NCBI GenBank assembly: GCA_016204275.1
Contig: JACQKZ010000003.1
Location: 1-50,285, forward strand
Direction of reading: 5' to 3'
From: Nanobdellati archaeon
Lineage (GTDB): Archaea; Nanobdellota; Nanobdellia; UBA10117
DNA length: 50,285 nt
In this document: positions 1 through 50,285 of the stretch, one piece after another
How the letters are laid out: the number at the start of each line of letters is the position of its first letter
Numbering within the stretch: the first letter of the stretch is position 1
The notes under the pieces: generated by a model
Database searches by the model: none
Told to the model about the DNA's origin: nothing
Seen by the model: only the letters and a program-made list of their open reading frames with translations
Program-made: the position numbers and the translations under genes

Positions 1-1043
1 ATCTTACTTGATCTGCCCTGCAAGCCCTCAGTCACCGCCTCTTGCTTGATTAGCTTGCGGTTTTCCAGCTTGTCCAGCAATCGCTTGACTGTCCTGTCGG
101 ATTTCTTGCCGCCGGAGCGCTGGTACTCTTCATAGAACTCCCCGAAAATCTTGCCTGCGTGAATCTTGCACAAATCTAAAACCAATCGTTCCTCGTCTGT
201 CAGGTCGGTTGACGCTTTTATCTTAATCGCGTCCGTTTTTGTTATCGCCTTTTCTGCGTGCTCGATTTTTATTTTCTTGCTGGCCGCGTTTTCTGCCAGC
301 TCGCCAGCCACCTTCAGCAGGACGATGCCGATGCGGACGTCCTTGAACTTGAAGGACTGCTCTGCGATTTTCTTGACTGCCACGTCCTCCCAGACATTTT
401 GGTAAAATGCATATTTGATTCGCTCGCGCAGGATGTCCTCTGTCTCCTGCAGCGAGTATTCCGGAAATTCCACGAGCTCGGGCAGCAGGCGCGACTTCAC
501 TCTTGGATCAAGGTCCTCGCCGAACGAAAAATCATTTGTAATTAGCAAAATTGCTTTCTTGGAAATCTCCTCTGACAGCAAATATAGGAAGTCATAATCC
601 TCTGCCTTGTCAACCTCGTCGAATGTTAGGACGACGCCTTTCCTTTTCTTTATGATTTCTTTTACTTTTTCGAGAATTTCTGAGGTGTTCATGTTATGTG
701 TGAATTTAAATCCCAAAGAGTGTGCGATGTTTGACAAGATTTTGAAGGTGGTGTTCTGTGTCCAGCAGTTCACAAAGACTGCGGGCACATTTTCTGACTC
801 CTCGACTTCCTCTAAATCATACAATACGCGTTTTGTTGCGGCTGTCTTGCCGATTCCTGATGCGCCGCGGATTAGCAGGTTCTTGCCATTCCTATCCAAA
901 AACAGCGGCTTGATTGCGAGAGCGATGTACTGTTGCTGGCCTTCCCGATGGGGTAGCAGCTTTGGCACAAAGTCTGGATCTAATGCATCGGGGTTTGAGA
1001 ACAATGTTTCCGAACTTTTTAGTATGTCTGAGGCGATTGACAT
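1..1043 (-). CDS. cdc6: Orc1/Cdc6-family replication initiator AAA+ ATPase (3' end cut off by window)
   Basis: Minus-strand frame from ATG at 1043 reads MSIASDILKSSETLFSNPDALDPDFVPKLLPHREGQQQYIALAIKPLFLDRNGKNLLIRGASGIGKTAATKRVLYD..., with a Walker A motif and a C-terminal winged-helix-like segment. Open to the window edge, so absent from the ORF track. Confidence 0.85.
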   Translation of the reverse strand, partial: MSIASDILKSSETLFSNPDALDPDFVPKLLPHREGQQQYIALAIKPLFLDRNGKNLLIRGASGIGKTAATKRVLYDLEEVEESENVPAVFVNCWTQNTTFKILSNIAHSLGFKFTHNMNTSEILEKVKEIIKKRKGVVLTFDEVDKAEDYDFLYLLSEEISKKAILLITNDFSFGEDLDPRVKSRLLPELVEFPEYSLQETEDILRERIKYAFYQNVWEDVAVKKIAEQSFKFKDVRIGIVLLKVAGELAENAASKKIKIEHAEKAITKTDAIKIKASTDLTDEERLVLDLCKIHAGKIFGEFYEEYQRSGGKKSDRTVKRLLDKLENRKLIKQEAVTEGLQGRSSK

Positions 1044-1076
1044 AATTTTAAAAGAGTAGATAGGCTTAAATATTTT

Positions 1077-1853
1077 ATGGAGAAACCCTATGACTGCCAC
1101 ACGCACATTTACGACGACGCGTTTAGCGCGGACTTTGAGCAGATGCTAGCCCGCGCGAAAAAAGTCCTGTCCGGAATAATTGTTGTTGGCGAAGGGCCAG
1201 CTAGCAACAGGAAAGTTCTTGCCCTGTGTGCGCGATATCCGAAGTTTTTGTTCCCTGGGCTGGCAATCCACCCTGACAAAGTCCACACGCTAACAGATGC
1301 AGAAATAGATGCGGAAATAGATTTTATTCGCAAGCAAAAGAATTTGGCCTGCATTGGCGAGTGCGGCTTGGATTATCTTTGGGCGCGAAAATCTGAAAAT
1401 TTTGAAGAAACTAAGCTGAAGCAGCAGGAAACCTTCTGCAAATTTATCGCGCTTGCGGACAAGATGAAACTTCCGTTAAACATTCATTCACGGCGCGCGG
1501 ATTCTGTGGTTGTGAAAATCCTGAAAGAACTGCGGCCAAAGAAGGCAGTCCTGCACGGATTCTCCGGCTCGCTTGCGGAGGCAAAGGAGATGGTTACGCG
1601 CGGATATAAAATCGTAATCGGAACAAACTTATTCTTCTCCAAGGAAACTAAGGGCTATGTTGAAGGCCTGCCGCTTGAAGCGTTTGTTTTGGAAACTGAC
1701 TCTCCGGTGCAGGCCCCTGTCAGAGGGCAGCGCAACGAGCCGGCCAACGTTTCGCTTGTTGTGAAAGAAATTACAAAGTTAAAAAACATCAATGAAGCAG
1801 ATGTTATTGACTCCACAAATAATAGCGTAAAAGAAATATTTAATATTATTTAG
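1077..1853 (+). CDS. tatD: TatD-family metal-dependent hydrolase/DNase
   Basis: DCHTHIYD, GECGLDY, NIHSR and ETDSP motifs. Confidence 0.85.
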   Translation: MEKPYDCHTHIYDDAFSADFEQMLARAKKVLSGIIVVGEGPASNRKVLALCARYPKFLFPGLAIHPDKVHTLTDAEIDAEIDFIRKQKNLACIGECGLDYLWARKSENFEETKLKQQETFCKFIALADKMKLPLNIHSRRADSVVVKILKELRPKKAVLHGFSGSLAEAKEMVTRGYKIVIGTNLFFSKETKGYVEGLPLEAFVLETDSPVQAPVRGQRNEPANVSLVVKEITKLKNINEADVIDSTNNSVKEIFNII

Positions 1854-1865
1854 TATTATTTAATG

Positions 1866-2981
1866 TTATTTATTGCTTCTAACCCTGCGCCAGTATCTCT
1901 CGTAATCTTCGAGGAATTTTTTAACTGCCTTGTCTTTCTTTACATGGTTATTTACATAAACCGCAGCTACGCCAAGAACAAAAATAACAATGAATGCTGC
2001 AATTAGGCTGGCTGGCTTAGCTGAGAAATAGCGAGCTGCTGGCAGGCCAAGCGTTGATACTACTTGAAATGATGAGCTGCCCTTTACTGTTAAGCCGTTT
2101 GTTTTTGCCACAACCCTAAATCTATATTGTCCGGATGGAAGTCCATGCGGAATGTTTATTTTTCTTACTATGCTCGTGGTAGTTTCAACAGCGATTGTTT
2201 CCTTGCCTATCGCGAGCTCATTGTCATCTGCATCAACAACAAAATAACTAATTGTGACATCTTTTCGACCAGGTGAGCCGAAATTTGACAATGTTATTGT
2301 TACTAAAATATCGCTGCCGCTATCTACGACGCGGTAGCCCTCCACTATATCAACTAACACATCCAAAAGCGGCGCGTTTGAAATCTCAAATTTATCTGCT
2401 GTAAATTCGTGTCTGCCGCCCGCAAAGCCTGTTGAAGCTGCTGTCCCGGACTGCCCGCCGAACACGCCAAAGGTTGAAAAGTGCGTTGTTAATCCAGTGA
2501 CTTCATTTATTGATGTATTAACCGCGCCAGGCAGAATGTCCCAGTTTCCGCTCTCATTGTTAATACTATAAACACGCAGGCTGCTTTCATCTAAACCAGC
2601 TACATCAGAATCGTCATAATTAATTACTATTGTGGCATTTGCAAAACTTAGGTTGCTCTGAATCTCGAGGAATTTTCCTATTGACTCTTTTTGCAGCGGC
2701 TGGCTTTGGACTGGATTTGCGCTTTCTGCAGTCACATTCAAAAAGCCGCCCGATGAAGTGTTGGTGCGGAAAACCAGCGTAACATTCAATCCTGTTTGAA
2801 ATGTTGTGTTAGCAGTCTGGTTGCTTATCTGCACGTCCTCGCGGAAGAAATTATTTGAACTTACAACAAAAAATCTGACACTGCCAGTTGCCGCGCTGCT
2901 TATTATTTCGTTTGTCAGCCCTTGGCTTACTATGACTGCGCCGATGGCCAGCAACAGCAGGACAAACAGATATGGCTTCAT
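1866..2981 (-). CDS. Secreted, C-terminally membrane-anchored surface protein
   Basis: Signal peptide MKPYLFVLLLLAIGAVIVSQG; PGF-pre-PGF-like segment (W..LPGAVNTSINEVTGLTTHFSTFGVFG); beta-rich domain; C-terminal TM plus basic tail. Overlaps the next gene by 4 nt. Confidence 0.7.
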   Translation of the reverse strand: MKPYLFVLLLLAIGAVIVSQGLTNEIISSAATGSVRFFVVSSNNFFREDVQISNQTANTTFQTGLNVTLVFRTNTSSGGFLNVTAESANPVQSQPLQKESIGKFLEIQSNLSFANATIVINYDDSDVAGLDESSLRVYSINNESGNWDILPGAVNTSINEVTGLTTHFSTFGVFGGQSGTAASTGFAGGRHEFTADKFEISNAPLLDVLVDIVEGYRVVDSGSDILVTITLSNFGSPGRKDVTISYFVVDADDNELAIGKETIAVETTTSIVRKINIPHGLPSGQYRFRVVAKTNGLTVKGSSSFQVVSTLGLPAARYFSAKPASLIAAFIVIFVLGVAAVYVNNHVKKDKAVKKFLEDYERYWRRVRSNK

Positions 2982-4105
2982 CGCTTTTTCCCCTTGGCCA
3001 GCCTTATGCCAATTACAATTAACACTGCAAGCAAAGCTACAAGCAGCCAGCTGAATTCAAAGCTTACAATCTGGATTTTGCCTTTTCCTGTCGAGGTTTT
3101 ATTTTCGTAATGAAGCGCCGCCTCTATGTCATACTCGCCGGCATTTAGGCCGCGCGCGTCCCAGAAGATTGTTGATGTGCCTGCTGTGAATGGCTCAACT
3201 GAAAATTGCTGGCCCTGTGTTTCTGCGATTTTGTTTTGGTTTTTGTAAATCTTTACTTCTGGCTGGACATTTTTAATTGCCTCGCTCCACTGGCTTTCAT
3301 AGTCTACCAAAATTTTTCCTATTGTGTCTTTTTTGATGTTATCGCCGTAAACTTTTATTATGTTTATTACTAAGTCACCAACCCGAAAATTTGTTTCTGT
3401 TGATTTTTTAATTCCATCGTAAGTTACTTCCGCGTTTGCATGGTACTTGCCTGCAACAAAACCGGATGTTTTTATTTCTGTCTCCATGATTTTTGATTCT
3501 GTTGGCTTGAGATTTGACTCAGACAAAATTGCTGCGGCTGTTCTTTTGTTTTTTGAATCAAATATTTCAAATACTGCCGTGATTTTTTCGATTGTTTCCT
3601 TGCCGCGGTTTGTAACTTTCAGGCTGAGCTGTGCTGGCTGGCCTGCATTCGTATTTTGTATGTAAAACTGGTCAATCGTCAGGTATTTTCCTGGGATTGG
3701 AACTTCTACTAAAACAAATAATTCAACTCCGACCCGTGCGCCGACTTGGCCGCCTGCGCCCGCGCTTTCAACCGCGCCGATCCTTACTTTATGCTGGCCA
3801 GGGCTCAAATCATCTGGAAGCTTTGCAGTGAATGAAAAGCCGCGGGTTTCTTTCGGCTTTATAATTGCCTTTGTTTGCGATAAATTAAAATATTTCGCGG
3901 CCTCTTCGTCGCCGGCAACGTAAAGCTCTATTGGTTTTTCTGCGTCTGCTTCATTTACGACAATAAACTCTGATTTGTACTCCTTGCCTTGTTCAAATGA
4001 AAGCTCGATTCTTGCCGGGCCTATGCCTAACGCATAAGTTGCCTGAAAAAGAAACAATGCTAGAATTACCGGCAGGAATATCTTGACGTGCATTTTACTC
4101 ACCAT
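2978..4105 (-). CDS. Secreted beta-sandwich protein with C-terminal TM (NEW3/COG1361/DUF916-like)
   Basis: GPARIELSFEQGKEYKSEFIVVNEADAEKPIELYV...LPDDLSPGQHKVRIGAV; C-terminal TM and RLAKGKKR tail. Similar N-terminal domain to 5184-6059. Confidence 0.65.
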   Translation of the reverse strand: MVSKMHVKIFLPVILALFLFQATYALGIGPARIELSFEQGKEYKSEFIVVNEADAEKPIELYVAGDEEAAKYFNLSQTKAIIKPKETRGFSFTAKLPDDLSPGQHKVRIGAVESAGAGGQVGARVGVELFVLVEVPIPGKYLTIDQFYIQNTNAGQPAQLSLKVTNRGKETIEKITAVFEIFDSKNKRTAAAILSESNLKPTESKIMETEIKTSGFVAGKYHANAEVTYDGIKKSTETNFRVGDLVINIIKVYGDNIKKDTIGKILVDYESQWSEAIKNVQPEVKIYKNQNKIAETQGQQFSVEPFTAGTSTIFWDARGLNAGEYDIEAALHYENKTSTGKGKIQIVSFEFSWLLVALLAVLIVIGIRLAKGKKR

Positions 4106-4710
4106 GCAGGGCTTGCTGTGAATGTTACTGTTGAGGTTTTGTTGCCGACCGGCTCATGCGTAGGTACTGTTATGTTTATGTGGAAAAATAGCTGATTTAT
4201 TGTCTGAAAGCTCAGGTTTGCATAATTTGGGACGCCTGGCGCCGCGAGCGGCATATTTGCCCAGCCGGTCGAGTTAATTGTTGTGTTTACCCTGCCGATT
4301 GTCGACGCATCGGAACAGTTTGCGCCCCACGGCGTTTCTGCCCCTGAAGCGTTCCCGCACCGTACCATGTAGTAATTGCTAGCTGCGGCGACAGTGCTAA
4401 ACAACTGCGTTGCGGATATTGTTATGTTAACATCAATGTTGCCAGAATTATTTATTACAAATGGCCCTGGCCTACCTGCCACCTGTGCGGATGGCGGAAA
4501 TGACGAATTCTGCTGGCTTGGCTGCAGCACTCCAAGATCAACCGTGTCGTTAATAAGTGTTATCTGAACAAGGCTTCTAACTGTAACATTTGTAACTCCA
4601 GTCGGCGCGCCTGTAATCTGCGCAGCATGAAAATTAACGAGGGTGAGCGAAGCGGCCATGAATAAAAGCAGTACAACTATTCTGGCGATGCCCTTATGTG
4701 TTACTGCCAT
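4099..4710 (-). CDS. Secreted Asn/Thr-rich protein with a C-terminal domain shared with the 1445-aa protein
   Basis: N-terminal hydrophobic segment; LGVLQPSQQNSSFPP...FVINNSGNIDVNITI...HINITVPTHEPVGNKTSTVTFTASPAW. Confidence 0.65.
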   Translation of the reverse strand: MAVTHKGIARIVVLLLFMAASLTLVNFHAAQITGAPTGVTNVTVRSLVQITLINDTVDLGVLQPSQQNSSFPPSAQVAGRPGPFVINNSGNIDVNITISATQLFSTVAAASNYYMVRCGNASGAETPWGANCSDASTIGRVNTTINSTGWANMPLAAPGVPNYANLSFQTINQLFFHINITVPTHEPVGNKTSTVTFTASPAW

Positions 4711-4943
4711 CTCGGCCCCCTTGTGCCTGCTATCAAACCACTAACTGGAATTGTTACTTCTGTGTTTTCCTGCGTTTGATTTTCAGGTGCAACAACCTGC
4801 ACCACGACTTTGCCTGTGGCCATCGACCTACTTGGCTGATCATACTGGCTGGCATAGGCAAAGGCAGCCGCTGTGAATAATATAAGGGCTAACATCAGCA
4901 ATGCTTCACTCCACCCACTGTGGTTTTTAGTTCTGCGTGCCAT
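4701..4943 (-). CDS. Small single-pass membrane protein of surface operon A
   Basis: 80-aa ORF with one TM; ATG directly follows the stop of the upstream gene and its end overlaps the downstream start. Confidence 0.6.
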   Translation of the reverse strand: MARRTKNHSGWSEALLMLALILFTAAAFAYASQYDQPSRSMATGKVVVQVVAPENQTQENTEVTIPVSGLIAGTRGPRWQ

Positions 4944-5150
4944 TTACTTTTTCCCAAGCAGCTCTTTTAGCTTATGCTTTATAATTTCTTCTATGTCGTC
5001 TTTCTTGCCTTTTGTTGAAAGCTGTGACTGCATGTAAAACTCAAAGCCTTTTGACATCTTCAGGCCGCGCTCTGAACAGAATTTTTTATATTTATTATAA
5101 AGATTTTTATCTACAAACAGTGTGATTGCTTTTTTATTATCTGTTGCCAT
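4944..5150 (-). CDS. Ribbon-helix-helix-like small DNA-binding protein (operon A)
   Basis: MATDNKKAITLFVDKNLYNKYKKFCSERGLKMSKGFEFYMQSQL; basic beta strand then two helices. Confidence 0.55.
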   Translation of the reverse strand: MATDNKKAITLFVDKNLYNKYKKFCSERGLKMSKGFEFYMQSQLSTKGKKDDIEEIIKHKLKELLGKK

Positions 5151-5183
5151 TATTTAACGTTATTTAATGGCATTTAACAGTAT

Positions 5184-6059
5184 TTAAGTCTTTCTGAGCC
5201 TGCGCCAGACAAAAATTACCGAGTCTATTATTATAATAAATACTATCGCGGCAATAAGCAGGAAATCCAGCTTGGGGCTGGCAGGCACGTCAACCGCAGC
5301 GCTGCCAGTAATGCCAGATGAAACGCGGACTGACTTTTTTACCGAGCTTTTGCCGAAATAAACTACTACGTCTATTTTGTAATCACTTGCCTTTGCCAGA
5401 ACATTGTCTAGCTCTGCTGTCAGCGTTTCCTCCTCTCCAGCTGGCACGGGTTTGCTGGCTGTTTTTACATTTCCCGCGCCAGTATCTGCTTCTATTTTAG
5501 CTTCTGCATACGCGTCCGCGGCGGCATTGCCTGAATTTCTTATGTTTACTTCTAGTTTAGCGCCGCCATCGCTTTTTGATATTGAAACGCCCAGCAACGC
5601 TATCTCTGCGGACTGCTGGCCTGCTGTATTTTGGCCGATTTCTCTGGTAGGATTTCCAGCCGAGCCAATGCGAAAAATTGTTTCGACAGCAGCAACCGCG
5701 GATATTTGCCCGCCGCCGGCTTTAACCGCCGCGCCGATGCGGGCTTCATCTCCTTTTGGAAGCGCTGCAGGCCAGTGCACTTTTATCTTAATTCTTTCCT
5801 CTTTATTTGCACCTAACGCCAAGGAATCTGACGGAAGTTCTATGTAACTTGCCAGCGGGCCTTTTTTGTATAATTTTATCTCATTTGCCTGCGGCGCATT
5901 ATTTATAATTATTATTTCATACTCTGAAATTTGATTTGGCGTGAACTCTGCATTAATATTGCCAGGTGCAATCGCTACCGCTTCCGCAGCCTGCGGCAGC
6001 AAGAGCAAGCCAGCTAGCAATAGAATGCCTGCCATTATCATTCTTGTTTTTTCTTTCAT
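5184..6059 (-). CDS. Secreted beta-sandwich protein with C-terminal TM (operon B, paralog of 2978-4105)
   Basis: Signal peptide; VAIAPGNINAEFTPNQISEYEIIIINNAPQANEIKLY...LPKGDEARIGAAV; C-terminal TM and WRRLRKT tail. Confidence 0.65.
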   Translation of the reverse strand: MKEKTRMIMAGILLLAGLLLLPQAAEAVAIAPGNINAEFTPNQISEYEIIIINNAPQANEIKLYKKGPLASYIELPSDSLALGANKEERIKIKVHWPAALPKGDEARIGAAVKAGGGQISAVAAVETIFRIGSAGNPTREIGQNTAGQQSAEIALLGVSISKSDGGAKLEVNIRNSGNAAADAYAEAKIEADTGAGNVKTASKPVPAGEEETLTAELDNVLAKASDYKIDVVVYFGKSSVKKSVRVSSGITGSAAVDVPASPKLDFLLIAAIVFIIIIDSVIFVWRRLRKT

Positions 6060-6081
6060 ATTTAATATTATTTAATACTAT

Positions 6082-9000
6082 TTAGTACGCCGCTGCCGCG
6101 GTGAATGTTACTGTTGAAGTAAGGTTTGCCGGTGGCTCACCCTGTGGAATTGTAATATTTATGTGCGTCCTGATTTCATCGTTCCCATCTGTGAAATTAG
6201 TCATGTTGGCTATCATTACTGGCGAGCCTGTGAGCGGAATATTTAGGAAACTAGCAATCAATTCTATTGCGGCGTTCCGAACCGAGTTTGTTTCATTGAC
6301 TTCAGATTTAAACTGGAAGTAACGGCTTGGATTCAGAATTGATGTGAATAAGCTATCTGCTTCTATTGTTATGTTAACTGCAAAGTTGCCTGTGTTGTTT
6401 ATCACGAACGGCAGTGGGTTGTAGCCTGCGTCCGTTCCTGTGCTGTTAAAACCGCCTGGCTGGAGTGTGCTGAATTGCATTGGCGTGTTCGCGATTGATA
6501 TGCTGACTGTTTTTAGCAGTGAGAAATTTTGTATGAATGTTACATTTGTGTTATTTGTGCTATCATTAAGCATAATATACCAGCCTATATTCTGCCCGCC
6601 TTCTAGGCTAAAGTTTGCCCACGTGAAATTTACAAGCTGTTTTGTTGTGTTTCCGCCAAGCTGCTGTGGCGAGCCGTATTTATTTGTCCAGTTTACCCAC
6701 ACGCCTGTTTCATTTGTCACAAGGTATGCCCATGTCAGATTTGTTTCATCCTGCGCCTGCGCGGACAGGTAAAGTTCCCCGAACTGCGAGACTGAGTTTG
6801 CGCTCTGGGCCTGCGTGTCCCAGGTTGGTGGGGTTGTGTCTACGCTTGAGCCTGTCGGATTATATGTCTGTTCAGTAGACCACGCGCTTCTTGCAAATCC
6901 AGTGTCTATTGTTTGAACATACCAATAGTATATTGTATCATTTGGAATCGCCAGCGAAACCCTCTGGCGCTTTTGCATGTTGCCGAACAACCCGCCAGCC
7001 GATGGACCAGCACCGCCATACGCGCCAGAAGTTATATTCTGACAGCCGGTGCATGTTCCAATACGCAGATTGTAGTAAAGTCCGCCAGTTGGTGTTTCTG
7101 TGTCTGAGCCCGCATTCCACGTGAAGTTTATACTGTTTAAACCATTTGAAACCGTACTAAAAGTCGTTGGCGGGCTTGGCTGTGTGTTTGTATTATTCAA
7201 GTGTATGTCGTTTGTATACATTTGTGTTACGTTCCGACCGCCAGCAGGTGTTGTCTGCCCAGTCACCAACAAATCTAAATCAGAATCGTTTGTAAAATCA
7301 GCAAGCACTATGTCGCCATGATTTGCTGAAGTAATTTCAGACTCGAACGGAATATTATTCTGAAAATTTGTGTTATTATTAAGATAAACCTGAACATCTG
7401 CTGCAGGCGTCGTTGCATTATTAAAACCCTGTGCAACCAAATCAAGCCAGCCATCGTTATTAATATCGCCAAACGCGGCATTGCCATTGATGAGCGGCGT
7501 AATATTGGCCTGCCATGTCGCATTTTCCATAAGCGCGGTTTTATTATTGATATAAACCCTTGCTGTCTGAGGTTGCCTGCCAGCTATCAACTGTATTAAA
7601 TCCATCAGGCCATCGTTGTTTATATCTGCAGCATGCAACGTAGAAGTTGATGAATTAGTAAGATTAACGCCAAAAGTAACATTATAGTTGAAGTTTGTTC
7701 CGTTGTTTGTATAAATTCCTGTTTGGTTTGTCAGCGCCTTTTTGCCTGCTATCAGCAAGTCCAGCCTCGTATCATTGTCAAAGTCCGCAAGCACTATGGA
7801 TGAGTAATTCAGTCCCATAAGCTCGCGGCTGAATGTTGCGCTGTAATTCAGATATGTATGATTGTTAAGATATACGCCAGTCCATGAAAAATGCCTTGTC
7901 AATGGTGCAGCCGCGAAAAAGAATTCTGCAGTACCAGATACTACTGCATCTGGCCAACCATCACCATTTATATCACCAACCGCTATCGAGCCGTTGTATA
8001 TTGGTGTGAGGTTCGCGCCCCACGTGCTGTTTGCAACAAATTTTGTTCCATCGTTTGTGTAAACAAAAATCTTGCGGTTCGGCAATAATATTGTATCGTT
8101 CTGCCCGGAAATTATCAAATCGAGCCTGCCATCATTATCAAAATCCGCCAATGCCAGCGCCCCACCGCCAACTGGCGTTATATTTGCCTCCCAAGTCCTG
8201 TTATGTATCATGCCGTACAGATTATCACTTGTTTTTCCGTAAGTATACACGCGCGTGACTGGGCTCGGAATTGTTGTACTTAAATTCAATCCCATTATTA
8301 CAAAATCCATAAAACCATCATTGTCAATATCGCCGGTAGCTATCGCACTTCTAGTAAGACCAGTTATATTGCCTCCGAATGTATTGTTAAGCCTCAAGCC
8401 TGGCGAGATGGTAAAATTCTGCCAGCCAGTGCTAGAATTAATATTAGCTGTGTCGTTCGCGTATATCCGCCACGACACCTTCTGGCCGGGCTTCGCAGTA
8501 ATCAGTGTTATATTTGATGCTATGCCCGATGCTGGGTTGCCAGTAAAAAATGCTGCTGTCGAATTCACGTTTTTATCTGTGCTTTGGTTTAAGGAAAACC
8601 ACTGGCTTGACAGCATGTTGTTGTCTGTGACCTGCGCACTAAAGTTTATCCAGTAGTTTTGTTTAATATCTTGTGATTGATTTGCCTGTCCGCTGCCTAT
8701 TGACGGCGGCACAGAATCGTTGAACACCATGTATGTAAAAAATATTTTATTAATCCACGTCGCGCCTGTCCTGAGAGTGGCTGGCTGCGGCTCGGTCTGC
8801 GTACTTATTAGAGCAAATGTTCCATTTCCTGTTGCAGCTAAATTCGTATCGTTGTTAATCATAGAAACTGTACGGCGGATGAGCGAATTTCCTTTTATTA
8901 CTTTTACAAACGAGCTGACTCCATCAGAAATATTTGTTGTTGTGTTAAAAAAATTCACGGTCGCATTTGACATCGCTATTGTGTAAACAAATGAACTAAG

Positions 9001-10419
9001 CCTGTTTGTTATTATGTTGAGGCCTGACGCTTCGGGTATTATAATATTTACGTTTGTGTTATTTGTATTCTGCTCCCACGGCGTGTTGTAACCGAAATAT
9101 TGTGCAGTTTTCTGGTATGGGAATGCGGTTTTTGGGTAAGTGTAAGTAACATATAATATCGCGTGCGCAGAATCTGATGTGGCTGCAGAATATGTTACAT
9201 TCAGCCTTACTATCGTGCCATTTGTCAGGCTTGCCTTTGCTTCAGTCAGATTGTATATGACATGATGCTCGCTCATAGTTTCGCCCGGCGAATTCAGCTG
9301 AAATTTTGTGCAGTTAACATCCGCGCTGCCGATCTTTCCGCAGACAAGCGCGCTACCAGCAGTAGTGGCTGTCCACCCGAGCACTGTATGCGCCCAAATC
9401 TGCTGCATTTGTGTGCCCGTTTCGGGCAAAAAGAATATTGTTGACATATTTTTTGTTGCTGTGCTTGGCGTATCGCCGCTGTCTGGCATCGGGTAGGCAA
9501 CAGTCTTTGTAAGCGTGTTTTGGTTTGCCCGCGTATAGTTATAAGTTATAAAAATCTCGCCGCCGATTGGCTCAAAAACCTGGCCGGTATTATTAACTGT
9601 TATTGATTGCTGCTTGTTTACTGCAAAGTTTGTTCCGCTCAGATTAAAAAGAAATTGCGTGTCATAGGAAGCAGATGTTCCGCACTCGATATAAAGCGGT
9701 TTTGCCAAATCCGCACTGTTGCCGCTTATGTTTACATGCAAAAGCGCATCCGCTGTTGTCGCGCAGTCTACCCAGCCGTAAATAGCCGCCCATTGGCTAA
9801 GTATAGATTCATTTTCAGCAATAGTTGTGTTAAAATCCATGTTTATAGATTTAGCCGCTGCAATTGTAGTGTTCCAAGAATAGATTGGAAAAATCGCGGT
9901 GTTTATCTGCGATGGTGATGTGTCATCATATTCGTATGTTACCCATAAAACTGCATTATGCTGGTTTGTTGTCTCGCCTGTTACGCGCACAGATACATTC
10001 AGACCCATAGTTCCGGGCCAGCTGAAGCCTGTTAGGAATGGTGTAACATCTGCATAAACATAAAACGGGTATTCTTCTGCTACAGAGCCAAGATAGTATT
10101 TTGGCTTTGTATTATTTGCCACTGAGCGCTGCGTGCCGTTGACAAGCAGCGTTACATTAACAACCTGTACAGCTGATGCTGACGTAGCAACCGCCCTAAA
10201 TTCTACCCAAGCGCTTCGTATTATCACGTTACTCTCTGGTATTGTTACTAAAGCCGAACTAGAATCCCAAAACGCGTTTGCAGCCACGTCAGACTGGGCA
10301 TTCTGAAGGCGCTGATCGATGAAGTAACCCACTGTTTTAATCTGCTGGCCTGCCTCTGCAAATGGCATGGCAGCTATCAGCGAAAAAATCAATAGCAAAA
10401 TCGCAATTATTAGTTTCAT
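6082..10419 (-). CDS. Giant secreted surface protein with seven FG-GAP/VCBS-like repeats (predicted beta-propeller)
   Basis: 1445 aa; signal peptide; seven motifs: GDIDNDGFMDFVIMG, ADFDNDGRLDLIISG, GDINGDGWPDAVVSG, ADFDNDTRLDLLIAG, ADINNDGLMDLIQLI, GDINNDGWLDLVAQG, ADFTNDSDLDLLVTG; many N-x-S/T sequons. Confidence 0.85.
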   Translation of the reverse strand: MKLIIAILLLIFSLIAAMPFAEAGQQIKTVGYFIDQRLQNAQSDVAANAFWDSSSALVTIPESNVIIRSAWVEFRAVATSASAVQVVNVTLLVNGTQRSVANNTKPKYYLGSVAEEYPFYVYADVTPFLTGFSWPGTMGLNVSVRVTGETTNQHNAVLWVTYEYDDTSPSQINTAIFPIYSWNTTIAAAKSINMDFNTTIAENESILSQWAAIYGWVDCATTADALLHVNISGNSADLAKPLYIECGTSASYDTQFLFNLSGTNFAVNKQQSITVNNTGQVFEPIGGEIFITYNYTRANQNTLTKTVAYPMPDSGDTPSTATKNMSTIFFLPETGTQMQQIWAHTVLGWTATTAGSALVCGKIGSADVNCTKFQLNSPGETMSEHHVIYNLTEAKASLTNGTIVRLNVTYSAATSDSAHAILYVTYTYPKTAFPYQKTAQYFGYNTPWEQNTNNTNVNIIIPEASGLNIITNRLSSFVYTIAMSNATVNFFNTTTNISDGVSSFVKVIKGNSLIRRTVSMINNDTNLAATGNGTFALISTQTEPQPATLRTGATWINKIFFTYMVFNDSVPPSIGSGQANQSQDIKQNYWINFSAQVTDNNMLSSQWFSLNQSTDKNVNSTAAFFTGNPASGIASNITLITAKPGQKVSWRIYANDTANINSSTGWQNFTISPGLRLNNTFGGNITGLTRSAIATGDIDNDGFMDFVIMGLNLSTTIPSPVTRVYTYGKTSDNLYGMIHNRTWEANITPVGGGALALADFDNDGRLDLIISGQNDTILLPNRKIFVYTNDGTKFVANSTWGANLTPIYNGSIAVGDINGDGWPDAVVSGTAEFFFAAAPLTRHFSWTGVYLNNHTYLNYSATFSRELMGLNYSSIVLADFDNDTRLDLLIAGKKALTNQTGIYTNNGTNFNYNVTFGVNLTNSSTSTLHAADINNDGLMDLIQLIAGRQPQTARVYINNKTALMENATWQANITPLINGNAAFGDINNDGWLDLVAQGFNNATTPAADVQVYLNNNTNFQNNIPFESEITSANHGDIVLADFTNDSDLDLLVTGQTTPAGGRNVTQMYTNDIHLNNTNTQPSPPTTFSTVSNGLNSINFTWNAGSDTETPTGGLYYNLRIGTCTGCQNITSGAYGGAGPSAGGLFGNMQKRQRVSLAIPNDTIYYWYVQTIDTGFARSAWSTEQTYNPTGSSVDTTPPTWDTQAQSANSVSQFGELYLSAQAQDETNLTWAYLVTNETGVWVNWTNKYGSPQQLGGNTTKQLVNFTWANFSLEGGQNIGWYIMLNDSTNNTNVTFIQNFSLLKTVSISIANTPMQFSTLQPGGFNSTGTDAGYNPLPFVINNTGNFAVNITIEADSLFTSILNPSRYFQFKSEVNETNSVRNAAIELIASFLNIPLTGSPVMIANMTNFTDGNDEIRTHINITIPQGEPPANLTSTVTFTAAAAY

Positions 10420-10616
10420 TTAAGCAGCTCCTGGATTTTCTTTTTTATTTTAATATCCAAGCTGGAAAAATCTGGGTTTGCAAGCTCACCTTCCATAAAG
10501 CGCTCAAACCTTTTAGAAGCAACTAGCCCGTTTTTTTCACAATACTTTCTGAACTGTTCGTAAAGTGCACTGTCTAAGAAGAAGGTTACTGCTTTTTTCT
10601 TGCAAGTATTTGAAAT
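10416..10616 (-). CDS. Ribbon-helix-helix-like small DNA-binding protein (operon B; non-ATG start, probably ATT)
   Basis: Frame reads (I)SNTCKKKAVTFFLDSALYEQFRKYCEKNGLVASKRFERFMEGELANPDFSSLDIKIKKKIQELLK*, clearly similar to 4944-5150. Stop overlaps the ATG of the 1445-aa gene (ATGA). Absent from the ORF track. Confidence 0.6.
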   Translation of the reverse strand: MSNTCKKKAVTFFLDSALYEQFRKYCEKNGLVASKRFERFMEGELANPDFSSLDIKIKKKIQELLK

Positions 10617-10675
10617 GGCCCGCCTCTCCCCGCTCTTTATATTTATGATTATTTATTTATAAATATATCGTTGCG

Positions 10676-11404
10676 CTAGGAAAATGTAAAATCGTCGATA
10701 AGAAATGAATCCCTGCCATTGTTCGCAGGGAAATTTCCAGTTAGCTTAAACTTAATAAATCTGGTTTGTGGCAGGGTTGTAAAAGTTACGCTTACTTTTT
10801 TCCACTGGCCGGCTTTTTGCGACTGAACAATTGCCAGCCCCGATGCCCAGACAGAAACATTGTCAAAATTTACTAAATCATCTGAGTCCAAGCCTAAAAA
10901 GTTTTCATCAAACTGCTGGAGCTGTACCGTTGCAAAATCGGTATCGCCGCCACTGCGCATATAATTTTCGCTGAATGATACAGTATGTGTGCTATCGGGC
11001 TCAACTGAAATTGTGGCACTTTCTATCCAATTATCTAGTTTTTCGTCCCGGCTAACAAGCTTTGCTGTGTCTACTAGCATAGCATTTCCGTGCACACCTC
11101 TCCCCTGCGCATCTGCAACATAGTAACCTGGATCAGTATCATCAGCATCCGGTGCGTAGAATAAACGATGCTCGTGTTTCAGATAAAAGCCAGCAGGCAT
11201 TTTCACATTATCTGGCCTGCCAGCTTCGAAATCTGCTGAAAACGCGGGCCCGCCCAAAACGGCCAGTCCAGTTATAGCACCACTAGAAATGTTGAAACCT
11301 GCAAACACAACAGCAGATAAAATTATTACAAAGAAAAACGCCATGGCTCTTTGTTTATTATGTTTGTTGGTTTGTCCGGCCATACAAACATTAGTGCGGC
11401 GCAT
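10676..11404 (-). CDS. Secreted protein with C-terminal lectin/CBM-like jelly-roll domain
   Basis: N-terminal hydrophobic segment; SADFEAGRPDNVKMPAGFYLKHE...FLIDDFTFS matches the C-terminal layout of 11452-12555. Confidence 0.6.
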   Translation of the reverse strand: MRRTNVCMAGQTNKHNKQRAMAFFFVIILSAVVFAGFNISSGAITGLAVLGGPAFSADFEAGRPDNVKMPAGFYLKHEHRLFYAPDADDTDPGYYVADAQGRGVHGNAMLVDTAKLVSRDEKLDNWIESATISVEPDSTHTVSFSENYMRSGGDTDFATVQLQQFDENFLGLDSDDLVNFDNVSVWASGLAIVQSQKAGQWKKVSVTFTTLPQTRFIKFKLTGNFPANNGRDSFLIDDFTFS

Positions 11405-11451
11405 ATTAAAAGTGTTGCTGTTCCATCAAAAAAACAAAAATACTCGTACAG

Positions 11452-12555
11452 CTATGCATACGAAAAGTCATCCAGATAGTACACGTCCTGGCCGACATTG
11501 TTAAGGTTGTACTGCTGGAAAGCCAGTTTTGCCTGTGTTGCACTTGCATCTGTTGTCAGCGTTGCTGTAACCTTGAGCCAGCCATTGCCTGCGGCCGCGC
11601 TGGAGACTGTAACGTAATCGCGTATGCTTACCGCTTCAATGGCATTAAAATTTATCAAATCGCCGGTTTGCCCAAGGAAGTTATTCGCATCATCTAGCTC
11701 ATAATAATAAATAATGCCAAAATCAGTTGAATCCTTGTTTGGCAGGTATTTTGTGTAGAATGTGAAAGTATATTGCCTGCTGCCATTCACTGCGAATGCG
11801 CCAGTTTCAAGCCATGTGTCCGAACTGAACACTTCTGGATGCATTATCGTAGCATTGAACTTCAAGCTGTGCAACAACGTAAAAGCAGTATCCTGTGAAT
11901 AAACGTCGTACGGTGAATCCGCTAAATCATCTGCATTAAATGTTTCAAACGTATTTTTTAAATAAACTCCGAGCGGCATACTTGTTTTACTTGCCCGCGG
12001 CAGTTCAAAATTGTTTGAGTACTGGCCTATCGGATTGCCGACCGGCGCGTAGGTAGAAAAATGATCAACGACTGCCCATACGTAATGTTTTTTCTTGTTA
12101 ACGCCGGCATTCAGCGGCACTATCCAGTTATTAGCAGCGCTATCCCAGAAATTTAATTTCAACGAACTTTCAGACACATAATTTTTCAGTTTCGCAGGAT
12201 CATATTTTACCCGAATTTCTGCGTGATCGAATGGCTTGTCTGCTTTTATATCAAAAAATTTGTCAAGCCCGCCATATGTTCCGTCCCTATTAGGATCGAT
12301 TATTGTTGGATCTATTATTGGTTTTATAGTTACATTCAGTTTCTGTGCTGCCCAAACATAAACCGTAACGCCGAGAGTGGTATTGCTAAATGTATATTTA
12401 CTTAATGTTATAGCGGACGCTGATGTGCTCGAAGTGCTAAAATCTGCATCACTATTATCATCTTTATCTTCTTTTGCAATAGCAACAGAGCTAACTAGTA
12501 ACAACGCAGTTAAAAATATCCCGAACAGAAACAGTGCTTTTCCCATGCTTACCAC
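11452..12555 (-). CDS. Secreted protein: HFS-type domain plus C-terminal lectin/CBM-like domain
   Basis: Signal peptide; ESSLKLNFWDSAANNWIVPLNAGVNKKKHYVWAVVDHFSTYAPVG; NNFELPRASKTSMPLGVYLKN...VYYLDDFSYA. Confidence 0.6.
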   Translation of the reverse strand: MVSMGKALFLFGIFLTALLLVSSVAIAKEDKDDNSDADFSTSSTSASAITLSKYTFSNTTLGVTVYVWAAQKLNVTIKPIIDPTIIDPNRDGTYGGLDKFFDIKADKPFDHAEIRVKYDPAKLKNYVSESSLKLNFWDSAANNWIVPLNAGVNKKKHYVWAVVDHFSTYAPVGNPIGQYSNNFELPRASKTSMPLGVYLKNTFETFNADDLADSPYDVYSQDTAFTLLHSLKFNATIMHPEVFSSDTWLETGAFAVNGSRQYTFTFYTKYLPNKDSTDFGIIYYYELDDANNFLGQTGDLINFNAIEAVSIRDYVTVSSAAAGNGWLKVTATLTTDASATQAKLAFQQYNLNNVGQDVYYLDDFSYA

Positions 12556-12593
12556 TTAAAACATTATATGTGCTATTTAAAAAAATTTATTTG

Positions 12594-13319
12594 CTAGCCA
12601 ATATACTGAGTTGTCTCGCTTTTCTGCTTTTGTATGTCCGTTGCCTGCTTTGCCTGTTCAAGCAGGCCCTTAATCTGATCTTCTATCTCCGCAGCGCGCT
12701 TGAGAAGCGGGGCAGAGTCAATATCTAAGCCAAGATATTTGTCAAGAACCTGAATTATTTTTGCTGCCGCGCGGTTGTCGGGCAGCTTGCCCTGTGCCTC
12801 TGCAAAAATAAAGGATGCCTTGATTTCCTTGTCTAGCTTGTCAAGCAATGCACCTGACACGCCTAGCACGATGCCGTCCTTCAGCGGAAACGCACCCGAG
12901 GACTGCAGCATTTTTCCCCTAGCCTCATCGTTTGAAAAAAAGTATGCATCCGGCTCTTCCTTCTCGGATTCTGGCGAGCCGATGCCTTCTATCGAAATAA
13001 TTTCCTTTGCATTTAATTTTTTATAAAGGAATAATATCGCATCTGCAATCTCCCACTCTATGTTTGAAACGCCGGCTATCGCTTCCAAAATTACTAGGTT
13101 ATATTTTTCGTTGTAGAGAATATCTATTGGCTGGATTACGCGCTTGCCGTGCACGATCGCCATCGGCGCTAGCGCGGGACTCCAGATTCTTCCGATTTGT
13201 TTTAGCTTCAGGTGATCAACTAAATACTCAACTGCAATTGTTGAGACAAATCCGAAGCCTGGAAAGCCTTCTATAATTGTAGCCTTCTGTGGTTTCTCAT
13301 TGAGTTCTATCTTCATCAT
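12594..13319 (-). CDS. PAC2-family protein (archaeal proteasome assembly chaperone-like)
   Basis: IIEGFPGFGFVSTIAVEYLVDHLKLKQIGRIWSPALAPMAIVHGKRVIQPIDILYN. Confidence 0.8.
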   Translation of the reverse strand: MMKIELNEKPQKATIIEGFPGFGFVSTIAVEYLVDHLKLKQIGRIWSPALAPMAIVHGKRVIQPIDILYNEKYNLVILEAIAGVSNIEWEIADAILFLYKKLNAKEIISIEGIGSPESEKEEPDAYFFSNDEARGKMLQSSGAFPLKDGIVLGVSGALLDKLDKEIKASFIFAEAQGKLPDNRAAAKIIQVLDKYLGLDIDSAPLLKRAAEIEDQIKGLLEQAKQATDIQKQKSETTQYIG

Positions 13320-13320
13320 C

Positions 13321-13398
13321 TTATTTTAAACCCCTGCGAACCGAGATTCGCAAAAGCGCAAGCTTTTGTGTTTTCTCATTGAGCTCTATTTTCATCAT
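13321..13398 (-). pseudogene. Duplicated 5' end of the PAC2 gene fused to a hairpin segment
   Basis: Encodes MKIELNEKTQKLALLRISVRRGLK*; first 10 codons match PAC2 MKIELNEKPQK with silent differences. Confidence 0.7.
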
Positions 13399-13539
13399 GG
13401 CCAATTGTATTTAGTGCTGTGGCTTTTAAAATATATGCTTCTATTTTAACTATTGTTTAAACCAAACAGTTTAGTCAAAAATATATAATGTAGCAAACAA
13501 TTACCGAAAGTTTTATAAATACATATTACTATTACTTTG

Positions 13540-13605
13540 TAGTGATTTTTGGCGCAAGCCAGATCTCACACCTCCAACTCGGGCTCGCGCAAGCGGGCCC
13601 TTTTA
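13540..13605 (+). ncRNA. Candidate small RNA with two GCAA-tetraloop hairpins
   Basis: TTTATAAATA TATA-like box near 13513, then GGC-GCAA-GCC and GGGCTCGC-GCAA-GCGGGCCC (8-bp stem with one G-U in RNA), then a TTTT run. Confidence 0.25.
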
Positions 13606-13631
13606 ATACTAATAAATAAGTGTAGAAACAA

Positions 13632-13979
13632 ATGGCCCAAGCAGATTATACGTCACCGCCCGGAACACCACCCTTTTCACAACGAACACCTAGCGGCGTC
13701 TTGAGTTATGTTTTACAGGCATTAGAGGCTAACGGTACACTAAATCCACGAGAAACAGAAAGACTTAGTGTTTTAGACAGTTGGGGCGCTCGCTCAGTAA
13801 CAGCTAAAGGCTTACACTTCAGTGTCCTTAACGACGGAGATGGCTGTCACATAGGCACAGTTGACACTAGTTTGCCAGAAGAGGACCAAATTCCGCATGC
13901 AATTTATGACGGCGAACTCCCGAGAACGCAAGCAGAAGCAAATGGTCTTGTGGCCATGATTGCTATAGCCTGTGCATGA
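13632..13979 (+). CDS. Hypothetical protein
   Basis: 115-aa ORF with coding-like composition; no recognised motif. Confidence 0.55.
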   Translation: MAQADYTSPPGTPPFSQRTPSGVLSYVLQALEANGTLNPRETERLSVLDSWGARSVTAKGLHFSVLNDGDGCHIGTVDTSLPEEDQIPHAIYDGELPRTQAEANGLVAMIAIACA

Positions 13980-14007
13980 TTTCCCAAAACATTTATAAAC
14001 CGCATTT

Positions 14008-14814
14008 ATGTTTTTAACAATTCACATTAAGCGCAAAGTTCTTAAATTGTTGCAATCCGCCTTTATCATGCGCCCGTTGTCGGACATATTCGCTTTTTTA
14101 GAAACTACACAAAGAGAGCTTTCGCACCTGCTGGCCGCGCCGATCGAATCAAAAATCAGTGTTAAAAACGGCGCAATAGAAACAAAATCACACTTGGTGA
14201 GCGCAGGCGCAAATTATATTTTGCTTTACGACAGATACGATTTTGAAAATGGTAAAAAACAATACCTGCAACGGGTCCGCCCGACAGTGCCATGTAACAT
14301 AAGGCAATTGCCTTTTGAAAATGCGAGAAAAATTGAGGCGGGGCTGTTTGGCTTGCTTGTGCACTTTTCAATTATTGCGTCTACAGCCAGCCGCCTTGGC
14401 CCTGCCTATGTTATGGGCGCGGAAATACAATACAATAATTCCGAATTCGGGATTAGTTGCTGTTCTGCCTCTGATGACAGCAAGCTGAGCCTATGCCAGC
14501 TACACAGAAATACTAAATTAAAACAATTTCCTTTGGGCCTGCCGAACACCCACTTATCGCATATCCCGGGCGCAAAAGAAGTTCCAAAACAATTCGAAGA
14601 TATTCTCAAAAGCCTCGATACAGATGAAACTGTTATGATCGATCCAATGTACAACTGCGTGCTTTTTACGCGCCAGATAAAAGCTGACACAAAAACAACC
14701 CTTTCCGAATATTTTAGCAAATCCTCGCATGTGTCCGATGCGGCAGTTAAGGTAATTGACGATATGTGTGAAGAGCTTCTGGCAGGCAAGGCAAGCAAAT
14801 ACACTGCACCTTAG
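14008..14814 (+). CDS. Hypothetical protein (start may be 14068)
   Basis: 268-aa ORF; TATA-like TTTATAAA near 13990; no recognised family. Confidence 0.6.
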   Translation: MFLTIHIKRKVLKLLQSAFIMRPLSDIFAFLETTQRELSHLLAAPIESKISVKNGAIETKSHLVSAGANYILLYDRYDFENGKKQYLQRVRPTVPCNIRQLPFENARKIEAGLFGLLVHFSIIASTASRLGPAYVMGAEIQYNNSEFGISCCSASDDSKLSLCQLHRNTKLKQFPLGLPNTHLSHIPGAKEVPKQFEDILKSLDTDETVMIDPMYNCVLFTRQIKADTKTTLSEYFSKSSHVSDAAVKVIDDMCEELLAGKASKYTAP

Positions 14815-14862
14815 AAACCGTTCTTATAAAAACCTTTATAAACCAATTATTTGAGATTTGAC

Positions 14863-14979
14863 TGCTAGCGGTCAAAGTGGCAGGGCAACACCCGTTCCCT
14901 TTTCGAACACGGAAGTTAAGCCTGCCAACGTTTTGGTTTGTACTGCGTCGTACGCGGGAATACCAGAGAGCTGCTGGCA
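14863..14979 (+). rRNA. rrf: 5S ribosomal RNA
   Basis: GGCAACACCCGTTCCCTTTTCGAACACGGAAGTTAAGCCTGCC core, terminal helix TGCTAGCGG/CTGCTGGCA, loop E/helix IV region GCGGGAATACCAGAGAG; TATA box CTTTATAAA about 26 nt upstream. Confidence 0.95.
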
Positions 14980-15017
14980 TTCAATACTTTTTTATACGCT
15001 GATAGTTATCACAAACC

Positions 15018-15278
15018 ATGGGAAAGGCTGGCCTGGCATTCGTTCTGCTGATTGTACTTGTGGCCAGCGCTATCTATGTAACTGGCCTCGGGGACGACTT
15101 GATGCGAATAACCGGAAACGCTATCAAAGAAAAAGTTCTTGACAAATTACAGAGCGTGGAAAATACCGCAGAAAAAAATCTTGGAAATACAATCGGCGGC
15201 GACAAAATAAAAATCAACCTGACAAACCCGTTGACCGGCGATGCGATAGAATATTCGTGCGAGAAGGGAATAAAATGA
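15018..15278 (+). CDS. Small secreted or membrane-anchored protein
   Basis: 86 aa with N-terminal hydrophobic segment; TATA-like TTTTTATAC about 26 nt upstream. Confidence 0.5.
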   Translation: MGKAGLAFVLLIVLVASAIYVTGLGDDLMRITGNAIKEKVLDKLQSVENTAEKNLGNTIGGDKIKINLTNPLTGDAIEYSCEKGIK

Positions 15279-16039
15279 AAAGATCGATTAGAAATCCAGC
15301 TTTCTGGACACAAGCATTTTTATATAAAAGAAAAGAAAAAAGAAAACTTATTGGTAAAAATCCTGAGAAAATTTTCTTGGATTTGGTTGTAAAAAATCTC
15401 AGCAAAACAAAAAGTTTATTAGACATTGGGACTGGCTTGGGCAAAACGCCGATTTCACTTGCCAAACATACAAAAGATGCCTGGGGCATTGATCCAGCAC
15501 GCAAACTGATAAATTATGCAAAATTACGTGCCAAAAAATTACACATTAAAAATATACATTTTGAAGTTGCGGACGGTCGTAACCTGCCATTTGAAAAAGA
15601 AAAATTTGATATTGTGATAAGCCAGCGCGGGCCAGTCACAGATAATGTTGGATTTGCGCGCGAGGCATTCCGGGTTTTGAAAAAAGGCGGTCAACTCATA
15701 GAAATTACAATCGGCGAGCAAGATAAAGAAAACATAAAAAGAACTTTTGGGCGTGGGCAAAATTACTATGGATTGATAAACAAAGTTAGCAGCGCAAAAA
15801 ATAAAAAACAATTATTAAAAAAAGCTGGATTTAGAAAAATAAAAACAAGATATTACAATCTCACGGAATATTTCGCTGCAAAACATGATTTGATCCTGCG
15901 CTTATTGAGGACGCCGATAATACCAAACTTTAATCTCAAAAAAGATTATAAACTTATAAACAAAGTTATTAATAAGTATTCTACCACGAAAGGTATTAAA
16001 ACAAATGCGCATAGGCTGATTATTATCGCTAAAAAATGA
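15275..16039 (+). CDS. SAM-dependent methyltransferase (class I)
   Basis: LLDIGTGLGKTPISLAKH motif I, FDIVISQRGPVTDN, AFRVLKKGGQLIEITIGE. Confidence 0.8.
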   Translation: MKRSIRNPAFWTQAFLYKRKEKRKLIGKNPEKIFLDLVVKNLSKTKSLLDIGTGLGKTPISLAKHTKDAWGIDPARKLINYAKLRAKKLHIKNIHFEVADGRNLPFEKEKFDIVISQRGPVTDNVGFAREAFRVLKKGGQLIEITIGEQDKENIKRTFGRGQNYYGLINKVSSAKNKKQLLKKAGFRKIKTRYYNLTEYFAAKHDLILRLLRTPIIPNFNLKKDYKLINKVINKYSTTKGIKTNAHRLIIIAKK

Positions 16040-16344
16040 TTCACCGCAACCAAGACCCGAAGCTCCAGCAGATTGCCGCAGAAAGAATTGACATTTTATT
16101 TAGGGAGGCAAAGCTGAATCCAGAGTATGCGAACCGCTACGTATTTCTTGCCCGCAAGATTGCGATGAAGCTCAACGTGAAAATCCCAAAGGAGTACAAG
16201 ATGCGCTACTGCCACAAGTGCTACAAATACTTCAATTCAAAAACTGTTGCAGTCCGCACAAACGCAAAGACAAAAGCGGTTGAGTACAAATGCCTTAATT
16301 GCAAACATGTTAATCGGTATGGATATTCTAAAGAAAAGAGTTAA
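16036..16344 (+). CDS. rnp4: Ribonuclease P protein component 4 (Rpp21/Rpr2 family)
   Basis: RYVFLARKIAMKLNVKIPKEYKMRYCHKCYKYF...YKCLNCKHVNRYGY zinc ribbon. Confidence 0.85.
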   Translation: MIHRNQDPKLQQIAAERIDILFREAKLNPEYANRYVFLARKIAMKLNVKIPKEYKMRYCHKCYKYFNSKTVAVRTNAKTKAVEYKCLNCKHVNRYGYSKEKS

Positions 16345-16773
16345 TTATGTATTTGCACGCTGCAAAATTTCTTTTGGTGAGAGCGATACTATTTCTCGCA
16401 CGAGTCTTTCTAAGTCGGGATAGTGTGCGCCTAATGCTTTTTCTAAGTGCCTATGGTGAAAAGTTTCAAATCTTTCCGCGCCTAATTTTGTGAGCATTGG
16501 TGAAGCAGGCGTTTCACTTCGGCTGAGATCGTTGTGCAATAATAGCCGGTGTCCCATAATTTTAAAATCTTCTTGCAATTGTGCAGCGTATGGCCCAAAA
16601 ACTCGTTCAGCAAATTTGTAGCCCGTTGTAAACCCACGCGCATTAAGCTCTTTTTCTATTATTGAAATTGCATAGTGTTTTCCCCAAGTATCCAAACTTT
16701 TTCCAGTGGAATCTAATGAATGGTAAAACCAAAGTAAAAACCCGTGTTTATTTATATTATCTAGTGTTTGCAT
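16345..16773 (-). CDS. Hypothetical protein
   Basis: 142-aa ORF; stop abuts the rnp4 stop. Confidence 0.5.
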   Translation of the reverse strand: MQTLDNINKHGFLLWFYHSLDSTGKSLDTWGKHYAISIIEKELNARGFTTGYKFAERVFGPYAAQLQEDFKIMGHRLLLHNDLSRSETPASPMLTKLGAERFETFHHRHLEKALGAHYPDLERLVREIVSLSPKEILQRANT

Positions 16774-16840
16774 GAATATTCTAATAATTTAGACTTAATA
16801 AATTTTATTGTGCGAATACTGCAAATATTCAAAGAAAAAG

Positions 16841-17278
16841 TTACTTAATTTTATTTATCTCAAAAAACTCCTTCTTCCACTTGTAATTCTGAAACAGCAA
16901 ATCATCCCGCTTGCCTGCCAGCAAGCTCAGCACCCAAAGGACTTCAATAGAGCAGAGCCCATTGTCTGGCCTGCCTGCCTTCCAAGGGTAGGCTGACTTG
17001 AAGCCATCCACCCGAATTTTCTTTAGGTGGAATTTTTGCTCAAGCCTCGTGTACATCTTGCGGGCCTTGCGCCAGTTGGAATCAACCAAAAGTATTTTTT
17101 CACCCTTTTTTATTTTAATGATTGGTTCGCCATCCGGATGCAACAACAGCATGCCAGAGAAATCGTATTCGTCAAACTTCAGCCTGTCAAGAAAATCTAT
17201 GCCGGGTTTTCCTTTCAGCGAAATAATACTGCATTTCTTTTCGCTTTCCTTATAGTCTTTGAGTATGAATATTTCCAT
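16841..17278 (-). CDS. Tsr3/DTW (TDD-superfamily) aminocarboxypropyltransferase-like protein
   Basis: ILLVDSNWRKARKMYTRL...KSAYPWKAGRPDNGLCSIEVLWVLSLL resembles the Tsr3/DTW core. Confidence 0.6.
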   Translation of the reverse strand: MEIFILKDYKESEKKCSIISLKGKPGIDFLDRLKFDEYDFSGMLLLHPDGEPIIKIKKGEKILLVDSNWRKARKMYTRLEQKFHLKKIRVDGFKSAYPWKAGRPDNGLCSIEVLWVLSLLAGKRDDLLFQNYKWKKEFFEINKIK

Positions 17279-17314
17279 AAATACTGTTAGATTTTATTTT
17301 TTATAAAGCTTACA

Positions 17315-17932
17315 CTAATCCTTGGGCAGGCATTCCCTACCAAGATAATCTTCCATGGTTTTTACATCTGGTGAGGGCAGGTGTCTACTTACAAAAATCC
17401 TCAGCGCAGATGGTATATTCAAGTCCGCTGAAACTTTATTCACTATGCGTTGTGCAAGGTCCAAATATTTCTGGCCTTCTTTAGTGGGTTGGCCGAAACT
17501 ATCGCGCTTAGCAGTATAGAGCGTAGAATTATCGTTCACACTAACGTCTTTTGCTATTGGAATCTCGTGTTCGTTGTATTCGCCGGTTATTGTTATGGGC
17601 TGCTTGCCAAGCATAACAATGGTAAATCTGCCACTGGCATCTTCAAAGTGGCTAAAATGTTTGTATTCAAATTTAACACTTTTTATACTGACAGAAAAAC
17701 CCATTCCGTTGCTGTCAATAATCAGTTCAAGCCCGTTGCCATAAGGTATTTTCTCATCTTCACCCATGCACCACAACGCAGCATAAAAGTTATAAGGCTT
17801 TCGGCTTGCAAAGAATTTTAATATATCTAAGTCTTTGTTTTTATATGATAAATTACTCAGTTGGCGCCGTGCTTGCAGGCCTGCATGCGCGCGGCAGAGC
17901 CGGGCCGGAGAAAAGTTATGAAAATAAAGCAT
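17315..17932 (-). CDS. Hypothetical protein (start uncertain)
   Basis: 205-aa ORF; N-terminus overlaps the divergent PLD gene start, so the true start may lie downstream. Confidence 0.45.
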   Translation of the reverse strand: MLYFHNFSPARLCRAHAGLQARRQLSNLSYKNKDLDILKFFASRKPYNFYAALWCMGEDEKIPYGNGLELIIDSNGMGFSVSIKSVKFEYKHFSHFEDASGRFTIVMLGKQPITITGEYNEHEIPIAKDVSVNDNSTLYTAKRDSFGQPTKEGQKYLDLAQRIVNKVSADLNIPSALRIFVSRHLPSPDVKTMEDYLGRECLPKD

Positions 17933-18937
17933 AAACTTCTAATATTTATTCTCACATTTGCAGTCGTGTTTGGCGTCTGGTCTTTGTATGAAAAAATTAC
18001 AGTTACTGGCTTTGCAACTGCGAACCAGGCCGCCAGTTCTTCTGCTCCAGAGGAAAGTGGGCCTGCCATCCAAGTTTACTTCTGCCCGCGCGATAACTGT
18101 GGCGAAAAATTATCAAGCCTAATTAGTTCCGCGCAGGAAGTTGAATGCGCTTTTTATAATTTAAATCTAAAAAACGTAAAAGATGCAGTAAAATCAAAAC
18201 AATATAAATTAATTGTTGATTCCGACGGAAAAAAATATATTTCTGAAATGGATTACGCCGCAAGGCCGGAAGGAAGCGGGCTAATGCACAATAAGTTTTG
18301 TGTGTTTGATAATGACACTATTTTAACTGGCTCGTTCAACCCGACAAATAAACAAAACACCGTTGACAATAATAATATAATTATAATTAACTCAAAATAT
18401 CTTGCTGAGAATTATGGAGCGGAGTTTGAGGAGCTGTGGGCTGGCCAGTTCGCTACCGGCAACCCAACGAAATACCAGAAAATTATTTACAACAACGAAA
18501 CCATAGAAAATTATTTCTGCCCGGATGATGACTGCACCTCGCATTTAATTAATGCACTATCTGGGGCGCAGTCCGAAATAAAGTTTTTGGTTTACGTGTT
18601 TACAGAAAACAAAATTGGCGATTTGTTACTTGAAAAAGTTGAACAAAACATTTCAGTGCGGGGCGTGTTTGATAAATCACAGGCTGGCTCGCAATACTCG
18701 GAGTTTCCAAGGCTGAACGGAACAGCAGACGTGCGGGTTGAGAACTCCAAGGGCCTGCTGCACCACAAAGTTTTTATCATTGACAGAAAAATTGTGGCAA
18801 CCGGCTCTTTCAACCCAACATTGTCAGCAAACACAAAGAACGACGAGAACTTGCTTATAATTCACAGCCCCGCGATTGCGGAAAGGTATTTAGAGGAGTT
18901 CGAGTTTGTGTGGAAGAATGAAACAAATGTTAGTTAA
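17918..18937 (+). CDS. Membrane-anchored/secreted phospholipase D-like protein with two HKD motifs
   Basis: MKIKHKLLIFILTFAVVFGVWSL signal/anchor; HNKFCVFDNDTILTGSFNPT and HHKVFIIDRKIVATGSFNPT. Confidence 0.85.
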   Translation: MKIKHKLLIFILTFAVVFGVWSLYEKITVTGFATANQAASSSAPEESGPAIQVYFCPRDNCGEKLSSLISSAQEVECAFYNLNLKNVKDAVKSKQYKLIVDSDGKKYISEMDYAARPEGSGLMHNKFCVFDNDTILTGSFNPTNKQNTVDNNNIIIINSKYLAENYGAEFEELWAGQFATGNPTKYQKIIYNNETIENYFCPDDDCTSHLINALSGAQSEIKFLVYVFTENKIGDLLLEKVEQNISVRGVFDKSQAGSQYSEFPRLNGTADVRVENSKGLLHHKVFIIDRKIVATGSFNPTLSANTKNDENLLIIHSPAIAERYLEEFEFVWKNETNVS

Positions 18938-19130
18938 GGTAAAACCAAACTCGCCGGAAACAAAAATAGTTTCAGAGAACGGCGCAGAGTTAGTCATTGC
19001 AGTCCACGCGCCGGCAGAGAACAACAAGGCAAACATCGAGCTGATAAAATTCCTTTCAAAGAAGTTTGGGGCGGATGTGAGGATTGTGAGAGGGCTGAGG
19101 GGAAGGAATAAGATTGTTGAAGTGCGATAG
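18918..19130 (+). CDS. DUF167/YggU-family protein
   Basis: MKQMLVKVKPNSPETKIVSENGAELVIAVHAPAENNKANIELIKFLSKKFGADVRIVRGLRGRNKIVEVR. Confidence 0.85.
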   Translation: MKQMLVKVKPNSPETKIVSENGAELVIAVHAPAENNKANIELIKFLSKKFGADVRIVRGLRGRNKIVEVR

Positions 19131-19160
19131 ATTTTTAACTTTGGTTATTTGAGATTGAGT

Positions 19161-19466
19161 ATGGCTTTGCAAGAAATACAAAAAGAGATTTTCAAAAACA
19201 AATTGGCGCGGGGATTTAACACAACAGATGTTGGCAAGGAAATAATTTTAATGACAGAGGAGCTTGGCGAGCTGGCCAGGGCATACAAGAACAGCGACAA
19301 GAGGCCTGCCCGCGAAATCAACAATCGCGAAGAAATTATCGATGCAATCGGCGATTTAATGGTTTACTGCCTTGGCATGTGCGAAATGTTGGGAATTAAT
19401 AGCGAAGAAGTTTTAAATAAAATAATCGAAAACAATAAAAACAGAAAGCATAGCGGGCAGATTTAA
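19161..19466 (+). CDS. MazG-like nucleotide pyrophosphohydrolase
   Basis: LMTEELGELARAYKN...EEIIDAIGDLMVYCLGMCEMLGI. Confidence 0.75.
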   Translation: MALQEIQKEIFKNKLARGFNTTDVGKEIILMTEELGELARAYKNSDKRPAREINNREEIIDAIGDLMVYCLGMCEMLGINSEEVLNKIIENNKNRKHSGQI

Positions 19467-19519
19467 GGATTGTGAGGGCGTTGGAAGGAGAAAGGAAGGT
19501 TGTGGCGAGCGATAACTAG
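19466..19519 (+). pseudogene. Remnant second 3' end of a DUF167 gene
   Basis: RIVRALEGERKVVASDN* versus real C-terminus RIVRGLRGRNKIVEVR*; shared DNA AGGATTGTGAG. Confidence 0.6.
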
Positions 19520-19540
19520 ATATCATAAATTGCGTTAGTA

Positions 19541-20002
19541 TTAGTTTATACTTGCTTTGAGAATTTTAACATACCGCTCTCTCTCTTGCGCAGTGATTTT
19601 TCTATCCGATAAGATTTTCCCGCCGGTGATATTAGCTATGCTACGAAGCTTATCTAAGTAGTATCTGTATCCATCAAGCTCAGAAGTAATATCTCTATCT
19701 AGCTTTAAAAGTGCTTCATCAGCAGCCACAATCTTTTTTTCGTAACTGGATATGAATGGGCTTTGCGGCTCTGATTGCCGCAAGCTTGCCAACTTACGTT
19801 CAAGTTCTCTTTTTTGGCGCTCTATACGTTTCTTTTCCATGGCGAGGCGCATAGTTGTTTCTCTCAAGCCAGCCAACATTTTATTAATATGTACTGAATT
19901 CTGGAAAAATCTTCGTATAGTACCGTCATCTAGCGCATCAACTGCGTCAGCAGTCTTTGGAAAGATACCCAGCTTAGCTTTTATTGATGATAAACTGACC
20001 AT
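19541..20002 (-). CDS. Hypothetical coiled-coil protein
   Basis: 153-aa charged helical ORF; TATA-like TTTATAAAT upstream. Confidence 0.5.
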   Translation of the reverse strand: MVSLSSIKAKLGIFPKTADAVDALDDGTIRRFFQNSVHINKMLAGLRETTMRLAMEKKRIERQKRELERKLASLRQSEPQSPFISSYEKKIVAADEALLKLDRDITSELDGYRYYLDKLRSIANITGGKILSDRKITAQERERYVKILKASIN

Positions 20003-20043
20003 GATAAATAATACTAAATTGTTTATTTATAAATCTATCGTAA

Positions 20044-20163
20044 TTAAACCTTCTTCTCAATCTCCCCCACCACTTGCTCAATAAAATCCTTCACCGTTAC
20101 ACCGAACTGCACCTTTGCAGTCCCGCGCTTCCAGATAACGACTGAATTGTTTTGCTTTCTCTA
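20044..20163 (-). pseudogene. Remnant second 3' end of a threonyl-tRNA synthetase gene
   Basis: *RKQNNSVVIWKRGTAKVQFGVTVKDFIEQVVGEIEKKV* versus thrS C-terminus EKGTVAVRKRGTAKVQFGIKTDAFVRQVKDEIEKKV*. Confidence 0.85.
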
Positions 20164-20191
20164 TCTCGGATTGCTAATGTATGCGAAGTTG

Positions 20192-20581
20192 TTATGCGAC
20201 TTTCAAAGCCTTATTCAAAGCAGCATTAATTTCTTCTGTTTTCATTTTAGTATCTGTGAGTATAACTTTTAAAGAGTTAAGCCGGCCATAAAGTGGATTT
20301 TCTGTAAGATTTGTGTTTAACTTTCCTATTTTTGCCTGCTCATCTGGGCTGCTTCTGTGCTGTAAACCCATTCCAAGTTGTCTGCGGTGCATAAGGCTTA
20401 TTTTTGTCAGAACGATTGCGATATCCCGTATGCATTCGTCTAACTCATTTTTTGCAGTTTTTAGTATTGTTTTTGCTGATGTGTCTAACGCAAGAACTCG
20501 CGTCATTAATTTTGCGTCATATAGGTCGCGAGCTTGTTTAAGTGACTCTATGATTGCAAGCTCTTCTTGTTCTAATTTCAT
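20192..20581 (-). CDS. Hypothetical helical protein between thrS and its displaced tail
   Basis: 129-aa ORF, mainly helical. Confidence 0.5.
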   Translation of the reverse strand: MKLEQEELAIIESLKQARDLYDAKLMTRVLALDTSAKTILKTAKNELDECIRDIAIVLTKISLMHRRQLGMGLQHRSSPDEQAKIGKLNTNLTENPLYGRLNSLKVILTDTKMKTEEINAALNKALKVA

Positions 20582-20645
20582 AGCATCATTTTTATGTGCT
20601 CGTATATAAATCTTGTTGTATGGCTGCGTTGCAACTAAAAGTTAA

Positions 20646-22583
20646 TTAAACCTTTTTCTCAATCTCATCTTTGACTTGCCTTACAAACGCATCAGTTTTA
20701 ATTCCGAACTGCACCTTTGCAGTCCCCCTCTTGCGGACAGCAACCGTTCCTTTTTCCTCTTCCTTGTCGCCGATTACTAAAATGTACGGGATTTTTTCCA
20801 GCTCGGCTGCGCGGACTTTGTAGTCCACGGTGTTGTTGCCGTAATCCGCTTCTACCCTCAAACCAGCGCCAAGCAATTCTTTCTCAATCTTCTGGCAGGC
20901 CGGAATGTTCCTGTCAGTGAATGACAAAAGTTTCACCTGCACCGGCGAGAGCCAGAGCGGGAAAGCGCCCGCGTAATTTTCTATCAGGAATGCCATAAAT
21001 CTTTCGTACGAACCCAAAATCGCGCGGTGAATTATCACAGGGTTTTCAACTTCATTCTTCTCGTTCACGAACTCGAGCCCCATCCGCTTCGCGATCATTA
21101 TATCTACCTGCACGGTTGCGATTGACTCCTCACGGCCCAGCACGTTTTTGATTTGCACGTCAATCTTCGGCCCGTAGAACGCGGCCTCACCAATAACTTC
21201 GCGCAGTTCTATTTTTGCGTCCTTTGCTGCACTGCGGATCTGCTGGGCAGCCCACTCCCACTCGCGAATGTCGCCGCCGAACTTTGCCTTCTGTTTGAAA
21301 TCTGGCAGCGAGAGGCGGAACCAGAAATTTTTTATTCCCATGGCGCCGTAAACTTCCTTAAACAAATCTATTACTTTGATGATTTCATTTTTTGTCTGCG
21401 CCTTTGTACAGTAGTTGTGCGAATCATTTTGTGTCATCCCGCGCACACGCATTAAACCGTAAGCCGCGCCGCTCGCCTCCTTTCTATATAAAGTTCCTGC
21501 TTCTGCTAATCTCAACGGCAAGTCCCTGTAAGAAGTAACAAGATGTTTGTAAATCATGTGGTGGTGCGGGCAATTCATCGGCCGCAAATAATATTCCTCG
21601 TTGTCGATCTTCATCGGCGGATACATATCGTCCTTGTAGTAGGGCAGATGGCCTGATGCAAGGTACAATGCGGACTTTGTAATGTGCGGTGTTGAAACAT
21701 ATTTGTAACCATACTTGATTTCCAAGTCGCGTATGTATTTCAGGAGAACTTGCCTGACAGCTTCGCCGTTCGGCAGCCAGAGCGGCAGGCCTGGGCCTAC
21801 CTCTTCCGCAATGTGAAATAATTTTAATTGCTTTCCAATTTTTCTGTGGTCGCGCTTTTCTAACTCAACTTGAATCTTCAGAAATTCATCCAGCTCTTTT
21901 TGGCTCGGGAAAGAAATTCCGTAAATCCTTTGCAGCTGGCCCTTGTTAGAATCACCGCGCCAGTACGCACCCGCGATTGATAATAATTTCACGACGCCGA
22001 TCTGGCCAGTGGATTGCACAACTGGGTTGTTGCAGAGGTCATAGAAATTTCCGTGCTTGTGGAAAGAAACTTTATCCTCTTTCACATCATTCTTCAAAAT
22101 ATCTAGCTTGAATGGCTCCTTCGCCAATAATTTTTCTGCCTCCTTGCGCGAGAGGAAGACGTGCTCGTACTTTGAATCGTCTTTGATGATTTTTTTCATC
22201 ACATCTTCAATCTTTTTCAAATCGGCTTCGGCAAATGGCTCTTTTTTGTCGAAGTCGTAGTAGAAACCATCATCAATGGCTGGCCCGATTCCTAGCTTCG
22301 TGTCAGGCCACAGCCTTTTTACTGCATCCGCCAGAACGTGGGATGTGGAGTGCCAGTAGGCCAGCTTGCCTTCCGCATCCGCGAACTTCAGAATCTTGAT
22401 TGTTGCGTCTTCGTTGATTGGGTCGGGCAGGTCCTGAAGTTTATTGTTGACTTTTATCGCTAACGCCTCTTTCAAAAGTTTCTGGGAGATTTGTTTTGTT
22501 ATCTCAAGGCCAGTGATGCCTTTTGGATAGTCTTTGCTAGTGCCATCGGGAAAGGTTAGCTTGATTTTAGCTGCAGCCATCAC
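20646..22583 (-). CDS. thrS: Threonyl-tRNA synthetase (bacterial-type domain order)
   Basis: N-terminal TGS-like domain, AYWHSTSHVLADAVKRLWPD editing domain, class II motifs (LRPMNCPHHHMIYK), C-terminal anticodon-binding domain. Confidence 0.95.
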   Translation of the reverse strand: MMAAAKIKLTFPDGTSKDYPKGITGLEITKQISQKLLKEALAIKVNNKLQDLPDPINEDATIKILKFADAEGKLAYWHSTSHVLADAVKRLWPDTKLGIGPAIDDGFYYDFDKKEPFAEADLKKIEDVMKKIIKDDSKYEHVFLSRKEAEKLLAKEPFKLDILKNDVKEDKVSFHKHGNFYDLCNNPVVQSTGQIGVVKLLSIAGAYWRGDSNKGQLQRIYGISFPSQKELDEFLKIQVELEKRDHRKIGKQLKLFHIAEEVGPGLPLWLPNGEAVRQVLLKYIRDLEIKYGYKYVSTPHITKSALYLASGHLPYYKDDMYPPMKIDNEEYYLRPMNCPHHHMIYKHLVTSYRDLPLRLAEAGTLYRKEASGAAYGLMRVRGMTQNDSHNYCTKAQTKNEIIKVIDLFKEVYGAMGIKNFWFRLSLPDFKQKAKFGGDIREWEWAAQQIRSAAKDAKIELREVIGEAAFYGPKIDVQIKNVLGREESIATVQVDIMIAKRMGLEFVNEKNEVENPVIIHRAILGSYERFMAFLIENYAGAFPLWLSPVQVKLLSFTDRNIPACQKIEKELLGAGLRVEADYGNNTVDYKVRAAELEKIPYILVIGDKEEEKGTVAVRKRGTAKVQFGIKTDAFVRQVKDEIEKKV

Positions 22584-22621
22584 CTAAGCTAAAGAATTGG
22601 GATTTTAAATAGTTTGGGTTG

Positions 22622-22969
22622 TTAGGTGAACAGTGCCTGCTCAAAAAAACTTCTGGGCGACACCTGTTGACGGAGCCAGTTTAAGTTCAATACCACGTGG
22701 GCTAGCTCATGCGCGATTATGCCCCTCAACCCGCTCTCTGTCTGCAAGGCCTGCCACCCGACATACACATTGTACCCTTCATACCTACGCCCCGCACGCG
22801 GAACAGACGTAGTCATACTTCCACCGGGTTTACCCAAAAATGGATCGAAAGTTATTGTGCTATGCATGCCTTTTAATTCTGGAAACTGTTCTCTCACCTC
22901 TGCGTGCAAACGCGCTAATTCGGCGGGCGAGTATTTTTCTTCTGGTGGCATACAAATATATAAAGGCAA
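22622..22969 (-). CDS. Putative minimal zinc metallopeptidase-like protein
   Basis: GIIAHELAHVVLNLNWL (HExxH) near the C-terminus of a 115-aa ORF. Confidence 0.45.
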   Translation of the reverse strand: MPLYICMPPEEKYSPAELARLHAEVREQFPELKGMHSTITFDPFLGKPGGSMTTSVPRAGRRYEGYNVYVGWQALQTESGLRGIIAHELAHVVLNLNWLRQQVSPRSFFEQALFT

Positions 22970-22985
22970 GCAAATTTAAATCTAT

Positions 22986-23591
22986 CTATAACTTAACCTT
23001 ATCTGGCGGAAGCAACAGGCCCGGAAAATTTTGCTCTTCTTTTGCCAGCCAGTCTTTTACAATTCTGGCTACCTCTTCCTCTCTACCAGCAAAACTAAAA
23101 CTATTATCTTTGATCTCAACAAGCTGGCATTTGGGAATAATCTTCTGCAACGCCCGCGAGTTCTTGACTATTGCTTGTATTACATCTTTATCCCCACGTG
23201 GCAAGGTTTCGTCAAGTGTTCCGTTGATTATTAAAACTGGCACAGATATTTTCCGAAATTTGTTGTCTGGTTCAATATCGGGTGTTAAAAGAACTAGTGC
23301 CTGCGCGCCGAGGTAAAATCTCCTACCATCCGAGAACCCGCAATGAACATCTTCTTTTCTTAGCTGGCCCTCTAACACTACTTTAGCACCAAGGGATTTG
23401 CCGATGAGAATATATTCATCCATGGTTTCGTCTAAATTAAATCTTAAATGAATATTCCATAAGACTTCGCTGCTTACCTCATTCAACCAAGCCGTGTTCC
23501 CTAGGACTTTTTCAAATGCATTGAAGAGCCGTTCGGTATCCAGGGGTTCTAGATCCGGGACCAAGACAGTTCGGGTTACCATACATCCCAT
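22986..23591 (-). CDS. Alpha/beta-hydrolase-fold protein
   Basis: ILIGKSLGAKVVLEG nucleophile elbow; VPVLIINGTLDETLP acid region. Confidence 0.65.
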   Translation of the reverse strand: MGCMVTRTVLVPDLEPLDTERLFNAFEKVLGNTAWLNEVSSEVLWNIHLRFNLDETMDEYILIGKSLGAKVVLEGQLRKEDVHCGFSDGRRFYLGAQALVLLTPDIEPDNKFRKISVPVLIINGTLDETLPRGDKDVIQAIVKNSRALQKIIPKCQLVEIKDNSFSFAGREEEVARIVKDWLAKEEQNFPGLLLPPDKVKL

Positions 23592-23794
23592 AGTCCCTTA
23601 AACCTTAAATACTTTTGCACCATCACTATTTCTATATTACTTACGTAATCTTTATTAATACACTCGTCTAATATATTATCTACTTAAGCCGAAAATACAA
23701 ATCGTGTTTAGTGCGAAAGCCAGAATAGCAAAAATCGCAATATTGCACTCAATAGAAAACTTTATATAATACGTTTGTCTTACATATTAGAACA

Positions 23795-24127
23795 GTGTTT
23801 CGAAAATTAAACAATGGGAAATATAGAAATTTCACTATGGTAGGCCGCCCCCCAAAAGCAAACCAAAAGATTCTGAAGAAGCTCATGCAAGCCCTCGCAG
23901 CAAATCCGGAAGGCCTGTGGGTGCGCGAGCTAGCCCGCATTACAAAGCTGGACAAATCTACTGTTTCTCTTTATTTAAGAAAGTGGCTCTGGGAAGACTT
24001 GGAGATCTTCCACGGCAGTCCAAAGCCGTTCAAACTCGTTCGTTTGAAGGCATACAAACATGATGAGAGCGGGCACGGAATGAAAGCGGTTACCGGCGAA
24101 GAGGCGGTGGCAAGCTATATTGGTTAG
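23795..24127 (+). CDS. Winged-helix transcriptional regulator (start GTG 23795 or ATG 23837)
   Basis: MQALAANPEGLWVRELARITKLDKSTVSLYLRKWL helix-turn-helix; TATA-like TTTATATAA upstream. Confidence 0.6.
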   Translation: MFRKLNNGKYRNFTMVGRPPKANQKILKKLMQALAANPEGLWVRELARITKLDKSTVSLYLRKWLWEDLEIFHGSPKPFKLVRLKAYKHDESGHGMKAVTGEEAVASYIG

Positions 24128-24161
24128 AAAGCTTTTTAAATACTCTATATTGATAAGTTAT

Positions 24162-24935
24162 ATGGCATCCACAGAGCACGCAATATCCATACGACCGGCT
24201 TTAACTACAGCACAATTTCAGACTCTTAGAAAGTACTATCCAGATTTGGATTTAAACGCCGCAGAAACCGGAACCGCTTTACGGGTCGACGGGCTTTCAT
24301 CCGCGGACCGAATTCAGCTTGAATGGGATTTAGAGTTTCTCGCGAAAAATCCAAACATCGCTTTGGAGAACATTTGCAACAGGCTTGGCAGCTGGCCGGA
24401 GAATAAAGAACGTTTGGTTTCTGGCAGGGATTATATTCCGCAAAACCAATCGCAAGAAGAACTTTTGAGCTGGGCAAGAAAGCTTGCCGGCTGGGGTGAC
24501 TTTTCGCAGGCGGCCGGCCTTTTTGTGCAGGGGCCTGCTGGAATTGGAAAGACACACATTTCTATTGCGCTGGCCAAAGAATTTATGGCGCGTGGATTTG
24601 ATGCGCGCTATGTAGTGGCAGATAATTTAAATTATTATAACGCAAACGATCGCGGACCTAACCAAGCGTGGGTAATTGATGATTTAAATTCTGGCTATGG
24701 CACGCATGCTAGCTGTTTCCTAGACATCGTGCTAAACGCAGCGCAAAAGGGCGGCATAGTTTTTGTTACTAGTAATTCGACATATGGAGAAATAATTGCT
24801 CGGTGTTTTGGCTATAAATATAATGGCGAAGCAGAACTTATGAAATATCGTAGCAGAACGGGCGCGATGTTTAAGTTAATTAATGTCGCCGGAACAGATC
24901 GCAGGCAAGCAACTGCATGGCATACGCAAGTTTAA
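24162..24935 (+). CDS. DnaC/IstB-like AAA+ ATPase
   Basis: GPAGIGKTHISIALA Walker A, AWVIDDLN Walker B, IVFVTSN sensor 1; TATA-like TTTTTAAATAC about 30 nt upstream of the ATG. Confidence 0.7.
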   Translation: MASTEHAISIRPALTTAQFQTLRKYYPDLDLNAAETGTALRVDGLSSADRIQLEWDLEFLAKNPNIALENICNRLGSWPENKERLVSGRDYIPQNQSQEELLSWARKLAGWGDFSQAAGLFVQGPAGIGKTHISIALAKEFMARGFDARYVVADNLNYYNANDRGPNQAWVIDDLNSGYGTHASCFLDIVLNAAQKGGIVFVTSNSTYGEIIARCFGYKYNGEAELMKYRSRTGAMFKLINVAGTDRRQATAWHTQV

Positions 24936-24979
24936 AGAGTAATTAGATAAAAGTCAGGCGAAGTGCTGAGTTATATTGG

Positions 24980-25396
24980 CTAAGCCACACCATACTTTGG
25001 TAAAAATTTATCGAGTATTTCTTTTGCCTGCTCAGAATTTTTTTTGTTTTGTGCTAACGCAGACACGCTTCTCAAAATTTGAGTAATGTGTTCTCGAGCA
25101 CAGCCACCATCGCCACAGTAGCCATACTGTATGGCCAGCTCATTGTAGTGAATAGCAAGCGCACATCTTTCAAGCAAAATATTATCTCCTTGCACGTCGT
25201 CTGTAATTGACAAAACAAATACTACCACGCCCAAATCATGATAGGCTTCTGAATTAGCGGGGCTTTGTATTACTAGCTCTTCAAGAATAACCTTAGCATC
25301 CAAAAATGCCTTCAGACGGTCTTCTTTCGCTGGCAAATACATTCCACCATGCAGTATTTTTTTAGCCTTTGCTAATTGTATGCTAGGCGTTTCCAT
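24980..25396 (-). CDS. Hypothetical helical (TPR-like) protein
   Basis: 138-aa ORF with helical repeats; no firm family. Confidence 0.45.
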   Translation of the reverse strand: METPSIQLAKAKKILHGGMYLPAKEDRLKAFLDAKVILEELVIQSPANSEAYHDLGVVVFVLSITDDVQGDNILLERCALAIHYNELAIQYGYCGDGGCAREHITQILRSVSALAQNKKNSEQAKEILDKFLPKYGVA

Positions 25397-25515
25397 ATTG
25401 TGTCACAATAAGTATTCTTTAAAAGCCTTTTGGCATGCAGCAGGCCAAGTTACGCCAGATGATTCAATGGACACCCTCGCAAAAACCATTTAAACTTTTG
25501 CTGCTGTTTGCCTGA

Positions 25516-26682
25516 ATGGCTGGCCAGGAAAGAGCGGCATACCTTAACGAGCTGGCATCCAGGCTTAAGCTTAGGTCTGCAGACGTCGGGGCAAAGCTCG
25601 AGGGCAGCTCGCCACCATCAGTCTTTATTGGTAAGTTCGGCTACCCAAAGGTTTTTGCAGGCCCTATGCTCACACAGCAAACAGGCGACACTTCAATTCT
25701 CGACTCACCGGAAGAGTGGATTCCGGCAGGCCTTACTACTGAAAAAATAGCAGAACTCCGCATTCAGCTTGTCCGCGGCAAGGAGCTTGTTGGAATAAGA
25801 GATTTCAAAAACAAAACAGTCCAGAAGGTTCAGGAAGTCGCGCTCGCAAAAAAATCTGTTTATTCTGACGTGGAATTTACAAAAAAACCGCACGGAATTA
25901 GTTTCAGCTTTGACGACTCACACCAGCCCTTTGGGCCTTCAGCGCCATTAAAAAACTTTGAAAAAGAAAACTCAAGGTTCGAACCCCATCTAGAAAAGGC
26001 ATATTATGACATAGATTTAAAGGCTGTAAATGCAGTTACTGAATTATATAACAAAGGCCTGCAGTTCACCCAAATCCAAAAGGCATTTTCGGTTGGCGCG
26101 TTCGGCCGCGAGAAAAACAGGCGGCTTGTCCCGACAAGATGGTCTATTACTGCAGTCGATGATATTTTGGGGAAATATTTAGTTCGCAAGGTTAAGGAGA
26201 ACCCGCTTATTGACAACTATTGTGTTTACGAATTCTCCGCGCTAAATAATTATTTTGCGGTCATGTTTGCGCCAACAATCTGGCAGTACGAGTGGACTGA
26301 AGCGTTTATCCACATTCTCGGAAACGAGGAAATGATTTTTTCGGATTGGGAGCCTGCCACTGGGAAAAAAGAATACTCGCCCGTCGGCGGGTGTTTTTAC
26401 TCTGTAAGATTTGCAGTTGCTGAGAAGCTTGCCGCGATTGGACGGCAAGCCTCCGCGATTGTTTTCCGCGAGGCCTACCCAGGATACATTCCGCTCGGCG
26501 TATTTGCATGCAGGGAGATCACCAGAAACGCGCTAAAGCAACAGCCAAAGGAGTTTACAGATTTGAAATCTGCGCTTACTTATATTAATTCAAAGTTGCA
26601 GCTTGGCATGGATCGGTTTAGGCAAGAATCAACTTTACTGCAAGGGTTAAACTTGCAGACCAGCCTTGCTAAATTCTTTTAG
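25516..26682 (+). CDS. nreA: Nre-family DNA repair protein with C-terminal PIP box
   Basis: SPPSVFIGKFGYPKVFAGPM; RRLVPTRWSITAVDD; C-terminal QTSLAKFF fits the Qxx(L/I/M)xx(F/Y)(F/Y) PCNA-binding consensus. Confidence 0.85.
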   Translation: MAGQERAAYLNELASRLKLRSADVGAKLEGSSPPSVFIGKFGYPKVFAGPMLTQQTGDTSILDSPEEWIPAGLTTEKIAELRIQLVRGKELVGIRDFKNKTVQKVQEVALAKKSVYSDVEFTKKPHGISFSFDDSHQPFGPSAPLKNFEKENSRFEPHLEKAYYDIDLKAVNAVTELYNKGLQFTQIQKAFSVGAFGREKNRRLVPTRWSITAVDDILGKYLVRKVKENPLIDNYCVYEFSALNNYFAVMFAPTIWQYEWTEAFIHILGNEEMIFSDWEPATGKKEYSPVGGCFYSVRFAVAEKLAAIGRQASAIVFREAYPGYIPLGVFACREITRNALKQQPKEFTDLKSALTYINSKLQLGMDRFRQESTLLQGLNLQTSLAKFF

Positions 26683-26716
26683 AAAATCTTAAAAGCCCTT
26701 TGCTACTTCAAAAACT

Positions 26717-27685
26717 ATGGCAACTGTCCCAAACGTGTGGTGGTTGAAGATTAGAATGTTATTGCTAGTTGCAGTCCTGTTTGGAATTATCTACGCGCTT
26801 ATCGCCGCGGTGAGTACATACCTTGGTTTCGGAAATCTTATTTTCTTCGGAGTTCTTGCATTTGGAATGACGCTCTTACAATATCTAATTGGCCCGTCCA
26901 TCGTTGGCTGGTCGATGGGTGTGAAATATGTTTCCGAGAAAGAGGAGCCGGAACTGCACGCGATGGTTGAGAGGCTGGCCAAAAAATCCGGAATACCGAA
27001 GCCGCGGATTGGAATCTCGCGTTTGGGAATTCCAAACGCATTTGCATTTGGCCGCTGGGCCTCAGATGGGAGAATCTGTTTCACGCAGGGAATTTTAGAT
27101 TTGCTTTCCAAGAAAGAGTTGGAGGCGGTTGCGGGGCACGAATTATCGCACCTCAAGCACCGCGATGTTGCAGTCATCACTTTGATCTCTGTGATTCCGA
27201 TGATTGCGTGGTACATCGCATGGAACTTGATGTGGTCGCGCGGCGACAACAGGAGCAACGCCGTAGCCATCGGTGTTTTTGCGTTTATAATTTATTTCAT
27301 AACAAATCTTTTGGTTTTGTATGCATCAAGAATCAGGGAGTACTACGCAGATGCCGGCTCAGTTACTTTGGGAAACGAACCGCACTACCTCGCATCCGCT
27401 TTGTATAAGTTAGTTTACGGCTCCGCGAAATGTTCAAGGCATGAGTTGAAGAAAGTCGAGGGCATGAAAGCATTTTTCGCGAATGATGTTTCGCGGGCAC
27501 ACGATGAAATACGCGAACTAGTTGCGCTTGATTTAGACAAGAGCGGGCATATCGATGCAGAAGAATTAGCACATTTGGGCGAGAGGCATATCAAGCTGTC
27601 CGGGCTGGACAGGCTGATGGAAGTAATGAGCACACACCCGAATATGTTAAAGAGGATTAAAGTTCTGAGCGGGATGAAAGCCTAG
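26717..27685 (+). CDS. htpX: HtpX-family M48 zinc metalloprotease
   Basis: GHELSHLKHRD, IREYYADAGSV, STHPNMLKRI; four N-terminal hydrophobic segments. Confidence 0.9.
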   Translation: MATVPNVWWLKIRMLLLVAVLFGIIYALIAAVSTYLGFGNLIFFGVLAFGMTLLQYLIGPSIVGWSMGVKYVSEKEEPELHAMVERLAKKSGIPKPRIGISRLGIPNAFAFGRWASDGRICFTQGILDLLSKKELEAVAGHELSHLKHRDVAVITLISVIPMIAWYIAWNLMWSRGDNRSNAVAIGVFAFIIYFITNLLVLYASRIREYYADAGSVTLGNEPHYLASALYKLVYGSAKCSRHELKKVEGMKAFFANDVSRAHDEIRELVALDLDKSGHIDAEELAHLGERHIKLSGLDRLMEVMSTHPNMLKRIKVLSGMKA

Positions 27686-28326
27686 ATTATCTTATTCTTC
27701 ACCAAGAAATCCCGCACGATTTCAAAGATTATTTTGTGACCGTTTGAGTTTAGGTGAACGCCATCATACGATATAAATTTATTGCCGGCTTTCAGCTGTT
27801 CGTAAATATTTATGAACGGGATTTTTTCTTGCTTGCAAACCGACTTGGCACGTTTGTTATACTCTGCCATATCTTTATTTCTGCAGCAGAAATTTTTGTC
27901 CCAGTTGACAGGGTTTGTCTTAGACTCATCAACGGGACTTAAGCCGACAAATAAAATATAGCTTGCGTGCCTCTTGGCAATACAAAAAAGCTTTTTCAGA
28001 TTGCCTGCAAATTCGTCTTTTGGAACCCAGTTTGATTTCTTATTGCGTAAATATGATGCATCATTACTGCCGAGAGAGATTATTATTACAACTTTTGAAT
28101 CCTCTGCATCCATGCCTCTGGCAGCGCACTCTGCGTCAAAATGCTCAAGCCAGTGCGCTGTTGTGTGGCCGCTGATGCCACAATTATAAACAATATTAAT
28201 CTCATCAGAATATCTTTTAATTTTCTTTTCTGCAAATTTTCTCAGCCGTTGCACCCAGCCGCCCTCTGTATCCCAAGCGCCATAGGCTATGCTATCACCG
28301 ACAACAATAAAGTGCGCGAATGCCAT
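27682..28326 (-). CDS. SGNH/GDSL-family hydrolase
   Basis: From the internal Met: FIVVGDSIAYGAWDTEGGWVQRL, CGISGHTTAHWL, LGSNDASY, DGVHLNSNGHKII. Confidence 0.85.
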   Translation of the reverse strand: MAFAHFIVVGDSIAYGAWDTEGGWVQRLRKFAEKKIKRYSDEINIVYNCGISGHTTAHWLEHFDAECAARGMDAEDSKVVIIISLGSNDASYLRNKKSNWVPKDEFAGNLKKLFCIAKRHASYILFVGLSPVDESKTNPVNWDKNFCCRNKDMAEYNKRAKSVCKQEKIPFINIYEQLKAGNKFISYDGVHLNSNGHKIIFEIVRDFLVKNKII

Positions 28327-28376
28327 GCCAGCAAGGCGCGCCCAATATTTATTAACCTTTGCTTTAAGCAAATTAC

Positions 28377-28706
28377 ATGGAAATCGCTTGGAACGACTTT
28401 GAAAAAGTAGAAATCCGCGCAGGTACGATTTTATTCGCCGAAGAAAACAAGGGCGCAAAGAAGCCAGCCTACAAATTGAAGATAGATTTCGGTCCGCTTG
28501 GAATAAAGCATTCAAGCGCACAAATCACAGAACTTTATTCAGCAAAAGATTTAGTCGGGAAACAAATTGTTGCAGTCGTAAACTTCCCACCAAAGCAAGT
28601 CGCATCTGTAAAATCCGAGTGCCTCGTTCTAGGAGTTTTAGATGCGCAAGGAATAGTCCTGCTGCATCCAGAAAGAAAAGTTGAGAATGGTGGGCGAATC
28701 GCGTAA
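28377..28706 (+). CDS. csaA: CsaA-like tRNA-binding domain protein
   Basis: FEKVEIRAGTILFAEENKGAKKPAYKLKIDFGPLGIKHSSAQIT...LVGKQIVAVVNFPPKQVASVKSECLVLG. Confidence 0.85.
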   Translation: MEIAWNDFEKVEIRAGTILFAEENKGAKKPAYKLKIDFGPLGIKHSSAQITELYSAKDLVGKQIVAVVNFPPKQVASVKSECLVLGVLDAQGIVLLHPERKVENGGRIA

Positions 28707-28888
28707 TGGAAAAACTAACATTTCTGGTTGTCGGCATAATTTCATTGCTAATCACAATATCAGGCTTTGCCGCTGCGTTTTTCAACCAGCTGGCCTCCCT
28801 TCTGCTCATCGCGGCTGGCGGGATAACTTTTTGGCTTGTTCTCAGAAAGGCTAAAAAGGAGCCTTGGTTCGGAAAGCCTGCAAAATGA
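28706..28888 (+). CDS. Small two-TM membrane protein
   Basis: 60-aa hydrophobic ORF overlapping the csaA stop. Confidence 0.45.
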   Translation: MEKLTFLVVGIISLLITISGFAAAFFNQLASLLLIAAGGITFWLVLRKAKKEPWFGKPAK

Positions 28889-28913
28889 AAGTTCACATAA
28901 AAACACGAGCTAT

Positions 28914-31178
28914 TTAATATTTTTGGCGCAAATAATTCAGCGCACTTCCTGCTCTGAACCATTTTATTTGTTCCGAGTTAAAAGTGTGCAGGCCAGCGAA
29001 ACTATCTTCCGTTCCGTCTGCGTGGTGCAAAATTATTTCCAGATTTTTATTTGGTGAAAATTTAGCTAAGCCAATAATTGAAATTCTATCCGTTTCCTGC
29101 ACTTTATCATAATTATTTGGATTTTCAAATGTTAGCGGCAGCAATCCTTGTTTCTTTAAATTAGTTTCGTGAATGCGTGCAAATGATTTTGCAATTATGG
29201 CGACGCCGCCAAGATAGCGCGGCTCCATCGCAGCATGTTCTCTTGAAGAGCCTTCGCCATAATTTTCGCCGCCGACAACAACCCAATTTATTCCGGAATT
29301 TTTATAATCGCGTGCAACCTGTGAAATTGTTTCATATTTTTTAGTAAGCATAGCAAAACTAACTCCGCTTTGTCCGTTGAAGGCATTTATCGCGCCGGAA
29401 AATAAATTATCGCTGATTTTATCCAGATGCCCTCGGTACATGAGCCACTTGCCTGCTGGGCTGATGTGATCTGTGGTGCATTTGCCTTTTGCTTTGAAGA
29501 GCAGAGGCAATTTTAAATAATCATTGCCGTGCCAAGCAGGAAATGGTGAAAGTAATTGTAGCCGTGTCGAGTTTGGATTTACAATTACTTCTAAGCCAGA
29601 ACATTCAGTAACTGGCGCAACATATCCGCCAAAATCAAAAACAAATCCGCTTGCCGGCACCTCGGGGGCAAGCCCCGGTGAAATTAATTTTATTTTTTTC
29701 ATACCAAAAACAATTTCATCTGTAAGAGGATTGAAATCCAAACGCCCGGCGAGCGCGTAAGCGATAACTACTTCGGGGCTGGCAATAAATGCAAGTGTGT
29801 TTGTGTTTCCATCATTTCTTCCGGGAAAATTTCTGTTAAATGATGTTATGATTACATTTTTTTCATTCTTATTTAATTCGGCGCGATTCCACTGGCCAAT
29901 GCATGGCCCGCAGGCATTTGCCATTACAGTTGCTCCAATTGCTTCCAAATCCGCAAGCAGACCATCTCGTTTCAGCGTTTGGTAAATTTGTTCAGACCCT
30001 GGCGTTATGAGTAATGGAACAGCAGCTTTCAGGCCGGCTGCCCTTGCCTGCTTCGCAACATCCGCAGCCCTGCTAATATCCTCGTACGAGGAATTTGTGC
30101 ATGAGCCAACAAGTGCAGTGCTGATTCTTTTCGGATAATTTTCTTTTATCGCAGAGTTTTTTATTTCAGAAACTGGCCTTGCTAAATCCGGCGTGCCCGG
30201 CCCATTTATGTGCGGTTCAAGCGCAGATAAATCAATTTTAACAACTTCATCATAATATTTTTCCGGATTTTCCAAAACTTCTTTGTCTGGTGCAAGTAAC
30301 TGCTTGTGCGCGTCTGCCAGCCTTGCAAGCCCTTCGCGCCTTGTTGCCTGCAAATAAGTTTTCATTCTCGCATCGTAAGGGAAAACAGAAGTTGTCGCCC
30401 CGAGTTCGGCGCCCATATTTGTGATTGTTGCCTTGCCCGTGCAAGAAATAGATTCTGCCCCATGGCCAAAATATTCTATGACAGAATTCGTTCCGCCTTT
30501 TACTGTGAGCTGGCCACATAGTTTTAATATTATATCCTTTGGCGAGGTCCAGCCGTTTAATTTTCCAGTCAATTTTACTCCAATTGTTTTCGGATACAAA
30601 ACTTCCCACGGAAAGCCAGCCATGGCATCGACAGCATCCGCGCCGCCAACGCCGGAAGCAAACATGCCGAGCCCTCCGGCATTTGGTGTGTGTGAATCTG
30701 TTCCAATCAGCATGCCGCCGGGAAATGCATAATTTTCCAAAATCACCTGATGAATTATGCCTGCACCGGGTTTCCAAAATCCTATGTTGTATTTTTTGGA
30801 TGCAGATTCTAAAAAATCATAAACTTCTTCGTTTTCATTTAGAGCAGCTTGCAAATCTTTTTCAGCACCAACGCGTGCCTGAATTAAGTGGTCGCAATGA
30901 ATTGTTGTTGGGACAGAAACGCGCGGCTGGCCAGCAGTCATGAACTGCAGCAGGGCCATTTGTGCAGTTGCATCCTGCATAGCAACCCTATCAGGTCTGA
31001 GCGCGAGATAAGATTTTCCGGCAATTAATTCTGCACTTTCTGGTTTACTGAGGTGCCCAAAAATAAGTTTTTCAGCAAGCGTGAGCGGGCGATTTAGTTT
31101 TTCTCTTACGATTGCAAGCCGGCCTTCTATTTGTCTATACACTTCCCCAACAAATTCCGGCGTTGAGGCTATTTGCAT
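28914..31178 (-). CDS. acn: Aconitate hydratase (mitochondrial-like type)
   Basis: [91 protein letters not shown]. Confidence 0.95.
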
Positions 31179-31229
31179 AGAAAAAATGAAATGATTAAAC
31201 TTTAAAAGCTTCCTGCGTGCCGTTGTTTT

Positions 31230-32504
31230 ATGAAAGTCTTAATTAAAACCTGGGGCTGCGCTGCCTCGCAATCGGACAGCGAAATTATGGCAGGCCTGCT
31301 TGCACAGGCAGGCCACCAGCTCGTGGAGCGGGACGAAGATGCAGACGTTGTTATTGCAAACACCTGCACAGTAAAAAACCGCGTTGAAGTTGACGAACTG
31401 AAAGAAATCAACAAATTAAAATCGGAAAACAAAAAAGTAATTGCAACTGGCTGTCTTGTGCAGGACAAGAAACATTTAGACAAATTGAATGGAATTTCTT
31501 ACATCGGGCTAAACAGCCAGGATGAAATAGCAAAATATGTCGATGAAGTTGCGCGGGGCGAAGTTGTCCATGTCTTCTCAGATAAAAAGTTAGACCGCGC
31601 TGGCCTGCCAAGAGTAAGAAGCAACCCAGTAGTTGAAACAATTCAAATCCTGCAGGGCTGTCTCTCAAATTGCACATTCTGCGCCACAAAGCTGGCAAAG
31701 GGAAACACTTACTCCTTCTCGGAAGCCAGAATTCTTGCGCAGGCAGAGTCAGCAATCAAGGCCGGTTGTAAGGAGGTCTGGCTAACATCGCAGGACAATG
31801 GTACTTACGGAATTGACAGAAAAACAAATATTGCAAAACTTTTACAAAAAATATGCAAACTTGATGGAAACTTCTTCATCCGAAATGGAATGTCAAATCC
31901 GCAGTGGGTAAAGAAATTCCTACCAGAATTAATTCAAGTTTACAAAAACGAAAAAATGTTTAGGTTCCTGCACATTCCAGTCCAATCTGGTAGCGATAAA
32001 GTTCTGCGCGATATGCGGCGCGGCTACACTGTTGAAGATTTTAAGAAAATTATTGACTGGTTTAGAAAAAATATTCCAGAAATTACCATTTGTACTGACA
32101 TCATTTGTGGCTTCCCAACCGAAACTGCTGAAGATTTCAACGAGACTTTAGAACTCATAAAATGGTTGCGGCCTGACGCTGTAAACATCTCGCAGTTCTG
32201 GCCGCGCCCCGGCACCAAAGCGGCCGAGATGAAACAACTTTCAGGGGCAGAAAAAAAAGAGAGAAGCCGGCAACTGACAAGGCTCTGCGATGAAATTACG
32301 CTAAAACAAAATGAAAAACGGATTGGTAGGACATGCAAGGCAGTTGTTGACGAGAAAAACGAAGATGGAACTTTTGTTGCAAGAAACGCGAGCTACAAAC
32401 CTATTTTGCTGAAAGATAAGCTCAAACTTGGCAATTTAATAACTGTAAGAATTAAGAGTGCTGAAACGAAGTATTTAGTCGGGGACTTTATTAGCAAGGT
32501 TTAA
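31230..32504 (+). CDS. CDKAL1/MtaB-type tRNA methylthiotransferase (radical SAM)
   Basis: [37 protein letters not shown] radical-SAM motif; C-terminal TRAM domain. Confidence 0.9.
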
Positions 32505-32538
32505 AACATTTTCTAGTTTATTTTAGCTGGGTGTTGAT

Positions 32539-33540
32539 TTGAAAGTACTGATAACTGGGGCTGGCGGATTCATGGGCTCGCATCTTGTTGACATGCTCGC
32601 GGACGCAGGCCACAAGGTGCATGGCACATACTACGGTTCCGTAAATTTAGTTAATGAGATAACCCAAGCCAAGCAAAGCTTGGCTGAGCCCAGCGAAACA
32701 AATAGTTTCGCTTGGGAAAATAGAGCAAGTTTAGTACAATGTGATGTTAGTAATTTTCCAGTTGTCCGCAGATTAATAGCGGACGTTCAGCCAGAGCAAA
32801 TTTATCACTTAGCAGCCCAGTCTTACCCAACAAAGTCATGGGATGACCCTTGGGATACGATCCAGACAAACATAATCGGAACGGCAAACGTGTTTGAGGC
32901 TGTCAAGGAATTAAAATTAAAGTGCCGCGTCCTAGTGGCTGGCTCGTCTGCACAGTACGGCTTTGTTGACGCGAAAGATGTTCCTATTAAAGAAGCACAG
33001 CCGATGAAGCCGCTGCATCCGTATGGTGTGAGCAAGGTTGCGCAAGAGGGTTTGGCATATCAATACTGGAAAAACTTTGGCATCGACGCGTTCACTATGC
33101 GAATTTTTAACACAACCGGCCCGCGTAAAGTCAACGATGTTTGTGCTGACTTTACAAAGCAACTCGCGGCGATTGACTTGGGCCTGCAAGAACCAATAAT
33201 AAAAGTCGGCAACTTAGAAACAAAGCGCGCGATTACCGACGTGCGGGATGAACTCCGCGGTTTCGTTTTAGCAATGCAGCACTGCAAGGCCGGCGAGGCG
33301 TATAACATCTCGGGCTCGCATGCATACTTGATTAAAGATATTTTGGAAACTGCGATCTCGTTCTGTAAAATAAAACCAAAAGTTGAAGTCGATCCGAAGC
33401 TGCTCAGGCCGACCGATGAAACAATAATATTCGGCGACTCAGCAAAATTTAAAGAAGCAACTGGCTGGCAACAGGAAATACCAATTGAAAAAACGATAGA
33501 AGATATGCTCAAATACTGGCGCGTTAAATTAGCAAAATGA
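32539..33540 (+). CDS. GDP-mannose 4,6-dehydratase/NAD-dependent epimerase family (TTG start)
   Basis: ITGAGGFMGSHLVDML; IYHLAAQSYPTKSWDDP; YGVSKVAQE; FNTTGPRK. Confidence 0.85.
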   Translation: MKVLITGAGGFMGSHLVDMLADAGHKVHGTYYGSVNLVNEITQAKQSLAEPSETNSFAWENRASLVQCDVSNFPVVRRLIADVQPEQIYHLAAQSYPTKSWDDPWDTIQTNIIGTANVFEAVKELKLKCRVLVAGSSAQYGFVDAKDVPIKEAQPMKPLHPYGVSKVAQEGLAYQYWKNFGIDAFTMRIFNTTGPRKVNDVCADFTKQLAAIDLGLQEPIIKVGNLETKRAITDVRDELRGFVLAMQHCKAGEAYNISGSHAYLIKDILETAISFCKIKPKVEVDPKLLRPTDETIIFGDSAKFKEATGWQQEIPIEKTIEDMLKYWRVKLAK

Positions 33541-34427
33541 AGGTTTCTGTTATAATAACTGCTTTTAGAGAGCCGAACACAGTCGGCAGGGCAATCGAAG
33601 CTGTGCTCAGAGACAACATCAAGCACGATTGCGAGATTATCGTAGCCTGCCCTGACAAAGAAACAAAAGACGTTGTTGATTTTTACGCGCGTAATCATAA
33701 AAATATAAAGCACTTCCAAGATCCAGGCAGGGGAAAATCTTACGCGCTGAATTTAATTTTGAAGGAAGTTAAATGCGACGTACTTATCTTAACGGATGGT
33801 GATGTTTTTGTAGGAGAAAATTCTATCGCTAATTTATTGAAACACTTCCACGACACGCGGGCTGGCATCGTGAGCGGCCGGCCAGTTTCATCAAGCCGAA
33901 AAGACACTATGCTTGGCTTCTGGTCGCATCTCTTGCTGGATGCTGGAGCCCATCTGGCCCGCAAGGAGAGCTTTGAATCTGGAAAGTTAGTGGAAGCTTC
34001 CGGATACCTGCTGGCCATGCGTTCCGGTATTTTAACGGAAATACCATTAAACGTGGCGGAGGATGCGATAATGCCATACTTATTTCAAAAAAAAGGCTAT
34101 AAAACAATTTATGAGGAAAACGCACCGGTTTATGTGAAAAACCCTGAAACTTTTTCTGATTTTGTTAAGCAACGGGTGCGGACTGCAAAGGCGCACGAGA
34201 ACCTGAAACGGATTGCGCCAGATTTTCCACGGGTTAAGAGCTTCTGGAACGAGATTCGCAAGGGGCCAGCCAGGGCGCTTGCTTACCCGAAGACGCTGAA
34301 GGAATTTTTCTGGGCATTACTGCTTTTTCCTGCGCGGCTTTACATCTGGGCGCTGGTATTTTACGAAGACAGGATTCTGAAAAAGCACTACGGAGATGGC
34401 TGGGATCGCGTAGAAAGCACGAAGTAA
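33537..34427 (+). CDS. Family 2 glycosyltransferase
   Basis: VSVIITAFREPNTVGRAIEAVL; LTDGDVFVGENSI; overlaps the upstream gene by 4 nt. Confidence 0.85.
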   Translation: MKVSVIITAFREPNTVGRAIEAVLRDNIKHDCEIIVACPDKETKDVVDFYARNHKNIKHFQDPGRGKSYALNLILKEVKCDVLILTDGDVFVGENSIANLLKHFHDTRAGIVSGRPVSSSRKDTMLGFWSHLLLDAGAHLARKESFESGKLVEASGYLLAMRSGILTEIPLNVAEDAIMPYLFQKKGYKTIYEENAPVYVKNPETFSDFVKQRVRTAKAHENLKRIAPDFPRVKSFWNEIRKGPARALAYPKTLKEFFWALLLFPARLYIWALVFYEDRILKKHYGDGWDRVESTK

Positions 34428-34458
34428 GCTTTAAATAACTAAAAATACATAACTCTGT

Positions 34459-34518
34459 ATGGGACGACGTGAAAATAACAGAAGAAAAAGAAGTATGAAA
34501 AAAAGACAAAATAAATAA
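34459..34518 (+). CDS. 19-aa Arg/Lys-rich micropeptide
   Basis: MGRRENNRRKRSMKKRQNK*; TATA-like TTTAAATA about 25 nt upstream of the ATG (leaderless); T-run after the stop. Confidence 0.45.
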   Translation: MGRRENNRRKRSMKKRQNK

Positions 34519-34522
34519 TTTT

Positions 34523-34786
34523 TTATTCTTTTAAGTGTACTAGGCTGACCTTTCTTACTACTGGCCTCCAGACTTGTGCCGGCAACCAGGCTGGCCTGTC
34601 TGTTGGCGCAGAGGCTTTCTTTCGTGAGCCCTTGAATGAATGTAACCGATCAGTTCCGCGCTCTCGCAGCCTTATGTCTGTAAATCCGCGGGTTGCTGCT
34701 TTCAGCGCTGCTCTTCGTGGCGAGCTGCCTGTAAATACGTGGTCTGTTTCCTTACTTCCTTGCACCAAAACGAAATATCTTGTCAT
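34523..34786 (-). CDS. MC1-family non-histone chromosomal protein
   Basis: RYFVLVQGSKETDHVFTGSSPRRAALKAATRGFTDIRLRERGTDRLHSFKGSRK...PAWLPAQVWRPVVRKVSL. Confidence 0.85.
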   Translation of the reverse strand: MTRYFVLVQGSKETDHVFTGSSPRRAALKAATRGFTDIRLRERGTDRLHSFKGSRKKASAPTDRPAWLPAQVWRPVVRKVSLVHLKE

Positions 34787-34886
34787 GTTTGTCCTCCAAA
34801 CTTATTGTTTTGGAAAAGAGGTATTTATAAAGTTTGTTGTTCGCCAGATTAAATCCAAATGGCTGGCATACCCACTGGACTGCTCA

Positions 34887-35456
34887 CTAAGATGCATTGG
34901 TTGGCTTAATCTCAACAAGTTTTGTAGTTGTCTTTGTAATATTCTTCAGCGGCGGCAGGACATCGTACTTGAATATGTATGGAGTAGGCAAGTCACCCTG
35001 CTGAAATTCGAAATAAAAAAGCTTTGTCTGGCGCGGGTCAATCACGTAGCCAAGTTGCGAGCTCTTTTTCTGGCCGGTCTTAAGATTTTCAAAGCTGGCA
35101 TTCATCCGGAAATAACCAGTCTCGGTATCCGTATTTTTAAGTTCTATCCGCGCAACTGTATATGCGCTATAATTATAATAGCGCGTGATGTTTGCAGCGT
35201 TTACGACAATAAATTTAAACGGCTCCTGTGTAACTTCTTCTGTCGGATATTTTACCAGCTCTTTTACAATAGTGCTCTCTGTTGTTTTATTAACAATTTG
35301 CAGGGCCGGCCACGAAAAAGTCAGGGCGATAATTGCAAAAACAACTGCCAAGACGCTTATGATTAAAATCGCCCGCGGAAGATCTGAGGCCCGCTTGCCA
35401 CAGGCGATGCAGAATTTTTTTCCCTTGATGCTTGAACCACAGTGCTGGCAATACAT
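34887..35456 (-). CDS. Zinc-ribbon, single-TM protein with extracytoplasmic domain
   Basis: MYCQHCGSSIKGKKFCIACGK then TM, then beta-rich domain. Confidence 0.6.
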   Translation of the reverse strand: MYCQHCGSSIKGKKFCIACGKRASDLPRAILIISVLAVVFAIIALTFSWPALQIVNKTTESTIVKELVKYPTEEVTQEPFKFIVVNAANITRYYNYSAYTVARIELKNTDTETGYFRMNASFENLKTGQKKSSQLGYVIDPRQTKLFYFEFQQGDLPTPYIFKYDVLPPLKNITKTTTKLVEIKPTNAS

Positions 35457-35538
35457 TTCGAAATTGCAGAATAACCCCGATATTTAAAGTTTTATGTGCT
35501 GGCTGCTATTGGTTTTGAATTAATGCTAGGCGCATTTA

Positions 35539-36285
35539 TTATTTGTTTTCTATTCTTGGCGCGAGAATGAACGACATGGCTAGCTTGTTTAGCGCCTTAA
35601 AGTCAAGCCTTAGCGGGTAGTCGGAACTGAACTGCACCGCAACAGTATCTGAAAGGGCTGCTGTGCGCGCCATTTTCTTCAAATATTCGACAGAGTATGT
35701 CGAGCGGACTGCGTCCTTTGCCGCAATCTGGAGCAGGGCATCGTTGCCCTTCGTCAGCTCTATGTGAACCTTGCTTCCTGTTTCGCCAGCAGAAATTACA
35801 AACGAAGCCTTGTCGGCCTCAAATGTCGCAGCGTCGCCGCCGATTGAAGCATCATCTATATAATCGCGAAATTCTGCCGCAACAAGTTCGGCAGTCGCCA
35901 TAAAGTCGAGCGCAGGAATTTTCCTCTCCTTACCCTCACGATCCAGCAATGGAATAAAAAATCGTTTTGTGGACTTGCTGTGCACTGTAATCTTGAGCTT
36001 ATTTTTTTCAGATGTCATAGAAATCGAGTCTGTTGGCTTCGCGCGCTTGAGGGCCTGCTTGAAGCTTTCGAGATTTATCGTAAACTCCTCCGGCGCTTCA
36101 ACTGTGTACTCTGTGAACGCGGACGGCAGTATGTTTAGAATAACCATTGAAATGTTCGCAGGGTCCATCGCCACAAGCTTGATGCCTTCCTTCTGGATTG
36201 AAAAAGTCGCTTCGGCAATAAAATCAGATAAGATGGAAGTTACTCCATTAAAAATCCTTGGCTCTGCTAATTTCAGGCTGAACAT
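35539..36285 (-). CDS. pcn: DNA polymerase sliding clamp (PCNA)
   Basis: ATFSIQKEGIKLVAMDPANISMVILNILPSAF...C-terminal LDFKALNKLAMSFILAPRIE. Confidence 0.95.
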   Translation of the reverse strand: MFSLKLAEPRIFNGVTSILSDFIAEATFSIQKEGIKLVAMDPANISMVILNILPSAFTEYTVEAPEEFTINLESFKQALKRAKPTDSISMTSEKNKLKITVHSKSTKRFFIPLLDREGKERKIPALDFMATAELVAAEFRDYIDDASIGGDAATFEADKASFVISAGETGSKVHIELTKGNDALLQIAAKDAVRSTYSVEYLKKMARTAALSDTVAVQFSSDYPLRLDFKALNKLAMSFILAPRIENK

Positions 36286-36371
36286 CGCACTGGCAATTTT
36301 AAAGAAATTTAAATGGTTTATGCAAGTAGAGAATATATATTGATTTATATATCAAACACGAGCGCCTTAAT

Positions 36372-36551
36372 CTAGGCATTGCCAGTCATCACAAAGTGCA
36401 TTGCCCACAAAGCAAAAAGCGCAATTGGAATGCCGAGCAAGATGATGGGCGCGCCCTGGCCTGCAAGCCAGCCAAACAGAATGCCAAGAAACAAAAGGCC
36501 TGCCTCTTCCAGTGTTATAATCTCCCTGCGAACGATTGAAAGTTTCTTCAT
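36372..36551 (-). CDS. Small two-TM membrane protein
   Basis: MKKLSIVRREIITLEEAGLLFLGILFGWLAGQGAPIILLGIPIALFALWAMHFVMTGNA*; just below the ORF-track cutoff. Confidence 0.55.
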   Translation of the reverse strand: MKKLSIVRREIITLEEAGLLFLGILFGWLAGQGAPIILLGIPIALFALWAMHFVMTGNA

Positions 36552-36552
36552 C

Positions 36553-36717
36553 TTATATTAGAGCTTCCACCGGCGCCGGGCAGAATGTACCTGAGGGCAG
36601 CCAGCCACCATGCAATCCATAATAAACTACGGCTACACCAATAATCACGCCGATTAAAATTATCACCAAATCAAGGCCGCTTGCAGTATGCATTCCCTGT
36701 GCTTTCTTGCCAAACAT
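36553..36717 (-). CDS. Small single-TM membrane protein
   Basis: MFGKKAQGMHTASGLDLVIILIGVIIGVAVVYYGLHGGWLPSGTFCPAPVEALI*; TATA box upstream; precedes 36372-36551 in an operon-like layout. Confidence 0.55.
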   Translation of the reverse strand: MFGKKAQGMHTASGLDLVIILIGVIIGVAVVYYGLHGGWLPSGTFCPAPVEALI

Positions 36718-36797
36718 AATACACCTCAATGAAGTTGATATGTTATTATATAAAAAGATATGTTACTATTAAGTATTCGTTAATAATTTGTTATCGT

Positions 36798-37148
36798 TTA
36801 TTTGTAGAAAACTTTTGCATAAAGTTCGCGGTCTATTTTACTGAAATCCTGCACGAAGTCTGCCAATATCTCAATTTCGCTGCCCGTGCCCATAACCTTG
36901 CCGAATACACGCACTGTCTGGCCTTCCTTTACTGCTTCGAAGGCATGTTGGTCATTTGTAAGAACTAGAACCCTTGCGTTGTTAAAGTCCACTATAAAAC
37001 TCTGTATGTCTGGGTTTTTGTTTATTACTGTGCCGATGAACGAGATGCGGCCCAAACCCTCTTTGATTTCTGAGATTGGCAGCTCGATGGCTGGCGCCCT
37101 GCGTATGACCTTTCTGTCGCCGACCTGTAACTCTGTGTCTTCTGGCAT
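36798..37148 (-). CDS. OB-fold nucleic-acid-binding protein (RPA-like)
   Basis: GRISFIGTVINKNPDIQSFIVDFNNARVLVLTNDQHAFEAVKEGQTVRVFGKVMG; start taken at MPEDTELQ. Confidence 0.6.
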   Translation of the reverse strand: MPEDTELQVGDRKVIRRAPAIELPISEIKEGLGRISFIGTVINKNPDIQSFIVDFNNARVLVLTNDQHAFEAVKEGQTVRVFGKVMGTGSEIEILADFVQDFSKIDRELYAKVFYK

Positions 37149-37214
37149 GCTACCACAATTTTGGCTGGCCCTAAATTTAAAGTTTATTGCTTTGTAATAC
37201 ACTAATGCTGCTTG

Positions 37215-37541
37215 CTAGCCAGACTTTCTCCAAGTGTTACTGCACTTAGTGCATCTGTAAAATTCTACTTCCGGAACTTCATCCGCGCCTGGGCCAGCTG
37301 CGCCAACCTGCGCAGTCCACCAATATGCCTTTTTATTCTTGCATTTGTCGCAGGTTGCATCAACAACGGGCTCGGTCGCCTTGATTTCCTTCGGAACTTT
37401 CTTAAGTTTTGGGTGCTTCTTATCGCCAGACTCTTTGATTATAAGTTTTTCCGCCTTCACGCGCTTGCCGCAACTCGGGCAGCTAAGTGTCTTGCCCTTG
37501 CCTGGCATCAAAAGTGCGCCGCACTTATCGCAAAATTTCAT
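37215..37541 (-). CDS. TFS (TFIIS-like) paralog with altered acidic loop
   Basis: MKFCDKCGALLMPGKGK zinc ribbon; CDKCKNKKAYWWTAQVGAAGPGADEVPEVEFYRCTKCSNTWR. Confidence 0.85.
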   Translation of the reverse strand: MKFCDKCGALLMPGKGKTLSCPSCGKRVKAEKLIIKESGDKKHPKLKKVPKEIKATEPVVDATCDKCKNKKAYWWTAQVGAAGPGADEVPEVEFYRCTKCSNTWRKSG

Positions 37542-37655
37542 ATATTTCCTCACCGTTTTGCGAAGTCGCTGATGCGACTATCACAAAACTTCATACATTC
37601 CTCACCGTTTTGCGAAGTCGCTGATGCGACTATCACAAAATTTCATATTGCTTCC
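37541..37655 (-). repeat. Tandem copies of the TFS 5' end with palindromic spacer
   Basis: Two copies reading ATGAA(A/G)TTTTGTGATAGTCGCATCAGCGACTTCGCAAAACGGTGAGG, encoding MKFCDSRISDFAKR*, directly upstream of the real start MKFCDKCG. Confidence 0.85.
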
Positions 37656-37688
37656 TGTTTTATCTTCCGCAAGATATTATTCTACTAT

Positions 37689-38018
37689 TTAATACTTTCT
37701 CCATGTATGATTGCACTTCGTACAGCGGAAAAATTGTGTTGCGGCCTCATCTGCTGCCCTTGTCTGCATCTCCCACCAATAAGCCTTTGGATTTCCGCAT
37801 TTTGGACAAACATTATCTACTACTGGCATTGTGTCGCGTGATTCAGTATTTTGTCGCTCATCTTTTGTCTCTTGTTTTTGTACTCTGGCTTTAAGCTGGC
37901 CTGCCTTGACTTCCCTAAACTCGACCTTGCCAGCCACCGCTTCTTTATGGCCGCAGGCGCAAACAAAATTATTATCGTGATGCTTCATCATCGAGCCGCA
38001 CTTCGGGCAAAATTTCAT
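37689..38018 (-). CDS. tfs: Transcription factor S (TFIIS-like)
   Basis: MKFCPKCGSMM; CPKCGNPKAYWWEMQTRAADEAATQFFRCTKCNHTWRKY. Confidence 0.9.
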   Translation of the reverse strand: MKFCPKCGSMMKHHDNNFVCACGHKEAVAGKVEFREVKAGQLKARVQKQETKDERQNTESRDTMPVVDNVCPKCGNPKAYWWEMQTRAADEAATQFFRCTKCNHTWRKY

Positions 38019-38632
38019 GCTGCGCCCCTGATTTTATTTATTGCCTCAACTGCCAGAACCTTGATCCAGCCGATTTTTGGAACCCAGAGGACTGCCTTGC
38101 CGCGAATTTTTGACTTGTCAAGATTTTTCTCGAAGGGAAGCTGGCCAAAGTTCGCGTCGCCTTTTGTCTGGAATGTGCCATCGGGATTTATGGCTACGAC
38201 TCTGTGTATGATTGGATCGCTCCTTCCCTGCACCGCATAAACCAGAATGTCGCCAACTTTTATTTTCATAGGTTCCATGCCTTTGACAATAAAAACATCA
38301 CCCTTAACAAAACCGCCTGACTTGTAGAAGTTTCTGAACTGCTCGCCGGTTATATTGTAATCGCTTTCATAGTACCTGCCGTTCTCAAACCACCACTGCT
38401 CGAAGCCAGTGCCATGGTGGTCCATGCTTGATGAAACTACCGCGACTACCGGATAGCTTGTGCCTAAAACCAAGCCCAAGCCGGGAAATAAAATAAACTT
38501 GCCGATTAAAATAACGAGCAGTGCATCAGCCAGAAAGCTGGCCCATGAATCCTCATGCGCCAAGAAGTGCCAGAGCTTGGCTGGCCTTGACTTGTGGGAT
38601 TCGTAGGTGCATTTTCCTTTTTTAGTTTCCAT
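38015..38632 (-). CDS. Signal peptidase I (S26, Sec11-like)
   Basis: VVAVVSSSMDHHG, GDILVYAVQGRSDPIIHRVVAI, FQTKGDANFG; start taken at METKKGK. Confidence 0.85.
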   Translation of the reverse strand: METKKGKCTYESHKSRPAKLWHFLAHEDSWASFLADALLVILIGKFILFPGLGLVLGTSYPVVAVVSSSMDHHGTGFEQWWFENGRYYESDYNITGEQFRNFYKSGGFVKGDVFIVKGMEPMKIKVGDILVYAVQGRSDPIIHRVVAINPDGTFQTKGDANFGQLPFEKNLDKSKIRGKAVLWVPKIGWIKVLAVEAINKIRGAA

Positions 38633-38666
38633 GTGATTTGAGTTTGCGATTGGTTTAAAAATTTTG

Positions 38667-39260
38667 TTACGCCCGTCCCTTGCTTTCCCCAAACACAATT
38701 CCCTGCGCGATCATATGCGCAACCCTGAGCGGCTCTGGCACAAGGCCATGCTGGCAGGCAAGCTTAAGAATTTCGCACGCGGTTTCTGCGTCTGTGCCTG
38801 CCATCTGAAAATAAATTTTTTCCTCCCTGCCGACCGCCTTATTTTCAATTTTGCACTCGCGGATTTTCCCTGCCGCTTCTATTAACTTCATTCTGTCATC
38901 GCCATCATCCAGATGCGCCAGTGCTTTTTTAATCGCTAAGAAATCCGGCTGGCCTTTTATGAAAACTATGACTGGCAGGCCTGTTGCCTTGTGAAGCGCG
39001 TTTATGTTTACGACGTTAAAGCCAGCAAGCGCAATCCCATCCAGCATGATGCATCGCAGCTGATCTTTGGTTCTCGAGTCATTCACTAACTTTATTATTT
39101 TCTGCGTTGCGTCGATGCCGTCAACCTCAACACTGGAGGACAGCACGACATCCATATAATCCGCGCCGCGCAAAACAACGCCGACAACTAAAACAGTTTC
39201 ATCTGTGTTTCTATTAAACGGCGCGTCATCAATGCCCAAAATTCTAATTTCTTTTTTCAT
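38667..39260 (-). CDS. DUF99 family (endonuclease V-like fold)
   Basis: IRILGIDDAPF; VVGVVLRGADYMDVVLSSSVEVDGIDAT; CIMLDGIALAGFNVVN. Confidence 0.8.
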   Translation of the reverse strand: MKKEIRILGIDDAPFNRNTDETVLVVGVVLRGADYMDVVLSSSVEVDGIDATQKIIKLVNDSRTKDQLRCIMLDGIALAGFNVVNINALHKATGLPVIVFIKGQPDFLAIKKALAHLDDGDDRMKLIEAAGKIRECKIENKAVGREEKIYFQMAGTDAETACEILKLACQHGLVPEPLRVAHMIAQGIVFGESKGRA

Positions 39261-39298
39261 ACAAAATAGCAGATTATTAAATACTTAAATGTTCCTGT

Positions 39299-39339
39299 AG
39301 TGCATAACGCACTTATAAGTACGCGAAAGGCTTTTATAT
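39299..39339 (+). promoter_or_regulatory. Candidate operator and promoter upstream of the Yip1-like gene
   Basis: AGTGCATAACGCACT inverted repeat overlapping ACTTATAAGT palindrome, followed by CGAAAGGCTTTTATAT (BRE/TATA-like). Confidence 0.4.
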
Positions 39340-39370
39340 CGTTGCTGTGACAAAAGTTTGAGGTACTAAA

Positions 39371-39955
39371 ATGGCTATAGAAGATTTTGTAGGTAATGTA
39401 AAAGGGTTTATTGTATCGCCGGGCAAGCAATTCGAACGCGTTAAGAAACACAAGCTTGCTGATGCGATGGTTTACGGGCTTATCGGGCTGTTCATTTATG
39501 GCCTGCTTGCCGCAACGTTTACCGCATTAGTTGGTGCTAGCCAGATGCCATTTGGCGGTGGCGGTTTTGTTTTTGGACTTGTTCTGCTAATGGTTTGGAT
39601 ATTTGGTTTTATTGGCACAATAATCAGCAGCCTGTGGATACACCTCTGGGCATACCTGTTTGGCGCCCGCGGGATTGACAAAACAATTGCAATCCAGTTT
39701 TACGCAAACACACCAACATATCTGCTTGGCTGGATTCCGCTAATTGGCTTCTTTACAAGCATCTGGTCGATTATTTTATTGGGCGTTGGCCTGATGAAAG
39801 TGCATAAACTTACAACTGGGCAGGCAATCGGCACTATTTTAATAGCAATAATAATACCAGTTATAATTATTATGCTAATAGTTGGGCTGGCCTTTGTAGC
39901 ATATATGAGCACGATGGGCAGCGGTTATGTGCCGAGCAGCTCACCCTTCCAATAA
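39371..39955 (+). CDS. Yip1-family multi-pass membrane protein
   Basis: About five TM segments; FVGNVKGFIVSPGKQFERVKKHKLADAMVYGLIGLFIYGLL. Confidence 0.65.
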   Translation: MAIEDFVGNVKGFIVSPGKQFERVKKHKLADAMVYGLIGLFIYGLLAATFTALVGASQMPFGGGGFVFGLVLLMVWIFGFIGTIISSLWIHLWAYLFGARGIDKTIAIQFYANTPTYLLGWIPLIGFFTSIWSIILLGVGLMKVHKLTTGQAIGTILIAIIIPVIIIMLIVGLAFVAYMSTMGSGYVPSSSPFQ

Positions 39956-39962
39956 TTTATAA

Positions 39963-40238
39963 TTACTTTAATTTTTTTACTTCTTTTTTAAAGCTGTCTA
40001 AGTCTTCAGAAATAGATCCTAAGGCCGCATTCCATAATTTTTTGGGGTCCTTGCCAGAGTTTGCTTTTACAACAAATACCGGCTTTGAAATATCTGGGTG
40101 GGCGATGCGGAAGCTTGCAATTTCCACTCCACCGTTCAGCCAGAGCTGGCGCTTGATTAAATTCATAAAGCCTTCATCGCGCTCTGACGCTTCTACTTTT
40201 ATAGTGCCCTTGCTTTCCTCAAGAATTGTGAATTCCAT
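39963..40238 (-). CDS. rpoL: DNA-directed RNA polymerase subunit L
   Basis: MEFTILEESKGTIKVEASERDEGFMNLIKRQLWLNGGVEIASFRIAHPDISKPVFVV. Confidence 0.8.
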   Translation of the reverse strand: MEFTILEESKGTIKVEASERDEGFMNLIKRQLWLNGGVEIASFRIAHPDISKPVFVVKANSGKDPKKLWNAALGSISEDLDSFKKEVKKLK

Positions 40239-40342
40239 TAACAAATCACTTTTAGACCATTTATAAGCTTTTTCAATTGTTTATTCGAATATATTTATTA
40301 CGGTTTAGAAAGTGTTAAATAAGTTTTGTTTTTGGTAAGCAT

Positions 40343-40969
40343 ATGGGTCGCCTGAGATCAGATTTGGAAAGATTGCTTAGTAGCTTGGGTGAAATCGAGC
40401 GCGCTATTAACGTGTGTAATGACCCAGCTAAATATCCGGATATAACTAGTCCAATTGAACATTTATCACAGAAAATTTCAGAAAAAAAGGAAGACCTATT
40501 TGCCCTAGCAACGCTTGCACTAGAACGGTGGTATGCGCCACGCGCAAAACCAATGCAACCACCAGAAAATATGTGCGATCGCGAAGAGTACAAAACGCGG
40601 TTAGAACAGTACCAGAAAGCTCAGTGGCAGTGGGAGGATTGGAAAAAGAGGTTCGCAATCCTCAGAGAAGCGCGACTTACGCTGTCTGAAGCCCTATTAA
40701 AAACGTATGTATCTGATTGTGCGCCAGGCGTGGAGGACAAATTAAATGAGTTAGGCTTAGCGGATTGGTCAGCTTGGAATCTAATGAATCGCAGTACTCC
40801 CACACGCCAAGAGGTTGCAACGTACATTAATACACACAGCAGCACGCTATGCGTAAGTTATGTTGGCCCAAACGGAGAACAGTTAGCAGAAGGTGACTGG
40901 ACTTTGATTCCTAAACAAACTCCCTTGCATTCACAATCGGCTTCTTCACCAGCTCCTGATCGTCCGTAA
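40343..40969 (+). CDS. Hypothetical protein
   Basis: 208-aa helical ORF; 3' end overlaps dph2 C-terminal-half gene by 59 bp (convergent). Confidence 0.5.
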   Translation: MGRLRSDLERLLSSLGEIERAINVCNDPAKYPDITSPIEHLSQKISEKKEDLFALATLALERWYAPRAKPMQPPENMCDREEYKTRLEQYQKAQWQWEDWKKRFAILREARLTLSEALLKTYVSDCAPGVEDKLNELGLADWSAWNLMNRSTPTRQEVATYINTHSSTLCVSYVGPNGEQLAEGDWTLIPKQTPLHSQSASSPAPDRP

Positions 40970-41594
40970 TTCTCGGGCAGGCGGTGTTCACCCAAGCCTC
41001 GATGTCGGGAAAGTTATCAAGGTCGTTGTAGTTCAGAGTGTCCGCGAGAAATATGAAAACTTCTTTGCCCTGTTTTTCTAATTTTTCTTTAATTTTGTCT
41101 ACTGGGCCCTGCATCTCGCTCTGGCCGAGCTTGGTTGTTACCAAAATGCCGACCCGCTTTGCTTTTTTGAAATTTTCAATCCGCGCAAGATTTTTTAGCC
41201 TGTGCCTGCGAATTTCCGCGGCAGTTACTTCAGTTATTTTTTTTGTGAACGGGTTTAACTTTAGCACTGGAACCTTGCTCCCGACTTCAACAGGCCCTGG
41301 GTGGAACTCGCCTGTGCCAATATACAAAATTGCATCCGCCCCTTGTGCAGAAAGCGCGGCAGTCGGGTCGCAGCCAAGCAGCTGGCCGGGCAGGACTGCG
41401 TGAAGCGAAGGCTTGCCGACAACAGTTTTTATTTTTTGTGATTCAAGAAACGTTTGGATTGCTGGCAACTGCTCGACAAACTGAACTGTGGCTGCTAGCG
41501 CGAGCCTTTTGTATGCCTGCAGGGCTTTCAGATTTACTTTTATGGCTGGCAGGACATCCAACTTTGCTTTTGCCTCAACAAATAGTATTTTCAT
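40911..41594 (-). CDS. dph2: Dph2-like diphthamide synthase, C-terminal two-thirds (split gene)
   Basis: MKILFVEAKAKLD...LLGCDPTAAL...YIGTGEFHP...GILVTTKLGQSEMQGPVDKIKEKLEKQGKEVFIFLADTLNYNDLDNFPDIEAWVNTACPRI. Confidence 0.85.
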   Translation of the reverse strand: MKILFVEAKAKLDVLPAIKVNLKALQAYKRLALAATVQFVEQLPAIQTFLESQKIKTVVGKPSLHAVLPGQLLGCDPTAALSAQGADAILYIGTGEFHPGPVEVGSKVPVLKLNPFTKKITEVTAAEIRRHRLKNLARIENFKKAKRVGILVTTKLGQSEMQGPVDKIKEKLEKQGKEVFIFLADTLNYNDLDNFPDIEAWVNTACPRITDDQELVKKPIVNAREFV

Positions 41595-41633
41595 AAAACA
41601 GAACGCGTTACTAGATTTTTAAGCTTTAACAGT

Positions 41634-43937
41634 TTATTTTTTTCTGCTTCTTGGCTTTGGCCTCGGCTTTGGTTTCTCAAAATAAGTATCCACTACGTCT
41701 TTGTCCCATCCCTCTGAAACCAGTGCGGCCTTGATTTGCTCGTCACTGAAGCCCTTGCTTCTTGTTTCTTTTACATAGCCGCCGATTGCGCTTTCGTTCT
41801 TGCTGGCCAGCCCGCGTTTCTCTGAAATTTTACCCAGCGATTCCAAATCCTGTGCTGTTTCCTCAACTGCTTTGTCAACCTCGCCTTCATCCCAACCCTT
41901 TTCCTTAAGTGTGTTTTTGATGTCTGTCGCTGAGTAACCCTGCGCGGCTGATGAGCTGACAAAGTCCTTAACATCCGCCTTGCCTGCCTGTGCTGGCTCT
42001 GCTACACCAAAGCCTTCTGCGTCCAAGTCAAGCGAAGCCTTTGCGCGCAAGCGCATGAAATAAAATCCGCCGCCGAGCGCGCCAAGTATTGCGACTATTA
42101 CGGCTGCGATAAGCTTTGCGTTTGATTTATTTTCTTCAACACTTACGCCTTCTATGCCTGGCTGGCCCTGCACGCCCGTAGTTCGCAGGCCGGCTGTCGA
42201 ACCCGCGCCGCTCTGGTTTGTCCTTAGTTGCGAGCCAGTCGGGCTTATTATGGGCAAGGGTGCCTCTCCCGAAGAATTCTGCGCGCCAAGGGTTGTTTTG
42301 ATGAGCGAATCTGTCTTGCTGCCAGTTGCGCAGCCCTCATCTATCTGGCCATTGCAATTATCATCCTTGCCACCAACACAAATTTCCAAGGCGCTCGGAT
42401 TTATGTCTGCATCATGGTCATCACAGTCGCCTTCGTACTTTGCCACGCTATCAGCATCGAAGTCCTCTTCATCTGTGGCAAGCAGGCCATCGCAGTTGTC
42501 ATCTATTTTGTTGTTTGATTCTGTTTTTGCTTTTATGCTTGCGATTTGAGAAGATGTTTTTCCAGAACAGGCACATTTTGTAATTGTTGTGTTCGTTGAA
42601 TTATTTATGTTATCAATCACGCCATCACCATCATTATCTGTGCCATCGCATTGATCCAGTGCGCCCAAATAAATTTTTGCATTTTTATCATCTGTGTCTA
42701 TCTTGCCAGCAGGGTAAACACCAGTACAAGTCGCGTTAAAGAATCCATCATTATCTGTGTCAAATGTTTCATCTACTCGGGTATCGCAGTTGTTATCCTG
42801 TTTGTCGCAGATTTCTGTTGCATTTACGTGTGTTGCTGAATTAGATTCGTTGCAGTCTCCGCATGCGGTTGTCCAGCCATCATGATCGATATCAGTTACT
42901 ACCACATTGCTTACAAAAGAGCAGGCCTGCGTTAGATTAAATGTTGATGCACTGGTAGAACATTTTCCAATATTCTGGCACACATTTGGCACAAAATCAG
43001 TGTAATTTACATAAGCTACTATTCCTGCCCTAAGTTCGCATCTGTCTTGTTCTGGGCAGGCAACCGGCGCGCAGTCAGATGGCTGGCTTGCGAATTCTGC
43101 ATTGCCCTGTGAATCGCAGAGTGCGCATACGCCCGCATCTTTTCCTTTTGATGAGCATTGCAGGTCTGGATCATTTAGCTGTCCATTTGTGCAGAGCCAA
43201 GTTGTAACGCCAGTACAAGCATCTTTGCCGCAAGGCGAGCCTGATGGTGGAGCACCCTGCGGGGCTGGCACGGGCAGTGTACCCTCTTTTTGTATGCCTT
43301 GGGCATTATCATTAAAACTATCACAATTATTATCTAAACCGTCGCAGACTTCTGCTGCGCCAGGGAAAACTGCATTGTTGGTGTCATCGCAGTCCTGATT
43401 ATTTGTTACTAACTTATCGCCCGGACATTGTTGCCTGCCTGTTGCAGGGTCGCCAAAACCATCACCATCTGCATCTGTGTAAAGAAGCTGCATTACACCT
43501 TCATCCACCTGGCCATTGCAATTGTTATCTACGTTGTCGCAGGCTTCCGCCTGCGCGGGATTTGCGTTTGCATTATAATCATTGCAGTCAATCGGTGAAG
43601 AACATTGTGCATTCGGCGATAACGCTTTGTAATATCCATCCTTGTCGCCATCTGTAGTTGTGCAGGCATCTGTAGACCAAACGCACTCGCTTATGCAGGC
43701 AGCTTTATCTTTAAATGTGCAGTCCTCTGGCAGCGCTGGCAAGCCACTGCACGTGCTGCCTATGGCAACTTCGTTCCACTGGCAACCAATAGCCTGACAA
43801 TGTTGCATGTCTGTAATTTCATTACAATATTTTGGGACGCAAGAACCGCCATCGTTTTGCGCAGAACCAAACCCAAAGCTGGTTAGCGCGAGAACTGCGA
43901 TAAGGGCAATTATGATAATTCTGGTTTTTGTGGCCAT
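41634..43937 (-). CDS. MopE-like surface protein with repeated Asp/Cys metal-binding motifs, C-terminal TM and cytoplasmic helical repeats
   Basis: CDNVDNNCNGQVDEG, CDGLDNNCDSFND, CDKQDNNCDTRVDE, CVGGKDDNCNGQIDEG; TM LIAAVIVAILGALGGGFYFMRL; tail KPKPRPKPRSRKK. Confidence 0.8.
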   Translation of the reverse strand: MATKTRIIIIALIAVLALTSFGFGSAQNDGGSCVPKYCNEITDMQHCQAIGCQWNEVAIGSTCSGLPALPEDCTFKDKAACISECVWSTDACTTTDGDKDGYYKALSPNAQCSSPIDCNDYNANANPAQAEACDNVDNNCNGQVDEGVMQLLYTDADGDGFGDPATGRQQCPGDKLVTNNQDCDDTNNAVFPGAAEVCDGLDNNCDSFNDNAQGIQKEGTLPVPAPQGAPPSGSPCGKDACTGVTTWLCTNGQLNDPDLQCSSKGKDAGVCALCDSQGNAEFASQPSDCAPVACPEQDRCELRAGIVAYVNYTDFVPNVCQNIGKCSTSASTFNLTQACSFVSNVVVTDIDHDGWTTACGDCNESNSATHVNATEICDKQDNNCDTRVDETFDTDNDGFFNATCTGVYPAGKIDTDDKNAKIYLGALDQCDGTDNDGDGVIDNINNSTNTTITKCACSGKTSSQIASIKAKTESNNKIDDNCDGLLATDEEDFDADSVAKYEGDCDDHDADINPSALEICVGGKDDNCNGQIDEGCATGSKTDSLIKTTLGAQNSSGEAPLPIISPTGSQLRTNQSGAGSTAGLRTTGVQGQPGIEGVSVEENKSNAKLIAAVIVAILGALGGGFYFMRLRAKASLDLDAEGFGVAEPAQAGKADVKDFVSSSAAQGYSATDIKNTLKEKGWDEGEVDKAVEETAQDLESLGKISEKRGLASKNESAIGGYVKETRSKGFSDEQIKAALVSEGWDKDVVDTYFEKPKPRPKPRSRKK

Positions 43938-44019
43938 CTTACTTAATTTATTATATTACCTTATTTAAAAATCTATTTGCTTCCGTTAGCTATTTAAAAC
44001 AGCACTAATACTTATTCGT

Positions 44020-44637
44020 ATGGCTACTGGCAGAATTACGAACAGAAAAGCAATAATACAGAACAGAGTTCCGCAAATTGCTTTTCCCAACAGAAAAGCA
44101 ATAACACCCATAATTGCAATCATCCTGACAATGATGATGGTTGTAGCTGTGGCTGGCGCGATGTTTTACTGGATTTCGCGTATTCAAGGGCAAGGCCAGG
44201 GTGGCGTGGAAAGTTTCTCTGGCAGGTTTTTCACAACAGCCGCAAGCGCGGTCAATGTGATTCATGTTTCTTACAACGGAAGCTTTGCAAATGCGGAGCT
44301 GCTTACGATGTTCCTGCAAAACATCGGCAACTCTAACATACCGCTCGACAATGGAACATCTTCGCCAACGACAGAATGGATTGTGCTTGATGTGAATGGC
44401 AGGCCGGTATGCAGCTCAAGCTGGGGCGGGACTATCGGCACCAACGCAACAATTAAGTGCATGCGTGGCTGTGCAACAGACATTTTGCCAGGCCAGATAC
44501 GGCAGGTAGTCCTTAACCTGTCAATCGGCGAGTGCACGCTCATGAACATAACAAACGGCACGCAGGTAAAATTCACTATAGACTTCTCCGGCAAAACAAC
44601 AACAACCGGAACTTTCATAAAAACGGTTCCACAATAA
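44020..44637 (+). CDS. Type IV pilin/archaellin-like protein with class III signal sequence
   Basis: NRKAITPIIAIILTMMMVVAVAGAMFYWISRIQGQGQ followed by beta-rich domain; TATA-like TATTTAAAA about 27 nt upstream. Confidence 0.75.
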   Translation: MATGRITNRKAIIQNRVPQIAFPNRKAITPIIAIILTMMMVVAVAGAMFYWISRIQGQGQGGVESFSGRFFTTAASAVNVIHVSYNGSFANAELLTMFLQNIGNSNIPLDNGTSSPTTEWIVLDVNGRPVCSSSWGGTIGTNATIKCMRGCATDILPGQIRQVVLNLSIGECTLMNITNGTQVKFTIDFSGKTTTTGTFIKTVPQ

Positions 44638-45450
44638 CTATATGAATTTTATATCTAGCACGACGTGATTCACGTGCGGCTTGTAACCCTTTATGATTGT
44701 TGTTTTCAGCAGCCGAACTTTGAAATCCTTAAAATCGTTCAGCAGGGCGTACTCTTTCTTCTCTTTTGCAAGGCCGTGATAGTGAATAATTGCGTCTGGC
44801 TTTGCAATTCTTGCTGCCGCCGAAATAAAATTCTTACAGCTCGGTATTAATCCCATAACTACTCGGTCTGCCTTTGGAATTTTTGGGCCTGCTTTTCCGC
44901 AATCGCCAAATACTGGAATGACATTTGGTAAATAATTCAGCCGAATATTTTCTTCCAAATATCTGAACGCGCCAGCATTTTTCTCGATTGCATAAACAAC
45001 TGCATCCCTGTGCGTTTTGGCGATTGGAATAGAAAAATATCCTATGCCCGCAAACATATCAACTATTATTTCGTTGCCCTTCACGTCTGCGATTAATCTT
45101 TTTTTCTCCTGATGGTTGCCCTGCGAATACATAATTTCTTTTGGATTAAACCTGAAAACGCAATTATTTTCTTTTATTAAAATATCGTTAGGAAGAGAGC
45201 CGGCAATCGCCTCGACCTCCGGCTTTCTGAATTCGCCCGAAATATTTTTTTTGAGGCAGACTGCCTTAAACTGTGGATGCAATTCGAGGACAGCCTTCCC
45301 GATAATTTTTTTATGCTTGTGCAGTTTCGTATTTAATTTTAGAAAACAAATTTCTCCAAGCTGCTGGTATGACGCTGGCAGAAGATTAACTTCCTCTGCT
45401 GGCAGATTGCTGGCCAGCAACTTTGCAGTCAGTTGTGTTTTGAATTTCAT
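44638..45450 (-). CDS. Trm5/Taw2-family tRNA methyltransferase/aminocarboxypropyltransferase
   Basis: VDMFAGIGYFSIPIA; ADRVVMGLIPSCKNFI (Taw2-like MGLIPS). Confidence 0.8.
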   Translation of the reverse strand: MKFKTQLTAKLLASNLPAEEVNLLPASYQQLGEICFLKLNTKLHKHKKIIGKAVLELHPQFKAVCLKKNISGEFRKPEVEAIAGSLPNDILIKENNCVFRFNPKEIMYSQGNHQEKKRLIADVKGNEIIVDMFAGIGYFSIPIAKTHRDAVVYAIEKNAGAFRYLEENIRLNYLPNVIPVFGDCGKAGPKIPKADRVVMGLIPSCKNFISAAARIAKPDAIIHYHGLAKEKKEYALLNDFKDFKVRLLKTTIIKGYKPHVNHVVLDIKFI

Positions 45451-45499
45451 AAATAAATGAAATTATTTGTATTTTTAAAGATATTCAAATTTGATATTA

Positions 45500-45796
45500 T
45501 TAATATTTTATTGCTTCTCCAATTTTATCCAGAATTTCTTTTCTAAACGCTGGATTAAGACTAATTGCACCCTTAGAACGATCATGATACATAACCCAAC
45601 CTCTTTTAATTAGTAAGTCAATCGCTTCGGAAACTTCCCCGCGCAGGTGGCCGGGAAAGCCGGAGTGCGCAACTTTATCGCGGCGGATGTGGAACTTCCC
45701 CCAACGTTGCCGCGAGTGCATCTTCTGCAGGACTGCACGCTCAAAATCTACTTCTTGATTACTATTGCTTATGGTGGCCAAATGCCACACCCCCAT
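45500..45796 (-). CDS. Small winged-helix-like protein
   Basis: 98-aa ORF with HTH-like EVSEAIDLLIKRGWVMYHDRSKGAISLNP. Confidence 0.45.
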   Translation of the reverse strand: MGVWHLATISNSNQEVDFERAVLQKMHSRQRWGKFHIRRDKVAHSGFPGHLRGEVSEAIDLLIKRGWVMYHDRSKGAISLNPAFRKEILDKIGEAIKY

Positions 45797-45840
45797 TATT
45801 CGGCAATATGACCACGGCGCAAGTATTTAAGGCTTTCTAT

Positions 45841-45904
45841 TTTGATAGCATATGCTATCAAAGCGAAAAGTTTATAAATATGTGATTAACAACATATGCT
45901 ATTG
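45841..45904 (+). promoter_or_regulatory. Operator palindrome, promoter and second half-site upstream of the HTH regulator
   Basis: Perfect 22-bp palindrome TTTGATAGCATATGCTATCAAA (45841-45862), BRE/TATA CGAAAAGTTTATAAATA, second CATATGCTAT near 45893, then GGAGGT Shine-Dalgarno. Confidence 0.7.
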
Positions 45905-45914
45905 GAGGTAAGTA

Positions 45915-46277
45915 ATGGCCACTAAGATAAAAATCGCGATGGGTAGAATGAATAATCGCGAAAAAACTGCATATATACAAGTCATGGGCAACAGCCCCAT
46001 AAATCGGGTTTTGGACTTCTTGGTAGTTTACGATCAGTTCGATTACTCCCTGACAGACATAGCCAAAAATGCAAAGGTCGGCTACGCCACGCTGATGCGA
46101 ACCTGGGATGCCTTAGAAAAAAATAAAATAGTTTTACTGAGCAGGCTCGTTGGCAAAGCAAAGATGTACAAGCTCAACAAAGCCAATCCCGCAGTTCAGC
46201 ATTTCGTCAAGATGTATTGGGAGATTACAAACGAGGCGACTGAACATCTTGAACAAAAAATACCTGCGCTGGCCTAG
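45915..46277 (+). CDS. Winged-helix transcriptional regulator, likely autoregulated
   Basis: YSLTDIAKNAKVGYATLMRTWDALEKNKIVLLSRLVGKAKMYKLN; Shine-Dalgarno GGAGGT upstream. Confidence 0.7.
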   Translation: MATKIKIAMGRMNNREKTAYIQVMGNSPINRVLDFLVVYDQFDYSLTDIAKNAKVGYATLMRTWDALEKNKIVLLSRLVGKAKMYKLNKANPAVQHFVKMYWEITNEATEHLEQKIPALA

Positions 46278-46641
46278 TCAGTCAAACCTAATATTCGTGT
46301 CTAATAACTTGGGTGCACTCGGCCCCCGCACGTTGAGAAGCATATGGCCTGCAAACTGGTCAGAGTGGTAGAGGCAGTACATAATTCCCGTCCTGAACTT
46401 TTTGTTCACCTTTTGCATCAGCGCGCTAAGCTTCTTCAAATCCTGCTCCGTGATGTGAATCTTTCCTAAATCTATTTCTTTTGTATCTTTAGAAATGATT
46501 TTGTATTTTATCGCGCCATATAACTTGAACTCGCCGCTCGGCTCGCCTTAAGGAGCGAGTTAACGGAACAGTTCGAACAAAGTTCGACTGGTCAGCCAAA
46601 ATGGGTTTTGGCTGAATGGAAAATGCAGGTGCATTTTTCAT
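46277..46641 (-). pseudogene. Frameshifted gene whose 5' region holds four tandem hairpins
   Basis: ATG at 46641 opens MKNAPAFSIQPKPILADQSNFVRTVPLTRSLRRAERRVQVIWRDKIQNHF*. A different frame continues GEFKLYGAIKYKIISKDTKEIDLGKIHITEQDLKKLSALMQKVNKKFRTGIMYCLYHSDQFAGHMLLNVRGPSAPKLLDTNIRFD* with no ATG at its start. Confidence 0.55.
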
Positions 46642-46684
46642 AAAACTAAAATGCAACTATGCTATAAAAATGTATGTGTGCAAA

Positions 46685-47008
46685 TTAACTTGCCGGCAAT
46701 TTAATCGCGTCTGCAATCCTGCGCTCAAGTGGATTAGTTGGCTTTGTTAGATTTAATTTTAATACGTTTGCCAGCTCTGCTGCATTCACTCTGTCGCTCG
46801 TCATAGGCCAAATTAGATGCGAAGGGTGTTCGCCCGAATGCCATACCCCAAATTCGTAGAGGCCATGCCCTGCGTCTACAACAGATAATGTCACTTGTTT
46901 GTTATGCATCAAATACCAGAGACGGGCTGTTTGTTCTATCCATGATCCCTGCGCCGCCTCCCCAATAGTGTCTTTAATAGCTTGTTCGGAAACATACCAC
47001 ATGAACAA
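46685..47008 (-). CDS. Hypothetical protein
   Basis: 107-aa ORF with a TATA-like region upstream. Confidence 0.45.
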   Translation of the reverse strand: MFMWYVSEQAIKDTIGEAAQGSWIEQTARLWYLMHNKQVTLSVVDAGHGLYEFGVWHSGEHPSHLIWPMTSDRVNAAELANVLKLNLTKPTNPLERRIADAIKLPAS

Positions 47009-47112
47009 ATTAGCATGATAAAACTTTTAAACCTTTTGTATGTGTGTGCGTGTATGTTATATGAGTTTATGCGCGTGTTTAAGCTTTTAAACAATAAATA
47101 TTCATAGTATTT

Positions 47113-47730
47113 ATGCCAATCATAAACTTCTTGCTCCAGTACGCAGAACACCTTGGATACTTGGTAGTCTATGGTCTTATCACTGGCAGCAGCTTTGGCC
47201 TGCCAATCCCGGAGGATGCCACGCTTTTGGTTGCGGGCTATGCCGCTTCGCAGCATTTCATCAAACTGCCGCTTCTGATGATTGTCGCGGTGCTTGGCAT
47301 TCTAACTGGGGATAATCTAGGTTTTTACATTGGCAGGAAATACAAAAACGACATTCAGGGCCTGCTGTTCAGATACGGGCATAAGATTTTCCTGACGCCG
47401 AACAAAGTAAATAAAATTTACATGACTTTCAGGAAACACCCTGACAGGACAATTTTCCTCTCGCGGTTTGTTGTCGGCCTGCGATTTATTGCACCTTTGA
47501 TGGCTGGCTCTTCGGGGATGAAGTGGCGCGAGTTCTTTTTGTACAACCTTGCCGGCGCGCTGGTTGTTGCAACAATAATTCCATTTATCGGCTTCAAGTT
47601 CGGCGAAAACATTACACTGATTTACAAAATAGTTAAAGATTTAAGCATAGCCGTCGCCGCTGTGGCTGCTGCGATAATAATATTTACTGTTTTCTGGTAT
47701 AAAAAACGGCAGGCAAGAATTAAGGCTTAA
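47113..47730 (+). CDS. DedA-family (SNARE-associated/VTT domain) membrane protein
   Basis: GSSFGLPIPEDATLLVAGYAASQ; GDNLGFYIGRKYK; FLSRFVVGLRFIAPLMAGSSGMKWREFFLYNLAGA. Confidence 0.85.
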   Translation: MPIINFLLQYAEHLGYLVVYGLITGSSFGLPIPEDATLLVAGYAASQHFIKLPLLMIVAVLGILTGDNLGFYIGRKYKNDIQGLLFRYGHKIFLTPNKVNKIYMTFRKHPDRTIFLSRFVVGLRFIAPLMAGSSGMKWREFFLYNLAGALVVATIIPFIGFKFGENITLIYKIVKDLSIAVAAVAAAIIIFTVFWYKKRQARIKA

Positions 47731-47754
47731 AAACGGACTACTTGAGCTAAAGTT

Positions 47755-48060
47755 ATGGACTATGACCTCGAACTCAACCGCATCGTTTCTGAAGTGAAGA
47801 AGTTAAACGAAGAGCGAAGAACAAAGAGCGAAAAACCAATAAAAGTCTGCCTGCAATTCCCTGATGGCTTGAAGGCCGAAGCTACAAAGGCTGTCGAACA
47901 ATTGAAACTGAAAACCAAAAACCAAGGACTTAAAACAGAATTTTTCATCTGGTCTGGCTCGAACTTCGGCGGTTGCGATTACCCGTGGTACCTGAAGGAC
48001 TTGGGGTTTGATTTATTGATTAACTTTGGGCACTCGGTTTTCAAGAAGTGGCCTACTTGA
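47755..48060 (+). CDS. dph2: Dph2-like diphthamide synthase, N-terminal domain (split gene)
   Basis: VCLQFPDGLKAEATKAVEQL...FFIWSGSNFGGCDYPWYLKDLGFDLLINFGHSVFKKWPT*. Confidence 0.8.
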   Translation: MDYDLELNRIVSEVKKLNEERRTKSEKPIKVCLQFPDGLKAEATKAVEQLKLKTKNQGLKTEFFIWSGSNFGGCDYPWYLKDLGFDLLINFGHSVFKKWPT

Positions 48061-49135
48061 CAAAAAGTAAAATTATATCTAACACAAACAAGCCAACTAT
48101 CAGGGCTTCCAAAAAAATAAGCACCCGATTGTTCGCGCGCTCAAACAAAAGCTGGTAAATGCTCTCGATTGTTTTAAGTTTCTCGTTCAGGCTGGCCTGC
48201 AGGTCTGCAAGGTAGAATCGCTGGGCTGCGGCCTTGTAAACCTTCGCAAGATACAAATCCCCGATAAGCTTCAGCGCATCATTAACTTTTGCCATCACCC
48301 CCGTAACATCAAGCTTTACCTCGGTCAAATCGTGCAATGTCCTCGCGTGCGGCCTGAAGCTGAAGCTCGGTTTTTCCAAATCATCATACGCCTTTTCGAG
48401 CGCCTTGTCAAGTATGTCATCATACGCCCGCAGCTCAAGAAGTTCTATCACTGCATCTTCTAAAACGTCAAAAACATCATAGCTCTGTCTCGGATCATAT
48501 ATGAACGCGGCTTGCCAGTCAACCGCAACAAGCTCATCTTCATAGTACGTGAGCAAATATTTCAGGGAATTTTCAAGCTCCTGCCTGCTCAGCTTGCCAG
48601 TTTCGCAGCGCAGCACTCTGGCAATGTCTGTCCCTGCAGTTTTTATGAGCTTGTCTGTATCATAAGTGCCATCAAATTCTTTTACGGAAGCGATTAGATA
48701 ATCTTCCCAATACTCAAGCATTTCCTGCGGGTGGTCCAGCGCAAGTTCAAACTCCTTAACTAACTTTGCAACCTGTTTCTTAGCAGCCTCAGCAACCTCT
48801 TTGTTCTCGGCCAGCAGGCTTGTCAGTTTTGCCAGTTCTGACAGGTCGCCGGAAAATGGAATCTGATAAATAACAGTCACAACACCAAAATTGTATATTT
48901 TCGCTTTTATGTCTGCTTCCAATGATACGCCTTTTGTCTTGATTGCATGCCTGCCAAGCTTTACGAGCAAGGGCGGGACTTTATACTGCACGTGCCCTGG
49001 TGTCATGCGCTCGCACACAAGTTTTGAGGTTTCCGGCCTTTTTCCAAAAACAGTCTCAACCTTGTCCAGTTTTATTTCATAGGCAACGTCAAAACAATAA
49101 TACAGGAACAGGTTGCCCTTCTTAATCTTTAACAT
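48053..49135 (-). CDS. RMD1/DUF155-like protein with C-terminal TM
   Basis: AKIYNFGVVTVIYQIPF N-terminal segment; C-terminal KTIESIYQLLFERANNRVLIFLEALIVGLFVLDIILLF. Confidence 0.5.
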   Translation of the reverse strand: MLKIKKGNLFLYYCFDVAYEIKLDKVETVFGKRPETSKLVCERMTPGHVQYKVPPLLVKLGRHAIKTKGVSLEADIKAKIYNFGVVTVIYQIPFSGDLSELAKLTSLLAENKEVAEAAKKQVAKLVKEFELALDHPQEMLEYWEDYLIASVKEFDGTYDTDKLIKTAGTDIARVLRCETGKLSRQELENSLKYLLTYYEDELVAVDWQAAFIYDPRQSYDVFDVLEDAVIELLELRAYDDILDKALEKAYDDLEKPSFSFRPHARTLHDLTEVKLDVTGVMAKVNDALKLIGDLYLAKVYKAAAQRFYLADLQASLNEKLKTIESIYQLLFERANNRVLIFLEALIVGLFVLDIILLFVK

Positions 49136-49209
49136 ACAATAGATTGGGGCAGCATGTTTAAATCTCTTTCTAGCGCAAACGTTAAATACTTCGGACTTGA
49201 TAAATAGGT

Positions 49210-49542
49210 ATGGGCAAAGCCACTCTGCTTATAATTGCAATTGTTGTTCTTGTTGCAGCCGGCCTCATCACGCTGAAGTTCTCCGGTGGCATTACTAGCG
49301 CAGCGTCCGCGCCAAGCAAGATGGAGTCCTTTGTCTCCAGCACTGCAAAGGGAACCTGCGCAGACTCTGACGGAAATAACTACAAAGTTAAAGGAGTAAC
49401 AATAGCAAAAACTCCGGATGGCCTGCTGAGCTTCACTGACAAATGCCTTTCTGCTTCGGTACTGCTTGAGGGCCTGTGTGAGCGTGGCGAGCTGACTAAA
49501 AAGCAAGTAAATTGCGACTGCAAGGGCGGGGTTTGTGCTTAG
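49210..49542 (+). CDS. Small secreted protein with four C-terminal-half cysteines
   Basis: N-terminal hydrophobic segment; DKCLSASVLLEGLCERGELTKKQVNCDCKGGVCA. Confidence 0.5.
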   Translation: MGKATLLIIAIVVLVAAGLITLKFSGGITSAASAPSKMESFVSSTAKGTCADSDGNNYKVKGVTIAKTPDGLLSFTDKCLSASVLLEGLCERGELTKKQVNCDCKGGVCA

Positions 49543-49558
49543 TTTGCTTACCGGTGTT

Positions 49559-50161
49559 TTATTGATATCGTCCCGCATCAGGAACTGGTAAAGTTGAAAT
49601 AGGGCCAGTTTGTTTTTCTAATATGTTTAGCCTGTGTTTTAAAGTCGCACTCATTTCACTAACTAATCTTCCAATCTTTCTTTGCTCCGGTGATTCTTGC
49701 CGCAACTCGATTTCTGTTGCGCCCGGAAAAAGCATTTTTAGAATACGAAGGCGCAGTTCATCGTGTGTGCCGCGCATTATTTCATAAGCCAGAGGCGTCT
49801 GATATTTCGCTTGGATGTTATATGATGCCGGTCCAACTTTCAAAACTCCTTCGTCCGGCTTTTGGAGCTGAAATGCCACAATTTCCATTTCAGTTTTGGG
49901 ATTGTTGCGCTCCCCATAACAAAAAACAAATGGTTGCCTTAAACTTCCTCGCAAATATCCATGCACCAGACCAAAACGCTCTTCAACTGATCTAACTAGA
50001 ATAAAATCGCAGCTAAGATGCAAGCCGCCGTCTGCGGACACCAGATCAGTTACATTACGAATTAAGCCATACTCTTCGCAGTCATAGTCTTCTACGAATT
50101 TATCAGGATATCTGGTTAGAAATCCATCAACAGTCAATTCTATTTTCGGTTGCCTGCCCAT
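49559..50161 (-). CDS. Hypothetical protein
   Basis: ORF from MGRQPKIELTVDGFLTRYP; TATA-like TTTATAAGC region upstream. Confidence 0.5.
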   Translation of the reverse strand: MGRQPKIELTVDGFLTRYPDKFVEDYDCEEYGLIRNVTDLVSADGGLHLSCDFILVRSVEERFGLVHGYLRGSLRQPFVFCYGERNNPKTEMEIVAFQLQKPDEGVLKVGPASYNIQAKYQTPLAYEIMRGTHDELRLRILKMLFPGATEIELRQESPEQRKIGRLVSEMSATLKHRLNILEKQTGPISTLPVPDAGRYQ

Positions 50162-50285
50162 TTTAATCACCATATTCATAATATTTATGTTTATAAGCTT
50201 TTTGCTAAAGTATGCACTTTCGCCGGCGGCTTCACAGACCAAACAATACGATATTCAGCTAGCAGGCAACAAAGTAGAATAAGTA

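Follow-up and report, generated by a model that had tools for sequence, protein, structure and literature searches.

Paralogous modules of a secreted protein and its membrane anchor in a DPANN archaeon probably form a WxL/WxLIP-like surface complex

Two neighboring operons in the small genome of an uncultured archaeon (0.70 Mb, 68% complete) each encode a secreted protein next to a membrane-anchored one. An initial annotation of the window (the whole stretch of DNA analyzed, 50,285 nucleotides, on a 50-kb contig) likened this pairing to the WxL/DUF916 surface complexes of Gram-positive bacteria. Is the locus a WxL cluster in an archaeon, a different system built along the same lines, or a set of generic surface proteins? 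Its features are as follows, in the order of reading.

10418..10616, minus strand: RHH-B, ribbon-helix-helix-like putative regulator, 65–66 aa; overlaps the giant gene
6082..10419, minus strand: giant secreted protein, 1445 aa, with FG-GAP repeats (FG-GAP_3, E 1.7e-29) and a C-terminal SML domain
6085..6663, minus strand: SML domain closing the giant at its C-terminus; aligns with the 203-aa protein at 38% identity (E 5e-15; alignment A2)
5184..6059, minus strand: TM291, the giant's anchor, 291 aa, with signal peptide, PGBD-like and HBD-like domains and C-terminal TM helix
5151..5183, minus strand: AT-rich inter-operon gap, 33 bp, with TTAAATA elements read directly; putative promoter
4944..5150, minus strand: RHH-A, ribbon-helix-helix-like putative regulator, 68 aa
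4701..4943, minus strand: P80, 80-aa peptide with N-terminal TM helix and a single strand motif, GKVVVQV
4099..4710, minus strand: small SML protein, 203 aa, with N-terminal TM/signal segment and one SML domain
2978..4105, minus strand: WIP375, the small protein's anchor, 375 aa, with signal peptide, PGBD-like domain (N), an HBD-like domain in duplicate (M and C) and C-terminal TM helix
1866..2981, minus strand: module-terminal protein, 371 aa, with signal peptide, TM helix and basic cytosolic tail

Operon B comprises RHH-B, the giant and the 291-aa anchor; operon A comprises RHH-A, P80, the 203-aa secreted protein, the 375-aa anchor and the 371-aa protein, and all genes lie on the minus strand. 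The two paralogous modules thus stand where they had been placed (10616–5184 and 5150–1866), with motifs and gene order correct, although the 80-aa TM peptide of operon A (4943–4701) had been missed. From RHH-B to the 371-aa gene, the intergenic spacings are −2, 22, 33, 0, −10, −7 and −4 nt, so that the proposed translational coupling of these overlapping or closely spaced genes is plausible. Operons A and B, only 33 bp apart, may share one transcript, and the TTAAATA elements right before the ATG of RHH-A are a possible leaderless internal promoter. Upstream of RHH-B (10676–12555, minus strand) lie two secreted proteins of 242 and 367 aa with a common C-terminal jelly-roll-like domain that has weak choice-of-anchor J and CBM matches; this pair adjoins the locus across the genus.

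RHH-A is a relative of RHH-B (43% identity), and the sequence pattern of both fits a ribbon-helix-helix protein, with an N-terminal strand and two helices. Neither had a Pfam match above the cut-off, and the best PDB match of the RHH profile (A10) was weak: 2kel (E 0.0067), which we take to be the RHH protein SvtR. The RHH-B frame is open only from an ATT, without an in-frame ATG, GTG or TTG near the start; it may use a rare ATT start or have lost its start codon. An ortholog at locus L017 starts with ATG. The RHH proteins would regulate the modules. We rejected the idea that RHH and P80 form a toxin–antitoxin pair, as P80-type peptides occur in other families without any RHH protein.

The secreted proteins do have a common C-terminal domain, here called SML: the 203-aa protein aligns with the last ~165 residues of the giant, and the motifs quoted in the initial annotation are present in both. 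No Pfam family recognizes this domain. A single-sequence search of 93 relatives found it in 12 genomes, both as ~200-aa proteins and as the C-termini of giants of up to 2629 aa, and a profile search of 280 genomes of the class (Woesearchaeota, Pacearchaeota and kin) found it in 102. Giants are open frames of a few hundred to about 5000 aa whose N-terminal modules are FG-GAP in the window and LamG, or none recognized, elsewhere; we infer that they are adhesins. The structure model of SML had low confidence (pLDDT 67.3). In many loci, a ~135-aa TM-anchored protein lies 3′ of the anchor of the small SML protein (L021:14624-15043, L022:8766-9173, L023:7757-8173, L024:4967-5377, L026:8363-8749); it matches parts of the SML profile and is, judged by its sequence, a third, minimal SML relative. 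Iterative clustering of the S135 family drifted into every beta-sandwich and was not used.

Anchors of one type accompany both secreted proteins, as had been claimed; the 291-aa and 375-aa anchors are homologous to each other. Both carry an N-terminal hydrophobic stretch and a C-terminal TM helix, as do most of their relatives. Profile searches found the anchor in 109 of the 280 class genomes, and overall the locus is present in roughly one third of those sampled; the named relatives that carry it are Woesearchaeota, Pacearchaeota and Nanoarchaeia MAGs. Among the 150 SML matches listed, 122 (in at least 71 genomes) had a same-strand anchor no more than 2.5 kb downstream, which in 89 was within 200 bp; an anchor lay upstream in 29 and on the opposite strand in none. 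These counts are lower bounds.

We mapped the locus in eleven genomes besides that of the window and in eleven named MAGs, of which three repeat loci of the first set. A typical locus holds a giant ending in SML with its anchor, and an SML-only small protein with its anchor. The recurring order is the giant, its anchor, P80, the small SML protein, its anchor, the ~135-aa relative and a protein with signal peptide, TM helix and cytosolic tail; relatives of the 371-aa protein end the module in several genomes. Of the order RHH–secreted–anchor, for which a search in other archaea had been suggested, the secreted–anchor part is conserved across families outside the window. Among the mapped loci, RHH genes adjoin the modules in no genus but that of the window, and outside it other predicted DNA-binding proteins do so. 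Between giant and anchor, Pacearchaeota and some Woesearchaeota have a ~150–165-aa single-TM protein with an 'ILIDDN..FSSP'-like pattern (L046:6657-7148, L047:3127-3621, L049:10436-10936, L050:963-1439, L052:4782-5231). The small SML gene of L046 (8693-9887) is broken into several frames, by frameshifts or assembly errors, and the anchor downstream is intact.

Anchors group by partner type and not by species. On a quick anchor tree with several long branches, the labels "giant partner" and "small partner" required 2 changes, against a mean of 10.8 after shuffling, and none of 500 shuffles was as low; on the SML-domain tree, 4 changes were required against 13.7. A starred clade unites 11 giant-partner anchors from many families, and the anchor of the window's giant belongs to another, shorter group of giant partners, which has support 90 and no star. 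Because the grouping follows the partner, the pairs appear to be old and cognate. The simplest reading of these sequences is an old duplication of the two-gene module followed by partner-specific descent, a duplication that most simply predates the divergence of the sampled families. The locus is real, conserved and coherent. We consider it likely that its two paralogous modules, each an adhesin plus its anchor, belong to a surface complex tethered to the membrane and working like bacterial WxL/WxLIP.

P80 bears on a different use of the same proteins. In P80-type peptides, the pattern [GA]-x-[VI]-x-[LVF]-x-[VIL] was found 3′ of the TM helix in 12 of 12, although it had been defined on these same sequences after they were seen; in 2000 shuffling trials, the mean was 0.41 and the maximum 4 of 12. 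Strand donation is suggested by the likeness of the motif to the strand with which small SML proteins begin, and a P80-seeded profile recruits SML N-termini. P80 peptides might then be membrane-anchored strand donors that complete the SML sandwich and hand SML to the anchor or to a growing chain, which we regard as rather unlikely; if true, it would be a donor-strand surface display system of DPANN archaea without described counterpart. The whole locus could also be cast as a filament assembled by donor-strand complementation, with SML as the incomplete subunit, the giant as tip adhesin (N-terminal binding modules plus a C-terminal pilin domain), P80 as strand donor at the base and the anchor as a chaperone-like assembly factor. 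Archaeal threads work by the donor-strand principle (PMC9715654), and in the low-confidence SML model (pLDDT 67), the N-terminal stretch is an uncovered coil. The fold search with this model gave nothing significant: the top match was the PapD–PapE pilus subunit (E 0.034), with CanA cannulae lower. In most loci, however, small SML genes number one or two, nothing points to polymerization, and nearly every SML copy has a TM-anchored partner, which fits tethering better. We judge the filament unlikely and continue with the tethered complex.

We compared profiles of the anchor and the bacterial WxLIP (DUF916-DUF3324) by hhalign, with signal peptide and TM helix removed. The bacterial WxLIP and WxL sequences (alignments A3 and A4) came from plasmids carried by lactic acid bacteria and their relatives; E-values are per single comparison. 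The anchor N domain matched PGBD (probability 93, E 3.4e-7) and not HBD (0.7), whereas the C domain matched HBD (90, E 1.5e-6) and not PGBD (0.4). Over both domains, the match to PGBD+HBD was collinear, with a probability of 95.9 (E 5.5e-9, 203 columns), in line with the likeness to DUF916 that had been proposed for the anchors; reversed decoy targets scored 0.2–7 and crossed domain pairs under 1. The 291-aa anchor, which has no middle domain, has the exact WxLIP layout. WIP375 reached 30.8 bits as a whole protein with Pfam WxLIP_HBD (cut-off 28.9), which matches 9 of 20 anchors. Of 29 unbiased class-wide matches to this model, 13 were anchors, including the top 3 and both of those above the cut-off, which under single-domain scoring was passed in 2 of 280 genomes; the PGBD cut-off was reached nowhere in the class. 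WxLIP_HBD also matches a 642–644-aa family (genus g19, family f13) that is not an anchor of the SML system (G070:C24:15674-15949, G044:C2:75965-76243). PF06030 (WxLIP_PGBD) has matches outside Bacilli, in the control genomes of Thermotoga maritima and Methanosarcina acetivorans; this domain may predate the WxL system and be more widespread.

The model of WIP375 was of high confidence (pLDDT 92.4). In Foldseek, the solved WxLIP 9i1y_A ranked 17th (E 4.8e-11) and was the first prokaryotic match, the ranks above it being multi-Ig ciliary proteins; 9i25 was matched as well. TM-scores were low (0.31–0.39), probably because the orientation and number of domains differ. Residues 114–123, the weakest stretch of the model, form an N-domain loop that is possibly the counterpart of the WxLIP hairpin, which we offer as a lead only; beyond an 'LP..G' motif, the global alignment of the N domain with PGBD is weak (probability 39). 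The motif NQIDKxxxYFDLK, present near the N-terminus in the bacterial alignment A3, occurs in none of the 20 anchors of alignment A1. Searching PDB sequences with the profiles of anchor and SML gave nothing useful.

Could this resemblance simply reflect Ig-type ancestry? The genes might encode generic Ig-type surface glycoproteins, co-transcribed for an envelope or S-layer-like structure, whose WxLIP likeness derives from NEW3/Ig ancestry without any WxL-like pairing. Each of the three anchor domains is matched by NEW3 with a probability of 93–96, and the fold matches of the anchor are mostly to multi-Ig proteins. The middle domain, a duplicate of the C domain (probability 99.2), matches HBD as well as the C domain does; part of the resemblance is therefore generic Ig, and we rejected HBD similarity of a single domain as a specific sign. 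Yet the collinear, domain-specific order of PGBD then HBD is matched better by the anchors than by NEW3 domains of the same class, which scored 66 against PGBD and 8 against HBD, and neither the strict adjacency of adhesin and anchor nor the grouping of anchors by partner favors a generic origin. We find this explanation quite improbable. At the level of remote homology between sequences, the anchor's resemblance to WxLIP, PGBD-like then HBD-like, appears to hold.

The secreted domain gives a different answer. WxL domains have been described as exclusively bacterial (PMC9772566), and the published WxL cluster consists of a small protein, a large protein and a WxLIP (PMC10599100). VNITI and VTFTA stand in SML where WxL has GWxLTV and LTWxL, and neither of the two Trp-x-Leu motifs is present. 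The Pfam WxL model matched none of 25 SML members, and PF13731 matched none of 188 class genomes, with a positive Lactococcus control. We therefore rejected WxL membership of SML. Against the WxL profile, SML showed similarity confined to the C-terminal hairpin (VP...TVTFT versus VP...TLTW; 36–39 columns, probability 18–23), with a score of 27.9 against a maximum of 16.1 among 100 column-shuffled decoys, and the Pfam TasA models, which had been named as another possible kin, gave no match. That hairpin and the same cluster make-up would suit acquisition of a WxL cluster from Gram-positive bacteria and divergence of its WxL domain past recognition, but with wide presence and deep duplication within the archaeal class, no intermediate WxL domain in the 188 genomes searched with PF13731 and no NQIDK motif in the anchors, this is scarcely credible. 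Adjacent genes for at least one WxLIP and for two WxL proteins, one small and one large, define a WxL gene cluster; the locus matches this in layout, but its secreted proteins are not WxL.

The best reading is thus a system that is WxL/WxLIP-like by its layout and its anchor but uses a different beta-sandwich secreted domain, and is not a WxL cluster. The proposed analogy stands for layout and anchor, with remote homology and a match to a solved WxLIP, and falls for the secreted domain. Neither result named in advance as speaking against the initial reading arose, since profile similarity is present and the gene order recurs in other genomes. The tethered complex draws on the sequences and their homology, on gene order, on the co-inheritance of anchors with their partners and on the remote PGBD/HBD similarity of the anchors. 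By analogy, each SML domain would be held at the outer face of the membrane by a dedicated Ig-type anchor with one C-terminal TM helix, and the anchor would bind SML, its N-terminal domain being the probable site, in the way known for WxLIP and WxL. In module B, FG-GAP, LamG or other modules of the giant would reach out toward other cells or polymers; in module A, the SML domain is on its own.

With its occurrence in about one third of sampled genomes of this DPANN class, its giant proteins and its dedicated membrane tethers, the locus is a good, testable candidate for how these presumed-symbiont archaea attach to other cells. The WxLIP-type principle, which until now has been described as bacterial (PMC9772566), would thereby reach archaea, where it works with another secreted domain. 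The locus also points to protein families missing from Pfam. In the literature covered (mostly freely accessible papers, with few subscription papers or preprints), we found no description of the archaeal locus.

Among known systems, archaeal threads (Saci_0406; PMC9715654) and TasA-type filaments likewise have a secreted beta-sandwich whose N-terminal strand could be donated. They have no significant sequence or fold match to the SML locus, and neither a TM-anchored partner nor giant proteins belong to the published thread system (PMC9715654). In archaeal surface proteins, the Ig-type domains NEW3/NPCBM_assoc and CARDB have the general beta-sandwich in common with the anchors, all of whose domains NEW3 matches, but the anchors match PGBD and HBD better.

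Archaea lack bacterial peptidoglycan, and in this, the host differs from those of WxL/WxLIP systems. SML, without both Trp-x-Leu motifs, is a separate family; there is usually one anchor per secreted protein, whereas WxLIP occurs once per cluster; and many archaeal anchors have a duplicated HBD-like domain and none has the NQIDK motif. As in the WxL/WxLIP clusters of Lactobacillales and Bacillales (PMC10599100, PMC9772566; PDB 9i25, 9i1y), a small protein consists of the domain only, a large protein carries it at the C-terminus behind N-terminal binding modules, the partner combines a signal peptide, PGBD-like and HBD-like domains and a C-terminal TM helix, and the gene of the small protein lies immediately upstream of that of its partner.

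Follow-up and report, generated by a model that had tools for sequence, protein, structure and literature searches.

The gene for an archaeal transcript cleavage factor paralog (TFS-B) in the window, the 50,285-nucleotide stretch of DNA analyzed here, is preceded by two tandem copies of its own head, each carrying a hairpin, and this combination is no chance pattern. The structure, position and conservation of these units are directly evident, as are the duplication of gene ends as a genome-wide class and the presence of empty orthologous sites. In the reading favored here, with a probability of about 0.55, a hairpin inserted long ago and duplicated the TFS head, the unit was later multiplied in tandem, and it now persists as a leader hairpin.

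The TFS-B locus and its relatives

The features on which the analysis of the locus is based are the following.

37215..37541, minus strand: TFS-B, archaeal transcript cleavage factor paralog of 108 aa, the head-copied gene; Pfam Zn_ribbon_TFIIS (PF01096) above cut-off
37526..37543, minus strand: real TFS-B head ATGAAATTTTGCGATA, with 8 nt of complementarity to hairpin 2 (3' arm); repeat family D2, alternative fold
37548..37554, minus strand: SD-like word GGTGAGG ahead of the real TFS-B start, including the stop of mini-ORF 2; from sequence, function putative
37550..37594, minus strand: mini-ORF 2, MKFCDSRISDFAKR* (head copy 2); from sequence, direct repeat D1/D2
37555..37590, minus strand: hairpin 2; from folding and RNA model R1 (59.5 bits)
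37602..37646, minus strand: mini-ORF 1, MKFCDSRISDFAKR* (head copy 1); from sequence, direct repeat D1/D2
37607..37642, minus strand: hairpin 1; from folding and RNA model R1 (57.4 bits)
37689..38018, minus strand: TFS-A, the paralog lying immediately upstream of TFS-B; PF01096 at 68.7 bits

The TFIIS zinc ribbon is common to both neighboring paralogs, and the head-copied gene is the second of the two. Against the TFS_arch model (TIGR01384, cut-off 64.75 bits), TFS-A exceeds the cut-off at 80.4 bits and TFS-B stays under it at 58 bits. A PCNA gene lies downstream of TFS-B, and upstream of the TFS pair is a gene which we take, from reading its sequence, to be signal-peptidase-like.

Read on the minus strand, positions 37541-37650 contain a pair of 52-bp units that agree over 50 nt at 98%, and the real TFS-B start comes after them. 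The first head copy begins at 37646, the second 52 nt further on at 37594, and the real start another 53 nt on at 37541. Besides its copy of the head, each unit has an SD-like word and a hairpin in which the 3' arm is complementary not only to its partner arm but also to the head of the gene, and the mini-ORFs stop just before, or overlap, the start that follows. An earlier note on this DNA had described a TFS head duplicated twice before the real start, a perfect 6-bp hairpin, and one mini-ORF encoded by both copies. These observations hold, in that both copies read the same peptide and the inner stem AGTCGC/GCGACT is perfect in both units. A small correction is that the second head copy has ATGAAG in place of ATGAAA. 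The claim of an inverted head copy stands for the real head, of which (TTTTGCGA) the word TCGCAAAA is the exact reverse complement, but not for the head copies, whose own TTTTGTGA pairs with it through one G.U.

As RNA, each unit is predicted to form a 14-bp hairpin with a 1-nt bulge at -16.2 kcal/mol, a fold matched in 0 of 200 shuffles. Within the 705-kb assembly, the 16-nt stem-loop is found at the two unit positions and nowhere else at up to 2 mismatches. The 18-mer head mimic (15/18 matching) ranks within the top three among 783 gene starts, and in a peptide-based scan, where the background reaches at most 20, scores of 26-34 are attained by the heads of TFS and of two other genes and by one low-complexity repeat inside a gene. 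Around the locus Rfam gives zero matches at E<=1, with one chance-level match elsewhere; a sigma-70 and terminator scan returned nothing useful, and no relatives of TFS-B were found in archaeal viral contigs.

The window's genome (G000) was compared with those of congeners (G001 and G002) and of another genus (G005), among others of the family; all are draft MAGs, and those of the relatives carry the labels Woesearchaeota, DPANN or Nanoarchaeota. The TFS-B hairpin is present in 3 of 7 family genomes and in two genera, as two units in G000, two in G001 and one in G005. In G001 the units lie between the same two TFS genes and have diverged from each other (27/35) as well as from those of G000, with stems AGTTGC/GCAACT and AGTTC/GAACT. 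The single unit of G005, AGTTTTGTGATAGTCGC-AAA-GCGACTCCGCAAAAT, stands ahead of TFS-B and is identical to a G000 unit at 32 of 35 positions. It has AGG GAG TTT TGT GAT against ATG GAA TTT TGC GAT in the gene, such that the head copy is without a start codon; the mini-ORF is therefore not generally conserved. The 91% identity of the hairpin between these genera compares with about 66% for the gene alignment (even assuming 66% at each site, P=5e-4), which suggests that the hairpin is probably kept by selection. The congener G002 is without the unit, so the hairpin is dispensable; its TFS-A/TFS-B junction is rearranged and holds a dispersed REP-like insert with TFS-A tail copies on both sides.

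A covariance model made from the five units and searched against 285 genomes of the class at E<=0.01 matched those five units alone, all of them before TFS-B. Two base pairs of the hairpin are altered on both sides (C-G to U-A and G-C to C-G), a covariation for which the pooled shuffle control, with five sequences only, is weak (36/500). The earlier note had named, as an outcome that would refute its reading, a known leader element conserved across distant relatives; such conservation is seen within one family only, and the hairpin corresponds to no known element in Rfam. As with cis-regulatory leader RNAs, a conserved structure occupies a fixed place before one gene, and the TFS-B hairpin is a conserved single-locus feature, probably maintained by selection.

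Duplicated gene ends across the genomes

The scan of 783 gene starts revealed two more duplicated heads in G000, each with the same layout of head copy, hairpin and regenerated start. One of these lies in the window.

12594..13319, minus strand: gene with duplicated head, probably of the PAC2 family (proteasome-assembly-chaperone-like), a name we assume from reading the sequence; from the ORF
13321..13398, minus strand: head-copy uORF MMKIELNEKTQKLALLRISVRRGLK* with hairpin, upstream of the probable PAC2-family gene; second case in the window, also found in G002

The other belongs to the GTPase YchF. The head copies stand 79 nt upstream of the PAC2-family gene and 71 nt upstream of YchF. The PAC2-family uORF of G001 (MIKQISLRSFVNHFGGSQNDENRAQ*) likewise has 25 codons, as has the YchF uORF in three species, where it begins MLIGIVG and ends with a stop over the second codon of the gene. 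Between species, the hairpin of the YchF uORF varies, the first seven codons differ synonymously only, and the remainder differs almost only nonsynonymously. A third YchF head exists in G001, as a copy of 55 nt separated from the working head by 11 synonymous and 0 nonsynonymous codon differences, and there the displaced copy is nearer to all four relatives than the working head is. YchF is also the subject of two separate observations: in G005 (C16:2936-3181) its tail is duplicated (DVVEIMTKK* / hairpins / DVIEIMTKK*), where the window's genus duplicates its heads, and in G003 (C5:48263-49301) it lies in two overlapping pieces with internal stops, through frameshift, insertion or assembly error.

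Close direct-repeat pairs outside single ORFs number 22 in G000 (705 kb), 28 in G002, and 9 in G005, for which 323 kb were scanned. A Markov version yields 1 such pair, and 400 kb from a control genome belonging to the class yield 4, which are weak and AT-rich. By the mechanical gene calls of these scans, the pairs with an assignable gene comprise 29 tails, 7 heads and 3 mid-gene positions. Many of the spacers contain strong hairpins, and some 20 pairs appear as a single copy, or empty site, in a sister genome. Among perfect hairpins of at least 12 pairs, clear bracketing repeats were found by a flank test at only about 5 of 26, so most strong hairpins fall outside the gene-end-duplication class. 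In the literature consulted, mostly outside subscription journals, no description of gene-end-duplicating hairpins in archaea was found. One insert (G000:C13:16430-16619 and G002:C16:10890-11120) is common to two species almost letter for letter, and both of its bracketing tail copies carry species-specific changes (H versus Q), a pattern resembling concerted evolution.

Dispersed REP-like palindromes (e.g., G002:C27:37274-37434) and a second element (GGCGGCTGTTGCATT..AATGCGACCAAAGCGCCAGCCGATT) give 15-34 matches in each of G000, G001, G002 and G005, several of which are bracketed by gene-end copies. The occurrence of the same element at many places, typical of MITE and REP sequences, is thus seen for the dispersed REP-like inserts but not for the TFS hairpin; the latter is unique, its 5' arm is the head copy itself, and no fixed-sequence element ties it to the dispersed inserts. 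A further hairpin family, AGCCTTTCTTT..AAAGAAAGGCTCCYGGGCATCC, is found at G000:C26:42189, G000:C26:42485, G000:C23:24963 and C30:3293. Two of its copies look intronic to tRNA genes, one of them after CTTTTA of a possible tRNA-Lys; ARAGORN calls no tRNA at the copies of this hairpin.

Candidate movers were sought among known enzymes. A REP-associated transposase was set aside, as no RAYT/Y1 transposase (Y1_Tnp) was found in six family genomes, all incomplete MAGs. LAGLIDADG proteins were rejected as absent from the window's genus: LAGLIDADG_3 has no match in the incomplete MAGs G000, G001 and G002, and is present in G003, G004 and G005. The inserts themselves hold no homing endonuclease ORF, and the listed spacers, at most a few hundred nt, are too short for one.

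Origin and role of the inserts

Under the favored reading, a small hairpin DNA, of a sort that is common in this archaeal genus, would have inserted inside the 5' end of TFS-B and become bracketed by two copies of that end, the upstream copy giving rise to the mini-ORF and the downstream copy serving as the working start. The insertion would be older than the split of the two genera or would have spread between them. The unit would then have been amplified in tandem to the two units of G000 and G001, most easily, we infer, when the head copies slipped against one another or exchanged unequally. The hairpin may have been retained as a structured 5' leader, a function suggested by its conservation, and the mini-ORF stops near the next start would suit termination-reinitiation coupling. 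The units are presumed, from their sequence, to be transcribed and translated, and the origin proposed for the inserts is similarly a deduction from sequence.

How such inserts arise may be viewed differently in what is a sub-case of the class view: each two-copy site would be a recombination junction, at which a diverged end of the same gene arrived with the hairpin from a different lineage and took the place of the working end, the native end staying on as its neighbor. This possibility is a tentative one. Support for it can be found at C29, at C16, at C15:2063 in G002, and at YchF in G001, where the attached copy looks foreign and the displaced copy native. The C29 tail VDKEGEVTFYEIRWKKP is present in two copies whose codons differ 13 times synonymously and 0 times nonsynonymously; of the two, the gene-attached copy is farther from G002 than the displaced copy (9 versus 3 unique changes); at C16 the corresponding counts are 7 and 2, and at both sites the extra divergence is limited to the final 60-90 nt of the gene. 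At C15:2063 in G002 the displaced copy is 29/29 identical to the sister gene end and the attached copy differs at 7/29 (7 versus 0). Other sites, however, such as C25 and C20 in G002, present ordinary duplication with a drifting displaced copy, the pooled unique changes come to only 41 for attached versus 24 for displaced copies, and the TFS head copies are too short to tell a foreign from a native end. The combination of a recoded attached copy and a native-looking displaced copy is therefore clear at a few sites and not general. Pooled codon differences amount to 85 synonymous versus 41 nonsynonymous, with about 95 nonsynonymous expected, an excess that is partly due to ascertainment, peptide identity having been among the search criteria and some ORFs being spurious; single sites such as C29 (13/0) go beyond that effect.

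The earlier note had offered either replication template switching or a palindromic element regenerating the gene start, and the latter fits better. In the former, the head would have been copied, a strand switch would have produced the inverted copy, and slippage would have repeated the 52-bp unit. The exact inverted gene head in the 3' arm, with arms made from local sequence, and the near-identity of the tandem units accord with such an event, yet it is unlikely. The same hairpin, with TGTGATAGTCGC and not the gene's TGCGATAAG, occupies the matching position in another genus, which argues against a recent local switch, and the layout recurs with different hairpins at unrelated genes. At YchF, independent insertions whose hairpins do not derive from the head are already seen, which counts against template switching. 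A one-off switch fits worse because two more G000 genes share the layout, and because direct repeats mark dozens of gene ends in two genomes, many of them enclosing hairpins and matched by an empty site in the other genome; the sharing of the hairpin with another genus, and the existence of the class, support placing insertion, and not local template switching, first.

Less probable again is a dedicated RNA switch at TFS-B, which would rest on pairing of the 3' arm CGCAAAA either with its own 5' arm, which would leave the start free, or with the real head, which would loop out the SD-like word and AUG, a ribosome on the mini-ORF deciding which fold forms. All three genomes could form either fold (-16.2/-9.7, -12.7/-9.9 and -14.0/-12.9 kcal/mol), and the hairpin is conserved with compensatory changes. 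In 2 of 3 genomes (z -0.9 and -0.04), however, the sequestering fold does no better than shuffles. Comparably strong anti-head pairing is not unusual at gene starts, the genome-wide duplex energy being unexceptional, and the G005 unit is without a mini-ORF start. The head codons are no more conserved than the remainder (5/5 versus 59%), and this comparison, not being significant, was dropped as proof of head/anti-head pairing.

Assembly artefact, which the earlier note had raised and which the draft state of the source MAG (705 kb, 30 contigs, 68% complete) might invite, is largely refuted and highly improbable, with units or their relatives in three separate assemblies and with the C13 insert and its bracketing copies nearly letter-identical in G000 and G002.

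If true, the insertion of hairpins at gene ends would show how very small, gene-dense genomes accept insertions without gene loss, and how new leader RNAs and uORFs can be born from hairpin insertions. With its dozens of occurrences, for many of which the orthologous site is empty, the class is readily testable. The near-pure synonymous difference between adjacent copies, one of which is expected to be dead, presents a puzzle: either a diverged end was imported, or both copies are used.

Comparison with known systems

The nearest known pattern is the fungal mitochondrial gene hybrid, in which the end of a gene is supplanted by a foreign one carried in with a mobile endonuclease ORF, as described for Allomyces atp6 and for Glomus atp6, atp9, cox2 and nad3 (PMC3630166). 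In both cases the gene end occurs twice around an insert, the working end has diverged, the displaced end matches relatives, and the differences are largely synonymous. Unlike the fungal hybrids, the archaeal inserts are hairpins of 40-130 nt without an ORF, they affect many genes at both heads and tails, and at some sites the recoded attached copy is absent. A possible, though doubtful, extension of the likeness is that hairpin inserts of these DPANN archaea spread into gene ends carrying a recoded end copy, which would keep the gene intact and push the native end aside. It is equally speculative that they form an ORF-less, genome-wide counterpart of the fungal hybrids, of which the TFS-B leader would be an old, amplified and selected example.

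Prokaryotic MITEs, REP sequences and Rickettsia palindromic elements are short, dispersed, palindromic and non-coding, the last being tolerated inside genes (PMC10969869). The archaeal inserts resemble them in being small, palindromic and without coding capacity. They differ in that the copies on either side of them correspond to gene ends and are long, with a length that varies (about 24-54 nt), in that no REP-associated transposase was found here, and in that the TFS hairpin is confined to a single locus. Target duplication of the MITE type, with empty sites, is seen at the roughly 20 class sites noted above; at TFS-B, G002 is without the unit but its junction is rearranged.

The double-hairpin or repetitive hairpin-forming elements of mitochondria offer a further resemblance, being small paired hairpins dispersed over a compact genome; to our knowledge, gene-end duplication is not a mark of these elements. 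Finally, in archaeal translational coupling through leader peptides or uORFs, a short ORF ends at or overlaps the next start. The putative uORF of the TFS-B type differs in that it begins with the downstream gene's own first codons.
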